From the NCBI RefSeq assembly GCF_900112285.1, contig NZ_FOKZ01000001.1, forward strand, positions 62,001 to 126,000: 64,000 nt of DNA. Reading direction: 5' to 3'. The position numbers were made by a program, and so were the translations under genes. The notes under the pieces were generated by a model that had not been told where the DNA came from, ran no database searches, and worked only from the letters and a program-made list of their open reading frames with translations. This stretch comes from Polaromonas sp. OV174 (lineage in GTDB: Bacteria; Pseudomonadota; Gammaproteobacteria; Burkholderiales; Burkholderiaceae_C). Positions within the stretch are counted from its first letter, which is position 1, and the number at the start of each line of letters is the position of its first letter. Below are positions 1 to 64,000 of this stretch, piece after piece.

Positions 1-228
1 CTGGATCAGCTGGAGGCCAGGTTCACGGGAGTGGACATGGTGCAGATTTCCTGCGCCAAGCTGGTTCGCGTCGATTTTTCTGCCGCAGGCACGCTGCTCA
101 ATTGGGTGTCAGCTCGCGAGGCCGAGAACTGCGCCGTACAGTTCTCGGATGTCAATCGCTTGGTGGCGTCTTTCTTCAATGTGATTGGCATCACTGAACA
201 CGCCAGAGTGCGTGTTCGTCTTGACTGA
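1..228 (+). CDS. STAS-domain protein, C-terminal part (5' truncated by window)
   Basis: The frame is open from the first base, so the gene starts upstream of the window. The visible 75 residues read like the second half of a STAS domain: a beta strand with VDFSAAGTLLNW, a helix, a second strand (NCAVQFSDVNRLVASFFNVIGI) and a short basic-ended tail. STAS proteins act as anti-sigma antagonists or as the MlaB subunit of phospholipid transporters. The part that would separate these is missing. No co-transcribed partner is visible downstream, and a 449-bp gap separates it from mraZ. Confidence 0.6.
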   Translation: MDQLEARFTGVDMVQISCAKLVRVDFSAAGTLLNWVSAREAENCAVQFSDVNRLVASFFNVIGITEHARVRVRLD

Positions 229-677
229 GGTAGATAGCTCCATCAGTCCTTGTTGCGTTGGCGTGCGGTAAATACGGCTTTCCAGCCTTTCGGCACAAGC
301 CACCTCTTTGGTGGTGTCCTCTTTCTGCCTGACAAGGCTTCCCCTTTTCCTATCATTTCTTGCGCTACAGGTTGACTCCGTGTGTCGTTCTCTGTCTGCG
401 CTCACCATCGAGTACTTCCAGCTTGAGAATATTGCTGTGAATCTTGGGTGCACGGTGGGCGTGACAAGTGATGGCTTAAAGATCTACTTTCATTGCTTGC
501 CCTAAGTGCTTAATTTAAAACATCTTTTTGTTTAAACTCAATTTCTGAGAAATACTTCTAAGTCCTTGATTTCATTGAAAAAAAATGTTTCGGATCACTT
601 GCTTGTAAAACGTTTCCTGATAAAGTGGGAAAAAGTGCAATTTGGTGGTGAAAAGTGTTTTCTAAGGATTTTTAGCG
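229..677. other. Intergenic region upstream of the dcw cluster
   Basis: I see no credible gene here; short open frames lack family resemblance and start signals. The region holds a small hairpin (CCACC 300-304 with GGTGG 310-314) that might end the STAS transcript. About 490-600 is strikingly AT-rich. The mra promoter and MraZ-type repeats occupy the last 80 bases and are listed separately. Confidence 0.6.
599..664 (+). promoter_or_regulatory. mra promoter with four GTG repeats at 10-bp spacing (MraZ operator)
   Basis: GTG occurs at 625, 635, 645 and 655, exactly 10 bp apart (GTGGGAAAAA, GTGCAATTTG, GTGGTGAAAA, GTGTTTTCTA). MraZ is known to bind arrays of about 10-bp-spaced G/T-rich repeats in front of its own gene. 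The first repeat overlaps a likely extended -10 (TG-A-TAAAGT, 618-626). A possible -35 is TTGCTT at 599-604 with a 16-bp spacer. Binding here would block RNA polymerase, so autorepression of the dcw operon is the natural inference. Confidence 0.75.
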
Positions 678-1106
678 GTGTTTCAAGGCGCATCATCTCT
701 AGCTCTCGATACCAAGGGTCGGCTTTCTGTGCCAACCCGGTATCGCGACGTGCTGAGCGCGACCGCTTCCAGCCAGATCACCATGACCAAGCATCCGCAC
801 GGTTGCCTGATGATTTTCCCGCGCAATGAATGGGAGCAATTTCGTCAACGCATCAATTCGCTGCCCATGGAGGCACAGTGGTGGAAACGGATTTTTCTGG
901 GCAATGCCATGGATGTCGATATGGATGCGACGGGTCGTGTCCTGGTCTCGCCTGAGCTGCGCGCCGCCGCGGGTATTGGCAAAGACGCGGTATTGCTTGG
1001 CATGGGTAGTTACTTCGAGTTGTGGAACGCTGCAACTTACGCGGCCGAGGAGGCCGAGCAGATGAAGGCAGCGATGCCTGACGTATTTAAAGATTTTTCA
1101 TTCTGA
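678..1106 (+). CDS. mraZ: Transcriptional regulator MraZ
   Basis: 142 residues, the usual MraZ length. Two tandem SpoVT/AbrB-like halves are visible, each with the family D-x-x-GR core: [10 protein letters not shown] near residue 9 and [10 protein letters not shown] near residue 83. The protein forms a ring-shaped oligomer that binds DNA repeats upstream of the dcw operon and represses it. The start is GTG at 678, the position that gives the family N-terminus [16 protein letters not shown] lies 12-16 bases upstream (663-667). It is the first gene of the cluster and is followed after 6 bp by rsmH. Confidence 0.95.
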
Positions 1107-1112
1107 AAGAAG

Positions 1113-2033
1113 ATGGTGCAAGACACATGGATACACCGCACCGTCTTGTTGAACGAAGCGATAGCAGCGCTTCAGATCAACCCAGACGGCCATTACATCG
1201 ACGCGACTTTTGGGCGCGGCGGGCATTCACGCCTGTTGCTGTCGCAACTTTCAGGACTCGGACGCCTGACGGCCTTCGACAAGGATCTGGATGCCATCGC
1301 GGAGGCGCAAACCATTGCCGATCCGCGCTTTTCTATTCGTCACGAAGGTTTTATGCATCTGGACCAGCTGCCTGCGGCCAGTGCCGCAGGCGTGCTGATG
1401 GACTTGGGCGTGAGCTCGCCCCAGATCGACAACCCGGAGCGTGGTTTTTCTTTCCGCCAGGAAGGTCCGCTCGACATGCGCATGGATACCACGCGTGGTC
1501 AAAGTGTGGCCGATTGGCTGGTGGACGCTTCCATAGAAACCATGGCGGAGGTGATACGTGACTATGGCGAAGAACGGTTTGCTGGGCCGATTGCAAAGGC
1601 GATTGATCGTTGCCGACAGGAACGGGGCCCTCTTAGAACCACCGCCGAGCTGGCCGAAGTCGTGGCTGGCGCGGTCAAAACCCGCGAGCCGGGCAAGGAT
1701 CCTGCAACGCGCACATTTCAGGCTTTTCGGATTTTCATCAATGCCGAACTTGAAGAGTTGCAACAGGCGCTAGAAGCCTCGCTGAAAGTGCTGCAACCAG
1801 GAGGCCGTCTGGTGGTGATCAGTTTTCATTCACTCGAAGATCGCATCGTCAAGCAATTCATTGCAGGGCATTCGCGCGAGGTGTTTGACAGGCGAGCTCC
1901 CTTTGCGGAGCCCAAGGCCATGAAACTCAAGGCGCTGGGTCGGGTCAAGCCTAGTGAAGAGGAGGTCGCCGGCAATCCACGTTCGCGCAGCGCCGTGATG
2001 CGGGTGGCGGAGCGGACCGGAGTGAGTGCATGA
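1113..2033 (+). CDS. rsmH: 16S rRNA (cytosine-1402-N4)-methyltransferase RsmH (MraW)
   Basis: 306 residues, normal length. SAM-dependent N4-methylation of C1402 in 16S rRNA. The SAM-binding motif [11 protein letters not shown] lies near residue 30, followed by [14 protein letters not shown] near 90, the conserved [14 protein letters not shown] segment and [12 protein letters not shown] near 236, all diagnostic of the MraW family. Start ATG at 1113, 6 bp after the mraZ stop with AAAGAAG as a ribosome site. It holds its standard second position in the dcw cluster. Confidence 0.97.
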
Positions 2034-2112
2034 GGCAGTCGGTTTTCGCCTGCTTGCTCCGGGGGCATCTAGCCTCCTTGGCGTGTGGCGCAGCTAAAAA
2101 AGTGGGGGCCAT

Positions 2113-2415
2113 ATGGCCCGCCTGAATTTCGTGCTTCTGTTGGCCGTGCTGGTCAGTGCGCTGTATCTGGTGCGCACGCAGTATGAGTCGCGTCGACTTT
2201 ATGTGGAGCTTGAAAAGACCAGCGCCCAGAGTCGAAAAATAGAAGTGGAAAATGAGCGCCTGCAGGTGGAAAAACGTGCCCAGGCCACGCCGCTCAGAGT
2301 GGAGCAGCTGGCCAGGGATCGCTTGCACATGCGCACGGCAACGCCCGCCATCACCCAGTATGTGAGCTACAAGGACGCAGCGCCGGCACCAGCAGGGGGT
2401 GCGCCGCATGAGTAA
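2113..2415 (+). CDS. ftsL: Cell division protein FtsL
   Basis: 100-residue bitopic membrane protein: a short N-terminus, one membrane segment at about residues 3-20 (LNFVLLLAVLVSALYLV), then a periplasmic coiled coil rich in Glu, Lys and Leu (about 27-75). FtsL joins FtsB and FtsQ in the divisome complex that activates FtsWI. Start ATG at 2113 has a GGGGGCC ribosome site 5 bases upstream. Its 3' end overlaps ftsI in an ATGAGTAA junction, indicating translational coupling. Confidence 0.92.
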   Translation: MARLNFVLLLAVLVSALYLVRTQYESRRLYVELEKTSAQSRKIEVENERLQVEKRAQATPLRVEQLARDRLHMRTATPAITQYVSYKDAAPAPAGGAPHE

Positions 2416-4141
2416 AAGCGTTCTCTACACCTCCAGTCCTTTGCTGGCCAGCAAAACACCCGTCTGGCGCAGCAAGTTCATCGTGGCCAGCATTGCGCTG
2501 GCTTTTACCGGTCTGGCAGGCAGGGCCGCCTATATTCAGGTGTTTGGGAATGATTTTTTCCAGCGCCAGGGCGAGGTTCGCTTTGCCCGGACGCTGGAGT
2601 TGCCCGCTAACCGTGGCCGGATCCTGGATCGCAATGGTCTGATTCTCGCTTCCAGCGTGCCTGCGCCCAGTATTTGGGCCATTCCGGAGGATGTCGAGGC
2701 AAGCAAGGAGCAGCTCGCAACCTTGGCCAAACTGTTGGAGATGCCGCCGGCCGAGCTGAAGAAAAAGCTGGGAGATGAAGATAAAACCTTTGTCTGGATA
2801 AAGCGCCAGGTTGACGAGCCCATCGCCCAGAAAATTCATGCGCTGGGCATCAAAGGCCTCTATCAGCGCAAGGAATACAAGCGCAAATATCCCGAAGGCG
2901 AGGCGGCAGCGCATGTGGTTGGCTTCACGAATGTCGAAGACAAGGGGCAGGAGGGCATTGAACTGGCCTTTAACCAGGAGCTGTCGGGCAAGGCCGGTTC
3001 ACGGCGTGTGATCAAGGACAGGCTGGGCCGCGTGGTCGAGGGCGTTGGGGAGCAAGTGCCGCCGGTTGAAGGCAAAGATATTCAGCTGAGCGTCGACAGC
3101 AAGGTGCAGTTTTTTGCCTATCAGAAGCTGCGTGATGCCGTGACCGCGCGCAAGGCCAAGGCCGGCAGCGTGGTCGTGCTCGATACCATCACCGGAGAAG
3201 TGCTGGCGCTTGCCAACTACCCGAGCTATGTGCCCGACAAGCGTCAAAATTTGACCGGTGAACAGCTGCGCAACCGGGCCCTGACCGACACCTTCGAGCC
3301 TGGCTCAACGATGAAGCCGATCACGGTGGCGATGGCCCTGGAAGCCGGCCGAGTTAAGCCGCAAACCCTCATCGAAACCGGTCCGGGCCGCTTCAGCATG
3401 GGCGGCTTCACCATTAGCGATACCCATAACTACGGCACCTTGACCGTTGAGGGCGTGATTCAGAAATCCAGCAACGTCGGTGCGCTGAAAATTGCACAGA
3501 AGATGACTCCGCACGAGATGTGGGACACCTACGTTGCCTTGGGTTATGGCCAGAAACCTCAAATCCAGTTCCCTGGTGCGGTGACCGGCCGGCTGCGGCC
3601 GTGGAAAACCTGGCGGCCGATAGAGCAGGCGACCATGTCTTATGGCTATGGTCTTTCGGCCTCCTTGTTTCAGATGGCGCATTCCTACACTTCCTTCGCC
3701 CACGATGGGCAGATCATTCCGGTCACCATCCTCAAGAGCAGCGAGCCTGCGGTTGGCGTCAGGGTATTTTCCGCAGAGAACGCGCTTGCGGTGCGCCGCA
3801 TGCTGCAAATGGCAGCCGCACCGGGCGGTACCGGTCAGCGAGCGCAGACCATCGGCTATTCGGTGGGCGGCAAATCAGGAACCGCACACAAGCAGGTTGG
3901 CAAAGGTTACGCCAGCAACAAATACCGCGCCTGGTTTACCGGCATGGCACCTATCGAGGCGCCGCGCATCATTGTTGCAGTGATGATTGATGAGCCTAGC
4001 GATGGCCAATACTATGGCGGCCTCGCAGCCGCTCCGGTGTTTAGTGAGGTGGTGCAGCAGACGCTGCGCATGATGGGAGTGCAGCCGGACATGAGCGTCA
4101 AGCCGCAAATTGTGACGCAAGCTGTGGAGGAGTCCTTTTGA
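2408..4141 (+). CDS. ftsI: Peptidoglycan D,D-transpeptidase FtsI (PBP3)
   Basis: 577 residues. One N-terminal membrane anchor (about 20-42), a dimerization/pedestal region with the RGRILDRNG box, then a transpeptidase domain with the three penicillin-binding motifs: STMK near 300, SSN near 353 and KSGT near 488. It cross-links septal peptidoglycan in the periplasm with FtsW. I chose ATG 2408 (MSKSVLYTSS), which overlaps the ftsL stop; a GTG three codons upstream is possible but gives an atypical N-terminus. The stop overlaps the murE start. Confidence 0.96.
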   Translation: MSKSVLYTSSPLLASKTPVWRSKFIVASIALAFTGLAGRAAYIQVFGNDFFQRQGEVRFARTLELPANRGRILDRNGLILASSVPAPSIWAIPEDVEASKEQLATLAKLLEMPPAELKKKLGDEDKTFVWIKRQVDEPIAQKIHALGIKGLYQRKEYKRKYPEGEAAAHVVGFTNVEDKGQEGIELAFNQELSGKAGSRRVIKDRLGRVVEGVGEQVPPVEGKDIQLSVDSKVQFFAYQKLRDAVTARKAKAGSVVVLDTITGEVLALANYPSYVPDKRQNLTGEQLRNRALTDTFEPGSTMKPITVAMALEAGRVKPQTLIETGPGRFSMGGFTISDTHNYGTLTVEGVIQKSSNVGALKIAQKMTPHEMWDTYVALGYGQKPQIQFPGAVTGRLRPWKTWRPIEQATMSYGYGLSASLFQMAHSYTSFAHDGQIIPVTILKSSEPAVGVRVFSAENALAVRRMLQMAAAPGGTGQRAQTIGYSVGGKSGTAHKQVGKGYASNKYRAWFTGMAPIEAPRIIVAVMIDEPSDGQYYGGLAAAPVFSEVVQQTLRMMGVQPDMSVKPQIVTQAVEESF

Positions 4142-5637
4142 TAACCCAACTCCATAACCCTGAGCAAGCGGCCCGCTGGTTGCGCGAGCGCGTTACCGGC
4201 AGCCTTTGCACGGACAGCCGCGGGGTGGGTAGTGGCGACGGTTTCATTGCCTGGCCTGGCGCGGCAACGGATGGCCGCAAGTATGTCGGTGCCGCGCTGG
4301 CAGCGGGTGCGCAGGCTTGTCTGGTTGAGCATGAGGGCGCTGCTGCTTACGGCTTCACGGATGAGCGAGTCGCCACCTATAAGGGGCTGAAGGCCGCTAC
4401 TGGCCCCATTGCCGCCGCGTATTTTGATGGGCCTAGCCAGCAATTGCAGGTCGTGGCCGTCACCGGAACCAACGGAAAGACTTCCACCGCCTGGTGGCTG
4501 GCGCAGGCGCTGGGCCGACTGGGGAAAAAATGTGGTGTCGTCGGTACCTTGGGTATCGGTGAGCCTGGTGCCATGGTCTCCAATGGCCTGACAACGCCCG
4601 ACCCGGTGTTGCTGCAGCAGCAGCTGCGGCGCTTTGTGGCGGAAGGCTTTAGCGCCTGTGCGTTGGAAGCCTCATCGATAGGGATCGTCGAGCGGCGTCT
4701 GGATGCGACTGCCATACAGGTCGCGATGTTTACCAATTTCACGCAGGACCATCTCGACTACCACGCCTCGATGCAGGACTATTGGGAAGCCAAGAGAATG
4801 CTGTTCGACTGGCCCGGCTTGAAGGCGACAGTGATCAATGTCGACGATATCAAAGGCCTTGAGTTGAGCCGCTCGCTGGTTGACGCGGGCCTGGATGTCT
4901 GGACGTTTTCATGCGGCAGGCCAGCTCGACTGCAGGCGCAGGAAATTCATCACGATACGCATGGCCTAAGCTTTGACGTGCTCGAAGGCGCAGAACGCCA
5001 CAGAATTTCAGCCAGGCTGGTGGGGCAGTACAACGTGTCCAATCTGCTGGGTGTTATCGCCGCCCTGCGCGCCATGGGCATGCCTCTGGTCGATGCGGTA
5101 GGCGCTTGCGGCGATCTGCTGCCAGTGCCGGGGCGCACGGAAACCATTGCGGCAGAAGGCTTGCCACTGGTCGTCATCGATTACGCGCACACGCCAGACG
5201 CGCTGGAGAAGGTGCTCACGGCGCTCAGGCCGGTGGCATCGAGCCGCGGCGGCCAGCTCTGGTGTGTCTTTGGTTGCGGCGGTGACCGCGATGCCAGCAA
5301 ACGGCCCTTGATGGCCGCGGTCGCTGAAGTGCATGCCGACCAGGTGGTGGTGACCAGCGACAACCCGCGCAGCGAAAACCCGCTGACCATCATTGGCCAG
5401 ATCTTGCTGGGCTTGAGTCACCGGGATGCCGTGCATGTGCAGGCCGACCGTGCCGCTGCAATTGCCCATGCGCTAAGCCTGGCGCAAGCGCAGGATGTGG
5501 TGCTGCTGGCAGGCAAGGGCCATGAGGCTTATCAGGAGATTCAAGGGGTGAAGCACCCTTTTTCTGATCACGTGCATGCGCAAGCCGCTCTGGACCTCGC
5601 AAAAGCCGGGCGCCTGGCAGAGGGAGGCGGCGCATGA
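4138..5637 (+). CDS. murE: UDP-MurNAc-tripeptide ligase MurE (meso-diaminopimelate-adding)
   Basis: 499 residues. Cytoplasmic ATP-dependent addition of the third stem-peptide residue. Three Mur ligase domains; P-loop TGTNGKTST near residue 109, the ELE-type ASSIGIVERR segment near 180, and the DNPR motif (TSDNPRSENP) near 405, which in this family marks specificity for meso-diaminopimelate rather than lysine. The start is the unusual codon TTG at 4138, overlapping the ftsI stop, with GGAGGAG 8-14 bases upstream; no ATG in frame gives the family N-terminus. The 3' end overlaps murF by 4 bp. Confidence 0.94.
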   Translation: MITQLHNPEQAARWLRERVTGSLCTDSRGVGSGDGFIAWPGAATDGRKYVGAALAAGAQACLVEHEGAAAYGFTDERVATYKGLKAATGPIAAAYFDGPSQQLQVVAVTGTNGKTSTAWWLAQALGRLGKKCGVVGTLGIGEPGAMVSNGLTTPDPVLLQQQLRRFVAEGFSACALEASSIGIVERRLDATAIQVAMFTNFTQDHLDYHASMQDYWEAKRMLFDWPGLKATVINVDDIKGLELSRSLVDAGLDVWTFSCGRPARLQAQEIHHDTHGLSFDVLEGAERHRISARLVGQYNVSNLLGVIAALRAMGMPLVDAVGACGDLLPVPGRTETIAAEGLPLVVIDYAHTPDALEKVLTALRPVASSRGGQLWCVFGCGGDRDASKRPLMAAVAEVHADQVVVTSDNPRSENPLTIIGQILLGLSHRDAVHVQADRAAAIAHALSLAQAQDVVLLAGKGHEAYQEIQGVKHPFSDHVHAQAALDLAKAGRLAEGGGA

Positions 5638-7034
5638 TGAACTTGCAGCAAGCACTGAGCTGCCTGGCGCAGGCCAGGCTGGTGGGCGATGGCTCGGTGA
5701 CGCTTTCGCGCGTGCACACCGATACGCGCAGCCTGCAGCCGGGTGATTTGTTCGTGGCGCTCAAGGGCGATCGTTTTGATGCCCATGAATTTTTGTCCCA
5801 GGCCAAGGCGCAAGGCGCCGTGGCGGCGATTGCCCAGCATGGCTTGCTTGAGGCTGGCTTGCCCGGTCTGGAAGTGGCCGATTCCCGGCTGGCGCTGGGG
5901 CAACTGGCAGCTGGCTGGCGTTCGCAGTTCGGTTTGCCGCTGATCGCGGTGACAGGCAGCAATGGCAAAACCACGGTCACGCAGATGATTGCGGCTATTT
6001 TGCGGGCCTGGAAGTCGGATCAGGCCTTTGCCACCGAAGGCAATCTCAACAATGACATCGGCGTACCGCTGACGCTGCTGCGACTGCGGGCTTCACATCA
6101 GGTGGGCGTGGTCGAGCTGGGCATGAACCACCCTGGTGAGATCGCCTATCTGGCGGACTTGGCCAGACCCACCGTGGCCTTGGTCAACAACGCGCAAAGA
6201 GAGCACCTTGAGTTCATGACAACCGTCGAGGCGGTTGCTCAGGAAAACGGCGCAGTGATTCAGTCCCTGGCGGCCAGTGGCATCGCCGTTTTCCCTGCTG
6301 ATGATGATTACAGCGCGGTCTGGCGCGGCCTGGCGGGTTCACGCAAGGTCCTGACCTTCGCGCTGGCTGGCCCGGCGGATGTCACCGCCCAGGCGCACTG
6401 GCACGGCGACTGCTGGCAGGTGGCCGCGCAAACGCCGTCCGGCCCGCTTGAATTTCCCCTGCATATCGCCGGCCGGCACAACGTCAAGAATGCTTTGGCC
6501 GCCATCGCTTGTGCGCTTGCTGCGGGCGTGCCTCTGTCTTCTATTGCGGTCGGATTGTCAGCATTTGCACCGGTCAAGGGGCGGTCGCGTGCCATTCCCG
6601 TTTTCTTCCAGGGTCGCGTGCTGACCCTGATTGACGACACTTACAATGCCAACCCCGATTCCATGCAGGCCGCCATTGAGGTGCTGGCCGAATTGCCCGG
6701 CCCGCATTTGCTGGTCATGGGTGACATGGGTGAGGTTGGCGACCAGGGCCCCCGCTTCCATGAGGAGGCCGGTCGGCATGCCCGCGCGCTGGGCATTGAA
6801 AAGCTCTTCACGCTGGGTGCGCAGTCGCAAGGCGCGGCCAGCGCTTTCGGCGCCGGGCGCCATTTCGGCGAGATGGATGAGCTGGTCGAGGCCGTACTGG
6901 CAGAGCTACCTCATGCGGGCAGCGTGCTGGTGAAGGGCTCGCGTTTCATGAAGATGGAGCGCGTCGTTCAGGCCATTGCGGCCATGGCCGATCAAATACA
7001 ACAACATAGCAAGGAAGAGCCTCATGCTGCTTAG
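5634..7034 (+). CDS. murF: UDP-MurNAc-tripeptide:D-Ala-D-Ala ligase MurF
   Basis: 466 residues, normal length. Adds the D-Ala-D-Ala dipeptide to the UDP-MurNAc-tripeptide, the last cytoplasmic step of the nucleotide precursor. Visible are the N-terminal substrate domain ([19 protein letters not shown]), P-loop TGSNGKTT near residue 106, [13 protein letters not shown] near 138, and the C-terminal domain with [11 protein letters not shown] near 336 and GDMGEVG. Start ATG 5634 overlaps murE; the end overlaps mraY by 11 bp. Confidence 0.96.
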
Positions 7035-8202
7035 TCTGGCCCAGTGGCTCCAGTCAATTTCCCCTGAATTTGCTTCTTTCAGGGTGTTTCAGTACCTGAC
7101 ATTTCGGGCCGTCATGGCCGCACTCACCTCTTTGCTGATAGGCCTGCTGGCGGGTCCTTTCGTGATTCGTCGCCTGATCGCACTGAAGATTGGCCAGCCT
7201 ATCCGTGAATACGCCATGCAGACGCACTTGAGCAAAAGCGGCACGCCCACCATGGGCGGCGTGCTGATACTGCTGTCGATTGGCATGTCGACGCTGTTGT
7301 GGTCCGACCTGTCGAATCGTTTCGTCTGGATTGTGCTGCTGGTCACCCTGGGTTTTGGCGCCATAGGCTGGGCCGATGACTGGCGCAAAGTGGTTCACAA
7401 AGATCCGGAAGGCATGCGCTCGCGCGAAAAGTATCTGTGGCAGTCCCTCATTGGCCTGATGGCTGCGCTGTATCTGGTGTTCAGCATCTCCGAGAGTTCC
7501 AACCTGCGCGTGCTGGAGCTTTTCGTCAGCTGGGTGCAGTCCGGTTTTGATGTGAACTTGCCGCCTAAGGCTGGGCTGCTGGTGCCCTTCGTCAAGGAAG
7601 TGAGCTATCCGCTGGGCGTGTTTGGTTTCGTGATCCTGACTTATCTGGTGATTGTGGGCTCCAGCAATGCCGTCAACCTGACCGACGGTCTGGATGGCCT
7701 GGCCATCATGCCGGTGGTGATGGTGGGTTCCGCGCTGGGCGTCTTCGCCTATGTGACCGGCAGCTCGGTGTATTCCAAATACCTGCTCTTTCCGCATATT
7801 CCGGGTTCGGGCGAGTTGATGATTTTTTGTGCCGCCATGGCCGGCGCCGGTCTGGCCTTTTTGTGGTTCAACACCCACCCGGCACAGGTTTTCATGGGCG
7901 ACGTAGGCGCCCTGGCGCTGGGTGCTGCGCTGGGCACCATTGCAGTCATCGTGCGACAGGAAATTGTGCTGGCCATCATGGGCGGCATCTTTGTCGTCGA
8001 GGCCCTTTCCGTCATGCTGCAGGTGACCTGGTTCAAGTTCACCAAAAAACGCTTTGGCGAAGGACGGCGGCTGCTCAAGATGGCGCCGCTGCATCACCAT
8101 TTCGAGAAAAGTGGCTGGAAGGAAACGCAGGTCGTGGTCCGTTTCTGGATCATCACCATGCTGCTGTGCCTGATTGGTCTTTCAACGCTCAAGCTGAGAT
8201 GA
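7024..8202 (+). CDS. mraY: Phospho-MurNAc-pentapeptide translocase MraY
   Basis: 392 residues with about ten membrane helices. Transfers phospho-MurNAc-pentapeptide from UDP to undecaprenyl phosphate, forming lipid I. Diagnostic motifs: [10 protein letters not shown] near 75, WADDWRK near 117 with the Asp pair, [10 protein letters not shown] near 218, [10 protein letters not shown] near 291, and the HHH cluster [12 protein letters not shown] near 355. Start ATG 7024 (MLLSLAQWL) has a GGAAGAG ribosome site inside the end of murF. The 4-bp ATGA overlap leads into murD. Confidence 0.96.
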
Positions 8203-9917
8203 AATACCTCGCGCAAAAAAACATTCTTGTCCTGGGGCTGGGCGCTTCCGGCCTGGCGCTGGCGCGCTGGTGCGTGCGTTGCGGCGCGCAGGTCACCGTG
8301 GCCGACACCCGCGCCCAGCCACCTCAACTGCAGGCCCTGCGCGACAGTTTGCCAGCCGCGACCTTTGTTCAGTCGGCGATGGATGAAAGCTTGCTTGCCG
8401 ATGTGGCGTTCGATCTGGTGCTGAAAAGCCCAGGGCTGTCGCCTGCGTCCGTGGCGGGTGTGATCCATGCCGCTGAGGCCAGGGGCATCGCCCGTGGCAA
8501 TGAGCTTAGTCTGTTTGCCCAGGCACTGGTCGATCTGAAAGAGGCATGGGGCTATACCCCCAAGGTCATAGGCATTACCGGTACCAACGGCAAGACCACC
8601 GTGACCTCGCTCACCGGCCAGCTGGTGCAACGCGCCGGCAAGTCCGTGGCTGTGGCCGGCAATATCGGCCCGACGCTGCTGGACACCCTGGCAGAAAAAC
8701 TGGATCAAGAGCCGGAGCCGGAGCCGGAGCTGGTTCCAGAGCCAGACCAGCTTCAAGCTGGCACCAGCATTGAGCCGGCGAATGAGGTGACTGTGCTGGT
8801 AGCGCCATCAGAGCATATGGATGCCGAGCCCAGCGAGCCGGGCGAGTCAGTGGACAGTGAGGCGTTGGCAGAAGCGCTCATCGCGCCGGCGCAGCCACCT
8901 CAGGCAGCTGCGCGGGTTTTTTCAGTTCTACCTGAGGTCTGGGTGCTGGAGCTGTCCAGCTTTCAGCTCGAAGGCGTCAAGAACTTCGAGCCCACGACGG
9001 CAACGGTGCTGAATGTGACGCAGGATCACCTGGACTGGCACGAAACCCTGGCGGCCTATGCGGCTGCCAAGGCCAATGTCTACGGCCATACCGGTTTGAT
9101 GCTGTTGAATCGCGATGACCCGCTGGTCATGGCCGCCATGCCACCACAGCTTGCCCCCGCTAGGAACAAACCGGCTTCCCGCCCCTATGTTTCCTTTGGC
9201 AGCGGTGAGCCGCAGCGCCCCGGCGACTACGGCATTGAAACCGTCAATGGCATGGCCTGGCTGGTGCGAGCCATGGAAGCGGATGAGACCATCAAACGTC
9301 GCAAGGGTGAGGAGGTCGAGCTTTTCATCCAGCGCCTGATGCCTATTGATGCCTTGCGCATTCGTGGCCGCCATAACGCCACCAATGCGCTTGCCGCGCT
9401 GGCACTGGCCACTGCGGCGGGTTGCCCGCTGGCGCCCATGCTGCACGGCCTGCGGGAATACCGCGGCGAGCCGCACCGCGTGGAATCGGTGGCGGTGATC
9501 AATGAGGTGGAGTATTTTGACGACAGCAAAGGCACCAATGTGGGCGCGACGGTGGCGGCACTGGCCGGCCTGGGCGCCGAACGCCGGCTGGTGCTGATTT
9601 TGGGCGGCGAAGGCAAGGGCCAGGATTTCTCACCGCTGGCCGATCCGGTGTCGCGCCATGCCAGGGCCGTGGTCTTGATAGGGCGCGATGCCCCCATGAT
9701 CCGGGCCGCGCTGCAGCCAAGCCATGTCACCTTGCTGGACGCCAGCTCCATGCAGCAAGCCGTCATGGTCGCGGCGCAGCAGGCGGAATCCGGCGATGCC
9801 GTCCTGATGTCGCCGGCCTGTGCCAGTTTTGACATGTTCGACAACTACGAACACCGGGCGCAGGTTTTTTGCGAAGCGGTGCAGGCGCTGGCGCATGAGC
9901 AGGGGGCTGTGCTGTGA
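8199..9917 (+). CDS. murD: UDP-MurNAc-L-alanine:D-glutamate ligase MurD, with long insertions
   Basis: 572 residues, against about 440 for typical MurD. Adds D-Glu to UDP-MurNAc-L-Ala. N-terminal Rossmann-like UDP domain ([15 protein letters not shown]), P-loop GTNGKTT near residue 127, NIGP near 155, LELSSFQLE near 248 and DDSKGTN near 441 are intact. Between NIGP and LELSSFQLE sits an insertion of about 75 residues (about 167-240), starting with a Pro/Glu run ([13 protein letters not shown]) and then an acidic, Ala/Pro-rich stretch. A further expansion of some 30 residues follows near 310-380. All catalytic motifs are present, so it is probably active. Coupled by overlap to mraY and ftsW. 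Confidence 0.94.
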
Positions 9918-11167
9918 CCGTTGCCACACGTCTTTCAGGCTGGTTCTCTGGCGTCGGCAAGGCCGCCGCCGAGGTGCTGCCGGTGCGGCTGGGCGGACAA
10001 AGCATGTCCGGCACTCTGACGACGCCGGTACGCCTGGCAGGCTATGACAAGGCGCTGGTGTGGGTCACGGTGGCTTTGCTGATGTGGGGCCTGATCATGG
10101 TGTATTCGGCATCGGTGGCGATGCCTGACAACCCCAAGTTTGCGCGTTATGCCCACACCCATTTCGTGACGCGTCACTTCCTGTCGCTGGTCGCGGCTTT
10201 CCTGGCGGCCTATCTGACGTTTCAGGTTCCCATGGCAACCTGGGAAAAAGTGGCGCCCTGGCTGTTTGTGGCCTCGCTGCTGCTCTTGATGCTGGTGCTG
10301 GTGCCCTTCATTGGCAAGGGTGTGAACGGGGCCAGGCGCTGGATTTCCCTGGGCTTCATGAACTTTCAGCCCTCGGAACTGGCCAAGTTTGCGGTGCTGC
10401 TGTATGCCGCTGATTACATGGTCCGAAAAATGGATGTGAAGGAGCGTTTCTTTCGCGCCGTGCTGCCGATGGCGACGGCGATTGCCGTGGTCGGCGTGCT
10501 GCTGCTGGCCGAACCCGACATGGGTGCTTTCATGGTGATCTCGGTCATTGCCATGGGCATTTTGTTTTTGGGTGGCGTCAATGCCCGCATGTTCTTTGTG
10601 ATTGCCGCGGTAGTGGTGGTGGCCTTTAGCCTGATGGTGATGCTGAGCGAATGGCGGCGCGAACGGATTTTTGCCTACCTCGATCCCTGGAGCGACAAAT
10701 ATTCCATGGGCAAGGGCTACCAGCTTTCGCATTCCCTGATTGCCTTTGGTCGTGGTGAAATTTTTGGCGTGGGCCTGGGCGGCAGCATTGAAAAACTGCA
10801 CTGGCTGCCCGAGGCGCATACCGACTTTTTGATGGCGGTCATAGGCGAGGAGTTTGGCCTTGTCGGCGTGCTGGTCGTGATTGGCCTGTTCATGTGGATG
10901 ACCCGCCGCATCATGCACATCGGCCGTCAGGCGATTGCGCTGGACCGTCTGTTTGCGGGCCTGGTCGCCCAGGGTGTTGGCATCTGGATGGGGTTTCAGA
11001 CCTTCATCAACATCGGCGTCAACCTGGGCGCCCTGCCGACCAAGGGCCTGACCTTGCCATTGATGAGTTTTGGCGGCTCTGCCATCTTGATGAATCTGGT
11101 GGCGCTGGCGGTGGTGCTGAGAATCGATTATGAAAATCGGGTTCTCATGCGCGGAGGCCGCGTATGA
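9914..11167 (+). CDS. ftsW: SEDS peptidoglycan polymerase FtsW
   Basis: 417 residues, about ten membrane helices, SEDS family. Polymerises lipid II into septal glycan together with FtsI. Family landmarks: VYSASVAMP in the first helix, [10 protein letters not shown] near 151, [10 protein letters not shown] near 197, and [22 protein letters not shown] near 368. Start GTG 9914 overlaps the murD stop (GTGA). The last 21 bases are repeated just before murG, leaving an unusual 76-bp gap in an otherwise overlapping operon. Confidence 0.95.
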
Positions 11168-11247
11168 GAATTCGATTTCACCAAAATCGGGTGAGTGCGA
11201 AGCACTGCAACGCGTCAGCGTTGTTGATGCGCGGAGGCCGCGTATGA
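11147..11247 (+). repeat. 21-bp direct repeat flanking the ftsW-murG gap
   Basis: The 21 bases at 11147-11167 (ATGCGCGGAGGCC... ending CGTATGA), which form the ftsW end, recur exactly at 11227-11247 in front of murG, 80 bp away. The second copy supplies both the GCGGAGG ribosome site and the ATG of murG. Between the copies lies CAACGC-GTCA-GCGTTG (11208-11223), a perfect inverted repeat. The pattern suggests a local duplication or insertion that split an original ATGA overlap. Confidence 0.8.
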
Positions 11248-12326
11248 CCCAGCAGCGCTGCGCCCTGATCATGGCCGGTGGTACCGGTGGCCATATCTTC
11301 CCCGGGCTGGCCGTGGCAGAAGCCTTGCGCGAGCGTGGCTGGCGTGTTCACTGGCTGGGCGGACTGGGTAGTGCCAGCCATCCCAGCATGGAAAGCCAGC
11401 TGGTGCCGCCGCGTGGCTTTGCCTTCGAGTCGATTGCCTTCTCCGGCGTCCGTGGCAAAGGCCCGGTTACGCTGGCGCTGCTGCCCCTGCGTCTGCTCAA
11501 GGCCTTTTGGCAAAGCGTGCAAGTGATACGCCGCGTCAAACCCGATGTGGTGGTGGGCCTGGGCGGCTACATCAGCTTTCCGGCCGGCATGATGAGCGTG
11601 CTGCTGGGCAAACCGCTGATCCTGCACGAACAAAACTCCGTGGCCGGCATGGTGAACAAGGTGCTGGCGGCGGTGGCCGATCGCGTGTTCACGGCCTTCC
11701 CCGAGGTGTTTAAAAAAGGTCAATGGGTGGGCAATCCGCTGCGCCCGGCCTTTACCCGTCAGCCTGATCCGGCAACCCGTTTCGCCGGACGCAGCGGGCC
11801 GCTCAAGCTGCTGGTGGTGGGCGGCAGTCTGGGCGCCGCAGCCCTCAACACCTTGGTGCCCAAAGCCCTGGCGCTGATGCCGGCGCAAGAGCGTCCGCAG
11901 GTTACGCACCAGAGCGGCGCCCGCCAGATCGAGGCACTTCGCGCCAACTATCGGGCGGCCGGCGTGCAAGCAGAGTTGACGCCTTTTATCGAAGACACGG
12001 CCCAGGCCTTTGCCGATGCCGACTTGATCATTTGCCGCGCCGGCGCCAGCACGGTGACCGAAATCGCCGCCGTGGGCGCGGCGGCGCTGTTTGTTCCCTT
12101 TCCCGCTGCCGTTGATGACCATCAGACCAGCAATGCCCAGTTCCTGGTGCAGCACGGCGCTGGCTGGCTGGTGCAGCAACGCGATCTCACGGCAGAAAAA
12201 TTAGCCATAATGCTACAAAAAACAGAGCGTTCTACGCTTATCCAATCTGCCCTACAGGCCAAAATCATGCAGAAAACAGATGCCACGGCCCAGGTCGTGG
12301 CCGCTTGCGAGGAGCTTGCGTCATGA
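11244..12326 (+). CDS. murG: Lipid II synthase MurG (N-acetylglucosaminyltransferase)
   Basis: 360 residues. Adds GlcNAc to lipid I at the inner face of the membrane. GT28 fold: N-terminal GGTGGH near residue 11, HEQNSVAG near 127, GGSLGA near 193, and the UDP-GlcNAc site [12 protein letters not shown] near 269. Start ATG 11244 with GCGGAGG upstream; the longer open frame reaching into ftsW is not needed. The C-terminal stretch encoded at about 12200-12265 ([13 protein letters not shown]) coincides with a copy of a dispersed repeat. ATGA overlap with murC. Confidence 0.94.
12200..12266 (-). repeat. Dispersed repeat copy inside the murG coding sequence
   Basis: Read on the minus strand this segment (TTTTGGCCTGTAGGGC... 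to TTTTTTGTAGC) resembles the intergenic repeat at 30883. It shares the exact 17-mer GCTACAAAAAACAGAGC (12212-12228) with the copy in aroE. Here the reading frame is kept and encodes LQKTE. Confidence 0.5.
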
Positions 12327-13750
12327 AGCACGCCATTAAGCACATTCATTTCATAGGCCTGGGAGGTGCCGGCATGTCCGGTATCGCCGAAGTCCTGCAC
12401 AACCTTGGCTATGTCATTTCCGGCTCCGATCTGTCGAACAGTGCAACGCTGCAGCGTCTGGCCGGCCTGGGCATCAAGACCTTCGTCGGCCATGATGCGG
12501 CCAATCTGGTCAGCGTCGATGCCGTGGTGACGTCCACGGCGGTGCAGGCCGACAACCCTGAGGTGCTGGCGGCGCGCGAAAAGCGTATTCCCGTGGTGCC
12601 ACGAGCCCTGATGCTGGCCGAGCTGATGCGCCTCAAGCAGGGCATTGCGATTGCCGGCACCCATGGCAAAACCACCACGACCAGCCTGGTGGCCAGCGTG
12701 CTGGCCGAAGCCGGCCTGGACCCGACATTCGTGATTGGTGGCCGGCTCAACAGCGCAGGCGCCAACGCCAAGCTGGGTTCGGGCGACTACATCGTGGTGG
12801 AAGCCGACGAGTCAGACGCCTCCTTTTTGAACCTGCTGCCCGTGATGGCCGTGGTCACCAATATCGATGCCGACCACATGGAAACCTATGGGCATGACTT
12901 TGGCAAGCTCAAAAAGGCCTTTGTCGATTTTCTGCACCGCATGCCTTTTTATGGCACGGCTATTTTGTGCACCGATGACCCGGCCGTGCGCGAAATCGTG
13001 CCGCAGGTTTCCTGCCCCATCACCAGCTACGGTTTTGGCGAAGAGGCGCAGGTACGCGCCATCAATGTGCGGGCTGTAGGGGCGCAAATGCACTTCACCG
13101 CGCAGCGGCGCAATGGCGTCACCTTGCCGGACATGGAGGTGGTGCTGAACCTGGCGGGCCGGCACAACGTGCTCAACGCCCTGTCGGCCATTGCCATCGC
13201 CGTCGAACTCAATGTGCCCGATGCCGCCGTGCAAAAAGCGCTGGCGGAGTTCAGCGGCGTGGGTCGGCGTTTCCAGAGTTATGGCGATCTGCCGGCCAAG
13301 GACGGCGGGCAGTTCACCCTGATCGAGGATTACGGCCACCACCCGGTAGAGATGACCGCCACCTTGGCCGCGGCGCGCGGCGCTTTTCCGGGCCGGCGTC
13401 TGGTGCTGGCCTTCCAGCCGCACCGCTACAGCCGAACCCGCGATTGCTTCGAGGATTTCGTCAAGGTCATAGGCCATGCCGATGCCGCACTGCTGGCCGA
13501 AGTCTATGCCGCCGGCGAGGCGCCGATTGTGGCCGCCGACGGGCGTTCCCTGACGCGCGCCTTGCGCGTGGCCGGCAAGCTGGAGCCGGTCTTTGTCGAT
13601 GAGATCGAGGCCATGCCGCAGGCGATTCTGGACAACGCCCAGGCGGGTGACGTTGTGATGTGCATGGGCGCGGGAACCATTGGCTTGGTGCCAGGAAAAG
13701 TCGTTGCCATGCTGGAAACTACCGGGCGCTTCGTGCCTGCAGGAAATTGA
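12323..13750 (+). CDS. murC: UDP-N-acetylmuramate:L-alanine ligase MurC
   Basis: 475 residues. First Mur ligase step, joining L-Ala to UDP-MurNAc. N-terminal Rossmann motif [17 protein letters not shown]-loop [10 protein letters not shown] near residue 110, EADESDASF near 160, [11 protein letters not shown] near 180, and the C-terminal DYGHHPVE near 336 with FQPHRYSRT near 368 are all present. ATG 12323 overlaps the murG stop. ddl follows after 2 bp. Confidence 0.96.
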
Positions 13751-13752
13751 CC

Positions 13753-14730
13753 ATGAGCCAGAATAGTTTGAATTTTGGCAAGGTCGCCGTTCTCATGGGC
13801 GGCCGGTCTGCCGAACGTGAGGTCTCGCTGATGTCGGGCCAGGGCGTGCTGCAGGCGCTGCGCTCGCGCGGCGTCGACGCGCATGCCTTTGATCCCGCCG
13901 AGCGCGATCTCAGCGACTTGAAGAAAGAAGGCTTTGCGCGCTGCTTTATCGCGCTGCACGGCCGTTTCGGCGAAGACGGAACGGTGCAGGGCGCCCTGGA
14001 ACTCCTGGGTATTCCTTACACCGGTTCCGGCGTCATGGCGTCCAGCATGGCGATTGACAAGGTCATGACCAAGCGCGTGCTGCTCTCGGAAGGCCTGCCG
14101 ACGCCACGCTACGTATTGCTGCGCCGTGGCAGCTATGGCAGTGCCGAAGTTGCCGCCATCCCTGATCAGCTGGGTCTGCCGCTGATCGTCAAACCGGCGC
14201 GGGAAGGCTCTTCCATTGGCCTGAGCAAGGTGAGCGAGCGGGCCGGCATGGCCGATGCGGTGGCGCAGGCCGAAAAGCTAGACGCGGACATTCTGTGCGA
14301 GCAGTTCATCAGTGGCGACGAGGTGACCTGCCCGGTGCTGGGCACCGGTGCTCAAGCCCGGGCCCTGCCTGTCATTCGCATCGTTGCGCCCGATGGCAAC
14401 TACGACTACCAGAACAAGTACTTCACGGACACCACGCAATACCTGGTGCCCTGCGGCCTGCCCGAGGGTGAAGAAGCGCGCATTCAGCAGCTGGTGCTGC
14501 AAGCCTTTCGTACCCTTAACTGCAGCGGCTGGGCCCGCGCCGACGTGATGATTGACCGCGCCACGCGCCAGCCCTATCTGCTTGAAATCAATACCTCGCC
14601 CGGTATGACCGGACATTCGCTGGTGCCGATGTCGGCGCGGGCGGCGGGTATTTCTTATGAGGACCTCTGCATCGAGGTGCTCAAGACCGCCGGGCTGGAC
14701 CATCAGCAGCCAACAGGGGCTCAAATTTGA
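13753..14730 (+). CDS. ddl: D-alanine:D-alanine ligase
   Basis: 325 residues, ATP-grasp fold. Makes the D-Ala-D-Ala dipeptide used by MurF. Motifs: [17 protein letters not shown] at the N-terminus, [15 protein letters not shown] near 76, [11 protein letters not shown] near 152, and the C-terminal metal and substrate site [15 protein letters not shown] near 285. ATG 13753 follows the murC stop by 2 bp. Position between murC and ftsQ is standard and supports the B-type Ddl (DdlB). Confidence 0.96.
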
Positions 14731-14738
14731 GACGCACC

Positions 14739-15527
14739 ATGCCACTGCCAACTCCCTTGCCGGCTGACGTCAAGCTCATGAGCACCCTTTCGGGCGCTCT
14801 GGGCCTGGTGTTTGCCGCCATGGTGATGGCGCTGGCCGTGGCCTGGTTGATGCGTCAGCCGCTGTTTAATCTGAGCGCCATTCAGGTTCAGGGCGATCTG
14901 GCGCACAACAATGCCGCGACACTGCGCGCCAATGTGGCGCCCAGACTGAGTGGCAACTTCCTGACGGTGGATCTGGCCGACGCGCGTGCCGCCTTCGAGG
15001 CCGTGCCCTGGGTGCGCCGGGCGGTGGTGCAGCGCGAATTTCCCAATCGCCTGAAGGTGGTGCTGCAGGAACACAAGGCCGTTGCCCTGTGGGGGCAAGA
15101 AGGCGACACCCACCTGATCAACAGCTTTGGTGAAGTCTTTGAGGCCAACCAGGGCGACGTGGAAGCCGAAGACCTGCCGCTGCTCAATGGGCCGCAAGGG
15201 CAGGCGCAACTGGTGCTGCAGGCTTACCAGCGGCTGGCCCCTATGTTTGAAGAGATGGACACGGTGCTGGAGCATCTGAGCCTGAGCGGCCAGGGCAGCT
15301 GGCAGGCCCAGCTGGACAGCGGCGCGGTGATTGAACTGGGGCATGGCTCCTTGAATGAATTGCAGACGCGTACGCGCCGCTTTGTTGCCACGGTGATCCA
15401 GGTGTCTTCAAAGTTCGGCAGAAATTTCGAATCCGCCGACCTGCGCTACGGCAACGGCTATGCCGTCAAGCTCAGGGGCGTGACGACCGGTAGCGCTGAC
15501 AAAGACATAGAAAAAAAGAAAAGGTAA
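14739..15527 (+). CDS. ftsQ: Cell division protein FtsQ
   Basis: 262 residues. Short cytoplasmic N-terminus, one membrane helix (about residues 20-44), then a periplasmic POTRA domain beginning FNLSAIQVQGDL and the FtsQ beta domain with the VPWVRRAVVQREFPNRLKV segment near 90. It recruits and regulates the divisome with FtsL and FtsB. I use ATG 14739; a TTG four codons upstream overlaps ddl but gives an atypical start. ftsA begins 4 bp downstream. Confidence 0.92.
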   Translation: MPLPTPLPADVKLMSTLSGALGLVFAAMVMALAVAWLMRQPLFNLSAIQVQGDLAHNNAATLRANVAPRLSGNFLTVDLADARAAFEAVPWVRRAVVQREFPNRLKVVLQEHKAVALWGQEGDTHLINSFGEVFEANQGDVEAEDLPLLNGPQGQAQLVLQAYQRLAPMFEEMDTVLEHLSLSGQGSWQAQLDSGAVIELGHGSLNELQTRTRRFVATVIQVSSKFGRNFESADLRYGNGYAVKLRGVTTGSADKDIEKKKR

Positions 15528-15531
15528 ATAC

Positions 15532-16761
15532 ATGGCCAAAGAATACAAAGATCTGGTTGTCGGGCTGGATATTGGAACCAGCAAGGTGATGGCCGTGGTC
15601 GCAGAGGTCATGCCGGGCGGGGAACTCAAGCTGGCCGGCCTGGGCATTGCGTACAGCAACGGTCTCAAACGCGGCGTGGTGGTCAATATCGACGCCACCG
15701 TGCAAAGCATTCAGCAAGCCCTCAAAGAGGCCGAGCTGATGGCCGACTGCAAGATCGCTCGTGTCTTTACCGGCATCACTGGCAGCCATATCCGCGGCAT
15801 CAATTCCAGCGGCATGGTGGCGGTGAAAGACAAGGAAGTCACCCAGGCCGATGTGGCGCGCGTCATAGAGACCGCCAAGGCCATCAATATCTCCACCGAC
15901 CAGCGCCTGCTGCTGGTCGAGCCGCAGGAGTTTGTGATTGACGGTCAGGATGTGCGTGAGCCGATTGGCATGAGCGGCATCCGTCTTGAGGCCAAGGTAC
16001 ATATCGTGACCGGCGCGCAAAGTGCGGCCGAAAACATCATCAAATGCGTGCGGCGCTGTGGGCTGGAGGTGGATCAGCTGATGCTCAACCCCTTGGCCTC
16101 CAGCCTGGCGGTGTTGACGCAGGATGAGCGCGAACTCGGCGTCGCCATGGTGGATATCGGCGCCGGCACCACCGATGTGGCCATCTTCACCGGCGGCGCG
16201 ATCCGCCACACCGCCGTGATCCCTATCGCTGGCGACCTGATCACCAGCGACATCGCCATGGCACTGCGCACGCCGACCAAGGACGCCGAGGACATCAAGG
16301 TGGAAAGCGGTTTCGCCAAGCAACTGCTGGCCGACCCCGATACGCAGGTCGAAGTGCCAGGCTTGGGCGATCGTGGCCCGCGCATGCTGAGCAAGCAGGC
16401 CCTGGCCGGCGTCATTGAGCCGCGCATTGAAGAGATCTTTTCCCTGGTTCACCAGGTGATTCGTGAATCTGGCTATGAAGAAGTGTTGTCGTCCGGCATC
16501 GTCATCACCGGTGGCAGTGCGGTGATGCCAGGCATGGTTGAACTCGGCGAGGACATTTTCCTCAAGCCAGTGCGGCGCGGCTTGCCGCGCTATTCCAGTG
16601 CACTGTCCGACATGGTGGCTCAGGCCCGAGCCTCCACGGTCATGGGCTTGCTAGAAGAAGCCCGACTGGCACGTATGCGGGGCTACAAGGTGGCGCAAAA
16701 GGCGGGCAGTGTGCACAACGCCTTCGGCCGTGTCAAAGACTGGTTTGTGGGGAATTTTTGA
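15532..16761 (+). CDS. ftsA: Cell division protein FtsA
   Basis: 409 residues, actin/Hsp70 fold ATPase that tethers FtsZ to the membrane. Phosphate-1 motif VVGLDIGTSKVMAVV near residue 8, phosphate-2 VDIGAGTTDVAIF near 205, adenosine motif SSGIVITGGSAVMPG near 323. The C-terminal amphipathic membrane-targeting helix (NAFGRVKDWFVGNF) is intact. Start ATG 15532 with AAAGGTAAAT upstream. It precedes ftsZ after a 168-bp spacer. Confidence 0.96.
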   Translation: MAKEYKDLVVGLDIGTSKVMAVVAEVMPGGELKLAGLGIAYSNGLKRGVVVNIDATVQSIQQALKEAELMADCKIARVFTGITGSHIRGINSSGMVAVKDKEVTQADVARVIETAKAINISTDQRLLLVEPQEFVIDGQDVREPIGMSGIRLEAKVHIVTGAQSAAENIIKCVRRCGLEVDQLMLNPLASSLAVLTQDERELGVAMVDIGAGTTDVAIFTGGAIRHTAVIPIAGDLITSDIAMALRTPTKDAEDIKVESGFAKQLLADPDTQVEVPGLGDRGPRMLSKQALAGVIEPRIEEIFSLVHQVIRESGYEEVLSSGIVITGGSAVMPGMVELGEDIFLKPVRRGLPRYSSALSDMVAQARASTVMGLLEEARLARMRGYKVAQKAGSVHNAFGRVKDWFVGNF

Positions 16762-16929
16762 TGACAAAATTTACCAACTTTGTTGATGCCGGTTTCATGA
16801 CGCGGTCTTCGCGTCGTTCCCATTCCGGCGGTGCAGATCCTCCTTCATGATGCAGGCCTGTAAGACATAAGAATTCGCTAGATATTTTGGCAACTGCTAT
16901 TTATTGCATCTACTAAAAAGGGGCTCCCA
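16762..16929 (+). promoter_or_regulatory. ftsA-ftsZ spacer with hairpin and ftsZ ribosome site
   Basis: 168 bp without a gene inside the otherwise compact cluster. It contains a perfect 6-bp hairpin (GACGCG 16799-16804, CGCGTC 16810-16815) and ends with AAAAAGGGG, a strong ribosome site for ftsZ. Extra ftsZ promoters are common in this position in other bacteria; no convincing hexamer pair stands out here. About 16855-16910 weakly resembles the dispersed repeat seen elsewhere in the window. Confidence 0.4.
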
Positions 16930-18141
16930 ATGAGCATCGAAATGATTGAAATCGAAGAGTTCAACCAGGGCACACAGATCAAGGTGATCGGTGTCGGTGG
17001 CGGCGGCGGCAATGCCGTCGGCCACATGATCGATTGCGGTGTGCAGGGCGTCGAATTCATTTGCGCCAACACCGATGCGCAGGCGCTCAGCCGTGGCAGC
17101 GCCCACAAGACCATCCAGTTGGGCAATAGCGGCCTGGGAGCCGGCAGCAAGCCCGACAAGGGCCGTGAAGCCGCCGAGCTGGCAGTTGACGACATCCGCA
17201 GCGCCATTACCGGTGCGCACATGCTTTTCATCACCGCCGGCATGGGCGGCGGCACGGGTACCGGCGCGGCGCCGGTGATCGCCCGCGTCGCCAAGGAGAT
17301 GGGCATTCTGACGGTCGGCGTGGTGACCAAGCCCTTCGACTTTGAGGGCGGCCGTCGCATGACCAATGCCGACCTGGGCCTGGCCGAGCTGGAAGCCAAT
17401 GTGGATTCGCTGATCGTCGTGCTCAACGAAAAGCTGTTGGAAGTGCTGGGTGACGACGTGACCCAGGATGAGGCCTTCTCCCACGCCAACGACGTGCTGA
17501 AAAATGCCGTGGGCGGGATTGCCGAGATCATCAATGTGCCCGGCAATGTGAACGTCGACTTTGAAGACGTGCGCACCGTGATGGGCGAGCCTGGCAAGGC
17601 CATGATGGGCACGGCCAAGTCCAACGGCCCAGACCGCGCGCGCATCGCCGCCGAACAGGCCGTGGCTTGCCCGCTGCTCGAAGGCATAGACCTGTCGGGC
17701 GCCAAAGGCGTGCTGGTGCTGATCACGGCCGCCAAGGGTTCGCTCAAGCTGAATGAATCCAAGCTGGCCATGAACACCATACGCGCTTACGCCTCACCCG
17801 ATGCGCATGTGATCTACGGAACGGCTTACGACGACGAACTGGGCGACGAAATCCGCGTCACCGTCATCGCTACCGGCCTGAGCCGCCAGGGCGTGCGTCG
17901 CAATACCGTGCCGCTGCAAGTGCTGCGCACAGGCACCGACAACGTGGCTTTCCATGTGCCTACGTCGGGCAATGTGCCTGGCAGCACCATGGGCGCTACG
18001 CAACCTGATTACGGCGGTATGAGCGTGCCCAGCGTGTGGCGGACCAACCGCACCCAGGCCGCGGCCAAGGTGGATGCGCTGGCTTCGGGCGGCATGGACG
18101 ACTTCGAGATTCCAGCCTTCCTCAGGAAGCAGGCGGACTAA
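16930..18141 (+). CDS. ftsZ: Cell division GTPase FtsZ
   Basis: 403 residues. Tubulin homologue that assembles the Z ring. N-terminal GVGGGGGNAVGHM near residue 20, tubulin signature GGGTGTGAAPVIA near 105, NVDFEDVRTVMGEPGKAMMG near 206 (T7/synergy loop). A short variable linker ends in the conserved C-terminal peptide DDFEIPAFLRKQAD that binds FtsA and ZipA-type partners. The start ATG has AAGGGG 6-11 bases upstream. Confidence 0.98.
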   Translation: MSIEMIEIEEFNQGTQIKVIGVGGGGGNAVGHMIDCGVQGVEFICANTDAQALSRGSAHKTIQLGNSGLGAGSKPDKGREAAELAVDDIRSAITGAHMLFITAGMGGGTGTGAAPVIARVAKEMGILTVGVVTKPFDFEGGRRMTNADLGLAELEANVDSLIVVLNEKLLEVLGDDVTQDEAFSHANDVLKNAVGGIAEIINVPGNVNVDFEDVRTVMGEPGKAMMGTAKSNGPDRARIAAEQAVACPLLEGIDLSGAKGVLVLITAAKGSLKLNESKLAMNTIRAYASPDAHVIYGTAYDDELGDEIRVTVIATGLSRQGVRRNTVPLQVLRTGTDNVAFHVPTSGNVPGSTMGATQPDYGGMSVPSVWRTNRTQAAAKVDALASGGMDDFEIPAFLRKQAD

Positions 18142-18150
18142 GCGCCGTCC

Positions 18151-18192
18151 GGGCGGATGGCCGTGCTTGATGCAAGGTTCATCCGCCCTCTT
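18151..18192 (+). terminator. Hairpin terminator after ftsZ
   Basis: A perfect 9-bp stem (GGGCGGATG 18151-18159 with CATCCGCCC 18180-18188) encloses a smaller CTTG/CAAG hairpin and is followed by TCTTT. It lies just past the ftsZ stop. The T-rich tail runs into the lpxC -10 box, so termination and lpxC initiation are adjacent. Confidence 0.6.
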
Positions 18193-18198
18193 TAAAAT
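18193..18198 (+). promoter_or_regulatory. -10 box immediately before lpxC (leaderless pattern)
   Basis: TAAAAT ends 6 bases (CAGGCC) before the lpxC ATG, and there is no purine-rich ribosome site. A transcript starting 6-7 bases after this hexamer would begin at or near the A of the ATG. Confidence 0.55.
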
Positions 18199-18204
18199 CA
18201 GGCC

Positions 18205-19128
18205 ATGCTCGCCCAAAGAACCCTCAAGTCCCTGACCAAGGCCGTTGGCGTGGGCCTGCACAGCGGCCAGCGGGTGGAGTTGACCTTGCGGCCGGCACCG
18301 ACCGATACCGGCATCGTGTTCCGGCGTGTCGATTTGCCGCAGCCGGTGGATATCGTCATTTCGGCCGAGGCCGTGACCGATACCCGGCTGGCCTCCACCA
18401 TTTCCAACGGCAGTGCCAAGGTGCACACTGTCGAGCACCTGATGTCGGCCTGTGCCGGCTTGGGGCTGGATAATCTGTATGTCGACATCACGGCAGAAGA
18501 GGTGCCGATTCTGGATGGTTCTGCCTCTTCCTTTGTGTTCTTGCTGCAGTCCGCCGGCATTGCGCTGCAGGACGCGCCCAAGCGGTTTGTCCGTGTCATC
18601 AAGCCGGTTGAGGTTCGCGAGGGCGAAGGCGCCAGCGCCAAATGGGCGCGCCTGAGCCCTTACGAGGGCTACAAGCTGAGTTTTGAAATCGACTTTGACC
18701 ACCCGGCCGTCGACTCCACTGGCCAGCGTGTCGAGTTCGATCTGGGCTCGGGCTCCTACAGCCGTGACATCGCCAGAGCCCGCACTTTCGGCTTTACCAA
18801 AGACGTGGAGATGATGCGGGCCAATGGCCTGGCGCTGGGCGGCGGCCTGGACAATGCCATCGTCATGGACGATTACAAGGTTCTCAACAGCGACGGCTTG
18901 CGCTACAACGACGAGTTCGTGAAGCACAAAATCCTCGACGCCATGGGCGACTTGTATCTGCTGGGCAAACCATTGCTGGCAGCCTACAGCGCTTTTCGTT
19001 CCGGCCACGCCATGAATAACAAGTTGCTGCGTGAGTTGCTGTCGCACCCAGAGGCTTATGAGATCGTCACCTTCGAGGATGAGAATAAGGCCCCGCCAGG
19101 TTTGGCAACCGTGGCGCGTGCCTGGTAG
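18205..19128 (+). CDS. lpxC: UDP-3-O-acyl-N-acetylglucosamine deacetylase LpxC
   Basis: 307 residues. Zinc deacetylase, the committed step of lipid A synthesis. Zinc and catalytic motifs: [11 protein letters not shown] near residue 76, the [14 protein letters not shown] segment near 236 and SGHAMNN near 268. Start ATG 18205 gives [21 protein letters not shown], matching the family. Its own promoter appears to sit directly upstream with almost no leader. It closes the dcw cluster. In many relatives secA lies close downstream; here it does not. Confidence 0.97.
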
Positions 19129-19214
19129 CAGCACCGCGCCCCAAAGCATGACCAGCGTGGCGTGACCTGGGTATTCAATCGCGCTGGCTCACCAGTGTTC
19201 AAGGAGTTCGGGTC

Positions 19215-19391
19215 ATGGTGGTGTTTCGTGCACTGATTTTTCTGGCACTGCTGGCTTCGGCCTTGTCTTTCGTTTTGTACATTCTCACGTCGCAGCTCAG
19301 ATTCCGGCGCTGGGGTATCTTGACGCTTTTGTGGACGCTAGCGGCCGCCTTCATCTTTTTTGCCGTGTTGATCGTGCAGCGCGTGGCCTAG
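19215..19391 (+). CDS. Small two-helix membrane protein
   Basis: 58 residues, read directly from the sequence. Start ATG 19215 has AAGGAG 10-15 bases upstream. The protein is two hydrophobic segments (about residues 4-21, LIFLALLASALSFVLYIL, and 31-53, WGILTLLWTLAAAFIFFAVL) joined by a short basic loop (SQLRFRRWG). No stop interrupts and the ribosome site is good, so I believe it is real. I do not recognise a function. It sits 86 bp after lpxC and converges with ruvC. Confidence 0.6.
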   Translation: MVVFRALIFLALLASALSFVLYILTSQLRFRRWGILTLLWTLAAAFIFFAVLIVQRVA

Positions 19392-19425
19392 ACGGCCATC
19401 GCCATCGCTTTTGGTGCTCAGGGCA

Positions 19426-19974
19426 TCACCGGCTCCGGCCGGCCCGGTAATTTTTATCCAGCTTCGCGCTGCTGTTGTCGGCCAGCGCCAGCCGGTTCAT
19501 GGCCGCTCCCACATGCGCATGCGTGATGGCCAGGCCCAGGGCATCGGCCGCATCCTTGCCCGGCAAGCTGGGCAGTTTTAACAGCCGCATCACCATCTGC
19601 TGCACCTCCGGCTTGCCGGCCCTGCCGTAGCCGGCCACGGCTTTTTTCATTTGCAGGGCGGTGTATTCAATGACGGGAAGATTGCAGGACACCAGCGAGG
19701 TGATGCAGGCGCCGCGCGCCTGCCCCAGCAGCAGCGTAGCCTGTGGATTGACATTGACAAAAACAATCTCGACCGACGCACTGTCGGGCTGGTAGCGCTC
19801 CACCACCTCGCGAATGCCGTCGAACAAAACCTTCAGCCGCCCCGGCAGGTTGCTGGTTTCCAGGTGGCTGGTCTTGATGGTGCCGCTGGCGACGTAGCGC
19901 AGCGCTTGGCCATCCACATCGATCACGCCAAAACCGGCGATCTGCAAGCCGGGATCAATCCCCAGAATACGCAT
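19426..19974 (-). CDS. ruvC: Crossover junction endodeoxyribonuclease RuvC
   Basis: 182 residues, normal length. Holliday junction resolvase, RNase H-like fold, acting with RuvAB. Catalytic carboxylates are in [17 protein letters not shown] (Asp7), [22 protein letters not shown] near 68 and [16 protein letters not shown] near 139. Start ATG at 19974 gives MRILGIDPG. The start codon directly abuts a dispersed repeat copy, so its upstream control region has probably been replaced by it. ruvAB are not nearby. Confidence 0.95.
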
Positions 19975-20026
19975 ATGCTATAAATTTCGTAGCTGTTGGC
20001 GCTCGTCGGTATTGGGCTAGATGCCG
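19975..20026 (-). repeat. Dispersed repeat copy upstream of ruvC
   Basis: On the minus strand this reads GGCATCTAGCCCAATACC, then a GCGCCAACAGCTAC segment and a TTTATAGC end, collinear with the copy at 30883-30936 (GGCCTGTAGCCCAATAGG ... AAGCTAC ... TATAG). It fills nearly the whole ruvC/cdsA-like gap. Confidence 0.6.
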
Positions 20027-20997
20027 AAATACCATCGAACTGAATGAAAGAACACCGGCGCCGCAAAACACAGGGCATCGACACGATCGAGCAGACCACT
20101 GGCACCGGTGATGGATTTGCCTTCGCTGCCCCAGTTGGTGATGCCCCGGTCGCGTTTCAGCGCCTTCATGACCAGGTGGCCCAGAGAGCCTGAGACGCAG
20201 GCGATCAAGGCCATGGCCACCGCCTGGGCCGGTTTGAAGGGCGTCAGGCCAGCCAGCAGGCCGCCGGCCAGGCTGGCCACCAGCATGGCGATCAGCCAAC
20301 TGGTCCAGTTAAAACTCTTGCTGACATTGGGCGCGCATGGCTGGCGCCGCAGCTTGCGGCTGACCAGGTGCTGCACGATCATGCCGCCTTGCACGACAAA
20401 CACCAGAAAGAACACCAGAAAGGCAGTTTTGCCCTGGTAGTCGGGAAATTTCAGCAGCAGCAGGGCCGGCACATGGCTCATGCCGTAGACGCAAACCATG
20501 ATGCCCCATTGCAGCTTGGCGTTGCGCTCCAGAAAGCGCTGCGGATCGTCTGCCAGCGCGCTGACCACAGGAAGCGCCAGAAACACATAGACCGGTATGA
20601 AGACCGTGACCAGGTCAAAGCGCTGTGTGATGACCAGCGCAAACTGCACCGGCAAGACCACGAAAAAAACCAGCACCAGGCTGCGGTGATCGCCCTGGCG
20701 GGTCGGCGACAGCGTGATGAATTCGCGCAGCGCCAAAAATGCCACCAGGCCGAACAACACGGTGGCAACGGTTTCGCCCAGGGTCCAGCCTATCCAGAAC
20801 ACCGTGGACATCAGCCAGGAGGTGTTCAGCAGGCTGTTGAAGGCTTTCAGGTTTTCTGAGTGCAGGTCGTCCTCATGCCGGTCTTTCAGCGACAGCACCA
20901 AGGCGACCGTGCTGACCACGGCCAGCAGGCCAAAGACCAGAACGAACAGCAGGCCGACCTGCTGCGAAGGCGGGAGATTGCGCAAAAAGGTGTTCAT
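20017..20997 (-). CDS. CdsA-family phosphatidate cytidylyltransferase
   Basis: 326 residues with about eight membrane helices. The C-terminus carries the CDP-diglyceride synthase signature: LVMKALKRDRGITNWGSEGKSITGASGLLDRVDALCF, where the K-R-D-x-G-I and G-x-x-D-R-x-D pattern holds the metal ligands. It would make CDP-diacylglycerol from phosphatidate and CTP. Start ATG 20997 overlaps the stop of the acyltransferase upstream, giving a two-gene phosphatidate to CDP-DAG unit. The true housekeeping cdsA may lie elsewhere; this may be a paralogue. Confidence 0.8.
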   Translation of the reverse strand: MNTFLRNLPPSQQVGLLFVLVFGLLAVVSTVALVLSLKDRHEDDLHSENLKAFNSLLNTSWLMSTVFWIGWTLGETVATVLFGLVAFLALREFITLSPTRQGDHRSLVLVFFVVLPVQFALVITQRFDLVTVFIPVYVFLALPVVSALADDPQRFLERNAKLQWGIMVCVYGMSHVPALLLLKFPDYQGKTAFLVFFLVFVVQGGMIVQHLVSRKLRRQPCAPNVSKSFNWTSWLIAMLVASLAGGLLAGLTPFKPAQAVAMALIACVSGSLGHLVMKALKRDRGITNWGSEGKSITGASGLLDRVDALCFAAPVFFHSVRWYFGI

Positions 20998-21608
20998 CAG
21001 GATTCCCGCAGGTCCAAAACCGCCTGGCGTGCGCGGACCAAAAAGGCGACCCGGTCTTCGTCGCTGCCCAGGGTGATGGGAGCGCCAAAGGTGACCGAGC
21101 ACAGAATCGGCACCGGCACTACTTCGCCCTTGGGCATGACGCGCTGCACATTGTTGATCCATGCCGGCACCAGGACCACATGGGGAAACTTCTGCGCCAG
21201 GTTGTACAGGCCGGACTTGAAGTTCTGCGGCTCTTCGTGGTTGCCGCGCGTGCCTTCTGGAAACAAGATGATGGAATCGCCCTGGTTCAGGGCGTCAATC
21301 AGGGGTTCGAGTGGATCCTGTTCGCCGGTTTTCACCCGATCCACATAAATGGCGTTGAAGACCGCCGTGGTGATCCATTTCTTGAAGCGGGTCTTGCACC
21401 AGTAATCCTTGGCCGCGATAGGGCGCGTGATGCTGCGCAACTCTTCGGGCAGGGCGGCCCACATCAGCACCAGATCGGCATGGCTTTGGTGGTTGGCGAA
21501 ATAGATTCGCTGCTCGGCCTTGGGCGGGCAACCTTGCCAGCGGGCCTGGGCACCGGTGAGAAGCCGGACCAGGCCCAGCAAAAATAGACGCATCAACTTG
21601 GCAAGCAT
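20997..21608 (-). CDS. 1-acyl-glycerol-3-phosphate acyltransferase (PlsC-like)
   Basis: 203 residues. Lysophospholipid acyltransferase family: the NHQSHAD box (H-x4-D) near residue 39, the acceptor site loop and the FPEGTRG motif near 116. It would acylate lysophosphatidate at the inner membrane, feeding the coupled cytidylyltransferase downstream. Start ATG 21608; the upstream TATCAT hexamer ends 7 bases before the start and there is no ribosome site, so the transcript is probably leaderless. Confidence 0.85.
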   Translation of the reverse strand: MLAKLMRLFLLGLVRLLTGAQARWQGCPPKAEQRIYFANHQSHADLVLMWAALPEELRSITRPIAAKDYWCKTRFKKWITTAVFNAIYVDRVKTGEQDPLEPLIDALNQGDSIILFPEGTRGNHEEPQNFKSGLYNLAQKFPHVVLVPAWINNVQRVMPKGEVVPVPILCSVTFGAPITLGSDEDRVAFLVRARQAVLDLRES

Positions 21609-21615
21609 GGCTGCG

Positions 21616-21621
21616 ATGATA
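21616..21621 (-). promoter_or_regulatory. -10 box before the PlsC-like gene (leaderless pattern)
   Basis: On the minus strand TATCAT is followed by CGCAGCC and the ATG at 21608: a 7-nt gap and no Shine-Dalgarno. Confidence 0.45.
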
Positions 21622-21722
21622 CGGGCGAAAGCGCGGAGCTACGCCGGCCTGTGCCCAGGAACGAAACCATGGCGCCCCAGAACGGCAGCCGGCAGGACTA
21701 GCCTGGGTCGGGCCCGCAGGCC

Positions 21723-22979
21723 TTACTCGATGAACAGCGTCGCCGGACATTCCAGCGAGGTGCGCAAGGCCTGCACGAACTCGGCCGCGTGCAGGCCATC
21801 GACCACACGGTGGTCAAAGGACGAGGACAGATTCATCATTTGCCGTGGCACCACCGCCGCGCCGCGCATCATGGGCCTAAGGGCGATGCGATTGACGCCG
21901 ACGATAGCCACTTCGGGGTGATTGATCACCGGCGTCGAGGCGATGCCGCCCAGCGCGCCCAGGCTGGTGAGGGTGATGGTGGAGCCCGACAGCTCGGCGC
22001 GCGTGGCCTTGCCGCTGCGCGCGGCTTGCGCCAGGCGCGCCAGCTCCGCCGCGCAGGCCCACAGGTCGTGCGCCTCGGCATGGCGCAGCACCGGCACCAT
22101 CAGGCCGGACTCGGTCTGTGTGGCAATGCCCAGGTGTACCGCACCATGGCGCGTCACCACGCCCGCCTCGTCGTCGAAACGGGCGTTGATCTGCGGAAAC
22201 TCGCGCACCGCCAGCACCAGGGCGCGCACCAGCAGCGGCAGCAAGGTCAGGTGGCCGCGCTGGGCATCCCACTTGGCGTTCAGGCTCGCACGCAGCGCCT
22301 CCAGTTCGGTGACATCGACTTCCTCGACGTAGGTGAAATGCGGGATGTGGCGCTTGGACTCCTGCATCTTCTGCGCGATGCGGCGGCGCAGGCCTATCAC
22401 CGGCACCTGCTGCTCGTCGTCGCGCTGCGCCAGACCGGAGGCGGCCGGCGTAACCAATCCATGTCCCGCCCCATACGCCGCCACATGGGCATCAAGGTCG
22501 GCCTGCATGATGCGGCCAGCCGCACCGCTGGCGGCGACCTGCTGCAAATCGACACCCAGCTCCCAGGCGCGCCGGCGCAGGGCGGGCGAGGCGATGGGCT
22601 TTTCGCGTGACGCCGGCGGTGCCGGGGCGGCCACGCGGGAGGCTGCCGGTGCGGGTGCTGCCTGCATGGCCGGGGTCATCGCCGGGGCAGCCGCCTGCGG
22701 CACGCTCGAAACGCTGGTGGGCAACTCGCCGACGCTACCAGCCACTTCAAGGCGTATCAGTTCCGCCCCCACCGCCAACACCTGGCCGACCTCGCCGCCC
22801 AGCGCCAGCACCTGGCCCGCCACGGGCGAGGGGATCTCGACCGTGGCCTTGTCGGTCATCACGTCGGCCAGCACCTGGTCCTCAATGACCGCATCGCCGG
22901 GCCTGACGCGCCAGGCCACCAGTTCGACCTCGGCAATGCCTTCGCCCAGGTCTGGCATTTTGATGACGTGAATGCTCAT
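21723..22979 (-). CDS. bkdB: Branched-chain 2-oxoacid dehydrogenase E2 (dihydrolipoyl acyltransferase)
   Basis: 418 residues. One N-terminal lipoyl domain with the modified lysine in MTDKATVEIPSP near residue 44, a flexible Ala/Pro linker, a peripheral subunit-binding domain (ASPALRRRAWELGVDLQQV) near 125, and a C-terminal acyltransferase domain ending in SSSFDHRVVDGLHAAEF with the catalytic His/Asp. Start ATG 22979 (MSIHVIKMPDLGEGIAEVEL). Third gene of the operon after E1alpha and E1beta. No E3 (lipoamide dehydrogenase) gene follows, so E3 must be shared with another complex. Confidence 0.88.
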   Translation of the reverse strand: MSIHVIKMPDLGEGIAEVELVAWRVRPGDAVIEDQVLADVMTDKATVEIPSPVAGQVLALGGEVGQVLAVGAELIRLEVAGSVGELPTSVSSVPQAAAPAMTPAMQAAPAPAASRVAAPAPPASREKPIASPALRRRAWELGVDLQQVAASGAAGRIMQADLDAHVAAYGAGHGLVTPAASGLAQRDDEQQVPVIGLRRRIAQKMQESKRHIPHFTYVEEVDVTELEALRASLNAKWDAQRGHLTLLPLLVRALVLAVREFPQINARFDDEAGVVTRHGAVHLGIATQTESGLMVPVLRHAEAHDLWACAAELARLAQAARSGKATRAELSGSTITLTSLGALGGIASTPVINHPEVAIVGVNRIALRPMMRGAAVVPRQMMNLSSSFDHRVVDGLHAAEFVQALRTSLECPATLFIE

Positions 22980-23059
22980 GTCATGCCTCCCGCCGGGCCG
23001 CCCCAAGGGAGGCGCACCTCCTTGCGGGCAGCGAACGAATGTGAGCGTGGGGGCTCATT

Positions 23060-25433
<2,374 letters not shown>

Positions 25434-25504
25434 GGGGAAGATCGTAACTACTTTCCTTGGGCGGCGCTAGCGCCAGGAGGCTTTACGCTGTCTCGCGATT
25501 GGCC

Positions 25505-26254
25505 TTAAGGCAGTTCCACGGCCCCCATGCGGGCCGCGATGGTGCTGGCGCGCGAGGCCAGGTAGCCCGAGTTGCTGCGGGTTTCAAAATACTTGGGGCG
25601 CGGCAGCATCACGGCCAGTCGGGCGGCTTCATAGGCGCTCAGCCTGGCCGCAGGTTTGCGGTAATAGTGCTGGGCGGCGGCCTCGGCGCCAAAAATGCCT
25701 TCGCCCCACTCGACGTTGTTGAGGTAAATCTCCAGGATGCGCTGCTTGGACAGCAAGTTTTCCAGCATCAGCGTCAGCACCAGCTCCTGGCCCTTGCGCA
25801 GCAAGGTGCGTTCACCCGAGAGGAAGAGATTTTTGGCCAACTGCTGCGTGATGGTGGAGCCGCCGACAATCTTGGGCGGTTTGGCTGCAACCGGCTTGTC
25901 CTTGCCGGCGGCCTGCCGGCTGCCTGATTGCGCGGCGCGCTGCTCGGCCTTGGCATTCTTTTCCCAGGCCTTTTCCAATGCCGCCATGTCCACGCCCTCG
26001 TGTTCGGTGAAGTTGGCGTCTTCGGAGGCGATGACCGCCCGCTTCAGGTTGTCCGACAGCTGCTCATAAGGCACCCACTGCTGGTGCCATTTCAGCGCGC
26101 CGCTGTTGCTTGCGATCAGGTAGGCCTCGGAGCGCTGAAAGGTGGTGGACTCGGGCGCCAGCACGGCCATCAGCGCAATCCGGCCGACAAAATAAAGCTG
26201 CAGGGCCAGCACGGCCAGCAGCAGCAGGCCGAGCAAACGCAGCCCGGCTTTCAT
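25505..26254 (-). CDS. mtgA: Monofunctional peptidoglycan glycosyltransferase MtgA
   Basis: 249 residues. One N-terminal membrane helix, then a GT51 domain: EDANFTEHEGVDMAAL with the catalytic Glu near residue 77, GGSTITQQLAKNLFLSGERT near 128, and EIYLNNVEWGEGIFGAEAAA near 175. It polymerises glycan strands from lipid II. A Lys/Ala/Gln-rich, low-complexity insertion (about 94-122) splits motif regions 1 and 2, longer than usual. Start ATG 26254 overlaps the aroE stop (ATGA). Confidence 0.92.
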   Translation of the reverse strand: MKAGLRLLGLLLLAVLALQLYFVGRIALMAVLAPESTTFQRSEAYLIASNSGALKWHQQWVPYEQLSDNLKRAVIASEDANFTEHEGVDMAALEKAWEKNAKAEQRAAQSGSRQAAGKDKPVAAKPPKIVGGSTITQQLAKNLFLSGERTLLRKGQELVLTLMLENLLSKQRILEIYLNNVEWGEGIFGAEAAAQHYYRKPAARLSAYEAARLAVMLPRPKYFETRSNSGYLASRASTIAARMGAVELP

Positions 26255-27090
26255 GCCAGTCGCGCCCGCATTTCCTCTAGCACCTGGGCCGATGGCGGAC
26301 GCAGCTTGCGCCACAGCGCAAAGGCTTCGGCGGCCTGCTCCACCAGCATGCCCAGGCCGTCGCGCGGCGTGGCGCCGTGCGCGCGGGCCCAGTCCATGAA
26401 GCCCTGCGCTGCCGGGCCGTACATCATGTCGTAGGCCAGTGCGCCGGGTTTGAGGACGCTGCTTTCAACCGGTACGCCGGCGCCGCCCAAGCTGCTGGCG
26501 CTGGCATTGATGATGACATCGAAATTGCCTTCCAGGCCTTGCAGGTCGTGCGCTTTAAGCTCTGTTTTTTGTAGCGCTTTCTGAAGCGATGGGTGGGCCT
26601 TGTGGCGCGCCACCAGCGCATCGGCCTTGGCCCGGGTGCGATTGACCAGCACCAGCCGGCGTGGCCCGGCCATCAGCAAGGAGGCCAGTGCGCCGGCCGC
26701 GGCGCCGCCGGCGCCTATCAGCAGCACATCGCGCCCGGCCAGCGACACGCCGGCATTGTTCTGGATGTCGTTGAGCAGGCCAAGGCCATCGGTGTTGTCG
26801 GCGTGAATCCTGCCACCTTCAAGCACCAATGTGTTGGCCGCCTGGGCCAACTGAGCCCGGTCGGTCTGCGTGGCGGCGGCCTGAAAGGCTTCGAACTTGA
26901 AGGGCACGGTGACGTTGCAGCCGCGCGCGCCGTTCTGCTGCAGTTGCGCCAAGGTGGCCGCAAAACCATCGAGCGGCGTGAGCCAGCGTTCGTATTGCAG
27001 GGCCTGGCCTGTCAGTTCGGCAAAGCGCGCATGAATCAGGGGTGACTGGCTGTGCGCAATCGGGTTGCCAAGCACGTAGTATTTATCCAT
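26251..27090 (-). CDS. aroE: Shikimate dehydrogenase AroE
   Basis: 279 residues. NADPH-dependent reduction of 3-dehydroshikimate. N-terminal substrate domain YVLGNPIAHSQSPLIH, NVTVPFKFEAF near 60 (catalytic Lys), NTDGLGLLND near 100, NADP site GAGGAAAGAL near 127 with the NRT phosphate motif near 150, and GLGMLVEQAAEAFALW near the end. I start at ATG 27090 to match the family; ATG 27120 is possible. Residues near 170-185 (LQKALQKTEL) coincide with a dispersed repeat copy and lengthen a surface region. Confidence 0.93.
   Translation of the reverse strand: MDKYYVLGNPIAHSQSPLIHARFAELTGQALQYERWLTPLDGFAATLAQLQQNGARGCNVTVPFKFEAFQAAATQTDRAQLAQAANTLVLEGGRIHADNTDGLGLLNDIQNNAGVSLAGRDVLLIGAGGAAAGALASLLMAGPRRLVLVNRTRAKADALVARHKAHPSLQKALQKTELKAHDLQGLEGNFDVIINASASSLGGAGVPVESSVLKPGALAYDMMYGPAAQGFMDWARAHGATPRDGLGMLVEQAAEAFALWRKLRPPSAQVLEEMRARLA
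26549..26602 (+). repeat. Dispersed repeat copy inside the aroE coding sequence
   Basis: Contains the exact complement (26559-26575) of the 17-mer found in murG at 12212. In both genes it is read antisense to the repeat and in the same phase, giving Leu-Gln-Lys-Thr-Glu. Confidence 0.45.
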
Positions 27091-27157
27091 CGCTGCTTGT
27101 TCGTGGCTAGTAAAGGTCATGCTGATGAGTCGGTTTTAGCACAGCGGCGCTCAGGGC

Positions 27158-28006
27158 TCAGTGGCTGGTGAGCTTGGTTTCCAGGCTGTCTTCCCGCGTG
27201 AAGTGAAAGCGTGACACCACCACGATCTGGTCGGCCCGCTGGCGCATGGCTTTGTTGAAGCGGCCGAAAGGGCCGGTGCCGTGGACTATGCTTTGCGCCC
27301 GCCTGTCCAGCGTCAGGTTGCCCGAGGTCTGCACCACTTCGGTGTCCAGAATGCGGCCGTCAAAATTGACGGTCACTGTCATGGTCAGTTGGCCGTACAG
27401 CTTTTTGCCTGCCTGCTCGGGGAAATTTACCGTGCCCTTGTCTTCAATCTTGCGCCGCAAGTCGTCGTAATAGACCGCGTAAACCGCTTCGCGCGTGGCC
27501 GGGCTGATGTAGCGCTTTTTGGGCCGGGCATTTTCTTCGTTGATGCGCTTTTCAATCTCGGCCAGTATCTTGGTGAGCTGCTTGCGCTTTTCCTCGCGCT
27601 CGGCCTGCACGGGGTCGTTGCTGGGCAGCTTCAGGTCTGGCGGCGGCAGCGCGGCCAGCTGCTTCTTGATTTGCGTCAGCAACTGGGTTTGCTGCTCCTG
27701 CAGCGACTCGATCTTGCGCTGCGCCTCCTCGCTGGCGTCACCCAGCGCGACCAGGGCCGAGGGCGGCAGCGGCGAGGTGGCACGACCTTTTTCAAGCTCG
27801 CCGCCGCCGCTCAGCGAGGCCTGGGCGATGGCCTTGGCAAAGTCCGGTTTTTCATTCGACTTGGCATTGACCAGAATCACTTCCAGCGGCGTGTCCTTGA
27901 AGACGCGGTTAAAGCGCTCCGGGTCGATAAACCGTACGCTCAGCAATACGGCGTGCACGGCGATGGACACGCCTAGGGCAATTTGCAGGGTGCTCGGTGA
28001 CTTCAC
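27158..28006 (-). CDS. TonB-family energy transducer-like protein
   Basis: About 282 residues. One N-terminal helix (LQIALGVSIAVHAVLLSVRF), then a long charged region with predicted coiled coil (SEEAQRKIESLQEQQTQLLTQIKK, later EKRKQLTKILAEIEKRINEENARPKKR) and a C-terminal TonB-like domain (YYDDLRRKIEDKGTVNFPEQAGKKLYGQLTMTVTVNFDGRI). No exbB/exbD lie nearby, so it may serve envelope assembly rather than iron uptake. The start is uncertain: GTG 28006 gives a clean N-terminus before the helix; ATG 28093 would overlap the exonuclease gene by 50 bp. Neither has a good ribosome site. Confidence 0.7.
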   Translation of the reverse strand: MKSPSTLQIALGVSIAVHAVLLSVRFIDPERFNRVFKDTPLEVILVNAKSNEKPDFAKAIAQASLSGGGELEKGRATSPLPPSALVALGDASEEAQRKIESLQEQQTQLLTQIKKQLAALPPPDLKLPSNDPVQAEREEKRKQLTKILAEIEKRINEENARPKKRYISPATREAVYAVYYDDLRRKIEDKGTVNFPEQAGKKLYGQLTMTVTVNFDGRILDTEVVQTSGNLTLDRRAQSIVHGTGPFGRFNKAMRQRADQIVVVSRFHFTREDSLETKLTSH

Positions 28007-28043
28007 GGCGGGGTTCGTGGGAGGGGTTGATCTGCGCGCAGGC

Positions 28044-30116
28044 TCAAACGGCAGCCGCTGTGCCCTGGCTGTCCGCTGCGGGTTCGTCGACATCCACGGC
28101 AATCGAGATCGGGCCGGCGGCCATGTCGGACTCGTCGCCGTCTTCCCCCATGTCTTCATCGGGCTGGGCGCTGGCTTCGTCAGCCACGGCATCCAGCCGC
28201 TCTATCACGGTGCCTGAGACATCTAGCGTGATCTCGTCGATGGCTCCCAGCTTGACACGCACCTTGGCGCCGCGCGGCAGGCCTTGCGCGCCCATGGCCG
28301 CCAGCACCAGCGGCAATTCGTCGGCGCGCACCAGGTTGTCCTTGAAGAAGGTGGCCGTCAGTTCGGTGATGTTGTTTTGTTCCAGGTATTTGAGCGTCCA
28401 GTAGCGCTCTATGCCAGCCTGGAAGCTGTTGTAGGCGCTATAGGCGGCGTCAAAGCCCGAGATGATGGAGAACAGCTCGGCATCCTTGGGCTTGAAGGGC
28501 GCGGCCAGCGCGGCCGTGCGGCCATGGCGCGCGCAGGCAATGATTTGCCACTGGTTGACCAGATCGGTGTAACGGCGCAGCGGCGAGGTGCTCCAGGCGT
28601 AGCTGGGCACGCCCAGGCCGGCATGCGGCAAGGCCTTGGTGCCCATGCGCACCTTGACGCCGGGCGCCAGGCTGGCCTGGCTGCGGTAGATGCCGGGCAC
28701 GCCGTGCTCGGCCAGCCACTGGCCCCAGGTGCTGTTGGCCAGGATCATGGCTTCGGCGACGATCAAATCCAGCGGCGCGCCGCGCTGGCGCACGCTGATG
28801 CTGACGGTCTCTTCGCCCATTGGCTCCAGGCCGGAGGGCTTGTCGAGCTTGAAGTTGTAGTCGGGGCGGTTGAAGTTTTCGGGCTTGCCGCGCACGATTT
28901 CGCGCTGCGCCTTGAGGTGTTTGGCCAGCCGGTGCATCCAGGCCAGTTCCACGCCCCATGCCACGTCGGTGGGCGCGGTGGTTTGCGCAGCTTCAAAGAA
29001 AGCCTCGGTGAAAACGCTGTCCAGCATGTCGTGGCGCAGATTGCTGAGGATGGGCACCAGCTCCAGCCGGGTGACGCGTTCGGTGATCTCGAAACTGGTT
29101 TCGTCCAGCGTCAGGTAGAGCGACAGCGCCGGGCAGTTGCGCCCTTCCAGCAAGGTGTAGGTCTGCACGATGTCGTCGGGCAGCATGGTCAGCTTGTGGC
29201 CAGGCATGTAAACCGTGGACAGGCGGTTGCGGCCCACCGCGTCGATAGCGCTGCCCGGCAGCACGGCCAGGCCTGGTGCGGCAATGTGGATGCCCAGGGT
29301 GATGGTGCCGCTGCCCAGGCCCTGCACCGACATCGCGTCGTCGATTTCGGTGGTGCTGGAGTCGTCGATGGAAAATGCCTTCACAGCGGACAGCGGCAGC
29401 TCGTCCTTGACCTCGGGTGCCTGCAGCGCCGGAAAGCCCGTGCCCTTGGGGAAGTTCTCGAACAGGAAGCGCTTCCAGTGGAACTGATAGGCGGAGTCGA
29501 TGGCGCCGGCCTTTTGCAGCAGCTCCAGCGGGGCGGTGTGGGTGGCACGCGAGGCGTCGACCACGGCCTTGTATTCGGCGCTGTTCTTGTCGGGCTTGAA
29601 CAGGATCTTGTAGAGCTGTTCGCGGATGGGTTCGGGGCACTCGCCCCGGCCCAGGGCGTCGGCCCAGGCCGCGATCTGGGCGGTGACTTGTTTTTTCTTT
29701 TCGATGGCGGCGAGCGCCAGTTGCAGGATTTCGGCCGGCGCTTTCTTGAAGCGGCCCTTGCCGGCGCGGCGGAAATAGTGCGGCGCCTCGTAGAGGCGAA
29801 AGAGGGCGGCCGCTTGCTGCTCCAGCGAGGCCGGTTTCGAGGCGTCGGCGCTGAAGTAGTCGCGCGCCAGGTCGGCAAAGCCGAATTCTTCTTCGCTGGC
29901 AAATTCCCAGGCCAGATCCAGATCTATCTCCTCGCTCACCAGTTGGCCCCTGGTGACCAATTCGGCGGGCGCCGGTTTTTCAAACTTCAGCAGCGCGTTG
30001 GCGGCCTTGACCTTGACGCGCTTGCCCGAGTCGAGCTCGACTTGCAGCGAGGCGTCGCTCTCCGACAAGATCCGGCCAGCCAAAAACTTGCCGGTTTCTT
30101 CAAACAGTACAAACAA
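28044..30116 (-). CDS. RNase II/R-family 3'-5' exoribonuclease
   Basis: 690 residues. Central RNB domain with the Asp cluster FSIDDSSTTEIDDAMSVQG near residue 250, the MLPDDIVQTYTLLEGRNCPALSL segment near 310, and a C-terminal S1-like end. The N-terminus (FVLFEETGKFLAGRILSESDASLQVELDSGKRVKVK) is a short OB-like strand set rather than the two cold-shock domains of RNase R. Start is TTG 30116, preceded by AAAGGA at 7-nt spacing; an ATG start fitting the family is lacking. Likely role: degradation of mRNA or structured RNA. Confidence 0.85.
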   Translation of the reverse strand: MFVLFEETGKFLAGRILSESDASLQVELDSGKRVKVKAANALLKFEKPAPAELVTRGQLVSEEIDLDLAWEFASEEEFGFADLARDYFSADASKPASLEQQAAALFRLYEAPHYFRRAGKGRFKKAPAEILQLALAAIEKKKQVTAQIAAWADALGRGECPEPIREQLYKILFKPDKNSAEYKAVVDASRATHTAPLELLQKAGAIDSAYQFHWKRFLFENFPKGTGFPALQAPEVKDELPLSAVKAFSIDDSSTTEIDDAMSVQGLGSGTITLGIHIAAPGLAVLPGSAIDAVGRNRLSTVYMPGHKLTMLPDDIVQTYTLLEGRNCPALSLYLTLDETSFEITERVTRLELVPILSNLRHDMLDSVFTEAFFEAAQTTAPTDVAWGVELAWMHRLAKHLKAQREIVRGKPENFNRPDYNFKLDKPSGLEPMGEETVSISVRQRGAPLDLIVAEAMILANSTWGQWLAEHGVPGIYRSQASLAPGVKVRMGTKALPHAGLGVPSYAWSTSPLRRYTDLVNQWQIIACARHGRTAALAAPFKPKDAELFSIISGFDAAYSAYNSFQAGIERYWTLKYLEQNNITELTATFFKDNLVRADELPLVLAAMGAQGLPRGAKVRVKLGAIDEITLDVSGTVIERLDAVADEASAQPDEDMGEDGDESDMAAGPISIAVDVDEPAADSQGTAAAV

Positions 30117-30194
30117 AACGGAATCCTTTAGCCTGGGGTAATTGCCTTCAAGAGGCTTGCGGCTAGTGTAATCAGGCGCCGGTCGGCCTGGGCT

Positions 30195-30788
30195 TCAACC
30201 GGCCGCCGGGAAGTCCAGAAATTCCAGAATGCCAGACAGATGCTCATCGAAATCGCTGAGCGCGTGGTCGCCTCCTGGCAGCAGGCGGATTTGCGCGCCG
30301 GCGTAACGCGCCGTCATTTCGCGCCAGTCCAGCACTTCGTCACCCTTGGCGATGATGGCCAGGTAGTTTTGCGGCGCTTTCAGCGCTCCGGCGTGCAGTT
30401 CACGCAATTCGTCGACAAAACGCGGTTCGAAGAAAAAGCGCTCTTGGTCGTTGTGCCAGGCGCTTTGCTCGCCGATGTAGCGGGCGAGGTCGCGTGCCGG
30501 CTCGATGGCCGGGTTCAGCAACACGGCCTTGCAGCCAAGGCGTTCGGCCACGGCGGTGGCGTAAAAGCCGCCCAGCGAGGAGCCCATCACGGCCATGGAG
30601 GCGCGGGGCCAGCCGGCGATGGCGCCTTCCAGCAACGCCATGGCCGCCTGCGGAGAGGGCGGCAGCTGTGGACAGCACCAGGTCACGGCCGGGTAGCGGG
30701 CCGCGATCAGGGCGGCCATTTTGCGGGCCTTCATGGACTGCGGCGAGGAGCGAAAGCCGTGCAGGTAGAGCAGGTGGGTGGTAGGCAT
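30195..30788 (-). CDS. YqiA-like alpha/beta-hydrolase (esterase)
   Basis: 197 residues. YLHGFRSSPQSMKA near residue 8 (oxyanion region), nucleophile elbow GSSLGGFYA near 69, Asp in GDEVLDW near 153 and His in PGGDHALSDFDEH near 175 form a complete catalytic set of the UPF0227/YqiA family. Substrate unknown. Start ATG 30788 has TACTAT ending 6 bases upstream and no ribosome site, so a leaderless transcript is likely. Confidence 0.85.
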   Translation of the reverse strand: MPTTHLLYLHGFRSSPQSMKARKMAALIAARYPAVTWCCPQLPPSPQAAMALLEGAIAGWPRASMAVMGSSLGGFYATAVAERLGCKAVLLNPAIEPARDLARYIGEQSAWHNDQERFFFEPRFVDELRELHAGALKAPQNYLAIIAKGDEVLDWREMTARYAGAQIRLLPGGDHALSDFDEHLSGILEFLDFPAAG

Positions 30789-30794
30789 GAGCGC

Positions 30795-30800
30795 ATAGTA
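30795..30800 (-). promoter_or_regulatory. -10 box before the YqiA-like gene (leaderless pattern)
   Basis: Minus strand TACTAT, then GCGCTC, then ATG: 6-nt gap, no Shine-Dalgarno. Confidence 0.45.
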
Positions 30801-30882
30801 AACGCGCTGAGGGGGCCGCCCTCAGCTGTGCCCGCGGCGAAAGATTGGCTGGCCAGTCGGATTTTTCAAAATATTAAAGAAA

Positions 30883-30936
30883 ATGGCCTGTAGCCCAATA
30901 GGGACGGGCACAGCAAGCTACTTTTTTTATAGTATT
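30883..30936 (+). repeat. Dispersed intergenic repeat copy upstream of rodA
   Basis: GGCCTGTAGCCCAATAGG followed by GACGGGCACAGCAAGCTAC, a T tract and TATAGTA. This is the clearest copy in the window of the family also seen at 19975, 35582, 37205, 43673 and 48484. Confidence 0.6.
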
Positions 30937-30986
30937 GAGGGCCTGCCGCTATCCCCGGCGGCGGATGGGCCTGATGCCGGCTGGCA

Positions 30987-30992
30987 GATAAT
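30987..30992 (+). promoter_or_regulatory. -10 box immediately before rodA (leaderless pattern)
   Basis: GATAAT, then TGCCGC, then ATG at 30999: 6-nt gap and no ribosome site. Confidence 0.5.
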
Positions 30993-30998
30993 TGCCGC

Positions 30999-32153
30999 AT
31001 GGCCGCCGTTTTCGACAAACCCTCCCTTCTCAAGCGAACCCTCCCCATGCTGCAGGGCTTTGACGGCCTGCTGGCGTTTGCGGTTTTTCTGCTCGTCTGT
31101 GCCGGCCTGCTGATCATGTATTCCTCGGGCTACGACCATGGCACCCGCTTTGCCGACCATGGCCGCAACATGCTGATTGCCGGCGCCATCATGTTTGTGG
31201 TGGCGCAGATTCCGCCGCAGCGCCTGATGATGTTTGCCGTGCCGCTGTATCTGGCCGGCGTGACTCTGCTGGTGGCGGTGGCGGTCTTTGGCATCACCAA
31301 GAAGGGGGCCAAGCGCTGGCTCAACATCGGCGTGGTGATACAGCCCAGCGAAATCCTGAAAATTGCCATGCCGCTGATGCTGGCCTGGTGGTTCCAGAAG
31401 CGCGAAGGCCAGTTGCGGCCGCTGGATTTTGTGGTCGCCCTGGCGCTGCTGGCGGTGCCGGTCGGGCTGATCATGAAGCAGCCCGATCTGGGCACCTCCT
31501 TGCTGGTGATGGCCGCCGGCCTGGCGGTGATTTTCTTTGCCGGCCTGAGCTGGAAGCTGATTGTGCCGCCGGTGCTGCTGGCCCTGGTGGGCATATTTCT
31601 GGTGGTCTGGTATGAGCCGCAGCTGTGCGCCGACGGCGTGCGCTGGTTTGTTTTACACGACTACCAGCAGCAGCGTATCTGCACCCTGCTGGACCCTTCG
31701 CGCGACCCGCTGGGCAAGGGCTTTCACATCATCCAGGGCATGATCGCGATTGGCTCGGGCGGCATGTTTGGCAAGGGCTTTATGGCCGGCACGCAGACCC
31801 ATCTGGAGTTCATTCCCGAGCGCACCACCGACTTCATTTTTGCGGCCTTCTCCGAGGAGTTCGGCCTGATTGGCAATCTGCTGCTGATTGCCGGCTTCAT
31901 CTTCCTGATTATTCGCGGGCTGTTTATTGCCATGGACGCGCCCACGCTGTTTTCGCGGCTGCTGGCCGGCTCTTTGACCATGATTTTCTTTACCTACGCC
32001 TTCGTCAACATGGGCATGGTCAGCGGCATGCTGCCGGTGGTGGGCGTTCCCTTGCCCTTTATCAGCTACGGCGGCACGGCCATGGTGACACTGGGCCTGG
32101 CCATTGGCATGCTGATGTCGGTGGCCAAGGCCAGGCGCTTGATGCAGACCTGA
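30999..32153 (+). CDS. rodA: Rod shape-determining SEDS polymerase RodA
   Basis: 384 residues, about ten membrane helices. SEDS family: LLIMYSSGYDHG in the first helix, NIGVVIQPSEILKIAMP near 108, KQPDLGTSLLVMAAG near 165 and a C-terminal SGMLPVVGVPLPFISYGG. RodA polymerises side-wall glycan with PBP2; no pbp2 or mreBCD lies in the window, since its usual partners precede it in many species. ATG 30999 is probably at the transcript 5' end. Confidence 0.93.
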   Translation: MAAVFDKPSLLKRTLPMLQGFDGLLAFAVFLLVCAGLLIMYSSGYDHGTRFADHGRNMLIAGAIMFVVAQIPPQRLMMFAVPLYLAGVTLLVAVAVFGITKKGAKRWLNIGVVIQPSEILKIAMPLMLAWWFQKREGQLRPLDFVVALALLAVPVGLIMKQPDLGTSLLVMAAGLAVIFFAGLSWKLIVPPVLLALVGIFLVVWYEPQLCADGVRWFVLHDYQQQRICTLLDPSRDPLGKGFHIIQGMIAIGSGGMFGKGFMAGTQTHLEFIPERTTDFIFAAFSEEFGLIGNLLLIAGFIFLIIRGLFIAMDAPTLFSRLLAGSLTMIFFTYAFVNMGMVSGMLPVVGVPLPFISYGGTAMVTLGLAIGMLMSVAKARRLMQT

Positions 32154-32236
32154 GCAAACCGGAACGATCCGGGGGCGGGCCGCCCTTGCTGGGTTTTCTT
32201 CATCGCCCCACAAGCCGGCGGCAGGGGCGGACTGCC

Positions 32237-32242
32237 TACAAT
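32237..32242 (+). promoter_or_regulatory. -10 box immediately before tldD (leaderless pattern)
   Basis: TACAAT, then CGGCGC, then ATG at 32249: 6-nt gap and no ribosome site. Confidence 0.5.
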
Positions 32243-32248
32243 CGGCGC

Positions 32249-33775
32249 ATGACCTTACTCAACTCTGCTGCCGCGTCCGCTCGATTCACCAATGTGCAAG
32301 GGCGTCCACCGGCCCGCCCCACACGCGAGTCCACCTCCGAGCGCCTGGTCATCGCCCAAAAGCTGCTGCTGGAGCCCTTTGGCCTGAGCGATGCGGCGCT
32401 GAGCCGCGCACTGGGTGAAATCACCTCGTATGGCGTGGACGATGCCGATCTCTACTTTCAGTACACCCGCAGCGAAGGCTGGAGTCTGGAGGAGGGCATC
32501 GTCAAGACTGGCTCCTTCAGCATCGACCAGGGGGTGGGCGTGCGCGCCGTCAGCGGTGAGAAAACCGCGTTTGCCTATTCCGACGATATCTCCGAAGCTT
32601 CGCTGCTCGATGCCGCCCGCACCGTGCGCAGCATCTCGGGCGCCGGCAAGGCCGGCCGCGTCAAAACGCCGGCCCGCAAAATTGCCAGCAGCCGCTCGCT
32701 CTATCGCGATCTGGACCCGATTGCCACGCTGGGCAGCACGGCCAAGGTCAAGCTGCTGGAGAAAGTGGAGAAGCTGGCCAAGGCCAGGGATCCGCGCATT
32801 GTGCAGGTGATGGCCGGCCTGGCCAGCGAATATGACGTGGTGCTGGTGGCCCGCGCCGACGGCACGCTGGCCGCCGATGTGCGTCCTCTGGTGCGTTTGA
32901 GCGTGACGGTGATTGCCGAGCAAAAAGGCCGGCGCGAAGTGGGTTCGGGCGGCGGCGGCGGCCGTTTTGGCCTGGTTTATTTTGACGACGCGCAAATCGG
33001 CCACTATGTGGATGCCGCCGTGAATGCGGCGCTGACCAATCTGGATGCGCGCCCGGCGCCTGCCGGCCAGATGACCGTGGTGCTCGGCTCCGGCTGGCCC
33101 GGCATCTTGCTGCACGAAGCCATAGGTCACGGTCTGGAGGGCGATTTCAACCGCAAGGGTTCCAGCGCGTTTTCCGGCCGCATCGGCCAGCGCGTGGCAG
33201 CCAAGGGCGTGACGGTGCTCGATGACGGCACCATCGCCGACCGTCGCGGCTCGCTCAATGTCGATGACGAAGGCAACGCCAGCCAGCGCAATGTGCTGAT
33301 TGAAGACGGCATCTTGAAGGGCTATATCCAGGACTCCATGAATGCGCGCCTGATGGGTGTCAAACCCACCGGCAATGGCCGGCGTGAAAGCTATGCCCAT
33401 GTGCCCATGCCGCGCATGACCAACACCTACATGCTGGGCGGCGACAAGGCCCCCGAAGAAATTGTCGCCAGCATCAAGAAAGGCCTGTACGCCACCAATT
33501 TCGCCGGCGGCCAGGTCGACATCACCTCGGGCAAGTTCGTGTTCTCTGCCAGCGAAGCCTTCTGGGTGGAAAACGGCAAGATTCTTTATCCGGTCAAGGG
33601 CGCGACGATTGTTGGCAACGGCCCCGATGCGCTGACCCGTGTCACCATGATGGGCAATGACATGCGGCTGGACAGCGGCGTCGGCACCTGCGGCAAGGAA
33701 GGCCAGAGTGTGCCTGTGGGCGTGGGCCAGCCGACCTTGCGGATTGACGGGCTGACCGTGGGCGGCACCGCCTGA
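32249..33775 (+). CDS. tldD: Metalloprotease TldD
   Basis: 508 residues; about 25 longer than the E. coli protein because of an N-terminal extension (MTLLNSAAASARFTNVQGRP). The zinc motif HEAIGHGLEGD is near residue 290, followed by the conserved DDGTIADRRGSLNVDDEG and GRRESYAHVPMPRMTNTYM segments. TldD acts with TldE/PmbA as a heterodimeric protease (microcin maturation, CcdA degradation); PmbA is not in the window. ATG 32249 is the first in-frame ATG after the -10 box and fits a leaderless start; a later start near SERLVIAQKLL would give the standard length. Confidence 0.93.
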   Translation: MTLLNSAAASARFTNVQGRPPARPTRESTSERLVIAQKLLLEPFGLSDAALSRALGEITSYGVDDADLYFQYTRSEGWSLEEGIVKTGSFSIDQGVGVRAVSGEKTAFAYSDDISEASLLDAARTVRSISGAGKAGRVKTPARKIASSRSLYRDLDPIATLGSTAKVKLLEKVEKLAKARDPRIVQVMAGLASEYDVVLVARADGTLAADVRPLVRLSVTVIAEQKGRREVGSGGGGGRFGLVYFDDAQIGHYVDAAVNAALTNLDARPAPAGQMTVVLGSGWPGILLHEAIGHGLEGDFNRKGSSAFSGRIGQRVAAKGVTVLDDGTIADRRGSLNVDDEGNASQRNVLIEDGILKGYIQDSMNARLMGVKPTGNGRRESYAHVPMPRMTNTYMLGGDKAPEEIVASIKKGLYATNFAGGQVDITSGKFVFSASEAFWVENGKILYPVKGATIVGNGPDALTRVTMMGNDMRLDSGVGTCGKEGQSVPVGVGQPTLRIDGLTVGGTA

Positions 33776-33796
33776 GGCGTGGATTTACAGCTGTGC

Positions 33797-33802
33797 TACA
33801 GT
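33797..33802 (+). promoter_or_regulatory. Possible -10 box before the aroG leader peptide
   Basis: TACAGT ends 7 bases before the leader-peptide ATG, the spacing of the other leaderless starts in this window. A matching -35 is weak (TGAGGC at 18 bp), so transcription from upstream cannot be excluded. Confidence 0.35.
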
Positions 33803-33809
33803 TAATCAA

Positions 33810-33884
33810 ATGACATCTGCGAAATTTTATTTTGCTTACTTTTGGTTCTCAAGCGCCACCGGCGGTAGAGAGATCTTCGCGTAA
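33810..33884 (+). CDS. aroG leader peptide, aromatic-rich (24 residues)
   Basis: The frame starts at ATG 33810 and ends at TAA 33882-33884. Residues 6-13 are Phe-Tyr-Phe-Ala-Tyr-Phe-Trp-Phe: seven aromatic residues in eight (codons 33825-33848). The next gene makes the first intermediate of aromatic amino acid synthesis, and a strong intrinsic terminator lies 27 bp past the stop. This is the architecture of ribosome-mediated attenuation (compare the E. coli pheA and trp leaders). Its start shows no Shine-Dalgarno. The peptide itself probably has no function; its translation speed is the sensor. Seen: the codons and hairpins. Inferred: the regulation. Confidence 0.8.
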   Translation: MTSAKFYFAYFWFSSATGGREIFA

Positions 33885-33942
33885 GCAGAAAAATACGCAC
33901 CAAGAATCTTGAAAACCGCCGGGCCCCCGGCGGTTTTTTTTT
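33846..33942 (+). promoter_or_regulatory. Transcription attenuator of aroG (competing hairpins)
   Basis: Terminator: AAAACCGCCGGG (33912-33923) pairs with CCCGGCGGTTTT (33926-33937), followed by nine Ts. Antiterminator: CCGGCGGT (33859-33866) can pair with ACCGCCGG (33915-33922), and AGATCTT (33871-33877) with AAGAATCT (33902-33909, one bulge), destroying the terminator stem. Sequestering hairpin: TCTC (33847-33850) with GAGA (33868-33871) around CGCC/GGCG (33854-33857, 33861-33864). A ribosome stalled on the aromatic codons would open the sequestering hairpin and favour antitermination; one at the stop codon covers CCGGCGGT and lets the terminator form. Confidence 0.75.
33912..33942 (+). terminator. 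Intrinsic terminator in the aroG leader
   Basis: Perfect 12-bp G+C-rich stem (33912-33923 with 33926-33937) followed by nine Ts. It is placed 63 bp before aroG, not at the end of tldD (137 bp away), so it fits an attenuator better than a plain tldD terminator, though it would end tldD transcripts as well. Confidence 0.9.
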
Positions 33943-34005
33943 GCCCTTTCATTTTTGTTTGTACTGATTCCCGAAATTGTCTGAAATTTAACAAGGAAGC
34001 CTGCG

Positions 34006-35136
34006 ATGAATGCCAAAGCCACCTCCACCAGCCCACCCCAGGACAGCTGGTATGCGAACGTCGAAAAAACCAGCCAGACCGACGACGAACGCATCAAGGA
34101 CATCACCGTGCTACCCCCTCCCGAGCATCTCATTCGCTTCTTCCCGATTCGCGGCACCGCCGTCGAATCGCTGATTACCCAGACCCGCCAGAACATTCAC
34201 AACATCATCGCCGGCACGGATGATCGCCTGCTGGTGGTGATTGGCCCTTGCTCCATCCATGACCCGATGGCCGCGCTGGACTACGCGCGCCGCCTGGCCG
34301 AGCAGCGCACCAAATATGCAGGTACGCTGGAAATCGTGATGCGCGTGTACTTCGAAAAACCGCGCACCACCGTCGGCTGGAAGGGGCTGATCAACGACCC
34401 TTACCTGGATGAAACCTACCGCATCGACGAGGGCCTGCGGATTGCCCGCCAGTTGCTGATAGATATCAACCGCCTGGGCCTGCCTGCCGGCAGCGAGTTC
34501 CTGGATGTGATTTCCCCTCAGTACATTGGCGACCTGATCGCCTGGGGCGCGATTGGTGCGCGCACCACCGAAAGCCAGGTTCACCGCGAACTGGCCTCGG
34601 GACTGTCGGCGCCCATTGGCTTCAAGAACGGCACCGATGGCAACATCCGCATCGCCACGGATGCCATCCAGTCGGCCAGCCGTGGCCATCACTTCCTGTC
34701 GGTGCACAAAAACGGCCAGGTGGCCATCGTCAACACCAGCGGCAATAAAGACTGCCACGTCATCCTGCGCGGCGGCAAAACGCCCAATTACGACGCCGCC
34801 AGCGTGGCTGCGGCCTGTAAGGAGCTGGCCGCTTCCAAGCTGCCGGCCACCTTGATGGTCGATTGCAGCCATGCCAACAGCTCCAAGCAGCACGAAAAGC
34901 AGATCGAGGTGGCACGCGACATCGCGGCCCAGGTGGCCGGTGGCTCGCGCCAAGTGTTTGGCTTGATGGTGGAAAGCCATCTGAGCGCCGGTGCCCAAAA
35001 ATTCACCCCCGGCAAAGACGACTCCAAGGCACTGGAGTACGGCAAGAGCATTACCGACGCCTGTCTGGGCTGGGACGATTCGCTGGCCTTGCTGGAGTCA
35101 TTGTCGGCCGCGGTGCAAGCTCGTCGGGCGAAGTAA
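34006..35136 (+). CDS. aroG: 3-deoxy-7-phosphoheptulonate (DAHP) synthase, type I
   Basis: 376 residues. Condenses phosphoenolpyruvate and erythrose 4-phosphate, the first step of the shikimate pathway. AroFGH family: VVIGPCSIHDPMAALDYARRL near residue 75, EKPRTTVGWKGLINDP near 116, GSEFLDVISPQY near 163, GARTTESQVHRELASGLSAPIGFKNGTDG near 183, and MVDCSHANSSKQ near 284. Which aromatic acid inhibits the enzyme cannot be told by eye; E. coli counterparts differ by subtle residues. ATG 34006 has AAGGAAG upstream. Controlled in all likelihood by the leader attenuator. Confidence 0.95.
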   Translation: MNAKATSTSPPQDSWYANVEKTSQTDDERIKDITVLPPPEHLIRFFPIRGTAVESLITQTRQNIHNIIAGTDDRLLVVIGPCSIHDPMAALDYARRLAEQRTKYAGTLEIVMRVYFEKPRTTVGWKGLINDPYLDETYRIDEGLRIARQLLIDINRLGLPAGSEFLDVISPQYIGDLIAWGAIGARTTESQVHRELASGLSAPIGFKNGTDGNIRIATDAIQSASRGHHFLSVHKNGQVAIVNTSGNKDCHVILRGGKTPNYDAASVAAACKELAASKLPATLMVDCSHANSSKQHEKQIEVARDIAAQVAGGSRQVFGLMVESHLSAGAQKFTPGKDDSKALEYGKSITDACLGWDDSLALLESLSAAVQARRAK

Positions 35137-35139
35137 ATA

Positions 35140-35191
35140 CAGCGTGGCGCCTGCCGGCTCTTTCCGGGGCTGGGCGGGTGCGCTGGTTTTT
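35140..35191 (+). terminator. Possible terminator after aroG
   Basis: CAGCGT (35140-35145) can pair with GCGCTG (35180-35185), with a CCGG/CCGG pair inside, followed by GTTTTT. The stem is interrupted, so confidence is limited. Confidence 0.35.
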
Positions 35192-35262
35192 CCTGATTGG
35201 TTTTTGCGCCCTGAGTCGTCAAACATGGCGCAAAATTAATCATTTCTCTCCGAGGAGCCAGC

Positions 35263-35574
35263 ATGCGCAGCGAAATCAGAGTGATGTTTCCCGGCCGTCA
35301 ACCGGTGCAGGTCGATCTCAATGAAGTGCAGCCCATGCCACACGATGTGGCGCGCTGGTGGCTCAATGACCAGTTCACGCAAATGGGCTGTGAGCCGCTG
35401 CGGCCCACCGGCAAGCTGCTGACGGCCGACACGGTGGTGGTGGTGGCGCAAGCCGCCGGCCCGGACAAGTTCGAAGACAAAAAATGGGCGCTGGAGTTTG
35501 CACGCGCGGCCAGTTCAGCCTTGGGCAAACCCATGGTGCATATCGATGTAGCCACCTTGAGCATCAGTTATTGA
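35263..35574 (+). CDS. Conserved small protein of unknown function
   Basis: 103 residues, soluble, no membrane segment or signal peptide. Start ATG 35263 has CCGAGGAG 6-13 bases upstream, a strong ribosome site. Features: an N-terminal strand (EIRVMFPGRQPVQVDLNEV), WWLNDQFTQMG, and a C-terminal helix-strand (EFARAASSALGKPMVHIDVATLSISY). I do not recognise a named domain. Codon use is like the backbone genes, so it is probably real. A dispersed repeat follows directly after its stop. Confidence 0.7.
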   Translation: MRSEIRVMFPGRQPVQVDLNEVQPMPHDVARWWLNDQFTQMGCEPLRPTGKLLTADTVVVVAQAAGPDKFEDKKWALEFARAASSALGKPMVHIDVATLSISY

Positions 35575-35581
35575 TGTTATT

Positions 35582-35643
35582 TTTGGCTTTTTAAGGCGCA
35601 AGCCCAATAAGTACGGTCGCAAGGCGCTACCAAATAAATAGCA
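35582..35643 (+). repeat. Dispersed intergenic repeat copy between the small protein and mpl
   Basis: AAGCCCAATAAGTACGG, then TCGCAAGGCGCTACC and AAATAAATAGC, collinear with the copies at 30883 and 43673. It sits between convergent genes. Confidence 0.55.
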
Positions 35644-35714
35644 CAAACTCTGAGTCTGAGTTCTAGAACCCTGGCTGCGGAGGTGTTTACATGGGCGGAA
35701 GTTGCTGCGGGTCC

Positions 35715-37133
35715 TCAGGACTTCAGCGTGTCCAGTAGTTTGGCGTGAATGCCGCCAAAGCCGCCGTTGCTCATGCACAGCAAATGATCGCCCGGCCTAG
35801 CCGCTGCCTTGACCTGCGCCAGCAATTGATCCAGGTTGTCCGCCACTTGCGCCCGCTCGCCCATGGGCGCCAGTGCGGCCCTGGCGTCCCAGTCGAGACC
35901 GCCGGCATGGCAAAAAGCCAGATCAGCCTGCGCCAGGCTGGCCGGCAGCTGCGCCGTCATGCTGCCCAGTTTCATGGTGTTGCTGCGCGGCTCGAAGATG
36001 GCCAGTATGCGCGCCTGCGCGCCCTGAAGCTGGCGGCGCAGGCCGTCCACGGTGGTGTGTATGGCCGTCGGGTGATGTGCGAAGTCGTCGTAGACCGTGA
36101 TGTCGCCGTCGCTGCGACGGACCACGCCACGCACCTCCATGCGGCGCTTGACGTTCTGGAAGCTGGCCAGTGCTTCGGCGGCCTGCGCCGGCGTCACGCC
36201 GACATGCTCGGCCGCAGCCATGGCGGCCAGCGCATTGAGCTGGTTGTGCACGCCGCTGATGCCCCAGCGCACTTGGGCCACGGCCTGGCCGGCCTTGAGG
36301 ACCTGAAAGTCTTGCGGTTCGCCCTGGGCGCTAAAGCCATGGGTATTGCGTGCGGCATTGCCAAAGAGTATCTGTTCACTCCAGCAGCCCTGGGCCAGCA
36401 CGCGCTGCAGGCTGTCTTCCGCGGCATTCACGACCACGCGGCCCTGTGAGGGGACGGTGCGCACCAAGTGGTGAAACTGCCGCTCTATGGCCGCCAGGTC
36501 GGGAAAAATGTCGGCGTGATCAAACTCCAGATTGTTCAAAATGGCTGTGCGGGGGCGGTAGTGCACAAACTTGCTGCGCTTGTCGAAAAAGGCGGTGTCG
36601 TATTCGTCGGCCTCGATCACAAAGGTGTTGCCCTGGCCCAGTCGGGCCGACACGCCAAAGTTGAGCGGCACACCGCCTATGAGAAAGCCCGGCTGCAGCC
36701 CGGCCTGCTCCAGAATCCAGGCCAGCATGGCGGTGGTGGTGGTCTTGCCATGGGTGCCGGCCACGGCCAGCACATGGCGCGGCCCGGTGGCGTGATGGGT
36801 GGGGTGGTGCAGCACATGGCCAGACAGCCATTGCGGGCCGCTGGTATAGGGCAGGCCGCTATTGAGTATGGCTTCCATCAGCGGGTATTTCGGGCTGCCA
36901 TCGGCCAGGCGCGCGCGCGACACCACATTGCCGACCACAAACACATCGGGTGCAAAGCCCAGCTGGTCGGCGTCATAGCCCTCGATCAGCTCAATGCCCA
37001 GACCGCGCAGCTGGTCGCTCATGGGCGGATAAACGCCGGTGTCGCAACCCGTGACCTTGTGCCCCGCTTCGCGCGCCAGAGCCGCCAGACCGCCCATGAA
37101 AGTGCCGCAGATTCCCAGAATATGTATGTGCAT
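35715..37133 (-). CDS. mpl: UDP-MurNAc:L-Ala-gamma-D-Glu-meso-DAP ligase Mpl
   Basis: 472 residues. Peptidoglycan recycling: reattaches the recovered tripeptide to UDP-MurNAc. MurC-like three-domain fold with HILGICGTFMGGLAALAREAGH at the N-terminus, P-loop [13 protein letters not shown] near 110, EADEYDTAFFDKRSKFVHYRP near 168, DDFAHHPTAI near 335 and FEPRSNTMK near 364. I start at ATG 37133 (MHIHILG); the ATG three codons earlier lies inside the TAAAAT -10 box, which supports the shorter, leaderless start. Confidence 0.94.
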   Translation of the reverse strand: MHIHILGICGTFMGGLAALAREAGHKVTGCDTGVYPPMSDQLRGLGIELIEGYDADQLGFAPDVFVVGNVVSRARLADGSPKYPLMEAILNSGLPYTSGPQWLSGHVLHHPTHHATGPRHVLAVAGTHGKTTTTAMLAWILEQAGLQPGFLIGGVPLNFGVSARLGQGNTFVIEADEYDTAFFDKRSKFVHYRPRTAILNNLEFDHADIFPDLAAIERQFHHLVRTVPSQGRVVVNAAEDSLQRVLAQGCWSEQILFGNAARNTHGFSAQGEPQDFQVLKAGQAVAQVRWGISGVHNQLNALAAMAAAEHVGVTPAQAAEALASFQNVKRRMEVRGVVRRSDGDITVYDDFAHHPTAIHTTVDGLRRQLQGAQARILAIFEPRSNTMKLGSMTAQLPASLAQADLAFCHAGGLDWDARAALAPMGERAQVADNLDQLLAQVKAAARPGDHLLCMSNGGFGGIHAKLLDTLKS

Positions 37134-37140
37134 GGCGGGC

Positions 37141-37146
37141 ATTTTA
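37141..37146 (-). promoter_or_regulatory. -10 box immediately before mpl (leaderless pattern)
   Basis: Minus strand TAAAAT, then GCCCGCC, then ATG at 37133: 7-nt gap and no ribosome site. Confidence 0.5.
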
Positions 37147-37204
37147 GGCAGCTCTCCGGCCGGGCCTCTGGGCTGCTGGTTTCACGGCTCTTGTGTCTCT
37201 TAAG

Positions 37205-37262
37205 AAAAAAGAGGCTGTAGGCCAATGAATACATGCGGTGCAAGCTATTTATTCGATAGCAA
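37205..37262 (+). repeat. Dispersed intergenic repeat copy between mpl and the next gene
   Basis: GAGGCTGTAGGCCAATGAAT, then GCGGTGCAAGCTATTTA and TCGATAGC, collinear with the other copies in this window. Confidence 0.55.
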
Positions 37263-37368
37263 ATTCGGCTTCTGTGAACTTTAGGCGCCGACAGGCACCC
37301 AACCTGACGACAATGAGCGCTCCCCAACTTTCTCCTGCCCCGGCTCACCAGCCGGATCGACCCTGAAC

Positions 37369-37965
37369 GTGCAAACCCTCAAATCCGAAATTGCCGCCAC
37401 CGCCGCTGCGCTGGTCGTCGAAGAAGGGCTGGAATACGGCCCGGCCAAACGCCGCGCGCTCAAGCAGATGGCGCTGCCCGCGCGCACCGAGCTACCCGGC
37501 AACGATATGCTGGAAGATGCCGTGCGCGAGTACATCGCGCTGTTTTGTGCCGATACCCAGCCGGCCGAGTTGCTCGCCTTGCGCGAACTGGCCCTGGTCT
37601 GGATGCAGCGTCTGCCGCAATTCAGGCCCTATCTGGGCGGCGCGGTCTGGCATGGCACGGCCACGCGGCTGTCTGATATCTATATCCAGCTGTTTTGCGA
37701 TGACCCCAAATCGGCTGAAATTGCCCTGATTGATCACAATGTCGACTACGAACCGCGCACGGTGACGGGGTTTACGGGTGAACAGGTGGAGGCGCTCAGC
37801 CTGCGCAGCTTGTGCCGGCCCCTGAATGAAACCGTCGGCGTGCATCTTATGGTCTACGACCACGATGACCTGCGTGGTGCCTTGCGCCCCGACGCCAAAG
37901 GCCGGTCGCCGCGCGGCGACCTGGCGGCGGTACAAAAATTGTTATCTACCTCTTTGGGAGTTTGA
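37369..37965 (+). CDS. Conserved hypothetical protein
   Basis: 198 residues, mostly helical, no membrane segment. Notable stretches: VVEEGLEYGPAKRRALKQM, LPGNDMLEDAVREYIALFCADTQP, GGAVWHGTATRLSDIYIQLFCDDPKSAEIALIDHNVDYEPRTV. Homologues in related genomes are, to my memory, often labelled as an alanine ligase, but no Mur ligase motif is visible. The start is GTG 37369; an ATG at 37313 is out of frame and stops after 17 codons. tlpA-like follows after 3 bp, so the two are probably co-transcribed. Confidence 0.7.
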   Translation: MQTLKSEIAATAAALVVEEGLEYGPAKRRALKQMALPARTELPGNDMLEDAVREYIALFCADTQPAELLALRELALVWMQRLPQFRPYLGGAVWHGTATRLSDIYIQLFCDDPKSAEIALIDHNVDYEPRTVTGFTGEQVEALSLRSLCRPLNETVGVHLMVYDHDDLRGALRPDAKGRSPRGDLAAVQKLLSTSLGV

Positions 37966-37968
37966 GAA

Positions 37969-38517
37969 GTGAATCGCAGACATGTGCTTTATGGCGGCGT
38001 TGCCGCTGCGGCGGGGCTGGCCGGTGCCGGCGCGGCCTGGTGGAAATTCCAGCCGCACGACCTGGCAACGGGCGCCGGTGGGGCGGCGGAGGCCAGTCGG
38101 CTGATTGAAGCATTTTGGGCACTGAATTTTGATACGCCAGACGGCAAAAGCTTGCCCATGAGCAGCTTTCGCGGCAAGTGGCTGCTGGTGAATTTTTGGG
38201 CCACCTGGTGCCCGCCTTGCGTGGAAGAGCTGCCCTTGCTGGATTATTTTTACCAGGAAAACAAGAGTAAGGATTTGCAGATTGTCGGCTTGGCGGTTGA
38301 TCAGCCCAGCGCGGTGCGTACCTGGCTGGAGACCCGGCCGCTGAATTTTCCGGTCGGCATGGCTGGTTTGGGTGGCACGGATTTGAGCAAGTCCCTGGGC
38401 AACCAGTCCGGTGCCTTGCCCTTTTCCGTGGTCTTCGGAGCTTCCGGCCAGCTGCTTCACCGCAAGATTGGCCAGGTGCATCCTGAGGATCTCGTGCTTT
38501 GGTCCAAGCAAGGCTAG
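37969..38517 (+). CDS. TlpA/ResA-like thiol:disulfide oxidoreductase
   Basis: 182 residues. An N-terminal signal or anchor (RRHVLYGGVAAAAGLAGAGAAWW) directs it to the periplasm; a thioredoxin-like domain follows with the CPPC active site in VNFWATWCPPCVEELPLL near residue 80 and a cis-Pro segment (GALPFSVVFGASG) near 147. Such proteins reduce disulfides, often for cytochrome c maturation. Start GTG 37969 follows the previous gene by 3 bp. The RR near the N-terminus leaves a Tat-type signal possible. Confidence 0.88.
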   Translation: MNRRHVLYGGVAAAAGLAGAGAAWWKFQPHDLATGAGGAAEASRLIEAFWALNFDTPDGKSLPMSSFRGKWLLVNFWATWCPPCVEELPLLDYFYQENKSKDLQIVGLAVDQPSAVRTWLETRPLNFPVGMAGLGGTDLSKSLGNQSGALPFSVVFGASGQLLHRKIGQVHPEDLVLWSKQG

Positions 38518-38837
38518 TGTTGGGTGGCTCGGGCTTGGCTTGCTTGATCTCTTCCTAAATTCCATGAATTAACGGAATTTTCTTGTAATTTCGGTTTTCT
38601 ATTGGGTGTAGGCAGCTGCGCTGCACCCATCTGCTCATGCCGGCGTGTTCATTTTGGCCGGACTTGGCATGAGGTAAACTCTGCGCTTTCCGGGGCCGGC
38701 CCTAGGATGTGCCTGCGTAATTAATTGACTGATAAGCGCTTTAAGGCGTAAAAGCAGAGAGTAAGTGAAAAAAGAGGGGAGATGGTTGGTGCTGTCGAAA
38801 GTCTTGCACCATCACGTTTACCGTCGTTGGAGAATCT
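38518..38837. other. Intergenic region upstream of accB
   Basis: 320 bp with no credible gene. In many beta-proteobacteria aroQ sits just before accB, and it is not here. The region holds an interrupted hairpin around a GCAGCTGC palindrome (38604-38628) and a possible accB promoter (TTTTGG 38652-38657, 17 bp, TAAACT 38675-38680). It ends with GGAGAATCT before the accB ATG. Confidence 0.45.
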
Positions 38838-39287
38838 ATGGATTTAAGAAAACTCAAAACCCTGATTGACCTCGTTTCAGAGTCCAATGTGTCCGAACTT
38901 GAAATTACCGAAGCCGAGGGCAAGGTACGTATTGTCAAGTCTAGCGGCGCGCCGGTGGTGATGCAGCAGCCGGCCGTGGCCATGGTAGCAGCACCGGTGG
39001 CCAGCGCTCCGGCAGCAGCTCCTGTCGCCGAGGCAGCGCCTGCCGCTCCCGCAGGTCATGCGGTCAAGTCGCCTATGGTCGGCACTTTTTACCGCTCCTC
39101 CAGCCCTGGCGCCAAGCCTTTTGCTGAAATTGGCAGCGTGGTTAAAGAAGGCGAAACCATCTGCATCATTGAGGCCATGAAGATTCTCAACGAGATTGAG
39201 GCCGACAAATCCGGCACCGTCACCCAGATTCTTTTGGAAAATGGCCAGGCCGTTGAATACGGGCAACCTCTCTTCATTATTGAGTAA
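38838..39287 (+). CDS. accB: Acetyl-CoA carboxylase biotin carboxyl carrier protein
   Basis: 149 residues. N-terminal helical region ([34 protein letters not shown]), an Ala/Pro-rich linker (about 48-75) and a C-terminal biotinyl domain with the biotinylated Lys in [11 protein letters not shown] near 114. Carries the carboxyl group in malonyl-CoA formation for fatty acid synthesis. Start ATG 38838 with GGAGAA upstream. accC follows after 50 bp. Confidence 0.96.
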
Positions 39288-39337
39288 GCGGGCCTGTCGC
39301 CCACTTGCCACACAGGCCAGACCAGGTATTTCGACGC

Positions 39338-40687
39338 ATGTTCAAAAAAATATTGATAGCCAACCGCGGGGAGATCGCCCTGCGGATCCAGCGCGCTTGC
39401 CGGGAGCTCGGCATCAAGGCCGTGATGGTGTACTCCGAAGCCGACCGTGAGGCCAAATACATCAAGTTGGCTGACGAAGCCGTATGTATAGGGCCTGCGT
39501 CTTCGGCCCTGAGCTACCTCAACATGCCGGCCATCATTTCAGCGGCGGAGGTGACCGATGCCGAAGCCATTCACCCTGGTTACGGCTTTTTGAGCGAAAA
39601 CGCTGACTTTGCCGAGCGGGTCGAACAAAGCGGCTTCAAGTTTATTGGCCCCACGCCAGAGTCCATCCGCATCATGGGTGACAAGGTGTCGGCCAAGCAG
39701 ACCATGATCAAGGCCGGCGTGCCCTGCGTGCCCGGCTCCGAGGGCGCGCTGCCCGACGATCCGGCCGTCATCAAGCGCACCGCCAAGCAGATCGGCTACC
39801 CCGTCATCATCAAGGCGGCGGGCGGCGGTGGCGGGCGCGGCATGCGCGTGGTGCACACCGAAGCCGCCTTGCTCAATGCGGTGCAGACCACCAAGGCAGA
39901 AGCGGGCGCAGCCTTCGGCAATCCCGAGGTCTACATGGAGAAATTCCTGCAGAACCCGCGCCACATTGAAATCCAGATTCTGGCCGACCAGCACAAGAAT
40001 GCCGTCTGGCTGGGCGAGCGCGACTGCTCCATGCAGCGCCGCCACCAAAAAGTCATTGAAGAAGGCCCGGCCCCCGGGATTCCGCGCAAGCAGATTGAAC
40101 GCATCGGCGAGCGCTGCGTGGCAGCGGTCAAGAAAATCGGCTACCGCGGCGCCGGCACCTTCGAGTTTCTCTACGAAAATGGCGAGTTTTATTTCATCGA
40201 GATGAACACCCGCGTTCAGGTGGAGCACCCGGTCACGGAGTGGATCACCGGCGTTGACATCGTCAGAACCCAGATCATGGTGGCAGCCGGTGCACGGCTG
40301 CCTTTTGCCCAGCGCGACATCCAGATCAAGGGCCATTCGATTGAATGCCGCATCAACGCGGAAGACCCCTACAAGTTCACGCCTTCGCCAGGGCGCATCA
40401 CGACCTGGCACACGCCGGGCGGCCCGGGCGTGCGGGTGGATTCGCATATTTATGCCAACTACTTTGTGCCGCCCAACTATGACTCGATGATTGGCAAGAT
40501 CATTGTTCATGGCGATACGCGCGAACAAGCGCTGGCCCGCATGAGTACCGCACTGGCCGAAACCGTGGTGGAAGGCATTAACACCAATATTCCGCTGCAT
40601 CGCGAGCTGATGGTGGATGCCAAGTTTATGGACGGCGGCACCAATATTCACTACCTGGAAGAGTGGTTGTCAAAGCGTGAACGCTAA
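39338..40687 (+). CDS. accC: Acetyl-CoA carboxylase biotin carboxylase subunit
   Basis: 449 residues, the family length. ATP-grasp enzyme that carboxylates biotin on Acc[22 protein letters not shown] at the N-terminus, glycine-rich [14 protein letters not shown] near 159, [16 protein letters not shown] near 227, and [20 protein letters not shown] near 287 containing catalytic residues. ATG 39338 chosen because it gives the invariant family N-terminus. Operon with accB upstream and prmA downstream. Confidence 0.97.
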
Positions 40688-40705
40688 GCCGGCCGAAAGA
40701 CACTG

Positions 40706-41602
40706 ATGAGCATGTTCGAGTTGATTTTGCTGGCGCCTGTTCACGAAGTGGAGACGCTTAGCGAGGCGCTGGATGCGCTGGATGCGCTCAGCGTATCGGT
40801 GGAAGATGCCGATGCGCAGACGCCTGCCGAGCAGGCCTTGTTCGGCGAGCCCGGCATGCCGCCGCCCAAGGCCGGCTGGGAGCGATCCCGCATGGTGTCG
40901 CTGTTTGCCACCGGAGCCCTGGCGCGGGATGCCGCACGGGTGCTGGAGGCGCAGGATTTCTTTGCCGGCTGCCAGCTGGTGGCGGTTCAGCCCGTCCCCG
41001 AGCAGGACTGGGTGCGTTTGACGCAATCGCAGTTCACACCGGTAGAAATCACGCCCGAATTCTGGATCGTGCCGACCTGGCATGAGCCGCCGGCGCAAGC
41101 CAAGCAGCTGATTCGCCTGGATCCAGGGCTGGCCTTTGGTACCGGCACCCATCCCACGACGCGCATGTGCTTGCGCTGGATTGCCGGTAACGGCGCGCCT
41201 GCCAAGTCACTGGGACGTGTGCTCGACTATGGCTGCGGCTCTGGCATTTTGGCCATAGGCGCGGCGAAGTTTGGCGCCAGCGCCATTGATGCGGTGGATA
41301 TTGACGAGGCGGCGGTCGGCTCGACCCGCGCCAACGCCGAGGCCAATCACGTGAGCCTGCAGGCCGGCCTGCCAGACAAGGCCATAGGGCAGTACCAAAC
41401 CGTGCTGGCCAATATTCTGGCAACGCCGCTCAAGGTGCTGGCGCCGCTGCTGTGCTCGCATGTTGAAAAGGGCGGCCATCTGGTGCTGGCAGGCATTCTG
41501 GAGCGACAGGCCGACGAACTCAAGGCGGCCTATCTGCCTTATTGCCAGCTCCAGGTGCATGACCAGGAAGAGGGCTGGATCTTGATGACGGCACGGCTTT
41601 GA
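40706..41602 (+). CDS. prmA: Ribosomal protein L11 methyltransferase PrmA
   Basis: 298 residues. N-terminal substrate-recruiting domain followed by a SAM methyltransferase domain: DPGLAFGTGTHPTTRMCLRWI near 134, LDYGCGSGILAIGAAKFGA near 173, NILATPLKVLAPLL near 235. Trimethylates ribosomal protein L11. The accB-accC-prmA order is common in beta-proteobacteria. Start ATG 40706, 18 bp after accC, with CGAAAG upstream. Confidence 0.95.
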   Translation: MSMFELILLAPVHEVETLSEALDALDALSVSVEDADAQTPAEQALFGEPGMPPPKAGWERSRMVSLFATGALARDAARVLEAQDFFAGCQLVAVQPVPEQDWVRLTQSQFTPVEITPEFWIVPTWHEPPAQAKQLIRLDPGLAFGTGTHPTTRMCLRWIAGNGAPAKSLGRVLDYGCGSGILAIGAAKFGASAIDAVDIDEAAVGSTRANAEANHVSLQAGLPDKAIGQYQTVLANILATPLKVLAPLLCSHVEKGGHLVLAGILERQADELKAAYLPYCQLQVHDQEEGWILMTARL

Positions 41603-41664
41603 GTGCGCCTTGAGCGCAGACTTGTTCGTGTTTCCCCTCTCCCGTCGCACCGGCAGCACACGCC

Positions 41665-41670
41665 TACAAT
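41665..41670 (+). promoter_or_regulatory. -10 box close to the DUF3426 gene start
   Basis: TACAAT ends 10 bases before the ATG at 41681; no ribosome site. The predicted leader would be only a few bases. Confidence 0.4.
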
Positions 41671-41680
41671 TTGGCGCTAA

Positions 41681-42757
41681 ATGAGCCTGATTACGCGCTG
41701 CCCCAGCTGCGGCACGATGTTCAAAGTCGTGGCCGATCAACTCAAGGTCGCGCAAGGCTGGGTGCGCTGCGGCCATTGCTCTGAAGTATTTGATGCCTCG
41801 GCGCAACTACAAGCGGACGAAGCCGCCAGATCGGGCGCTGTAGCCTCGGCGCCTGAGGCGCTGGCGGCTGTTCAGCAGAGCGCCCCATCACAGCTTGCGG
41901 CAGAGCCGGAGCCCCCAGAAGAAACCGCCAAGTCCTTGGCCGTTCGGGAGGCTGTGACGCCTGAGGCCTTGGCGCCGAATGAGGCTGGCGATTTTGACCC
42001 GGCCAGTTGGAAGCAGGCGCGGCAATTGCCCGACCCCGAATCCGAGCATGTCCCTGCTAGTGCTTCTGCGCTTGATGACACGCCCGGCCCACAGGAGTTG
42101 GCGCATACGCAGGCCGCCGCCGATGAGGCCGAGACGGATGTCGAGCCGGCGGAGCAGCAGGCCAGCATGGCGGCAGAGCCTGATGCGGAGCAGGACGTTT
42201 CCTTTGTCAGGGATGCGCAGCGCAAGGCCTTCTGGAAAAAACCGCTGATTCGTGGCTTGCTGGCTTGCCTGGCCCTGGCCTTGCTGGTCGCGCTGGCCTT
42301 GCAGTGGGTGGTGCAGCAAAGAGATCGCCTGGTTGCGCTGGAGCCGCGGCTCCTGCCCGCATTGCAGGCTTTGTGCGTGCCCCTGCGCTGTGACATACGG
42401 CCGCCACGCCATATCGAGTCGCTGGTGATTGACAGCTCCAGTTTCAACCATCTCGGCGCAGAGACCTATCGCCTCAGCTTCACCCTAAAAAATACCGGCC
42501 CGATTCCTCTGGAAATACCCTTGCTGGAGTTGAGCCTGACCGACACCCGGGACCAGACGCTGCTGCGCCGGGTGCTGTTGCCTGCGCAGTTCGGCGCCAG
42601 CGGTGCTACGCTGGCGGCGCATTCGGAGCTGGCCGGCGTGCTGAGTCTGAAAGTAGCGAGCGAGGCCGAACAGGCGGCTGCGCCCTTGTCGCCATCTTCC
42701 GCGCCAGCCCTGCCGCTACGGGTGGCCGGCTACCGTATCCTGGCTTTTTATCCTTGA
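41681..42757 (+). CDS. Zinc-ribbon and DUF3426 domain membrane protein
   Basis: 358 residues. The N-terminus is an MJ0042-type zinc ribbon with Cys pairs CPSCGTMF near residue 7 and CGHCSEVF near 28. A long acidic, low-complexity region (about 45-180) is followed by one membrane helix (GLLACLALALLVALALQWVV near 190) and a C-terminal DUF3426 beta-rich domain (DIRPPRHIESLVIDSSSFNHLG). Function unknown; the topology suggests a cytoplasmic zinc ribbon linked to a periplasmic domain. It follows prmA, as in many Burkholderiales. Confidence 0.85.
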   Translation: MSLITRCPSCGTMFKVVADQLKVAQGWVRCGHCSEVFDASAQLQADEAARSGAVASAPEALAAVQQSAPSQLAAEPEPPEETAKSLAVREAVTPEALAPNEAGDFDPASWKQARQLPDPESEHVPASASALDDTPGPQELAHTQAAADEAETDVEPAEQQASMAAEPDAEQDVSFVRDAQRKAFWKKPLIRGLLACLALALLVALALQWVVQQRDRLVALEPRLLPALQALCVPLRCDIRPPRHIESLVIDSSSFNHLGAETYRLSFTLKNTGPIPLEIPLLELSLTDTRDQTLLRRVLLPAQFGASGATLAAHSELAGVLSLKVASEAEQAAAPLSPSSAPALPLRVAGYRILAFYP

Positions 42758-42773
42758 TTGAATTGAGAACTGA

Positions 42774-43676
42774 ATGTCTGTTGTGATTTGTGGCTCGCTG
42801 GCCTTTGACACCATCATGAGTTTTGAGGGCCGTTTTTCGGAGCAGATACTGCCCGACCAACTGCACATCCTCAATGTGTCCTTTCTGGTGCCTGCGCTGC
42901 GCCGCGAATTTGGCGGCTGTGCCGGCAACATTGCCTACAGCCTCAAGCAACTCGGCGGCTCTGCTTTGCCCATGGCCACCGTGGGCAGTGATGGCGCCGA
43001 GTACCTGGAGCGCATGAAAGCACAGGGCATCAGCACCGAATTTGTCCGCCAGGTTGACGACACTTACACCGCCCAGGCCATGATCATGACCGACCGCGAC
43101 AACAACCAGATCACGGCCTTTCACCCCGGCGCCATGATGCAGGCCCACGGCACCCGTATCGAGGCCCGCAGCGACATTACGCTGGGCATCATTTCGCCCG
43201 ATGGGCGTGACGCCATGCTGCAGCATGCCGAACAGTTTAAGGCCGCCGACATTCCCTTTGTCTTTGACCCGGGTCAGGGCCTGCCGATGTTTGACGGCCA
43301 GGAGCTGGCCCACTTCGTCGAGCTGGCGACCTGGGTGACGGTCAATGACTATGAAGCTAAGATGCTTTGCGATCGCACCGGTTTGTCTTGCGAGCAGCTG
43401 TCCCGGCGCGTGCAGGGCCTGATCGTGACCCTGGGCGCCGAAGGCTGCGAGGTCTGGATAGACGGTGAGAAAACCCTGGTGGCACCGGTCAAGGCCGAGG
43501 CCGTGGTCGATCCGACGGGCTGCGGCGATGCCTTCCGCGGTGCGCTGCTGTTCGGGCTGGAGCAGGGCTGGTCGCTGGCCCGCTGTGCAGCGCTGGGAAA
43601 CCAGGTGGGGGCCAAGAAAATCGCCACCCGTGGCGGCCAGAATTACACTCTGAATATTGCAGAAATGACGGCCTAG
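42774..43676 (+). CDS. PfkB-family carbohydrate/nucleoside kinase
   Basis: 300 residues, ribokinase fold. First signature FGGCAGNIAYSLKQLGG near residue 46 and second signature DPTGCGDAFRGALLFGLEQG near 244 with the catalytic Asp. The N-terminus (VVICGSLAFDTIMSFEGRFSEQILPDQLHILNVSF) resembles the bacterial adenosine-kinase-like branch. Substrate not provable by eye. Start ATG 42774, 17 bp after the DUF3426 gene. Confidence 0.88.
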   Translation: MSVVICGSLAFDTIMSFEGRFSEQILPDQLHILNVSFLVPALRREFGGCAGNIAYSLKQLGGSALPMATVGSDGAEYLERMKAQGISTEFVRQVDDTYTAQAMIMTDRDNNQITAFHPGAMMQAHGTRIEARSDITLGIISPDGRDAMLQHAEQFKAADIPFVFDPGQGLPMFDGQELAHFVELATWVTVNDYEAKMLCDRTGLSCEQLSRRVQGLIVTLGAEGCEVWIDGEKTLVAPVKAEAVVDPTGCGDAFRGALLFGLEQGWSLARCAALGNQVGAKKIATRGGQNYTLNIAEMTA

Positions 43677-43729
43677 GCTAATAAGGACGGGCGCAAGGCG
43701 CTATTTAATCAATAGCGCCTGAGCCGTCC
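43673..43729. terminator. Repeat-derived double hairpin between convergent genes
   Basis: A dispersed repeat copy here forms a perfect 9-bp stem (GGCGCTATT 43697-43705, AATAGCGCC 43711-43719), enclosed by GGACGG (43685-43690) with CCGTCC (43724-43729). It lies between the convergent kinase and protease genes and could act as a bidirectional terminator, though a U tract is lacking. Confidence 0.5.
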
Positions 43730-43764
43730 GCAAGCCGCGCCAGCGCGCTAGGGCTGGCGATATT

Positions 43765-44931
43765 TCAGCGCTGCATCTTGGGGCGTTGGCGCTTGCCGGG
43801 AACCACCGCAATCTCGGCCTTGCCATCGCCGCGCAGCACGCTCAGCGGCGCAGGCGTGCCGGGTTTGAGGGCTGCCACGGCGGTCAGCAACTGGCTCACG
43901 CTGCCGACCGGTTTGCCGTTGACCGCCGTGATGACGTCGCCGGGTCGGATGCCGGCCTGCGCGGCCGGGCCGTTTTGCAGCACGCCGGTGATGATGACGC
44001 CGCCCGTCTTCAGCGCTTCGGGCTTGATCCTGAAGGTTTCTGCCAACTCGGGGTTCAGGTCTTGCGGCTCCACGCCAATCCAGCCACGTGTTACCTGGCC
44101 GTCTTTCACGATGCCATCGAGCACCTGCTTGGCGGTGGACACGGGAATGGCAAAGCCAATGCCCATGGAGCCGCCCGAGCGTGAGTAGATCGCCGTGTTG
44201 ATGCCCATCAGGTTGCCGTTCACATCGACCAGCGCGCCGCCCGAGTTGCCGGGGTTGATGGCGGCGTCGGTCTGGATGAAATTCTCGAAGGTATTGATGC
44301 CCAGCTGGTTGCGCCCGAGCGCGCTGACAATGCCGCCGGTCACGGTCTGGCCCACGCCAAAGGGGTTGCCAATGGCCAGCACTGGATCGCCGACCTGCAA
44401 GGCGTCGGAGTTGCCCAGCACGATGACGGGCAGCTTGTCCAGCTCGATCTTGAGTATGGCCAGGTCGGTGTCGGGGTCTGTGCCAATCACCTGAGCCCTG
44501 GCCTTGCGGGTGTCGTTGAGGATGACTTCAATTTCATCCGCGCCTTCGACCACGTGGTTGTTGGTCAGTATGTAGCCGCCAGGGCTGACGATGACGCCGC
44601 TACCCAGACCGGCCTGCGCTTCGCCCGGGCCCTGGTCGCCAAAGAAAAACTTGAACCAGGGATCGTCGGCCTGCGGGTTTCTGGCGGCCGCCTTGCTGGT
44701 GTTGATGCTGACCACTGCCGCCGATGCCACTTTGGCGGCCGAGGCAAAGCTGCCGGCTGCGGCGCCTGTGCGCGGGACGCTGTTGGCAGGCGCCTCTATC
44801 ACCGACACGCCGCCCAGGGAGCGGCTTCTATCCAGCCATTGCGGCTTGAGCGTGGCCACCACGAAATAGGCCGCCAGAAAAACGGTCACGGTCTGGGAGA
44901 ACAGGAGCCAGGTGCGCTTCATGGATGACAT
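43765..44931 (-). CDS. DegS/HhoB-like trypsin-type serine protease with one PDZ domain
   Basis: 388 residues. N-terminal membrane anchor (LLFSQTVTVFLAAYFVVATL), then a protease domain with His in NNHVVEGADEIEV near 125, Asp in DPDTDLAILKI near 156 and Ser in NPGNSGGALVDVNG near 228, and one PDZ domain (GVIITGVLQNGPAAQAGIRPGDVITAVNGKPV). The single PDZ and anchor resemble DegS, the periplasmic sensor protease that cuts anti-sigma factor; rseA/rpoE are not nearby. Start ATG 44931; ATG 44922 three codons later is as plausible. Confidence 0.88.
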   Translation of the reverse strand: MSSMKRTWLLFSQTVTVFLAAYFVVATLKPQWLDRSRSLGGVSVIEAPANSVPRTGAAAGSFASAAKVASAAVVSINTSKAAARNPQADDPWFKFFFGDQGPGEAQAGLGSGVIVSPGGYILTNNHVVEGADEIEVILNDTRKARAQVIGTDPDTDLAILKIELDKLPVIVLGNSDALQVGDPVLAIGNPFGVGQTVTGGIVSALGRNQLGINTFENFIQTDAAINPGNSGGALVDVNGNLMGINTAIYSRSGGSMGIGFAIPVSTAKQVLDGIVKDGQVTRGWIGVEPQDLNPELAETFRIKPEALKTGGVIITGVLQNGPAAQAGIRPGDVITAVNGKPVGSVSQLLTAVAALKPGTPAPLSVLRGDGKAEIAVVPGKRQRPKMQR

Positions 44932-45088
44932 AGGTGTTGGTGGAGTGTGAGAGATAAGGGGGTAGGGCCGGGTTGTCCATGGGCAGCTTGCCGCCTGCGT
45001 ATTGTGCCTTCATGCCGATGGGAAAGTGACGTGAGCGCGACGCTTGGCCCCGGTCTGACGCGGAGCAAACGCCATGGCCCAGGCCTGA

Positions 45089-45094
45089 GACAAT
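45089..45094 (+). promoter_or_regulatory. -10 box immediately before the NIF3 gene (leaderless pattern)
   Basis: GACAAT, then CCAGGC, then ATG at 45101: 6-nt gap and no ribosome site. Confidence 0.45.
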
Positions 45095-45100
45095 CCAGGC

Positions 45101-45862
45101 ATGAGCACCACCCGATCCGAATTACTGCAGGCCTTTGACGCGCTGCTGCAGCCCGCACGCTTCAAGGACTATGGCCCCAACGGCCTGCAGGTTGAGGGGA
45201 GAGCGCAGATTCAGCGCATCGTCTCCGGCGTCACCGCCAGCCGTGCGCTGATTGAAGCGGCGATTGATGCCAAGGCGGATGCCATTTTTGTTCACCACGG
45301 CCTGTTCTGGCGTGGTCAGGATGGCTGCGTCACCGGCTGGATGAAGCAGCGCCTGGCGCTGCTGCTGGCCCACGATATCAATCTTTATGCTTACCACCTG
45401 CCGCTCGATGCCCACCCGGAGCTTGGCAACAATGCCCAGCTGGGCCGGCAATTGGGCCTGAGCGCGACGGCGCGCTTCGGTGAGCAGGAACTGGGTTTTC
45501 TGGGCGGACGTGCCGATGGCGGCAGCTTTGCCAGCGCCGATGCGCTGGCCCGGCATCTGGAATATGCATTAAATCGACCGGTAGTGCAGGTAGGACAAAC
45601 GCATGGAGCTATAAAAAAGATAGCGTGGTGCAGTGGCGGCGCACAGAGCTATTTTGAAGCGGCGATTGCTGCGGGTGCCGATGCCTTCATCACTGGCGAG
45701 ATCTCCGAACCACAGGCGCATTACGCCCGCGAAATGGGCACCGTGTTTATCGCCTGCGGCCACCATGCGTCCGAGCGTTACGGCGCGCCGGCCGTAGCTA
45801 GCCAGGTGGCGACGCAGTTCGGCCTGGCCCACGAATTCATAGATATCGACAACCCGGCCTGA
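45101..45862 (+). CDS. NIF3/YbgI-family metal-binding protein
   Basis: 253 residues, usual length. Metal-binding segments: FVHHGLFWRGQD near 66, AYHLPLDAHPELGNNAQLG near 97, and the C-terminal ACGHHASERYGAPAVASQVATQFGLAHEFID near 214. The family forms a dinuclear-metal toroid; it is often annotated as GTP cyclohydrolase 1 type 2 homologue, and its true role is uncertain. About 45578-45626 resembles a dispersed repeat, encoding NRPVVQVGQTHGAIKKI without a visible length change. Confidence 0.9.
   Translation: MSTTRSELLQAFDALLQPARFKDYGPNGLQVEGRAQIQRIVSGVTASRALIEAAIDAKADAIFVHHGLFWRGQDGCVTGWMKQRLALLLAHDINLYAYHLPLDAHPELGNNAQLGRQLGLSATARFGEQELGFLGGRADGGSFASADALARHLEYALNRPVVQVGQTHGAIKKIAWCSGGAQSYFEAAIAAGADAFITGEISEPQAHYAREMGTVFIACGHHASERYGAPAVASQVATQFGLAHEFIDIDNPA
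45578..45626 (+). repeat. Probable dispersed repeat copy inside the NIF3 gene
   Basis: GGTAGTGCAGGTAGGAC..., GCATGGAGCTATAAA and GATAGCG align with the family ends GCAAGCTATTTA and GATAGC seen at 37205. The match is weaker than for intergenic copies. Confidence 0.3.
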
Positions 45863-45874
45863 GCCGGCGGCGCT

Positions 45875-47179
45875 TTACAGGGCGTGAGCCGGTGACCGGC
45901 TGCTGTGCCGGGCCGGGCGCGGGGCCTGTGCGCGGCGTGGCGCGTCGGAACGCATGGCGTGCCAGCTGGCACCCAGTTCGGCGCGCTCCAGCGGCACGGC
46001 CTGGTGGCTCAGCTCATCGAGAAAGGCGGCGCGCAAACGCATGCTGCGTGCCGCCGTGGCCATCTCTTGCGCTTCGTGCAACAACTGGGTCACATCTTTG
46101 TTTGCACCCGACAGGTGGACCATGCCGACGCCTATGCAGGCCTTGAGCTGGATGCGCTCGCCGTTGAGCGCGGTTACCTCCAGCGGCTGCCGCAGGCTAT
46201 AGGCAACGCGCAGGCCCAGGGTGCGTATCCAGCGTGGCGAGTGCAGGGTTTCTATCAAGGCGACAAAACAGCGGTCGTAATAACGTCCGGCCGGGTTGAC
46301 GAGGCCGATGTGGCTTTGCATGCGCCGGGCCAGCTGGTGGTAAATCTCGTTCAGCCCGTACTGGCCGACCTGGGTCAGCAGCTCTTCCGGCTCAAACAGC
46401 CGCACCACCACCAAGGCGCCGTCGCGCCGAGTGCGCGCCAAGCGGCGTTGCGCATTGACGATTTTTTGCACGGCCAAGACGCTGCTGTCGAGTTGGGTGA
46501 CCGGGTCGCGCCGGGAGCGCATGGGGTTGCGGATCTGCAGGTCCTGGTGATTGCGTAACCACAAGGTCACGGCGATCAGCGAAATACTCAGCAAGCCCGA
46601 CAGGGCCACGATGGCCTGCAGTGTTGCCGACGGCGGTGTGATATTCCAGGCCAGCCAGTACAAACCACCTTGCAGGGGCAGCGTCAGCACGCTGCCGACG
46701 ACCAAGCCCCAGGCCAGGCGGTCGCCCTGCCGGGCCGCTCGCACCACCAGCCACAAGGCCAGCAGCAGGGTGCCTACGGTCAGCGCGGCAGAGACGGCCA
46801 GCTGCAGGCCGGAAGGCAGAAATAGGCATAGCAGAGCCCCCGACAGGCACACGGCGATAGCGCCGCGAAAGCAAAGGTCCATCAGACGGTCGCGCCTGGC
46901 CGCTGACAGCCAGCGATTGAGCCCGTAAGCACCCATGGCTGCACACAGCGGCCCGATCAGCACCTGAGCAATGTGCAGCCACGGCGCACCGGCTTGCGCG
47001 AGCATCGTCTCGGGCAAGTCGCTGAGCAGGGCGCAGAACAGCCAGCTGGCGCTGATGTAGATCAGGCAAAGTATGCTGGCCTGGTCGCGGCTGTAGATGG
47101 CGTTGGCAACCGCCAGCAGCACCACCACGCCAATGGCGCCCATGGCGGCGCTCCAGATCATCAATTCAACTGCGTTCAT
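45875..47179 (-). CDS. Membrane protein with degenerate GGDEF-like domain
   Basis: 434 residues. The first 225 contain about seven hydrophobic helices; then a cytoplasmic domain begins DPVTQLDSSVLAVQKIVNAQRRLARTRRDGALVVVRLF and runs through LNEIYHQLARRMQSHI. This has the layout of a diguanylate cyclase, but the active-site turn reads GRYYDRCFVAL in place of GG(D/E)EF, and the metal-binding pattern is missing. It is therefore probably a sensor or inactive relative rather than a c-di-GMP synthase. The basic, Arg/Pro/Ala-rich C-terminal tail is unusual. Monocistronic, convergent with the NIF3 gene. Confidence 0.7.
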   Translation of the reverse strand: MNAVELMIWSAAMGAIGVVVLLAVANAIYSRDQASILCLIYISASWLFCALLSDLPETMLAQAGAPWLHIAQVLIGPLCAAMGAYGLNRWLSAARRDRLMDLCFRGAIAVCLSGALLCLFLPSGLQLAVSAALTVGTLLLALWLVVRAARQGDRLAWGLVVGSVLTLPLQGGLYWLAWNITPPSATLQAIVALSGLLSISLIAVTLWLRNHQDLQIRNPMRSRRDPVTQLDSSVLAVQKIVNAQRRLARTRRDGALVVVRLFEPEELLTQVGQYGLNEIYHQLARRMQSHIGLVNPAGRYYDRCFVALIETLHSPRWIRTLGLRVAYSLRQPLEVTALNGERIQLKACIGVGMVHLSGANKDVTQLLHEAQEMATAARSMRLRAAFLDELSHQAVPLERAELGASWHAMRSDAPRRAQAPRPARHSSRSPAHAL

Positions 47180-47421
47180 GTCGTCCTCGTTGGTCGGTCA
47201 GTGTTGCCAGCACGCTTTGCGCCAAAATACCATCGACATCACGCATTAACAGCTTCCTTCTATTTGTTGGCCTGCCTATCTTGATTGAGGTGCGTGCGAC
47301 GGGGCAGGTCGCGCCTCACGCCTCAAGACAGGCTGACATTCAAATCATTATGGGTCGTTCAGATGCAAGAGAAAATCATGAGAAACACCAAGAAGTGGCC
47401 AGCCCAGGCAGGGGGCCTGCC

Positions 47422-48465
47422 ATGGCATTGACCCGGCCGCTGCTCATCACCATGGGGGATCCGGCTGGCATTGGCCCGGAAATCATTGCCAAGCTGTTTC
47501 GCGATTCGCCTGCCGAGTTGGCCGCTTGTGTGGTGGTCGGCGATGTTTCTACCTTGCGGCGGGCCGCGCAATTGACCAGCGGCGGCGCTGTCGATGTTCC
47601 GGTGGCCCTGTTGGAGTCGTTGGCTGATTGGCAGGCGGTGCCGCTGCGCTGCCTCCCGGTGCTGCAGCAATGCGCGCTGCCGGAAATAGTGCCCTATGGG
47701 CGAATCAGTGCTTTGGCCGGGCAGGCCGCGGCTGACTGCATCGTCTGGGCCGCGCGCGCCGTGCTTGCCGGCCAGGCCGCTGCCATGGTGACGGCGCCTA
47801 TTCACAAGGAGGCGCTGGCCGCCGCCGGTGGCTGGGCCGCCAGGTTCCCAGGCCATACCGAAATGCTGCAGGCCGAGGCCGCAGCGTTTCTGGGCCAGCC
47901 CGTGAGTGAGGTGCCGGTGCGCATGATGCTGGCCAATGATGAACTCAAGACCGTGCTGGTCAGCATTCACCTGTCGCTGCGTCGCGCCATTGATGCCGTG
48001 ACTTTTGACAATGTGCTGCAAACCCTGCGCATCACGCATAGTGCCGTGGGCGCCAGCCTGGGCCGGTCGCCGCGAATTGCCGTGGCGGGTCTGAACCCGC
48101 ATGCCGGCGAGGGCGGGCTGTTCGGCGATGAAGAGTTGGTCGTCATTTCACCCGCTATCGCCGCCGCGCGGGCCGAGGGGCTCGATGTTCACGGTCCGTT
48201 TGCGCCTGACACGGTGTTCATGCGGGCTCGTCACGCCCCGGGCAAGGCCGGCGAGTTTGACGTGGTGGTCGCCATGTACCACGACCAGGGGCTGATCCCG
48301 GTCAAATACCTGGGGGTGGAGCAGGGTGTGAACGTCACCTTGGGGCTGCCGCTGGTGCGCACCAGTCCGGACCATGGCACCGCTTTTGACATCGCCGGCA
48401 GCGGACGCGCCGATGCGGCCAGCCTGCTGGCGGCGATTCGCATGGCGCGCCGCTTGTCCGTCTAA
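47422..48465 (+). CDS. pdxA: 4-hydroxythreonine-4-phosphate dehydrogenase PdxA
   Basis: 347 residues. NAD-dependent oxidation of 4-phosphohydroxy-L-threonine in pyridoxal phosphate synthesis. N-terminal LLITMGDPAGIGPEII, metal-binding histidines in TAPIHKEAL near 125, the NPHAGEGGLFGDEE segment near 220 and YHDQGLIPVKYL near 285, then GLPLVRTSPDHGTAFDIAG. I start at ATG 47422 with GGGGG 8-12 bases upstream; the frame is open for 47 more codons upstream, without family resemblance. Confidence 0.92.
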   Translation: MALTRPLLITMGDPAGIGPEIIAKLFRDSPAELAACVVVGDVSTLRRAAQLTSGGAVDVPVALLESLADWQAVPLRCLPVLQQCALPEIVPYGRISALAGQAAADCIVWAARAVLAGQAAAMVTAPIHKEALAAAGGWAARFPGHTEMLQAEAAAFLGQPVSEVPVRMMLANDELKTVLVSIHLSLRRAIDAVTFDNVLQTLRITHSAVGASLGRSPRIAVAGLNPHAGEGGLFGDEELVVISPAIAAARAEGLDVHGPFAPDTVFMRARHAPGKAGEFDVVVAMYHDQGLIPVKYLGVEQGVNVTLGLPLVRTSPDHGTAFDIAGSGRADAASLLAAIRMARRLSV

Positions 48466-48471
48466 ACAGGG

Positions 48472-48555
48472 TTGGCTTAAAAATTTAAGCCAAATCGAGC
48501 TCTAGCGTAGACTGGATGAATGCAGTCAGCTATCAAGTTGATAGCGGTGACTGCA
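48472..48555. terminator. Two hairpins between convergent pdxA and mscL, including a repeat copy
   Basis: First hairpin: TTGGCTTAAA (48472-48481) with TTTAAGCCAA (48484-48493), a perfect 10-bp inverted repeat. Second: TGCAGTCA (48521-48528) with TGACTGCA (48548-48555), enclosing GCTATCAA/TTGATAGC (48529-48536, 48538-48545). The segment 48484-48546 also aligns with the dispersed repeat family (CTCTAGCG, ACTGGAT, CAGCTATCAA). Likely a bidirectional transcription end. Confidence 0.6.
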
Positions 48556-48570
48556 TCCTCGTGCCGGCCT

Positions 48571-48996
48571 TTATCGGTTTTTCAGGTTGTCGCGAATTTC
48601 GCGCAGCAACAGCACGTCCTCGGGAGTTGCGGCGGGCGCCGGCGCCGGCTGGGCTTTTTTCATGCGGTTGACCTGCTTGATCATCAGGAAAATGATGAAG
48701 GCCAGGATGGCAAAGTTGACCGCGACCGTGATGAAGCTGCCATAGGCAAACACAGGTACGCCGGCTTTTTTCAGCGCGTCCAGCGTGGTGGCGGTGCCGG
48801 GCGGCACGCTTCCCAAAACGAGAAACAGGTTGGAAAAGTCCAGCTTGCCGACCACCGCGCCAATCACCGGCATGATCAGGTCGCCAACCATGGAGTCGAC
48901 GATCTTGCCGAAGGCCCCGCCAATGATCACGCCCACCGCCAGATCAATCACGCTGCCCTTGACTGCAAATTCCTTGAACTCTTGCATCATTCCCAT
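48571..48996 (-). CDS. mscL: Large-conductance mechanosensitive channel MscL
   Basis: 141 residues, usual length. N-terminal amphipathic helix [35 protein letters not shown] running into TM1, a periplasmic loop, TM2 ([27 protein letters not shown]) and a cytoplasmic helix. Releases solutes on hypo-osmotic shock. Start ATG 48996 (MGMMQEF) has CCGGAGAAC upstream. Convergent with pdxA and divergent from petA. Confidence 0.95.
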
Positions 48997-49173
48997 ATTG
49001 TTCTCCGGTTGTTTTCGGGTTGTGCCGCTGGCATTTTTCTGCCGACGGTAAATGATTATGCCGCCTGAGCACGAATTCGCAGACTTGGTTTTCGCTTGAA
49101 GGGCAAGGCGGATGGGCGCGTTTCGAGCGCCGTTCTGCGGCAGGCAATGAGGGCCCGAATCCGGCTCGGCGCA

Positions 49174-49203
49174 TTGAAAAGCAATGTCACGCTCCGCTAC
49201 AAT
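49174..49203 (+). promoter_or_regulatory. petABC promoter
   Basis: TTGAAA (49174-49179) and TACAAT (49198-49203) with an 18-bp spacer form a good sigma70-type promoter, giving a leader of about 48 bases before petA. Confidence 0.6.
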
Positions 49204-49257
49204 TGTCGGTTGACCCTCACACTATGCCTATTTCAAGCCAGCTCTTGAAGGATTTTC

Positions 49258-49884
49258 ATGACCCAAGCAAGCGTAAACGGTGTGCCGCACGGCGCGCCTG
49301 CCGATAAAGATAAAAGAAATTGGATCGTTGCCACCTGTGCCATGGGTGGTGCAGGCGTTGCTGCCGTGGCCGTGCCTTTTGTCAGCACTTTTCAGCCATC
49401 CGAAAAAGCCAAAGCCTCCGGTGCCGCTGTTGAGGTTGATATCTCAACCATGAAGCCTGGAGAGAAGCTGACGGTGGAGTGGCGTGGCAAGCCGGTGTGG
49501 ATTCTCAAGCGCACCCCTGAACAGTTGGCAACCCTGCCCCAGGTTGATGGTTTGCTGGCTGACCCCAAGTCGGAGCGCAAGCTGCCCGAGTGGACGCCTG
49601 AGTACGCTCGCAATGAAACCCGTTCCATCAAGCCCGAAACGCTGGTGGTGGTGGGCATCTGTCCGCACCTGGGCTGCTCGCCTTCCGACAAGTTCCAGAC
49701 TGGCGCCCAACCTTCCTTGCCCAATGACTGGGAGGGTGGTTTTCTTTGCCCTTGCCATGGCTCCACTTTCGATCTGGCCGGGCGTGTTTATAAAAACAAG
49801 CCTTCACCTGATAATCTGGAAGTGCCACCGCATATGTACCTGTCAGACACGAAACTGCTGATTGGTGAAGATAAAAAGGCCTGA
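49258..49884 (+). CDS. petA: Ubiquinol-cytochrome c reductase Rieske iron-sulfur subunit
   Basis: 208 residues. N-terminal membrane anchor after a basic stretch (KDKRNWIVATCAMGGAGVAAVAVPFVSTF), then the soluble Rieske domain with the 2Fe-2S ligand boxes CPHLGCSP near 139 and CPCHGSTFD near 163. Part of the bc1 complex. ATG 49258 preceded by GAAGGA. First gene of petABC. Confidence 0.95.
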   Translation: MTQASVNGVPHGAPADKDKRNWIVATCAMGGAGVAAVAVPFVSTFQPSEKAKASGAAVEVDISTMKPGEKLTVEWRGKPVWILKRTPEQLATLPQVDGLLADPKSERKLPEWTPEYARNETRSIKPETLVVVGICPHLGCSPSDKFQTGAQPSLPNDWEGGFLCPCHGSTFDLAGRVYKNKPSPDNLEVPPHMYLSDTKLLIGEDKKA

Positions 49885-49999
49885 AGGCGCTTCTTACCCC
49901 TGAGCCCCCTCAAAAGACCTTGCAGCCAGCGTTTGATGTGCCTCGACTTCGCACCGCATCAAACGCTCGCCACAGAACCCCACCGAACCAGGATCAGTT

Positions 50000-51433
50000 A
50001 TGGCTGAATTCAAAGATATTTCCCCTGATGCCCCGCTCGCCGCCAAGGCGATGAATTGGGTTGACAACCGCTTCCCCGCCAGCAAGCTCTATAAAGAGCA
50101 TATGAGCGAGTACTACGCGCCCAAAAACTTCAATTTTTGGTACATCTTTGGCTCGCTGGCCATGCTGGTGCTGGTGATCCAGATCGTCACCGGTATTTTC
50201 CTGACCATGAACTACAAGCCCGATGCCGCGCTGGCCTTTGGCTCGGTCGAGTACATCATGCGTGACGTGCCCTGGGGCTGGTTGATCCGCTACATGCACT
50301 CCACCGGTGCCTCGGCCTTTTTTGTGGTGGTCTATCTGCATATGTTCCGCGGCCTGCTCTATGGCAGCTACCGCAAGCCACGCGAGCTTGTCTGGATCTT
50401 CGGCTGCGCGATTTTCCTGTGCCTGATGGCCGAGGCCTTCATGGGCTACTTGCTGCCATGGGGTCAGATGAGTTACTGGGGCGCTCAGGTGATCGTCAAC
50501 TTGTTTGCCGCGATTCCTTTTATTGGTCCTGACCTGGCGCTGCTGATTCGTGGCGACTATGTGGTGGGCGATGCTACGCTGAATCGCTTCTTTGCCTTTC
50601 ACGTGATTGCCGTACCGCTGGTGTTGCTGGGCTTGGTTGTGGCGCACATCATTGCATTGCATGAAGTTGGCTCCAACAACCCCGATGGCGTTGAAATCAA
50701 GGGCCCGAATGCGCCGCGTGATGCCAACGGCCACCCACTGGACGGTATCCCATTCCACCCTTACTACTCGGTGCATGACATTTTTGGCGTCAGCGTGTTC
50801 TTGATGATCTTCTCGGCCATCATTTTCTTCGCACCCGAGTTTGGTGGTTACTTCCTCGAATACAACAACTTCATTCCGGCTGATCCCTTGAAGACGCCGC
50901 TGCACATCGCTCCAGTCTGGTACTTCACGCCTTTTTATTCCATGCTGCGTGCCATTACCAGCGAGATGATGTATGCGCTGGTCGCCTGTGTGTTGGGTGC
51001 TGCCGTGCTGGGTGTGCTGAAGGCGAAAATCGCTGGCCTGTTCAAGGCCATCATCGTCGGTGCTGCGGTGGTGGTTGTGGCTTCCATGTTGATGATCGAC
51101 GCCAAGTTCTGGGGCGTGGTCGTGATGGGTGGTGCCGTCGTCATCCTGTTCTTCCTGCCCTGGCTGGACAAGAGCGAGGTCAAGTCCATCCGCTATCGTC
51201 CAAGCTGGCACAAATATGTCTATGCGGTGTTTGTGTTCATGTTCCTGATTTTGGGATACCTTGGCATCCAGGCGCCAGGCGTTTGGGGTGAGTTCTTGGG
51301 CCAGGATATTGCACAGCGCGTCTCCCAACTGTTTACCCTGGGCTACTTCGGCTTCTTCCTGCTGATGCCCTGGTGGAGCCGCATGGGCACCTCCAAGCCT
51401 GTTCCTGATCGTGTGATTTTTTCCGCCCACTGA
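50000..51433 (+). CDS. petB: Ubiquinol-cytochrome c reductase cytochrome b subunit
   Basis: 477 residues. Eight core membrane helices plus an added C-terminal helix (YVYAVFVFMFLILGYLGIQA) and tail, as usual for proteobacterial cytochrome b. Heme and quinol landmarks: HSTGASAFFVVVYLHMFRGLLYGS near 96, WGQMSYWGAQV near 154, HVIAVPLVLLGLVVAHI near 203 and PEFGGYFLEYNNF near 280 (PEWY position, here altered to PEFG). Second gene of petABC, 115 bp after petA. Confidence 0.94.
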   Translation: MAEFKDISPDAPLAAKAMNWVDNRFPASKLYKEHMSEYYAPKNFNFWYIFGSLAMLVLVIQIVTGIFLTMNYKPDAALAFGSVEYIMRDVPWGWLIRYMHSTGASAFFVVVYLHMFRGLLYGSYRKPRELVWIFGCAIFLCLMAEAFMGYLLPWGQMSYWGAQVIVNLFAAIPFIGPDLALLIRGDYVVGDATLNRFFAFHVIAVPLVLLGLVVAHIIALHEVGSNNPDGVEIKGPNAPRDANGHPLDGIPFHPYYSVHDIFGVSVFLMIFSAIIFFAPEFGGYFLEYNNFIPADPLKTPLHIAPVWYFTPFYSMLRAITSEMMYALVACVLGAAVLGVLKAKIAGLFKAIIVGAAVVVVASMLMIDAKFWGVVVMGGAVVILFFLPWLDKSEVKSIRYRPSWHKYVYAVFVFMFLILGYLGIQAPGVWGEFLGQDIAQRVSQLFTLGYFGFFLLMPWWSRMGTSKPVPDRVIFSAH

Positions 51434-51450
51434 GCTGGAGAACAACAACA

Positions 51451-52206
51451 ATGAAAAAATTGATCCTCGCCCTGATTACCGCGGTCGGCCTGATGGCCGG
51501 CGCACAGGCCTCTGAAGGGGGTATTGCCTGGGATAAAGCGCCCAACAAGACCAATGACCTCGCTGCCTTGCAACACGGCGCCAAGCTGTTTGTCAATTAC
51601 TGCCTGAACTGCCACTCGGCTGCCTTCATGCGCTTTAATCGCTTGAAAGACATTGGCCTGACCGATCAGCAGATCAAGGACAATCTGCTCTTTACGACTG
51701 AAAAAGTCGGTGAGACCATGAAGGCCGCGATTGATCCCAAGCAGGCGAAGGACTGGTTTGGCGGCACGCCGCCCGACCTGACCGTGATTGCCCGTTCGCG
51801 CTCTGGCGCTGGCGGCACCGGGGCTGATTACCTCTATACCTATCTGCGTACCTATTACCGCGACGACACCAAGGCGACAGGCTGGAATAACCTGGCCTTC
51901 CCCAATGTGGCCATGCCGCACGCCTTGTGGGAACTGCAGGGTGAGCGCAAGCCGGTGTACTTCGAAAAGGAAGAGCATGGCCACAAGGTGTCAGTCTTTA
52001 AGGGCTGGGAGCAAGTGACGCCAGGCGCCTTGACACCATTGCAATACGATCAAGCCGTGGGTGATCTCGTGGGTTACTTGCAATGGATGGGTGAGCCGGC
52101 TCAAAATACCCGTGTACGCATTGGCGTCTGGGTGTTGATGTTCCTGCTCGTGTTGACCTTCTTTACCTGGCGCCTGAATGCGGCGTTCTGGAAAGACGTC
52201 AAGTAA
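51451..52206 (+). CDS. petC: Ubiquinol-cytochrome c reductase cytochrome c1 subunit
   Basis: 251 residues. A Sec signal peptide (MKKLILALITAVGLMAGAQA), heme c site CLNCH near residue 52, the distal Met region in PNVAMPHALWELQG near 152, and a C-terminal membrane anchor (IGVWVLMFLLVLTFFTWRLNAAFW). Passes electrons from the Rieske protein to cytochrome c. ATG 51451 with GAGCTGGAG upstream; 17 bp after petB. Confidence 0.95.
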   Translation: MKKLILALITAVGLMAGAQASEGGIAWDKAPNKTNDLAALQHGAKLFVNYCLNCHSAAFMRFNRLKDIGLTDQQIKDNLLFTTEKVGETMKAAIDPKQAKDWFGGTPPDLTVIARSRSGAGGTGADYLYTYLRTYYRDDTKATGWNNLAFPNVAMPHALWELQGERKPVYFEKEEHGHKVSVFKGWEQVTPGALTPLQYDQAVGDLVGYLQWMGEPAQNTRVRIGVWVLMFLLVLTFFTWRLNAAFWKDVK

Positions 52207-52241
52207 TTTTTTTCGCCGGGGTTTGCTTCCCGGCACCTTCT

Positions 52242-52276
52242 GGAGTGGATGCTTGCACTGTGTCCACTCCTTTGTA
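52242..52276 (+). terminator. Terminator after petC
   Basis: GGAGTGGA (52242-52249) pairs perfectly with TCCACTCC (52263-52270), followed by TTTGTATTT. A smaller GCCGGG/CCCGGC hairpin precedes it near 52215-52234. Confidence 0.65.
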
Positions 52277-52293
52277 TTTAGGAGTTCCGAACC

Positions 52294-52905
52294 ATGATGG
52301 TCCTTTATTCAGGCACAACCTGCCCCTTCTCGCACCGCTGCCGCTTTGTGCTGTTTGAAAAAGGCATGGATTTCGAAATCCGCGACGTTGACCTGTACAA
52401 CAAGCCGGAAGACATCAATGTGATGAATCCGTACGGTCAGGTGCCGATTCTGGTCGAGCGTGACTTGATCCTGTATGAGTCGAACATCATCAATGAGTAC
52501 ATTGACGAGCGTTTTCCGCACCCGCAACTCATGCCCGGCGACCCGGTTGACCGTGCACGTGTGCGCTTGTTTTTGCTGAATTTTGAAAAAGAGCTGTTCG
52601 TTCATGTCAGCGCGCTCGAATCCCGCGCTGCCAAGGGCAACGAGAAAGCACTGGAGAAATCCCGTGCACACATTCGTGATCGCCTGACGCAGCTGGCACC
52701 GATTTTTCTGAAGAACAAGTTCATGCTGGGCGACAACTTCTCCATGTTGGACGTTGCCATTGCACCGTTGCTTTGGCGCCTGGATTACTACGGCATCGAG
52801 TTGTCGAAAAATGCCGCGCCCCTGCTCAAATATGCCGAGCGCATTTTTTCGCGTCCGGCCTACATTGAAGCGTTGACGCCGTCCGAAAAAGTCATGCGCA
52901 AGTAA
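52294..52905 (+). CDS. sspA: Stringent starvation protein A (GST-fold)
   Basis: 203 residues. N-terminal thioredoxin-like GST domain (LYSGTTCPFSHRCRFVLFEKGMDFEIRDVDL), the PYGQVPILVERDLILYESNIINEYIDERFPHP stretch near 48, and a helical C-terminal domain. SspA binds RNA polymerase and alters promoter use in starvation and acid stress. Start ATG 52294 with TAGGAG 12-17 bases upstream; the codon after it is also ATG. Placed between petABC and sspB, as usual in beta-proteobacteria. Confidence 0.93.
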   Translation: MMVLYSGTTCPFSHRCRFVLFEKGMDFEIRDVDLYNKPEDINVMNPYGQVPILVERDLILYESNIINEYIDERFPHPQLMPGDPVDRARVRLFLLNFEKELFVHVSALESRAAKGNEKALEKSRAHIRDRLTQLAPIFLKNKFMLGDNFSMLDVAIAPLLWRLDYYGIELSKNAAPLLKYAERIFSRPAYIEALTPSEKVMRK

Positions 52906-52947
52906 TTGCCGCACTGAATTACAGGATCAAGCAACTTGGCTGAATTC

Positions 52948-53472
52948 ATGAACGCGCCGGACGCCACCTCTACTCGCCCTTACCTGATACGTGCGCTCTA
53001 TGAGTGGTGCACCGACAACGGCTTCACGCCCTATGTGGCCGTGTCTGTGGACGATAGCGTACAGGTGCCGCGCGAGTATGTGAAAAACAACGAGATTGTG
53101 CTCAATATCAGTTTTGACGCGACCAGTTCGCTGCAGCTGGGAAACGAGTTCATCGAGTTCAAGGCACGGTTTGCCGGCAGCGCTCGGGAAATCCTGGTGC
53201 CCATCAGCCATGTGATCGCCATTTACGCCCGAGAAAACGGGCAGGGTATGGCGTTCCCAATGGATACGGCACCACGAGGTTCTGTTGGCGATGCTGCTCA
53301 CCCGGTACCGGGTATGGCGCCTTCTGCGTCGGGTCCTGCGGATGGGGTTGAAGGCAAGCTCATGCAACTGGTTCCGGAAAGCGGGTCTGGTGCTGCCGTG
53401 GAAGGCCCGGATACACCAGAGCCGCCCAAGCCACCATCACGTCCGCGGCCGTCGCTCAAGCGAGTGAAGTAA
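52948..53472 (+). CDS. sspB: ClpXP protease specificity-enhancing factor SspB
   Basis: 174 residues from ATG 52948; a TTG at 52936 would add MAEF and has AGGA at better spacing, so the start is uncertain. The folded adaptor domain (STRPYLIRALYEWCTDNGFTPYVAVSVDD ... VLNISFDATSSLQLGNEFIEFKARF ... ISHVIAIYARENGQGMAF) is intact. A flexible Pro/Ser-rich tail ends RPSLKRVK, the ClpX-binding tip. SspB delivers SsrA-tagged proteins to ClpXP. Follows sspA by about 40 bp. Confidence 0.9.
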   Translation: MNAPDATSTRPYLIRALYEWCTDNGFTPYVAVSVDDSVQVPREYVKNNEIVLNISFDATSSLQLGNEFIEFKARFAGSAREILVPISHVIAIYARENGQGMAFPMDTAPRGSVGDAAHPVPGMAPSASGPADGVEGKLMQLVPESGSGAAVEGPDTPEPPKPPSRPRPSLKRVK

Positions 53473-53484
53473 AATAGAATTTGT

Positions 53485-53560
53485 GCCGCTTTAGCTCAGT
53501 TGGTAGAGCAACCGCCTTGTAAGCGGTAGGTCGTCAGTTCGATTCCGACAAGCGGCACCA
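53485..53560 (+). tRNA. tRNA-Thr (anticodon TGT)
   Basis: 76 bases. Acceptor stem GCCGCTT (53485-53491) pairs with AAGCGGC (53550-53556), followed by discriminator A and an encoded CCA. D-arm AGCTCAGTTGGTAGAGC, anticodon arm CCGCC-TTGTAAG-CGG with TGT in the loop, and T-arm with GTTCGATTC are all normal. The 3' end is the probable integration site of the adjacent integrase element. Confidence 0.97.
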
Positions 53561-53594
53561 TTTCACTGTTTCACACCATCTCAGAACCCCTCAG

Positions 53595-53627
53595 AACCCG
53601 CATGTTTATTGGCATGGCGGGTTTTTT
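53595..53627 (+). terminator. Terminator after tRNA-Thr
   Basis: AACCCGC (53595-53601) pairs with GCGGGTT (53617-53623) with CATG/CATG extending the stem (one bulge), followed by a run of Ts. Confidence 0.7.
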
Positions 53628-53649
53628 GTTGTCTCACGCGGTTTCACCG

Positions 53650-53725
53650 GATACCATGAGATACCGTTAAAAAGACGGTATCTGTGACGGTATCTCACAG
53701 TACCGCAAACAGAGATACCGTTAAA
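53650..53725. promoter_or_regulatory. Cluster of ATACCGT repeats upstream of the integrase
   Basis: GATACCGT occurs at 53660-53667 and 53714-53721, and inverted (ACGGTATC) at 53675-53682 and 53687-53694; GATACCAT at 53650 is a fifth, degenerate copy. The two direct copies share 14 bases (GAGATACCGTTAAA). Such clusters between a tRNA att site and int are typical arm-type integrase sites or an operator for int; which one cannot be told here. Confidence 0.55.
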
Positions 53726-53734
53726 GGGGCAGCA

Positions 53735-54483
53735 ATGGCACTGGCAGACACATTCGTAAGGCAGGTGAAGCACACCGGCAAACCCACGGGTGACAAACAC
53801 ACCGACGGCGGCGGCATGTACCTGCTGGTGAAGGCGGGCGGCAAGTATTGGCGTATGGACTACACCCACGCGGACAAGCGCAAAACCCTGGCCTTGGGCG
53901 TGTACCCGACGGTCTCGCTGGCCAAAGCCCGGCAGCGGCGCGACAAGGCGCGGGAGCTGCTGGCGGACGGGATTGACCCCAGCACAGCCAAGAAAGAGGA
54001 CAAGCAGGCCAAAGCCGACGCGGCGGTAAACACATTTAAGGCCGTCGCTCTGACGTGGCACACAATGAAGGCCAAAGGCGACACCTCTTCGACGACGTTA
54101 AAAAAGCGGCTGGCACACTTTGAAACCCATGTTTTCCCGGCCATCGGCAACCGTCCGGTTAATGCCATCAAGCCCGCAGAGATTCTGGCCTTGCTTCAAG
54201 CCGTAGCCGACAAGGGGACTGCTTACACGGCGGGGCGGTTGCGGGCGTTATGCGGGCAAGTGTTTTGCTTTGCAATTCAGACCGGGCTGGCAGAAAACGA
54301 CCCGACCGTATCAATGCGCGGGGCCATCGAAAAACCGGCAGTGAAGCACCGGCCTGCACTGACGACACGGCGGGAGTTCGGGGAGTTTGTACGCGACCTG
54401 AGAGATACCACGCGGGCAGAGCCGTTAACCCGGCTGTGCGCAAGATTCGGCTTGCTGACCTGGACACGGCCGGGTGAGTTGCG
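53735..54483 (+). pseudogene. Tyrosine integrase, truncated before its catalytic core
   Basis: About 250 residues from ATG 53735 (AAAGGGG upstream). N-terminal arm-DNA-binding domain of the DUF4102 type (ALADTFVRQVKHTGKPTGDKHTDGGGMYLLVKAGGKYWRMDY), then the core-binding helices (TFKAVALTWHTMKAKGD...), then the start of the catalytic domain up to LTWTRPGELRH, which contains the first catalytic Arg. Beyond this the frame continues without a stop into an unrelated transposase. The H-x-x-R and Tyr boxes are lost, so it cannot recombine. Targeting of the neighbouring tRNA-Thr is inferred from position. Confidence 0.85.
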
Positions 54484-54897
54484 GCATACGTTGGAAGAAA
54501 CCCTGGAGCAGGTCGCCATCCTGGCCGAGCGAAAGCCCACGACGGCCATCGTGGACAAGGGCTATCGGGGCGTGGAGATCGAAGGCGTGCGCATCCTCAG
54601 ATCGGGTCAAAAGCGAGGCATCACACGGACCTTGAAGGCGATGATCCATCGGCGCAGTGCCATCGAGCCGGCGATCGGGCACATGAAGATGGATGGGCGG
54701 CTGGGCCGCTGGGCCGCAATCCGCTCAAGGGTGCGTTGGGCGATGCGCTGCATGCGGTGATGTGCGGCGCGGGCCACAATCTGCGCTTGATCCTGGCGAA
54801 GCTGCGGCTTCTTTGCGCCCGCATCGGGCTGGATTTGCATTCGCTGCTGGCGGCACTCGTGCCATCCCAGCTTCGCGCTCAACTCCCCCGAGTTTGA
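54484..54897 (+). pseudogene. IS5-group transposase C-terminal remnant, frameshifted
   Basis: HTLEETLEQVAILAERKPTTAIVDKGYRG, then IEPAIGHMKMDGRLGR, are typical of the C-terminal part of IS5/IS1182-type DDE transposases (Tyr/Arg/Glu region). It is fused in frame to the integrase. The frame then breaks at an exact 8-bp tandem duplication (CTGGGCCG at 54701-54708 and 54709-54716). After it the expected sequence continues in another frame (NPLKGALGDALHAVMCGAGHNLRLIL...) to TGA 54895-54897. The N-terminal half is missing. Confidence 0.8.
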
Positions 54898-54988
54898 AAA
54901 CCGGATTGTTCAGGGCCGACGCATTATTCGCGTCGAGCCGATTCACTCAACTCCCCGAGGGCTGAAAACGGGATTGTTCAGGACGGAC
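54878..54988. repeat. Two adjacent IS-end-like direct repeats
   Basis: A 43-bp segment at 54878-54920 recurs with mismatches at 54946-54988; both contain CTCAACTCCCC..., GAAAAC and GGATTGTTCAGG followed by a GAC end. The first overlaps the transposase 3' end, so these look like right ends of two related insertion sequences left in tandem. Confidence 0.55.
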
Positions 54989-54995
54989 TAACTAA

Positions 54996-55712
54996 ATGAA
55001 CACATATAGCGATCCGCTGACGGTGCTATCCCTGATAGCCAGCATAACGATTTTCAGCGGATGGCCACCTCACCTTCTGGATCGGCTTCAAAGTCAGTCG
55101 CGCCGTTGGTTGCGCACCGAGGGCAGCATACTGCTTTCACAAGGGCAGACTGCTTCTGGCCTATTCATCATTCTGAAAGGCAGCGTGGAAGTCACTGCTT
55201 ACAGCGACCAGGGGCAGCTATATATTCAACGATTTGCGCCTGCAGGCAACCTGTACGGATTGGTTAGTGTCATCGACGGTAATCCCAGCACATTCACCTA
55301 TGTTGCGCAAACTGAGCTGGAATTGATTTTTATCCCCTCAGAGGTTTTCCTGGATGTCCTCGCGTCACAGCCCCACCTCTGGAAAAATATCGCCCTCTAT
55401 GTTGCATCGGTTCAACGATCTGTTTTTGCAGCAGTCAGCGAACAAATGTTTGAAGGACTGAATGTGCGTCTCGTGAGAATCATTTTGAATCTCACTGAAA
55501 CCCATGGCATTCGCGATTCCGAAACGGGGCACATACGAATTCGAGTCACGCAGGAGCAATTGGGAAATTTTCTGGGCGTTACACGTCAGACGATACACAA
55601 AGAGCTCAAGCATCTAGAGAAATTGAACTACATCGCGCTGGAGTATGGCGAATTGTTTGTGCTGGATAAAAAGGCGCTCGAAGGTGGGTGGGGACGGCAG
55701 CCTCAAATCTGA
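54996..55712 (+). CDS. Crp/Fnr-family transcriptional regulator
   Basis: 238 residues. N-terminal cyclic-nucleotide-binding-like barrel (ILLSQGQTASGLFIILKGSVEVTAYSDQGQ near 47), a dimerization helix, and a C-terminal winged helix with ITQEQLGNFLGVTRQTIHKELKHLEK-like recognition helix near 185 (reads VTQEQLGNFLGVTRQ). No Fnr-type Cys cluster is visible, and the CRP phosphate-cassette Arg/Ser pair is not clear, so the ligand is unknown. Lower GC than the backbone. It may control the nitrilase and Bug genes of the island; this is inference from proximity. Confidence 0.8.
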   Translation: MNTYSDPLTVLSLIASITIFSGWPPHLLDRLQSQSRRWLRTEGSILLSQGQTASGLFIILKGSVEVTAYSDQGQLYIQRFAPAGNLYGLVSVIDGNPSTFTYVAQTELELIFIPSEVFLDVLASQPHLWKNIALYVASVQRSVFAAVSEQMFEGLNVRLVRIILNLTETHGIRDSETGHIRIRVTQEQLGNFLGVTRQTIHKELKHLEKLNYIALEYGELFVLDKKALEGGWGRQPQI

Positions 55713-55850
55713 AGTGTCCACTTGCCCTTGATCTTCACGTAGGTTTCGTCGACGAGCCACGATCGACCGGCCTTGTGAGCGAATCGATTCCAGCGCTTAT
55801 CGAGCTCAGGCACGAATCGCCGGACCCAGCGCACAATCGTTCCAGGGCAA
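55713..55850 (-). pseudogene. IS6-like transposase fragment
   Basis: On the minus strand the segment encodes IVRWVRRFVPELDKRWNRF, AHKAGRSWLVDETYVKIKGKW, matching the start of the DDE domain of IS6-family transposases (first Asp in VDETY). It breaks off at the 3' end of the Crp/Fnr gene and lacks the rest. Upstream (to about 56016) I see no further coding sequence; CTATTGCGATAGAACCTTG may be part of an IS end. Confidence 0.65.
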
Positions 55851-56016
55851 CCGCAGCGGCGCTATCGGGACCTGGAAAAACCGGGGACGCTCAATCCGGT
55901 GCTGCTATTGCGATAGAACCTTGTTTCGGAGATAAGCCGCTATGGCCGGGCCATGTGCGCACCCGCGAGCAACGTACAACTCGACACCATGCTCAAGAAT
56001 TTACGGTTCTGGAACA

Positions 56017-56841
56017 CTACATCAACGCATCGGCTTCGCGTGTAATCGCCGAATACAGATCAGGGCGTCGATCTCGCCAGCTTGGATATTTCCTTCTGGC
56101 AGAATCAATAACGGTATAGTCTAGTTCAGCCACGATAACGGTTTCAGTTTGTTTGTCGGCAGGCGCAGCGGCTAGCACTTTTCCAGTTGGGTCAATGATA
56201 CAGCTTCCGCCCGATAGAATACGTTCGTGATACTGACCAACCTTATTGGCGGCGACAAAAAACACGCCATTATCAAAAGCTCGAGTTCGTATCATTTCCT
56301 GGAACATGAATGTTCTCGGTGTTGTAAATGGGGCAAAGATTATCTCCGCGCCATTGGCGGCAACGCAGCGCGACGCCTCGGGAAAGCCATTGTCGTAACA
56401 GATATTTATGCCGATACGCCAGTTCTTGAACTGTGCAGTGTCGAAGCGTGTGCCGTAGCGAAAGTATAGTTTCTCCAAACTATATACGGCAGCCGGATGT
56501 GTCTTGCGATATTTGAATATGATATCTCCCGATGCATCGATAAGTATTGCAGTATCGAAATACAAGCCGGGAGCCTCTTGTTCATAAATGGTGGCTATGA
56601 TCGCAGCCTTGTTTCGAGTGGCAGATTCTCTCATTGCGGTAATGGTTGGGCCATCATCGCGCTCTGCAAGATTCATCATCTCCAGGTCTCTGTAATGCGC
56701 AAAATCAATCGTGTTGAAGAATTCTGGCAGAAGCACAATCTCTGCGCCTAAGGCCGCGCCTTGCGATATATAAGCGTCTGCTTTCTTTAAGTTCTCTGCC
56801 AGGTCATTGCCGCTGTGCATCTGAATACTTGCTACTTTCAT
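56017..56841 (-). CDS. Carbon-nitrogen hydrolase (nitrilase superfamily)
   Basis: 274 residues. Complete catalytic triad: Glu in EIVLLPEFFNT near 41, Lys in KYRKTHPAAVY near 111 and Cys in GINICYDNGFPEASR near 148. The length and the KTHP/CYD(N)xFPE contexts fit the amidase/N-carbamoyl amino acid hydrolase branches rather than aromatic nitrilases. Lower GC and a different codon use from the backbone suggest transfer. Start ATG 56841 with a weak GGAGCAATAG upstream. Neighbour of a Bug solute receptor: plausibly uptake and cleavage of an amide or carbamoyl compound. Confidence 0.85.
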   Translation of the reverse strand: MKVASIQMHSGNDLAENLKKADAYISQGAALGAEIVLLPEFFNTIDFAHYRDLEMMNLAERDDGPTITAMRESATRNKAAIIATIYEQEAPGLYFDTAILIDASGDIIFKYRKTHPAAVYSLEKLYFRYGTRFDTAQFKNWRIGINICYDNGFPEASRCVAANGAEIIFAPFTTPRTFMFQEMIRTRAFDNGVFFVAANKVGQYHERILSGGSCIIDPTGKVLAAAPADKQTETVIVAELDYTVIDSARRKYPSWRDRRPDLYSAITREADALM

Positions 56842-56930
56842 TTCTATTGCTCCAGTTCTACGTGCAGTAAAGGTTATTTTGCGGATTATGCAGGAATGCG
56901 CAGAAGATCGTATTTAATCTCAAATACTGG

Positions 56931-57926
56931 TTACTGAAGTGGAATATTTGCCTCACTCAGAATAGTCCTGAATTTTTCAATCTCGGATGCAACGAATTTT
57001 TTGGTTTCTTCTGGATTCATTTTTGGGGCGGGGTCAAAGCCTAACGCTTCAAACTTACTCCATACTGCAGGATCCGCAAGAATTCCACTAACTGCTGCAT
57101 TGAGCTTGTTGATGATATGTGGAGGGGTGTTTCTGGGTGCCGCCAATAGGGCCCATGTCGCCGGAACGATTCCGCGAATACCGGCTTCTTGAAATGTAGG
57201 TACGTCGGGGTGCTTCGGCGATCGCGTAGAGGCACCTATAGCCAGAGGCTTGATTGAGCCATTCACAATGTGCCCTTGAGCAAAGCCGAACGTTTCAAGC
57301 AGGAACTGAGTGTCACCTGAGAGCACCGATTGCAAGGCCGCGCTCGAACCCTTGAATGACACATGAGTAAGATCCATGCCTGTTCTGATGTTAATGATTT
57401 CTCCGTAGATATTTGACGTAGTGCCTATGCCCGCTGACGCAAACGCATTTTTCCCTGGCTCGGCTTTAATTTTCTTGACAAATTTCTCAAGTGTTGGGGG
57501 GCTATTCGGCCCCGCCAGCAGGACCAGCGCCTGTGTATTCAAAAGCGCTATGTGGCTAAAGTCTTCTAGCGCGTCATAAGGCAATGATTTCATTAGCGAC
57601 GTGTTGATGGCATTTGTCGCTGCCGTACCTACCAGAAGTGTGTATCCATCAGGCTTGCTTCTTGCAACATACTGCGCGCCGATCGTGCCTCCAGCCCCTC
57701 CCTTGTTCAGCACAACCACCGACTGCCCCAATTTTTGAGTGAGATTGTCTGCCAGTACACGCGCGAAGTTGTCGGTGGGTCCGCCAGGATTGAAAGGCAC
57801 CACTAAATTGATCGTCCGTATTGGGTACTCTTCTGCAGCATTCACCTCAGCCGTCCATAGCAGGGATAGCAGCATTCCGAATATGGAAAGACAATTGAAA
57901 ATGCTTTTTGTTAGATAGTCATGCAT
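56931..57926 (-). CDS. Bug/TctC-family tripartite transporter substrate-binding protein
   Basis: 331 residues. Signal peptide (FNCLSIFGMLLSLLWTAEVNA), then the Bug signature YPIRTINLVVPFNPGGPTDNFARVLADNLTQKLGQSVVVLNKGGAGGTIGA and the KPDGYTLLVGT segment. These receptors bind carboxylates or amides in the periplasm; many are orphans without TctAB, as here. Start ATG 57926 has GGAGCTCCTC upstream. Island gene, AT-rich relative to the backbone, 89 bp upstream of and co-oriented with the nitrilase gene. Confidence 0.9.
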   Translation of the reverse strand: MHDYLTKSIFNCLSIFGMLLSLLWTAEVNAAEEYPIRTINLVVPFNPGGPTDNFARVLADNLTQKLGQSVVVLNKGGAGGTIGAQYVARSKPDGYTLLVGTAATNAINTSLMKSLPYDALEDFSHIALLNTQALVLLAGPNSPPTLEKFVKKIKAEPGKNAFASAGIGTTSNIYGEIINIRTGMDLTHVSFKGSSAALQSVLSGDTQFLLETFGFAQGHIVNGSIKPLAIGASTRSPKHPDVPTFQEAGIRGIVPATWALLAAPRNTPPHIINKLNAAVSGILADPAVWSKFEALGFDPAPKMNPEETKKFVASEIEKFRTILSEANIPLQ

Positions 57927-58066
57927 ATGAGGAGCTCCTGTTTTGCAAGTTGACAGCGTCAAAACATAAATAACTATTTGGCTTTTACTGGGGCATGCCA
58001 AAGTAGCGTACGGGATGCTCTTCGGTGAGACTGTCAAAGTATTTACAATCTCCTCTTTTCTCCTAA

Positions 58067-59038
58067 CTAGTTGTCACATCCCGGACGATCATATGGCCGC
58101 TTATGAAACAAATCCGGATGCTCCTGGTACCACTCTTTCATGGCCTGCATCGGCGTCTTGCTGCCCAGTGCTGACTGCGGCAGTTGGTGGTTGTACAGGG
58201 CCACATAACGCAGCAGGGTTTCCTCCATGTCCTCACGGCTGTTGAATCTGTGGGTCTTCAGGACGTCCGCTATGCGGCCATTGAATCGCTCCACCATCCC
58301 ATTGGTTTTTGGCGTCCTGGGCTTGGTCAGCCGGTGCTCGATGCCCAACTCCTGGCACAGCTGATCGAATTCATGGTTGCCGCTGGGCTCGCGTTCCTTG
58401 CTGGCAAACAGGCGGTCTGTGAACTCCTTGCCGTTGTCGGTCAGCAGCTTGTGGATTCTGATCGGGCAGGCCTTGTGCAGTGCCTTCAGAAAGGCCTGTG
58501 CGCTGGCAGCCGTCTTGTTGGCCTTGAGTTGCACAAACACCCATCGCGTGGCCCGGTCGATGGCAACGAACAGGTAGCGCCGGCTGCTCTCGTCCTGCAT
58601 CTGGGGCAGGTACTTCACATCCATGTGCACGTAGCCTGGCTCGTAGCTCTTGAAAGCCTTGTGGGCCACCACAGGCTCCTGAGGCTTGAGGGCGTTGAGG
58701 TTGCCCGCCCCGTGGCGGCGCAGGCACCGGTCCAGGCCCGAGCGCGAGACATGGGGGCAAATGAACTCTCGCGTGACGGCAAGCAGGTCATCCAGGGGCA
58801 ACAGCAAGGTATGCCGCAGGTGGACCACCACGGTCTCTTGTGCAGGCGTGAGTACCGTCTGCAGGCGGTGGGCCGTATGCGAGCGGTCGCCAAAGACAGA
58901 GCGCTTCTTCCACTTGTAGACGGTCTGTTCGGTGATGCCAAAGCGCTGGGCCAGGACACTGGCAGTCTCGTTGCTGGCCGCGATCTCGGCACGCACGGCA
59001 GGCGTGGTGCGTGCGTTCTTGTGCAGGGCAATCAACAT
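58067..59038 (-). CDS. IS481-family transposase
   Basis: 323 residues, apparently intact. N-terminal helix-turn-helix (ASVLAQRFGITEQTVYKWKKR), then an integrase-type DDE domain: Asp in YVHMDVKYLPQM near 140, Asp in KLLTDNGKEFTD near 198 and Glu in TPKTNGMVERFNGRI near 245. Catalyses IS transposition. TGTCACATCCCGGAC at 58074 resembles an element end, but I find no matching inverted copy on the other side, so the borders are undefined. It forms the right edge of the accessory island. Confidence 0.88.
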   Translation of the reverse strand: MLIALHKNARTTPAVRAEIAASNETASVLAQRFGITEQTVYKWKKRSVFGDRSHTAHRLQTVLTPAQETVVVHLRHTLLLPLDDLLAVTREFICPHVSRSGLDRCLRRHGAGNLNALKPQEPVVAHKAFKSYEPGYVHMDVKYLPQMQDESSRRYLFVAIDRATRWVFVQLKANKTAASAQAFLKALHKACPIRIHKLLTDNGKEFTDRLFASKEREPSGNHEFDQLCQELGIEHRLTKPRTPKTNGMVERFNGRIADVLKTHRFNSREDMEETLLRYVALYNHQLPQSALGSKTPMQAMKEWYQEHPDLFHKRPYDRPGCDN

Positions 59039-59243
59039 GGTTTCACTCCCTGGGTGGATTGCAAGGACTCTATCAACTCTTGCAGAACGGCTCGGGCCAT
59101 GAAGAGTGGATAGTTCTGTTGGTATGGCTAGAATTCAAACCAAAAATACCAACGGATAGCAGCACTTGGAGGCGGCACCATCCCTTCCGAGTTTCCAGGA
59201 AAACTCATCAAGCATCCTTGGTATCGATATTCAGCGGATGTCA

Positions 59244-59277
59244 TGCGCTATCCATCAAGTAGCGCCTCCAGGCAGCA
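59244..59277 (-). repeat. Dispersed repeat-like fragment near the island edge
   Basis: GCGCTATCCATCAAGTAGCG followed by CCTCCAGGC resembles one arm of the repeat family in reverse orientation. Short, so only suggestive. Confidence 0.3.
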
Positions 59278-59281
59278 AAAA

Positions 59282-59318
59282 ATATAACGACCAGACCACG
59301 CGTTCAGGTGGTGGTCTG
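59282..59318 (-). terminator. Intrinsic terminator of the DUF721 gene
   Basis: Read on the minus strand: CAGACCAC (59318-59311), an 11-base loop, GTGGTCTG (59299-59292), then a TCGTTATATTTTTT tail. Perfect 8-bp stem just past the stop of the gene. Confidence 0.7.
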
Positions 59319-59325
59319 CCGCAAA

Positions 59326-59640
59326 TTATTTTGCCAGCAGTATCTTCAGCCGGATTGAGCTAACCTTCCAGCCCTTGCTGAGCAGACGGGCCTGGATCAA
59401 GGGGGTCAGTTGGCGTATTTTGGCTGCGGCCGCATTGCCGCTAACCAGCAGGCACCAGCTTTCGCCATCAATCGGTCCGGCCTTGACGGCAGCTCGCAGC
59501 GGTTCAGGTAGCAGTGACTCAATCGCCTTGAGCCTGTCATTGGACTCCCGGACCAATTCCGTCAGCCGAGCCAGGGACGGCGAGTTTCCGGCTGCTTGGA
59601 GAGCGGTCTGAGTCTGTGGAAGGCGCCTGTGTGTATTCAC
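59326..59640 (-). CDS. DUF721 (DciA-like) protein
   Basis: 104 residues from GTG 59640 (MNTHRRLPQTQTALQAAG); a TTG at 59670 would lengthen it. The KH-like DUF721 domain is visible: RLTELVRESNDRLKAIESLLPEPLRAAVKAGPIDGESWCLLVSGNAAAAKIRQLTPLI. DciA-type proteins help load the replicative helicase in bacteria lacking DnaC; short beta-proteobacterial DUF721 proteins may or may not do this. It normally sits between lpxC and secA and here has stayed with secA. Confidence 0.75.
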   Translation of the reverse strand: MNTHRRLPQTQTALQAAGNSPSLARLTELVRESNDRLKAIESLLPEPLRAAVKAGPIDGESWCLLVSGNAAAAKIRQLTPLIQARLLSKGWKVSSIRLKILLAK

Positions 59641-59672
59641 GGTGAGTTGGGCCGGCCCGGGTGAGCGCAAGC

Positions 59673-59680
59673 TTTATAAA
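59673..59680. promoter_or_regulatory. Palindromic TTTATAAA between divergent genes
   Basis: The 8-bp palindrome offers a -10-like TATAAA in both directions, toward the DUF721 gene and toward the decayed M23 peptidase gene. Confidence 0.35.
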
Positions 59681-59690
59681 TGGTGGGCAA

Positions 59691-59941
59691 GTGCATTCGA
59701 TTATCACGGATGCGTGTTTGGCGAGAAGTCGGACTACTGGAGCGGCAGAAAATTGTTGACGGGCCAGCATGTCGATTTGATGAGCGTTGCGGCGTCGTGC
59801 TTGGTGGATCAGAAGATAGGGCAAATGACGGTGTCTACCCGGGAACCTGTGGGTGACTGCAAGAAGGTGTGCCCTTGGCTGCATCATTCTGCGGGGTATT
59901 CTTTTGCGGCGGGAGCCGGCTCACAGGGCGTTTTACGCTGA
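59691..59941 (+). pseudogene. Decayed M23 peptidase gene (N-terminal remnant)
   Basis: From GTG 59691 the sequence encodes HSIITDACLARSRT, the start typical of the M23 peptidase that precedes secA in Comamonadaceae, then stops after 22 codons. Another frame continues with SGRKLLTGQHVDLMSVAASCLVDQKIG, resembling the following membrane segment, so a frameshift is likely near 59735. The large LytM catalytic domain that should follow is absent: secA begins within 150 bp. Recognition is from memory of the family and rests on a short stretch. Confidence 0.55.
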
Positions 59942-60089
59942 ATAGGCTCAAGGCTTCCGGGCAGCGCTAAAATCTAATGTTTGCGCACAGTTGAACTAAT
60001 TGCTAGCGCCCACACTTAAGTTCCGTACTCAATAAGGGATTTCAGCCGCATTGCCAGCTCAAGGGAGCGGCTAAGGCGGCCTCGCATTT

Positions 60090-62855
60090 ATGGCTTCCAA
60101 CATCCTGACCAAAATTTTCGGTAGCCGCAACGACAGGCTGCTCAAAACCTACCGTAAAACCGTAGACCAAATCAATGCACTGGAAACACAGTACGAGAAG
60201 CTAGACGACGATCAGCTGCGCGCTAAAACCCAGGAGTTCAAGGATCGGGTAGCTGCCGGCGAGGAACTCGATGCGATTCTTCCCGAAGCCTTTGCCGTGG
60301 TTCGCGAGGGCGGCAAGCGCATCATGAAGATGCGGCATTTTGATGTCCAGATGCTGGGTGGCATGTCGCTGCACAACGGCAAGATTTCCGAAATGCGCAC
60401 TGGTGAGGGCAAGACCCTGACCGCGACGCTGCCGGTTTACCTGAATGCCTTGACCGGCAAGGGCGTGCATGTGGTGACGGTCAATGATTACCTGGCCAGC
60501 CGCGATGCCCGTTGGATGGGCAAGCTCTACAACTTTCTGGGTCTGAGCGTCGGCATCAACCTGCCCAATATGTCGCGCGAAGAAAAGCAGGCGGCCTATA
60601 ACTCCGACATCACCTACGGCACCAATAACGAGTATGGTTTTGACTACCTGCGCGACAACATGGTGTACGAGGTGGCTGACCGCGTGCAGCGCGGCCTGAA
60701 TTACGCCATTGTCGATGAGGTGGATTCGATCTTGATCGACGAGGCCCGCACGCCACTCATCATCAGTGGTCAGGCCGAAGACCACACCGAGATGTATGTG
60801 GCGATGAACAAGGTTGTTCCTTCCTTGAAGCGCCAGGAAGGCGAAGCCGATCCACGCACCGGGGAAGGTGTCACCCAGCCAGGTGACTACACCATCGATG
60901 AAAAAACCCATCAGGTGTTTTTGACCGAGCAGGGACACGAAAACGCCGAAGGCATACTGTTCAATTTGGGCCTGATTCCCGAAGGTGCCACGCTTTACGA
61001 TCCGGCCAATATCTCGCTGATGCACCATTTGTACGCGGCCCTGCGTGCCAATTTGTTGTATCACCGTGACCAGCACTACGTGGTGCAAGAGGGCGAGGTC
61101 GTCATCGTTGATGAGTTCACCGGCCGCCTGATGTCGGGTCGCCGCTGGAGCGATGGCTTGCACCAGGCCGTGGAAGCCAAGGAAGGCGTACAGATTCAGG
61201 CGGAAAACCAGACCCTGGCCTCGATTACCTTCCAAAATTACTTCCGTCTCTATAACAAGCTGTCGGGCATGACAGGCACGGCGGATACCGAAGCCTACGA
61301 GTTTCAGGAAATCTATGGGCTGGAAACCACCGTCATTCCCCCCAACCGGGTGAGCCGGCGTGACGACCAGCTGGACCGCGTTTACAAAACCACGCGTGAA
61401 AAATACGAAGCGGCCATCAAGGACATTCGTGAATGTTATGAGCGTGGCCAGCCGGTGCTGGTTGGCACGACCTCGATCGAGAACTCCGAAATCATCGACC
61501 AGTTGCTGCTCAAGGAAAACCTGCCGCACCAGGTGCTGAACGCCAAGCAGCATGCCCGCGAGGCAGATATCGTGGCGCAGGCCGGCCGGCCCAAGATGAT
61601 CACCATTGCCACCAATATGGCCGGTCGCGGTACCGATATCGTGCTGGGCGGAAATGTTGAAAAATTGATTGAGGCGGTGGAGGCTGACGAGTCGCTGGAT
61701 GCCGCTGCCAAAGAAGCGGAAATAGCCCGCTTGCGTGCCTTGTGGAAGCTGGAGCACGATCAGGTCACGGCATTGGGTGGTTTGCGTATCATCGCTACCG
61801 AACGCCATGAGTCACGCCGCATCGACAACCAGTTGCGTGGCCGCTCGGGTCGCCAGGGCGATCCCGGTTCCTCGCGTTTTTACCTGAGCCTGGACGACCC
61901 GCTGATGCGCATTTTTGCGGGCGATCGTGTCAAGGCCATCATGGAGCGGCTCAAGATGCCTGATGGCGAGGCCATTGAAGCCGGCATCGTGACGCGCAGC
62001 ATTGAATCGGCGCAGCGCAAGGTGGAGGCGCGCAATTTCGATATTCGCAAGCAACTGCTTGAATACGATGATGTCTCCAATGACCAGCGCAAGGTGATTT
62101 ACCAGCAGCGCAATGACATCATGGATGCCAGCAATTTGCAGGCACAAATTGCCTCGCTGCGCGAAGGCTGCTTCAGCGATCTGACGCGCCAGTACGTGCC
62201 GGCGGAAAGTGTCGAAGAACAATGGGATGTGGCGGGACTTGAGAAAGTGCTGAGTGATGAGTGGCAGATCGAGCTGCCGCTGCGCCAGGAACTCGAAGCT
62301 GCCACGGCCATTACCGACCATGATGTGCTTGAAAAAGTCGTGGCGGCAGCCGATGCCGCCTTTGCCGACAAAGTAGAAAAAATTGGCGAAGAAAATTTCA
62401 TCCAGTTTGAACGAGTGGTGCTGCTGCAAAGCATAGACAGCCACTGGCGCGAACACCTGAGCGCGCTCGACTATCTGCGCCAGGGTATCCACTTGCGTGG
62501 CTATGCGCAGAAGCAGCCCAAGCAGGAATACAAGCGCGAAGCTTTTGAGCTGTTTGGCCAGTTGCTCGACAGTGTGAAAAATGCCGTCACCAAAATACTG
62601 ATGACGGTCCAGATCCAGTCGAGTGAACAGCTGGAGCAGGCCGCGGAAGCCATGGAAAGCCGAGCTGAAAATATTGCCAATGTCACTTACACCGCACCAA
62701 CCGAAACTGGTGGCGTAGAAACGACGGTTGATGAAGAGTCGCAGAAGCGGTCTCAGCCGGCGCCGGGAACGGCCACGGCGCGCGTCGGCCGCAACGACCC
62801 TTGTCCCTGCGGTTCGGGTAAGAAGTTCAAGCTCTGTCACGGCAAGTTGAGCTGA
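60090..62855 (+). CDS. secA: Preprotein translocase ATPase SecA
   Basis: 921 residues, full length. Drives protein export through SecYEG. Walker [15 protein letters not shown] near 102, [19 protein letters not shown] near 210 (Walker B), [13 protein letters not shown] near 394, [15 protein letters not shown] near 504, [23 protein letters not shown] near 583, and the C-terminal zinc site [14 protein letters not shown] that binds SecB. ATG 60090 with AAGGGAG and AAGGCGG upstream. It is followed by argJ, the usual Burkholderiales order. Confidence 0.97.
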
Positions 62856-62916
62856 TCCGCTGCGTAGTTCCTCCACCTTTCGTTGATCTCATCAGTCTTT
62901 TCCTGGAGCCAAGTTC

Positions 62917-64000
62917 ATGCCTGTCAACCTGCTTGCCACGCCCGCCGCAGATCTTTACCCCGTGGCCGGTGTGCGCTGGGGTGTCGCTGAAGCCGGAATC
63001 CGCAAGGCCAATCGCAAAGACCTTGCCGTGCTGCTGCTGGACGAGGGTGCTTCGGTGGGCGCCGTGTTCACGCAGAACCGGTTTTGTGCCGCACCGGTGC
63101 AAATCTGCCGCGAGCACCTGGCCAAGAACTCGGGAAAAAGCCTGGGTATTCGTGCCATGCTGATCAATACCGGCAACGCCAATGCTGGCACCGGCGAGGA
63201 CGGCTTGCATCGTGCGCAGGCCAGCTGCATCGCCTTGGCCCGCGAACTCAATTTGTCGCCCGAGCAAATCCTGCCGTTTTCCACCGGCGTGATCATGGAG
63301 CCCTTGCCGCATGAGCGCATCGCGGCGGGCCTGCCTGCGGCACTGGTCGATGCCGGGGCCGACAACTGGGCCACGGCCGCCGAAGCCATCATGACCACGG
63401 ATACGGTGGCCAAGGCGTTTTCCACTCGCATCACATTGGGTGGAGTGAGCGTCACCATCACCGGCATCAGCAAGGGCGCCGGCATGATTCGCCCCAATAT
63501 GGCGACCATGTTGGGTTTTCTGGCTACCGATGCCTGCGTCTCCCAGACCTTGATGGCACAACTGGCCAGGGAACTGGCCGAAGGCTCTTTCAACCGCGTG
63601 ACGATCGACGGAGACACTTCCACCAATGATTCTTTCGTGGTGGTGGCGACGAATCAGGCCAAGCACCCGCAGATCACCTCGCTGGACAGCGTGGATGGTC
63701 AAGTGTTGCGTGCCGCCATGTTGCGCGTCGCCAAGCTCTTGGCGCAGGCCATCGTGCGTGACGGCGAGGGGGCGACCAAGTTCATTACCGTGCAGGTCGA
63801 GGGTGGAAAAACTGCTGAGGAATGCCGCCAGGTGGCTTATGCGATTGCCCATTCACCGCTGGTCAAGACGGCCTTTTTTGCCAGCGATCCCAATCTGGGG
63901 CGGATTCTGGCGGCCGTCGGCTATGCCGGCATCGCCGATCTGGATCAAACCGGCATAGATTTATACCTTGATGAGGTGCTGGTGGCTAAAAATGGCGGCC
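62917..64000 (+). CDS. argJ: Glutamate N-acetyltransferase / amino-acid acetyltransferase ArgJ (3' truncated by window)
   Basis: The first 361 residues of about 410 are present; the gene runs off the end. ATG 62917 has CTGGAGCC 8-12 bases upstream. Arginine synthesis: transfers acetyl from N-acetylornithine to glutamate, and in bifunctional forms from acetyl-CoA. [29 protein letters not shown] near 19, [13 protein letters not shown] near 84, [11 protein letters not shown] near 119, and the autocleavage site in [17 protein letters not shown] near 190 (Thr nucleophile after Ala) are all recognisable. Confidence 0.95.

Follow-up and report, generated by a model that had tools for sequence, protein, structure and literature searches.

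The window analysed here is a 64,000-nt stretch of the Polaromonas sp. OV174 genome, and all features described lie on its forward strand. The aroG gene (34006–35136) encodes a class I DAHP synthase of 376 aa (PF00793, 313 bits; TIGR00034, 529.5 bits), an entry enzyme of the shikimate pathway, and is preceded by the Shine-Dalgarno sequence AAGGA at 33993–33997. The upstream gene, tldD, ends at 33775. The ATG of a 24-codon leader ORF, MTSAKFYFAYFWFSSATGGREIFA (33810–33884, stop codon 33882–33884), follows 34 nt further. Translation gives Phe-Tyr-Phe-Ala-Tyr-Phe-Trp-Phe (FYFAYFWF) at residues 6–13, encoded by the putative sensing codons at 33825–33848, and the aromatic frame that a sequence-only reading had placed upstream of aroG is thus present. 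Between the ORF and aroG lies an intrinsic terminator (33911–33942), which consists of a hairpin at 33911–33938 with a computed folding energy of −19.7 kcal/mol and a run of nine Ts at 33934–33942; the T run and the aroG start agree with that reading. The hairpin had been described as a 12-bp GC-rich stem. It was recovered, but four of its 12 pairs are formed by an A run with the T run. A simple terminator scan of the window did not return this hairpin and gave a weak neighbouring one instead. Inside the ORF, segment 2, CCGGCGGT (33859–33866), is the exact complement of segment 3, ACCGCCGG (33915–33922), as had been claimed. Segment 3 can serve either as the 3′ side of an antiterminator or as the 5′ arm of the terminator. 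With this strand in common, the two structures are mutually exclusive according to the sequence, the folds and the pair counts.

The upstream regions of aroG relatives were inspected for the same arrangement. An ORF with an aromatic run was present in 61 of the 80 fetched relatives; 60 of these loci were picked by eye from a peptide list, by start codon (ATG, in one case GTG), aromatic run and distance, without prior inspection of the terminators, and one was found later. Some unpicked loci scored as high as some picked ones, namely L057 and L077 with a score of 5 and L044 and L065 with a score of 4. A terminator kept without its aromatic frame, named beforehand as evidence against attenuation, was looked for in the 80 relatives, and all 60 framed loci carry the terminator. 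Within 450 nt of the AroG match, a CCGCC-type terminator is absent from all 20 unpicked relatives. In two of them such a terminator lies farther out, at about −480 to −495, and one of the two, Undibacterium L077, has an aromatic frame further upstream, beyond the 500-nt region that was searched. Such a leader is missing in 18 of the 79 testable relatives, among them Polynucleobacter, two Cupriavidus copies, Methylotenera and Rhodocyclaceae relatives. A covariance model of the leader yielded 77 strong full-length matches in 300 genomes of the order (E 4.4e-23 to 2.8e-6), two of which, the window's own and L113, are training sequences. All 77 lie upstream of an aroG homologue on the same strand (AroG identity 58–100%), with a median of 50 nt between the match end and the first matched AroG residue. 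Strong full-length matches were not found in 223 of the 300 genomes; because the filters were strict, 77 of 300 is a lower bound for presence. All nine genomes sampled from the window's family contain a match, and in the Polaromonas genome itself the aroG site is the sole one. At class level, seven matches lie outside the order. The four that are full-length with E below 1e-9 are all upstream of aroG, and no AroG was found within the fetched 3 kb for the three with E above 1e-7 (L177–L179). The unit accompanies aroG across the order as well as in Dyella.

The leader does not accompany the paralogues of aroG. Among 33 second copies in leader-bearing genomes, 29 upstream regions were fetched, three copies are tandem copies behind the first, and that of G000 was read separately. 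The terminator was found in none of the 29 paralogue upstream regions, and an aromatic score of at least 5 was reached by two of them versus 73 of the 77 leader loci. No aromatic ORF or such terminator was seen by eye upstream of the second DAHP synthase gene in the genome of the window. Association of the same leader with other genes was considered for 13 weak or partial model matches (L160–L172) and rejected, since by eye they resemble ordinary terminators. An AroG match is missing at twelve of them, and the remaining one, L165, is oriented toward the 3′ end of a second aroG copy.

The RNA 33797–33950 folds at −49.1 kcal/mol, versus −33.94 (sd 3.53) for its shuffles (z −4.29; none of the 200 folded as well). 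The alternative fold of 33857–33922 has a computed energy of −26.3 kcal/mol. It contains the second helix that had been proposed to extend the pairing of segments 2 and 3, with the 5′ side at 33870–33877, the 3′ side at 33902–33910, and one further G-U pair. Segment 2 is also part of a predicted protector hairpin, 1:2 (33846–33872, −11.7 kcal/mol). In the computed folds of the window, this local hairpin is present while the 5′ arm of the terminator is still untranscribed (P 0.997). With that arm transcribed, the equilibrium shifts to the antiterminator (P 0.999), which replaces the hairpin, and the suggestion that the hairpin can hide CCGGCGGT therefore holds for the early transcript only. By a loose measure, all 60 short transcripts show a computed 1:2 pairing above 0.5. 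In the full transcript at equilibrium, the terminator is favoured even behind a stalled ribosome; the antiterminator exceeds 0.5 in four of 60 transcripts and reaches 0.094 in the window. Judged by these computed equilibria, the switch would have to work kinetically.

For the comparison of the leaders, 57 of the 61 sequences were aligned, with L024, L032, L062 and L063 left out. The terminator column shows the pair types GC (32), AU (22) and UA (2), and the antiterminator column CG (25), UA (17), UG (3) and AU (2). Paired cells amount to 95.7% for the terminator and 93.7% for the antiterminator, versus at most 59.4% when the strands are slid. L063, which has no GGCGG motif, was omitted from the swap, codon-placement, folding and frame analyses. 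In the swap test, the own antiterminator core duplexes scored −14.49 versus −12.78 for permuted ones, and none of 5000 permutations was as good. For the lower antiterminator flank, where the test also bears on the 5′ side of the second helix, two of 5000 reached the own value. Support for the 1:2 hairpin is weaker, as 198 of 5000 permutations reach it and a slide of +2 comes close. The two shuffle measures that are least sensitive to relatedness gave no clear excess. When pairs with changes on both sides are counted, the terminator value is reached in 163 of 500 shuffles and the antiterminator value in 317 of 500; for further pair types, 471 and 24 of 500, respectively, reach the observed numbers. 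Covariation, although thin with two variable pairs per helix, supports the proposed switch.

The locus combines an ORF with aromatic codons, hairpins that share a strand, a codon placement described below, and a terminator between the ORF and the gene. In our judgement, this is very probably a ribosome-mediated transcription attenuator of aroG, and the attenuation reading of the leader proved largely right in view of the relatives, the absence from the 29 paralogue regions, the swap tests and the pair counts. The following course of events is proposed from the sequence. Transcription would begin at or beside the leader ATG, so that translation of the ORF would start on a leaderless or almost leaderless mRNA. 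Under a shortage of charged Phe-, Tyr- or Trp-tRNA, the first ribosome would stall on FYFAYFWF and cover segment 1, which would leave CCGGCGGT free to pair with ACCGCCGG. The antiterminator so formed would block the terminator and allow read-through into aroG. With enough aromatic amino acids, the ribosome would proceed over segment 2 toward the stop codon, ACCGCCGG would pair with 33927–33934, and transcription would end at the T run. The aroG gene thus appears to be switched on only when phenylalanine, tyrosine or, in the window's lineage, tryptophan is short.

The leader ATG has no Shine-Dalgarno sequence, a feature missed by the sequence-only reading together with the probable start of the frame at the transcript 5′ end. 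The mean anti-Shine-Dalgarno energy at the leader starts is −0.58 versus −1.18 for shuffled sequences, and two of 60 lie at −4 or below. Within the same 18 sequences, including the window, a Shine-Dalgarno sequence is found at none of the leader starts versus 14 of the aroG starts, whose mean energy is −5.58 kcal/mol. An extended −10 promoter element, TGCTACAGT (33794–33802), ends 7 nt 5′ of the leader ATG and predicts a transcript start at about 33809–33810. TGnTAnnnT (consensus GTGCTACATT) ends 6–9 nt 5′ of the ATG in 34 of 60 leaders, and 200 shuffles gave a mean of 0.27 and a maximum of 2; in the wider set, the extended −10 element is so placed in 27 of 76. L071, with too short an upstream region, was omitted from the Shine-Dalgarno and promoter analyses of the 60 leaders. 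In four Massilia/Rugamonas-type loci the element ends 25–39 nt 5′ of the ATG, and in Burkholderia-type loci TATAAA was seen by eye further upstream. The leader ORF is probably leaderless or nearly so in the window's lineage. The leader resembles rnTrpL, as described in two reports (PMC10117765, PMC7298713), in its probable leaderless start and in ending at a terminator. By this analogy, the terminated leader could itself be an important product, a small leaderless mRNA that integrates Phe, Tyr and Trp supply in cis and whose sRNA or peptide also acts in trans like rnTrpL/peTrpL, which we consider improbable. The GGCGG core of the antiterminator lies in frame 0 of the ORF in 25 of 60 leaders, in frame 2 in 34 and in frame 1 in one. 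The C-terminal half of the peptide is thus read in different frames in different lineages, and therefore a conserved peptide function there is unlikely. Such trans action is compatible with attenuation in cis.

The placement of the aromatic codons supports attenuation. Counted by A-site codon before GGCGG, the aromatic fraction is 0.93 at −10, 0.98 at −7, 0.32 at −4 and 0 at −3, and the computed antiterminator probability is 0.99 at codons −7 to −5. In the 60 leaders, the aromatic codons stop where a stalled ribosome would begin to cover the antiterminator, with its edge assumed to be 12 nt past the A-site codon start. The loss of the antiterminator from codon −3 on is set by this edge definition and not by folding. 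The search for GGCGG was confined to sequence 3′ of the aromatic run, and the lack of aromatics at the motif is therefore in part a product of the method, whereas that at codons −3 and −2 is not. In attenuators with nascent-peptide arrest logic, such as TnaC or SpeFL, it is the peptide that stalls the ribosome, and here the aromatic peptide, bound to a free amino acid as its ligand, might do so rather than a lack of charged tRNA. The peptide is short and hydrophobic and keeps its aromatic character, yet the aromatics differ among leaders in kind and in order (FYFAYFWF, YFFAFFWF, FFTGYFYF, FYFYFFWY) and are scattered across about nine codon positions, whereas a pocket for a ligand should hold particular residues constant; we regard arrest of this kind as very unlikely. 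A plain tldD terminator with a chance aromatic ORF and an aroG promoter further down, in spite of the 34-nt distance and the ordinary terminators that the 13 weak matches resemble, is hardly credible given that the unit remains with aroG across the order as well as in Dyella, that the ORF strand changes in step with the terminator arm, and that the aromatic codons are placed as they are.

The three aromatic amino acids had been noted to occur together in the leader. This holds for the window and 45 of 60 close leaders, but for only 33 of 76 wider ones. Phe is present in 76 of 76 wider leaders and Trp in 34; Trp is retained in the window's family and often lost elsewhere. A link between the Trp codon and the number of isozymes, counted as class I aroG matches, was not supported (18 of 33 two-aroG genomes versus 13 of 38 one-aroG genomes; Fisher p 0.099, without correction for relatedness). 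A class II DAHP synthase (PF01474) was likewise rejected as an explanation, being present in three of 71 genomes. Both counts cover 71 of the 77 genomes, G052, G137, G144, G175, G272 and G291 having been omitted without a fixed criterion.

If the proposed mechanism is true, an entry step of aromatic biosynthesis is under codon-coded attenuation in many Burkholderiales and Dyella. This would add to, or stand in for, regulation by the TyrR and TrpR proteins, which are described for E. coli in PMC5343134. In a probable leaderless attenuator of this kind, lineage differences in the coded amino acids could be read as differences in sensing.

No Rfam family reaches its threshold at the leader, in line with the earlier statement that no named RNA family is known for a beta-proteobacterial aroG leader, and the covariance model offers a family absent from Rfam. 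The sole hits at gathering level are to a tRNA in the window and, at one of 12 leader loci, to an SRP RNA. RF01859 (Phe_leader), which we take to be the phenylalanine leader peptide of the pheA attenuator of enterobacteria, matches the window weakly from end to end (25.8 bits, E 0.014–0.021; gathering score 55). No such match was found at E up to 0.5 in 14 other leader loci, where the search was larger and therefore less sensitive. Like the Phe leader as generally known, the aroG leader has an aromatic-rich ORF, alternative hairpins and an intrinsic terminator before an aromatic pathway gene. Unlike it, the gene encodes DAHP synthase and is not pheA, Tyr and Trp codons stand beside Phe, and the ORF has no Shine-Dalgarno sequence. 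In the ilvGMEDA and thrABC attenuators, one leader encodes several end products of a shared pathway. The aroG leader resembles these systems, as commonly described, in this respect and differs in its amino acids and genes. Attenuators in proteobacteria have reportedly been compared by Vitreschak and others in 2004. The open-licence literature, judged by titles and abstract starts, gave no recognised aroG attenuator in Burkholderiales, and the classical ribosome-stalling logic is here proposed for a gene without an earlier description in the literature searched. Attenuators were predicted for the Vibrio operon aroA-I-alpha-Y > tyrA in Table 7 of PMC1173090, with data from the Merino website; this table deals with tyrA only, and in the portion concerned its one beta-proteobacterial row is B. 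parapertussis gyrA > serC > .... The Vibrio prediction, given in that portion with neither a leader nor a structure, also places an attenuator before a DAHP synthase gene, unlike here in an operon with tyrA. In Sinorhizobium meliloti, trpL/rnTrpL has its ORF at the transcript 5′ end and a ribosome-dependent choice between terminator and antiterminator, according to PMC10117765 and PMC7298713. The aroG leader is similar in its ORF position, as predicted from the promoter, and in its proposed ribosome-dependent switch, but in the alphaproteobacterial system consecutive Trp codons control trpE(G), whereas here mixed aromatic codons precede aroG.

The aroG gene, encoding a class I DAHP synthase (TIGR00034, PF00793), occupies 34006–35136 on the forward strand of the window. 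It is preceded on the same strand by the 3′ end of tldD (ORF ending at 33775; NCBIfam metalloprotease TldD, residues 245–716), an extended −10 element TGCTACAGT (33794–33802), a leader ORF of 24 codons, MTSAKFYFAYFWFSSATGGREIFA (33810–33884), and an intrinsic terminator recognized by sequence and folding (33911–33942). The leader RNA folds far better than its shuffled versions (z −4.29, none of 200 as good). As the sequence-only reading had claimed, CCGGCGGT within the leader ORF (33859–33866) is the exact complement of ACCGCCGG in the 5′ arm of the terminator (33915–33922). Folded in isolation, the antiterminator region reaches −26.3 kcal/mol and the terminator hairpin −19.7 kcal/mol. Antisense to the leader ORF, and pointing out of it, is a match to a sigma-70-like promoter (TTGAGA, 17 nt, TAAAAT; reverse strand, 33852–33824); it is the sole one in 33600–34100, where 0.1 is expected by shuffling, and may simply result from the AT-rich aromatic codons. 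Downstream of aroG lies the convergent mpl gene for UDP-N-acetylmuramate:L-alanyl-gamma-D-glutamyl-meso-diaminopimelate ligase (35715–37142, reverse strand), and a tRNA gene at 53485–53557 is the only gathering-level Rfam match in the window.

The occurrence of the leader in relatives was assessed by an AroG protein scan of genome contigs, from which the best 80 of 589 loci were taken. The best aromatic-rich short ORF up to 500 nt upstream was located for each, and 60 were chosen by eye. The terminator, CCGCC...GGCG, checked after the picking, follows the ORF in all 60. The picked loci include Polaromonas, Variovorax, Acidovorax, Hydrogenophaga, Rhizobacter, Burkholderia, Caballeronia, Paraburkholderia, Massilia, Janthinobacterium and Oxalobacter, as well as Dyella, a genus outside the order. 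One of the 20 unpicked loci (L015) has just 10 nt of upstream DNA and was left out of the count of 79. Among the other 19, a CCGCC-type terminator was seen in two, at about −480 and −495 nt, and nearer than that in none. One of these two is an Undibacterium locus (L077), whose leader MKQVVFFFFFYFSYSRPKAVGRR at −592, unusually far from aroG, was missed at first because it lies beyond the initial 500-nt window. The comparison of aroG upstream regions suggested by the sequence-only reading thus finds the aromatic ORF and terminator together in 61 of the 79 testable relatives among the best 80 of 589 loci. The leader was not found in the remaining 18, among them Polynucleobacter (3), two Cupriavidus copies, Methylotenera (3) and Rhodocyclaceae relatives.

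Whole genomes were searched with a covariance model built on 57 aligned leaders, with the terminator as its sole structure. At E up to 0.001, 116 of 300 genomes of the order contain a match, many of them terminator-only. Seventy-seven matches, one per genome, are full-length (E 4.4e-23 to 2.8e-6), and all 77 are followed on the same strand by an AroG homologue (58–100% identity), the first matched residue lying a median of 50 nt from the match end (range −40 to 252). The 77 include two matches identical to training sequences: the window's own and L113. Of the weaker full-length matches, the next three (L160–L162) have no AroG, and two more have E 5.5e-4 and 8.5e-4. Ten partial matches resemble ordinary terminators. 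The leader was found in all nine genomes sampled from the window's family. The search at class level took in 369 genomes and gave seven matches at E up to 1e-5 from outside the order. Four of these have E below 1e-9; each of the four is full-length and precedes aroG, MNAARASFYFWYYFPKPLAEEGLRSP being an example of their leaders. The three weaker ones show no AroG within the fetched stretch.

An AroG match is present in 71 of 71 leader-bearing genomes checked and a second one in 33. None of 29 second copies has a CCGCC/GGCGG-type terminator in the roughly 450 nt upstream, and an aromatic score of 5 in 10 residues is reached by 2 of the 29 compared with 73 of 77 leader-bearing copies. The second class I DAHP synthase of the window's own genome (L082, G000:C34:31774-32823) is 56% identical, and neither leader nor such a terminator was seen upstream of it by eye. 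Three genomes of one genus carry tandem aroG pairs behind one leader (G022:C1:2636369-2638529, G152:C1:2562489-2564623 and G250:C1:3050118-3052290).

Constraint differs between the two halves of the leader. The 5′ half keeps its aromatic character while the aromatic order varies; the 3′ half keeps the RNA core GGCGG in 58 of 60 leaders. The reading frame of this core is 0 in 25 leaders, 2 in 34 and 1 in a single one, so that the peptide varies over one RNA (for example PGGRE, TAAGE, PLADRE or PKAVE). Next to the core, the two partners of the flanking pair vary together: in the terminators of 57 leaders it is GC in 32, AU in 22, UA in 2 and other in 1, and in the antiterminators CG in 25, UA in 17, UG in 3, AU in 2 and unpaired in 10; the outermost pair fails in 15 of the 57 in both helices. 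In register, 95.7% of terminator and 93.7% of antiterminator cells are paired, against at most 59.4% when slid, and none of 500 shuffles equals either helix in covariation score or in paired cells. The measures that the tool treats as least prone to relatedness give no clear excess over 500 shuffles in either helix: as many pairs changed on both sides occur in 163 (terminator) and 317 (antiterminator), and as many further pair types in 471 and 24. When partners were swapped between leaders, the antiterminator core scored on average −14.49 with its own partner versus −12.78 permuted (0/5000; better than the mean swap in 47/60) and the lower flank −7.76 versus −6.68 (2/5000; 39/60). The early local (1:2) hairpin gave a weaker result (198/5000; 35/60), and in its slide control a shift of +2 comes close. 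Relatedness is not fully corrected for in these swap, pair and shuffle counts.

Codon placement was studied by folding the RNA 3′ of a ribosome in the 60 leaders. Each transcript was cut off just beyond the 5′ arm of the terminator, and the ribosome was assumed to cover 12 nt counted from the start of the A-site codon. The mean antiterminator probability rises from 0.82 at codon −15, counted from GGCGG, to 0.99 at −7 to −5, and is 1.0 at −4 in computable cases; from −3 on the assumed ribosome lies over the core, and the value was therefore fixed at zero. The aromatic codon fraction is 0.93 at −10, 0.98 at −7, 0.70 at −6 and 0.68 at −5, dropping to 0.32 at −4 and 0 at −3. The end of the aromatic run therefore coincides with the point from which a stalled ribosome would start to mask the antiterminator strand. 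By a loose measure, the 1:2 pairing forms before the terminator arm is made in 60/60, and when a ribosome at the stop codon leaves free only the RNA beyond it, the terminator forms in 60/60. At full-length equilibrium the terminator still wins behind a stalled ribosome in 56/60, so switching must be kinetic.

The sequence-only reading had proposed that the leader may sense a shortage of any of the three aromatic amino acids. Phe, Tyr and Trp are all present in 45 of the 60 close leaders; a run is detectable in 76 wider leaders, of which, counting over the whole peptide, all 76 contain Phe, 70 Tyr, 34 Trp and 33 all three. The proposal therefore suits the window together with its family, but not the group as a whole. 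Trp presence shows no clear association with isozyme number (p 0.099). TTT makes up 172 of 253 Phe codons in the aromatic run of the 60 leaders (e.g. window 33825–33848), compared with 84 of 456 in the aroG genes at these loci; decoding speed or pairing avoidance might be guessed at as the cause.

The leader ATG lacks a Shine-Dalgarno sequence, with a mean anti-SD energy of −0.58 kcal/mol versus −1.18 for shuffled sequences and −4 or below at only 2 of 60 starts. In 18 sequences with an AroG match from residue 1, the aroG start averages −5.58, with 14/18 reaching −4 or lower; the leader start averages 0.11, with 0/18. The element TGnTAnnnT (consensus GTGCTACATT) ends 6–9 nt before the ATG in 34/60 (200 shuffles: mean 0.27, maximum 2) and in 27 of the 76 wider leaders. 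Given the usual spacing between a −10 element and the transcription start, the transcript is predicted to start at the ATG itself or about 3 nt from it at most. In this lineage it is probably leaderless, judging by sequence. In four Massilia/Rugamonas-type loci the element ends 25–39 nt upstream, and Burkholderia-type loci show TATAAA further upstream by eye; the predicted 5′ UTR there is therefore short rather than absent, still without a Shine-Dalgarno. A precedent for a leaderless attenuator mRNA is S. meliloti rnTrpL (PMC10117765, PMC7298713).

An aromatic-run ORF, switching pairs and suitable codon placement were all found, in agreement with the initial reading of a probable attenuation system upstream of aroG. 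The trp, phe and his attenuators share a well-known working logic, and by analogy the aroG leader would work like them. It is rejected as a member of Rfam Phe_leader, scoring 25.8 bits against the family's own cut-off of 55, and no other Rfam family reaches threshold at the leader. The open-licence literature yielded no recognized description of this attenuator; an earlier one may exist in other papers or databases. The nearest that was found, in PMC1173090, is a table of predicted tyrA-linked attenuators that includes a Vibrio DAHP synthase-tyrA operon. New here, each with some precedent, are the target gene, the mixed aromatic coding and the probable leaderless start.
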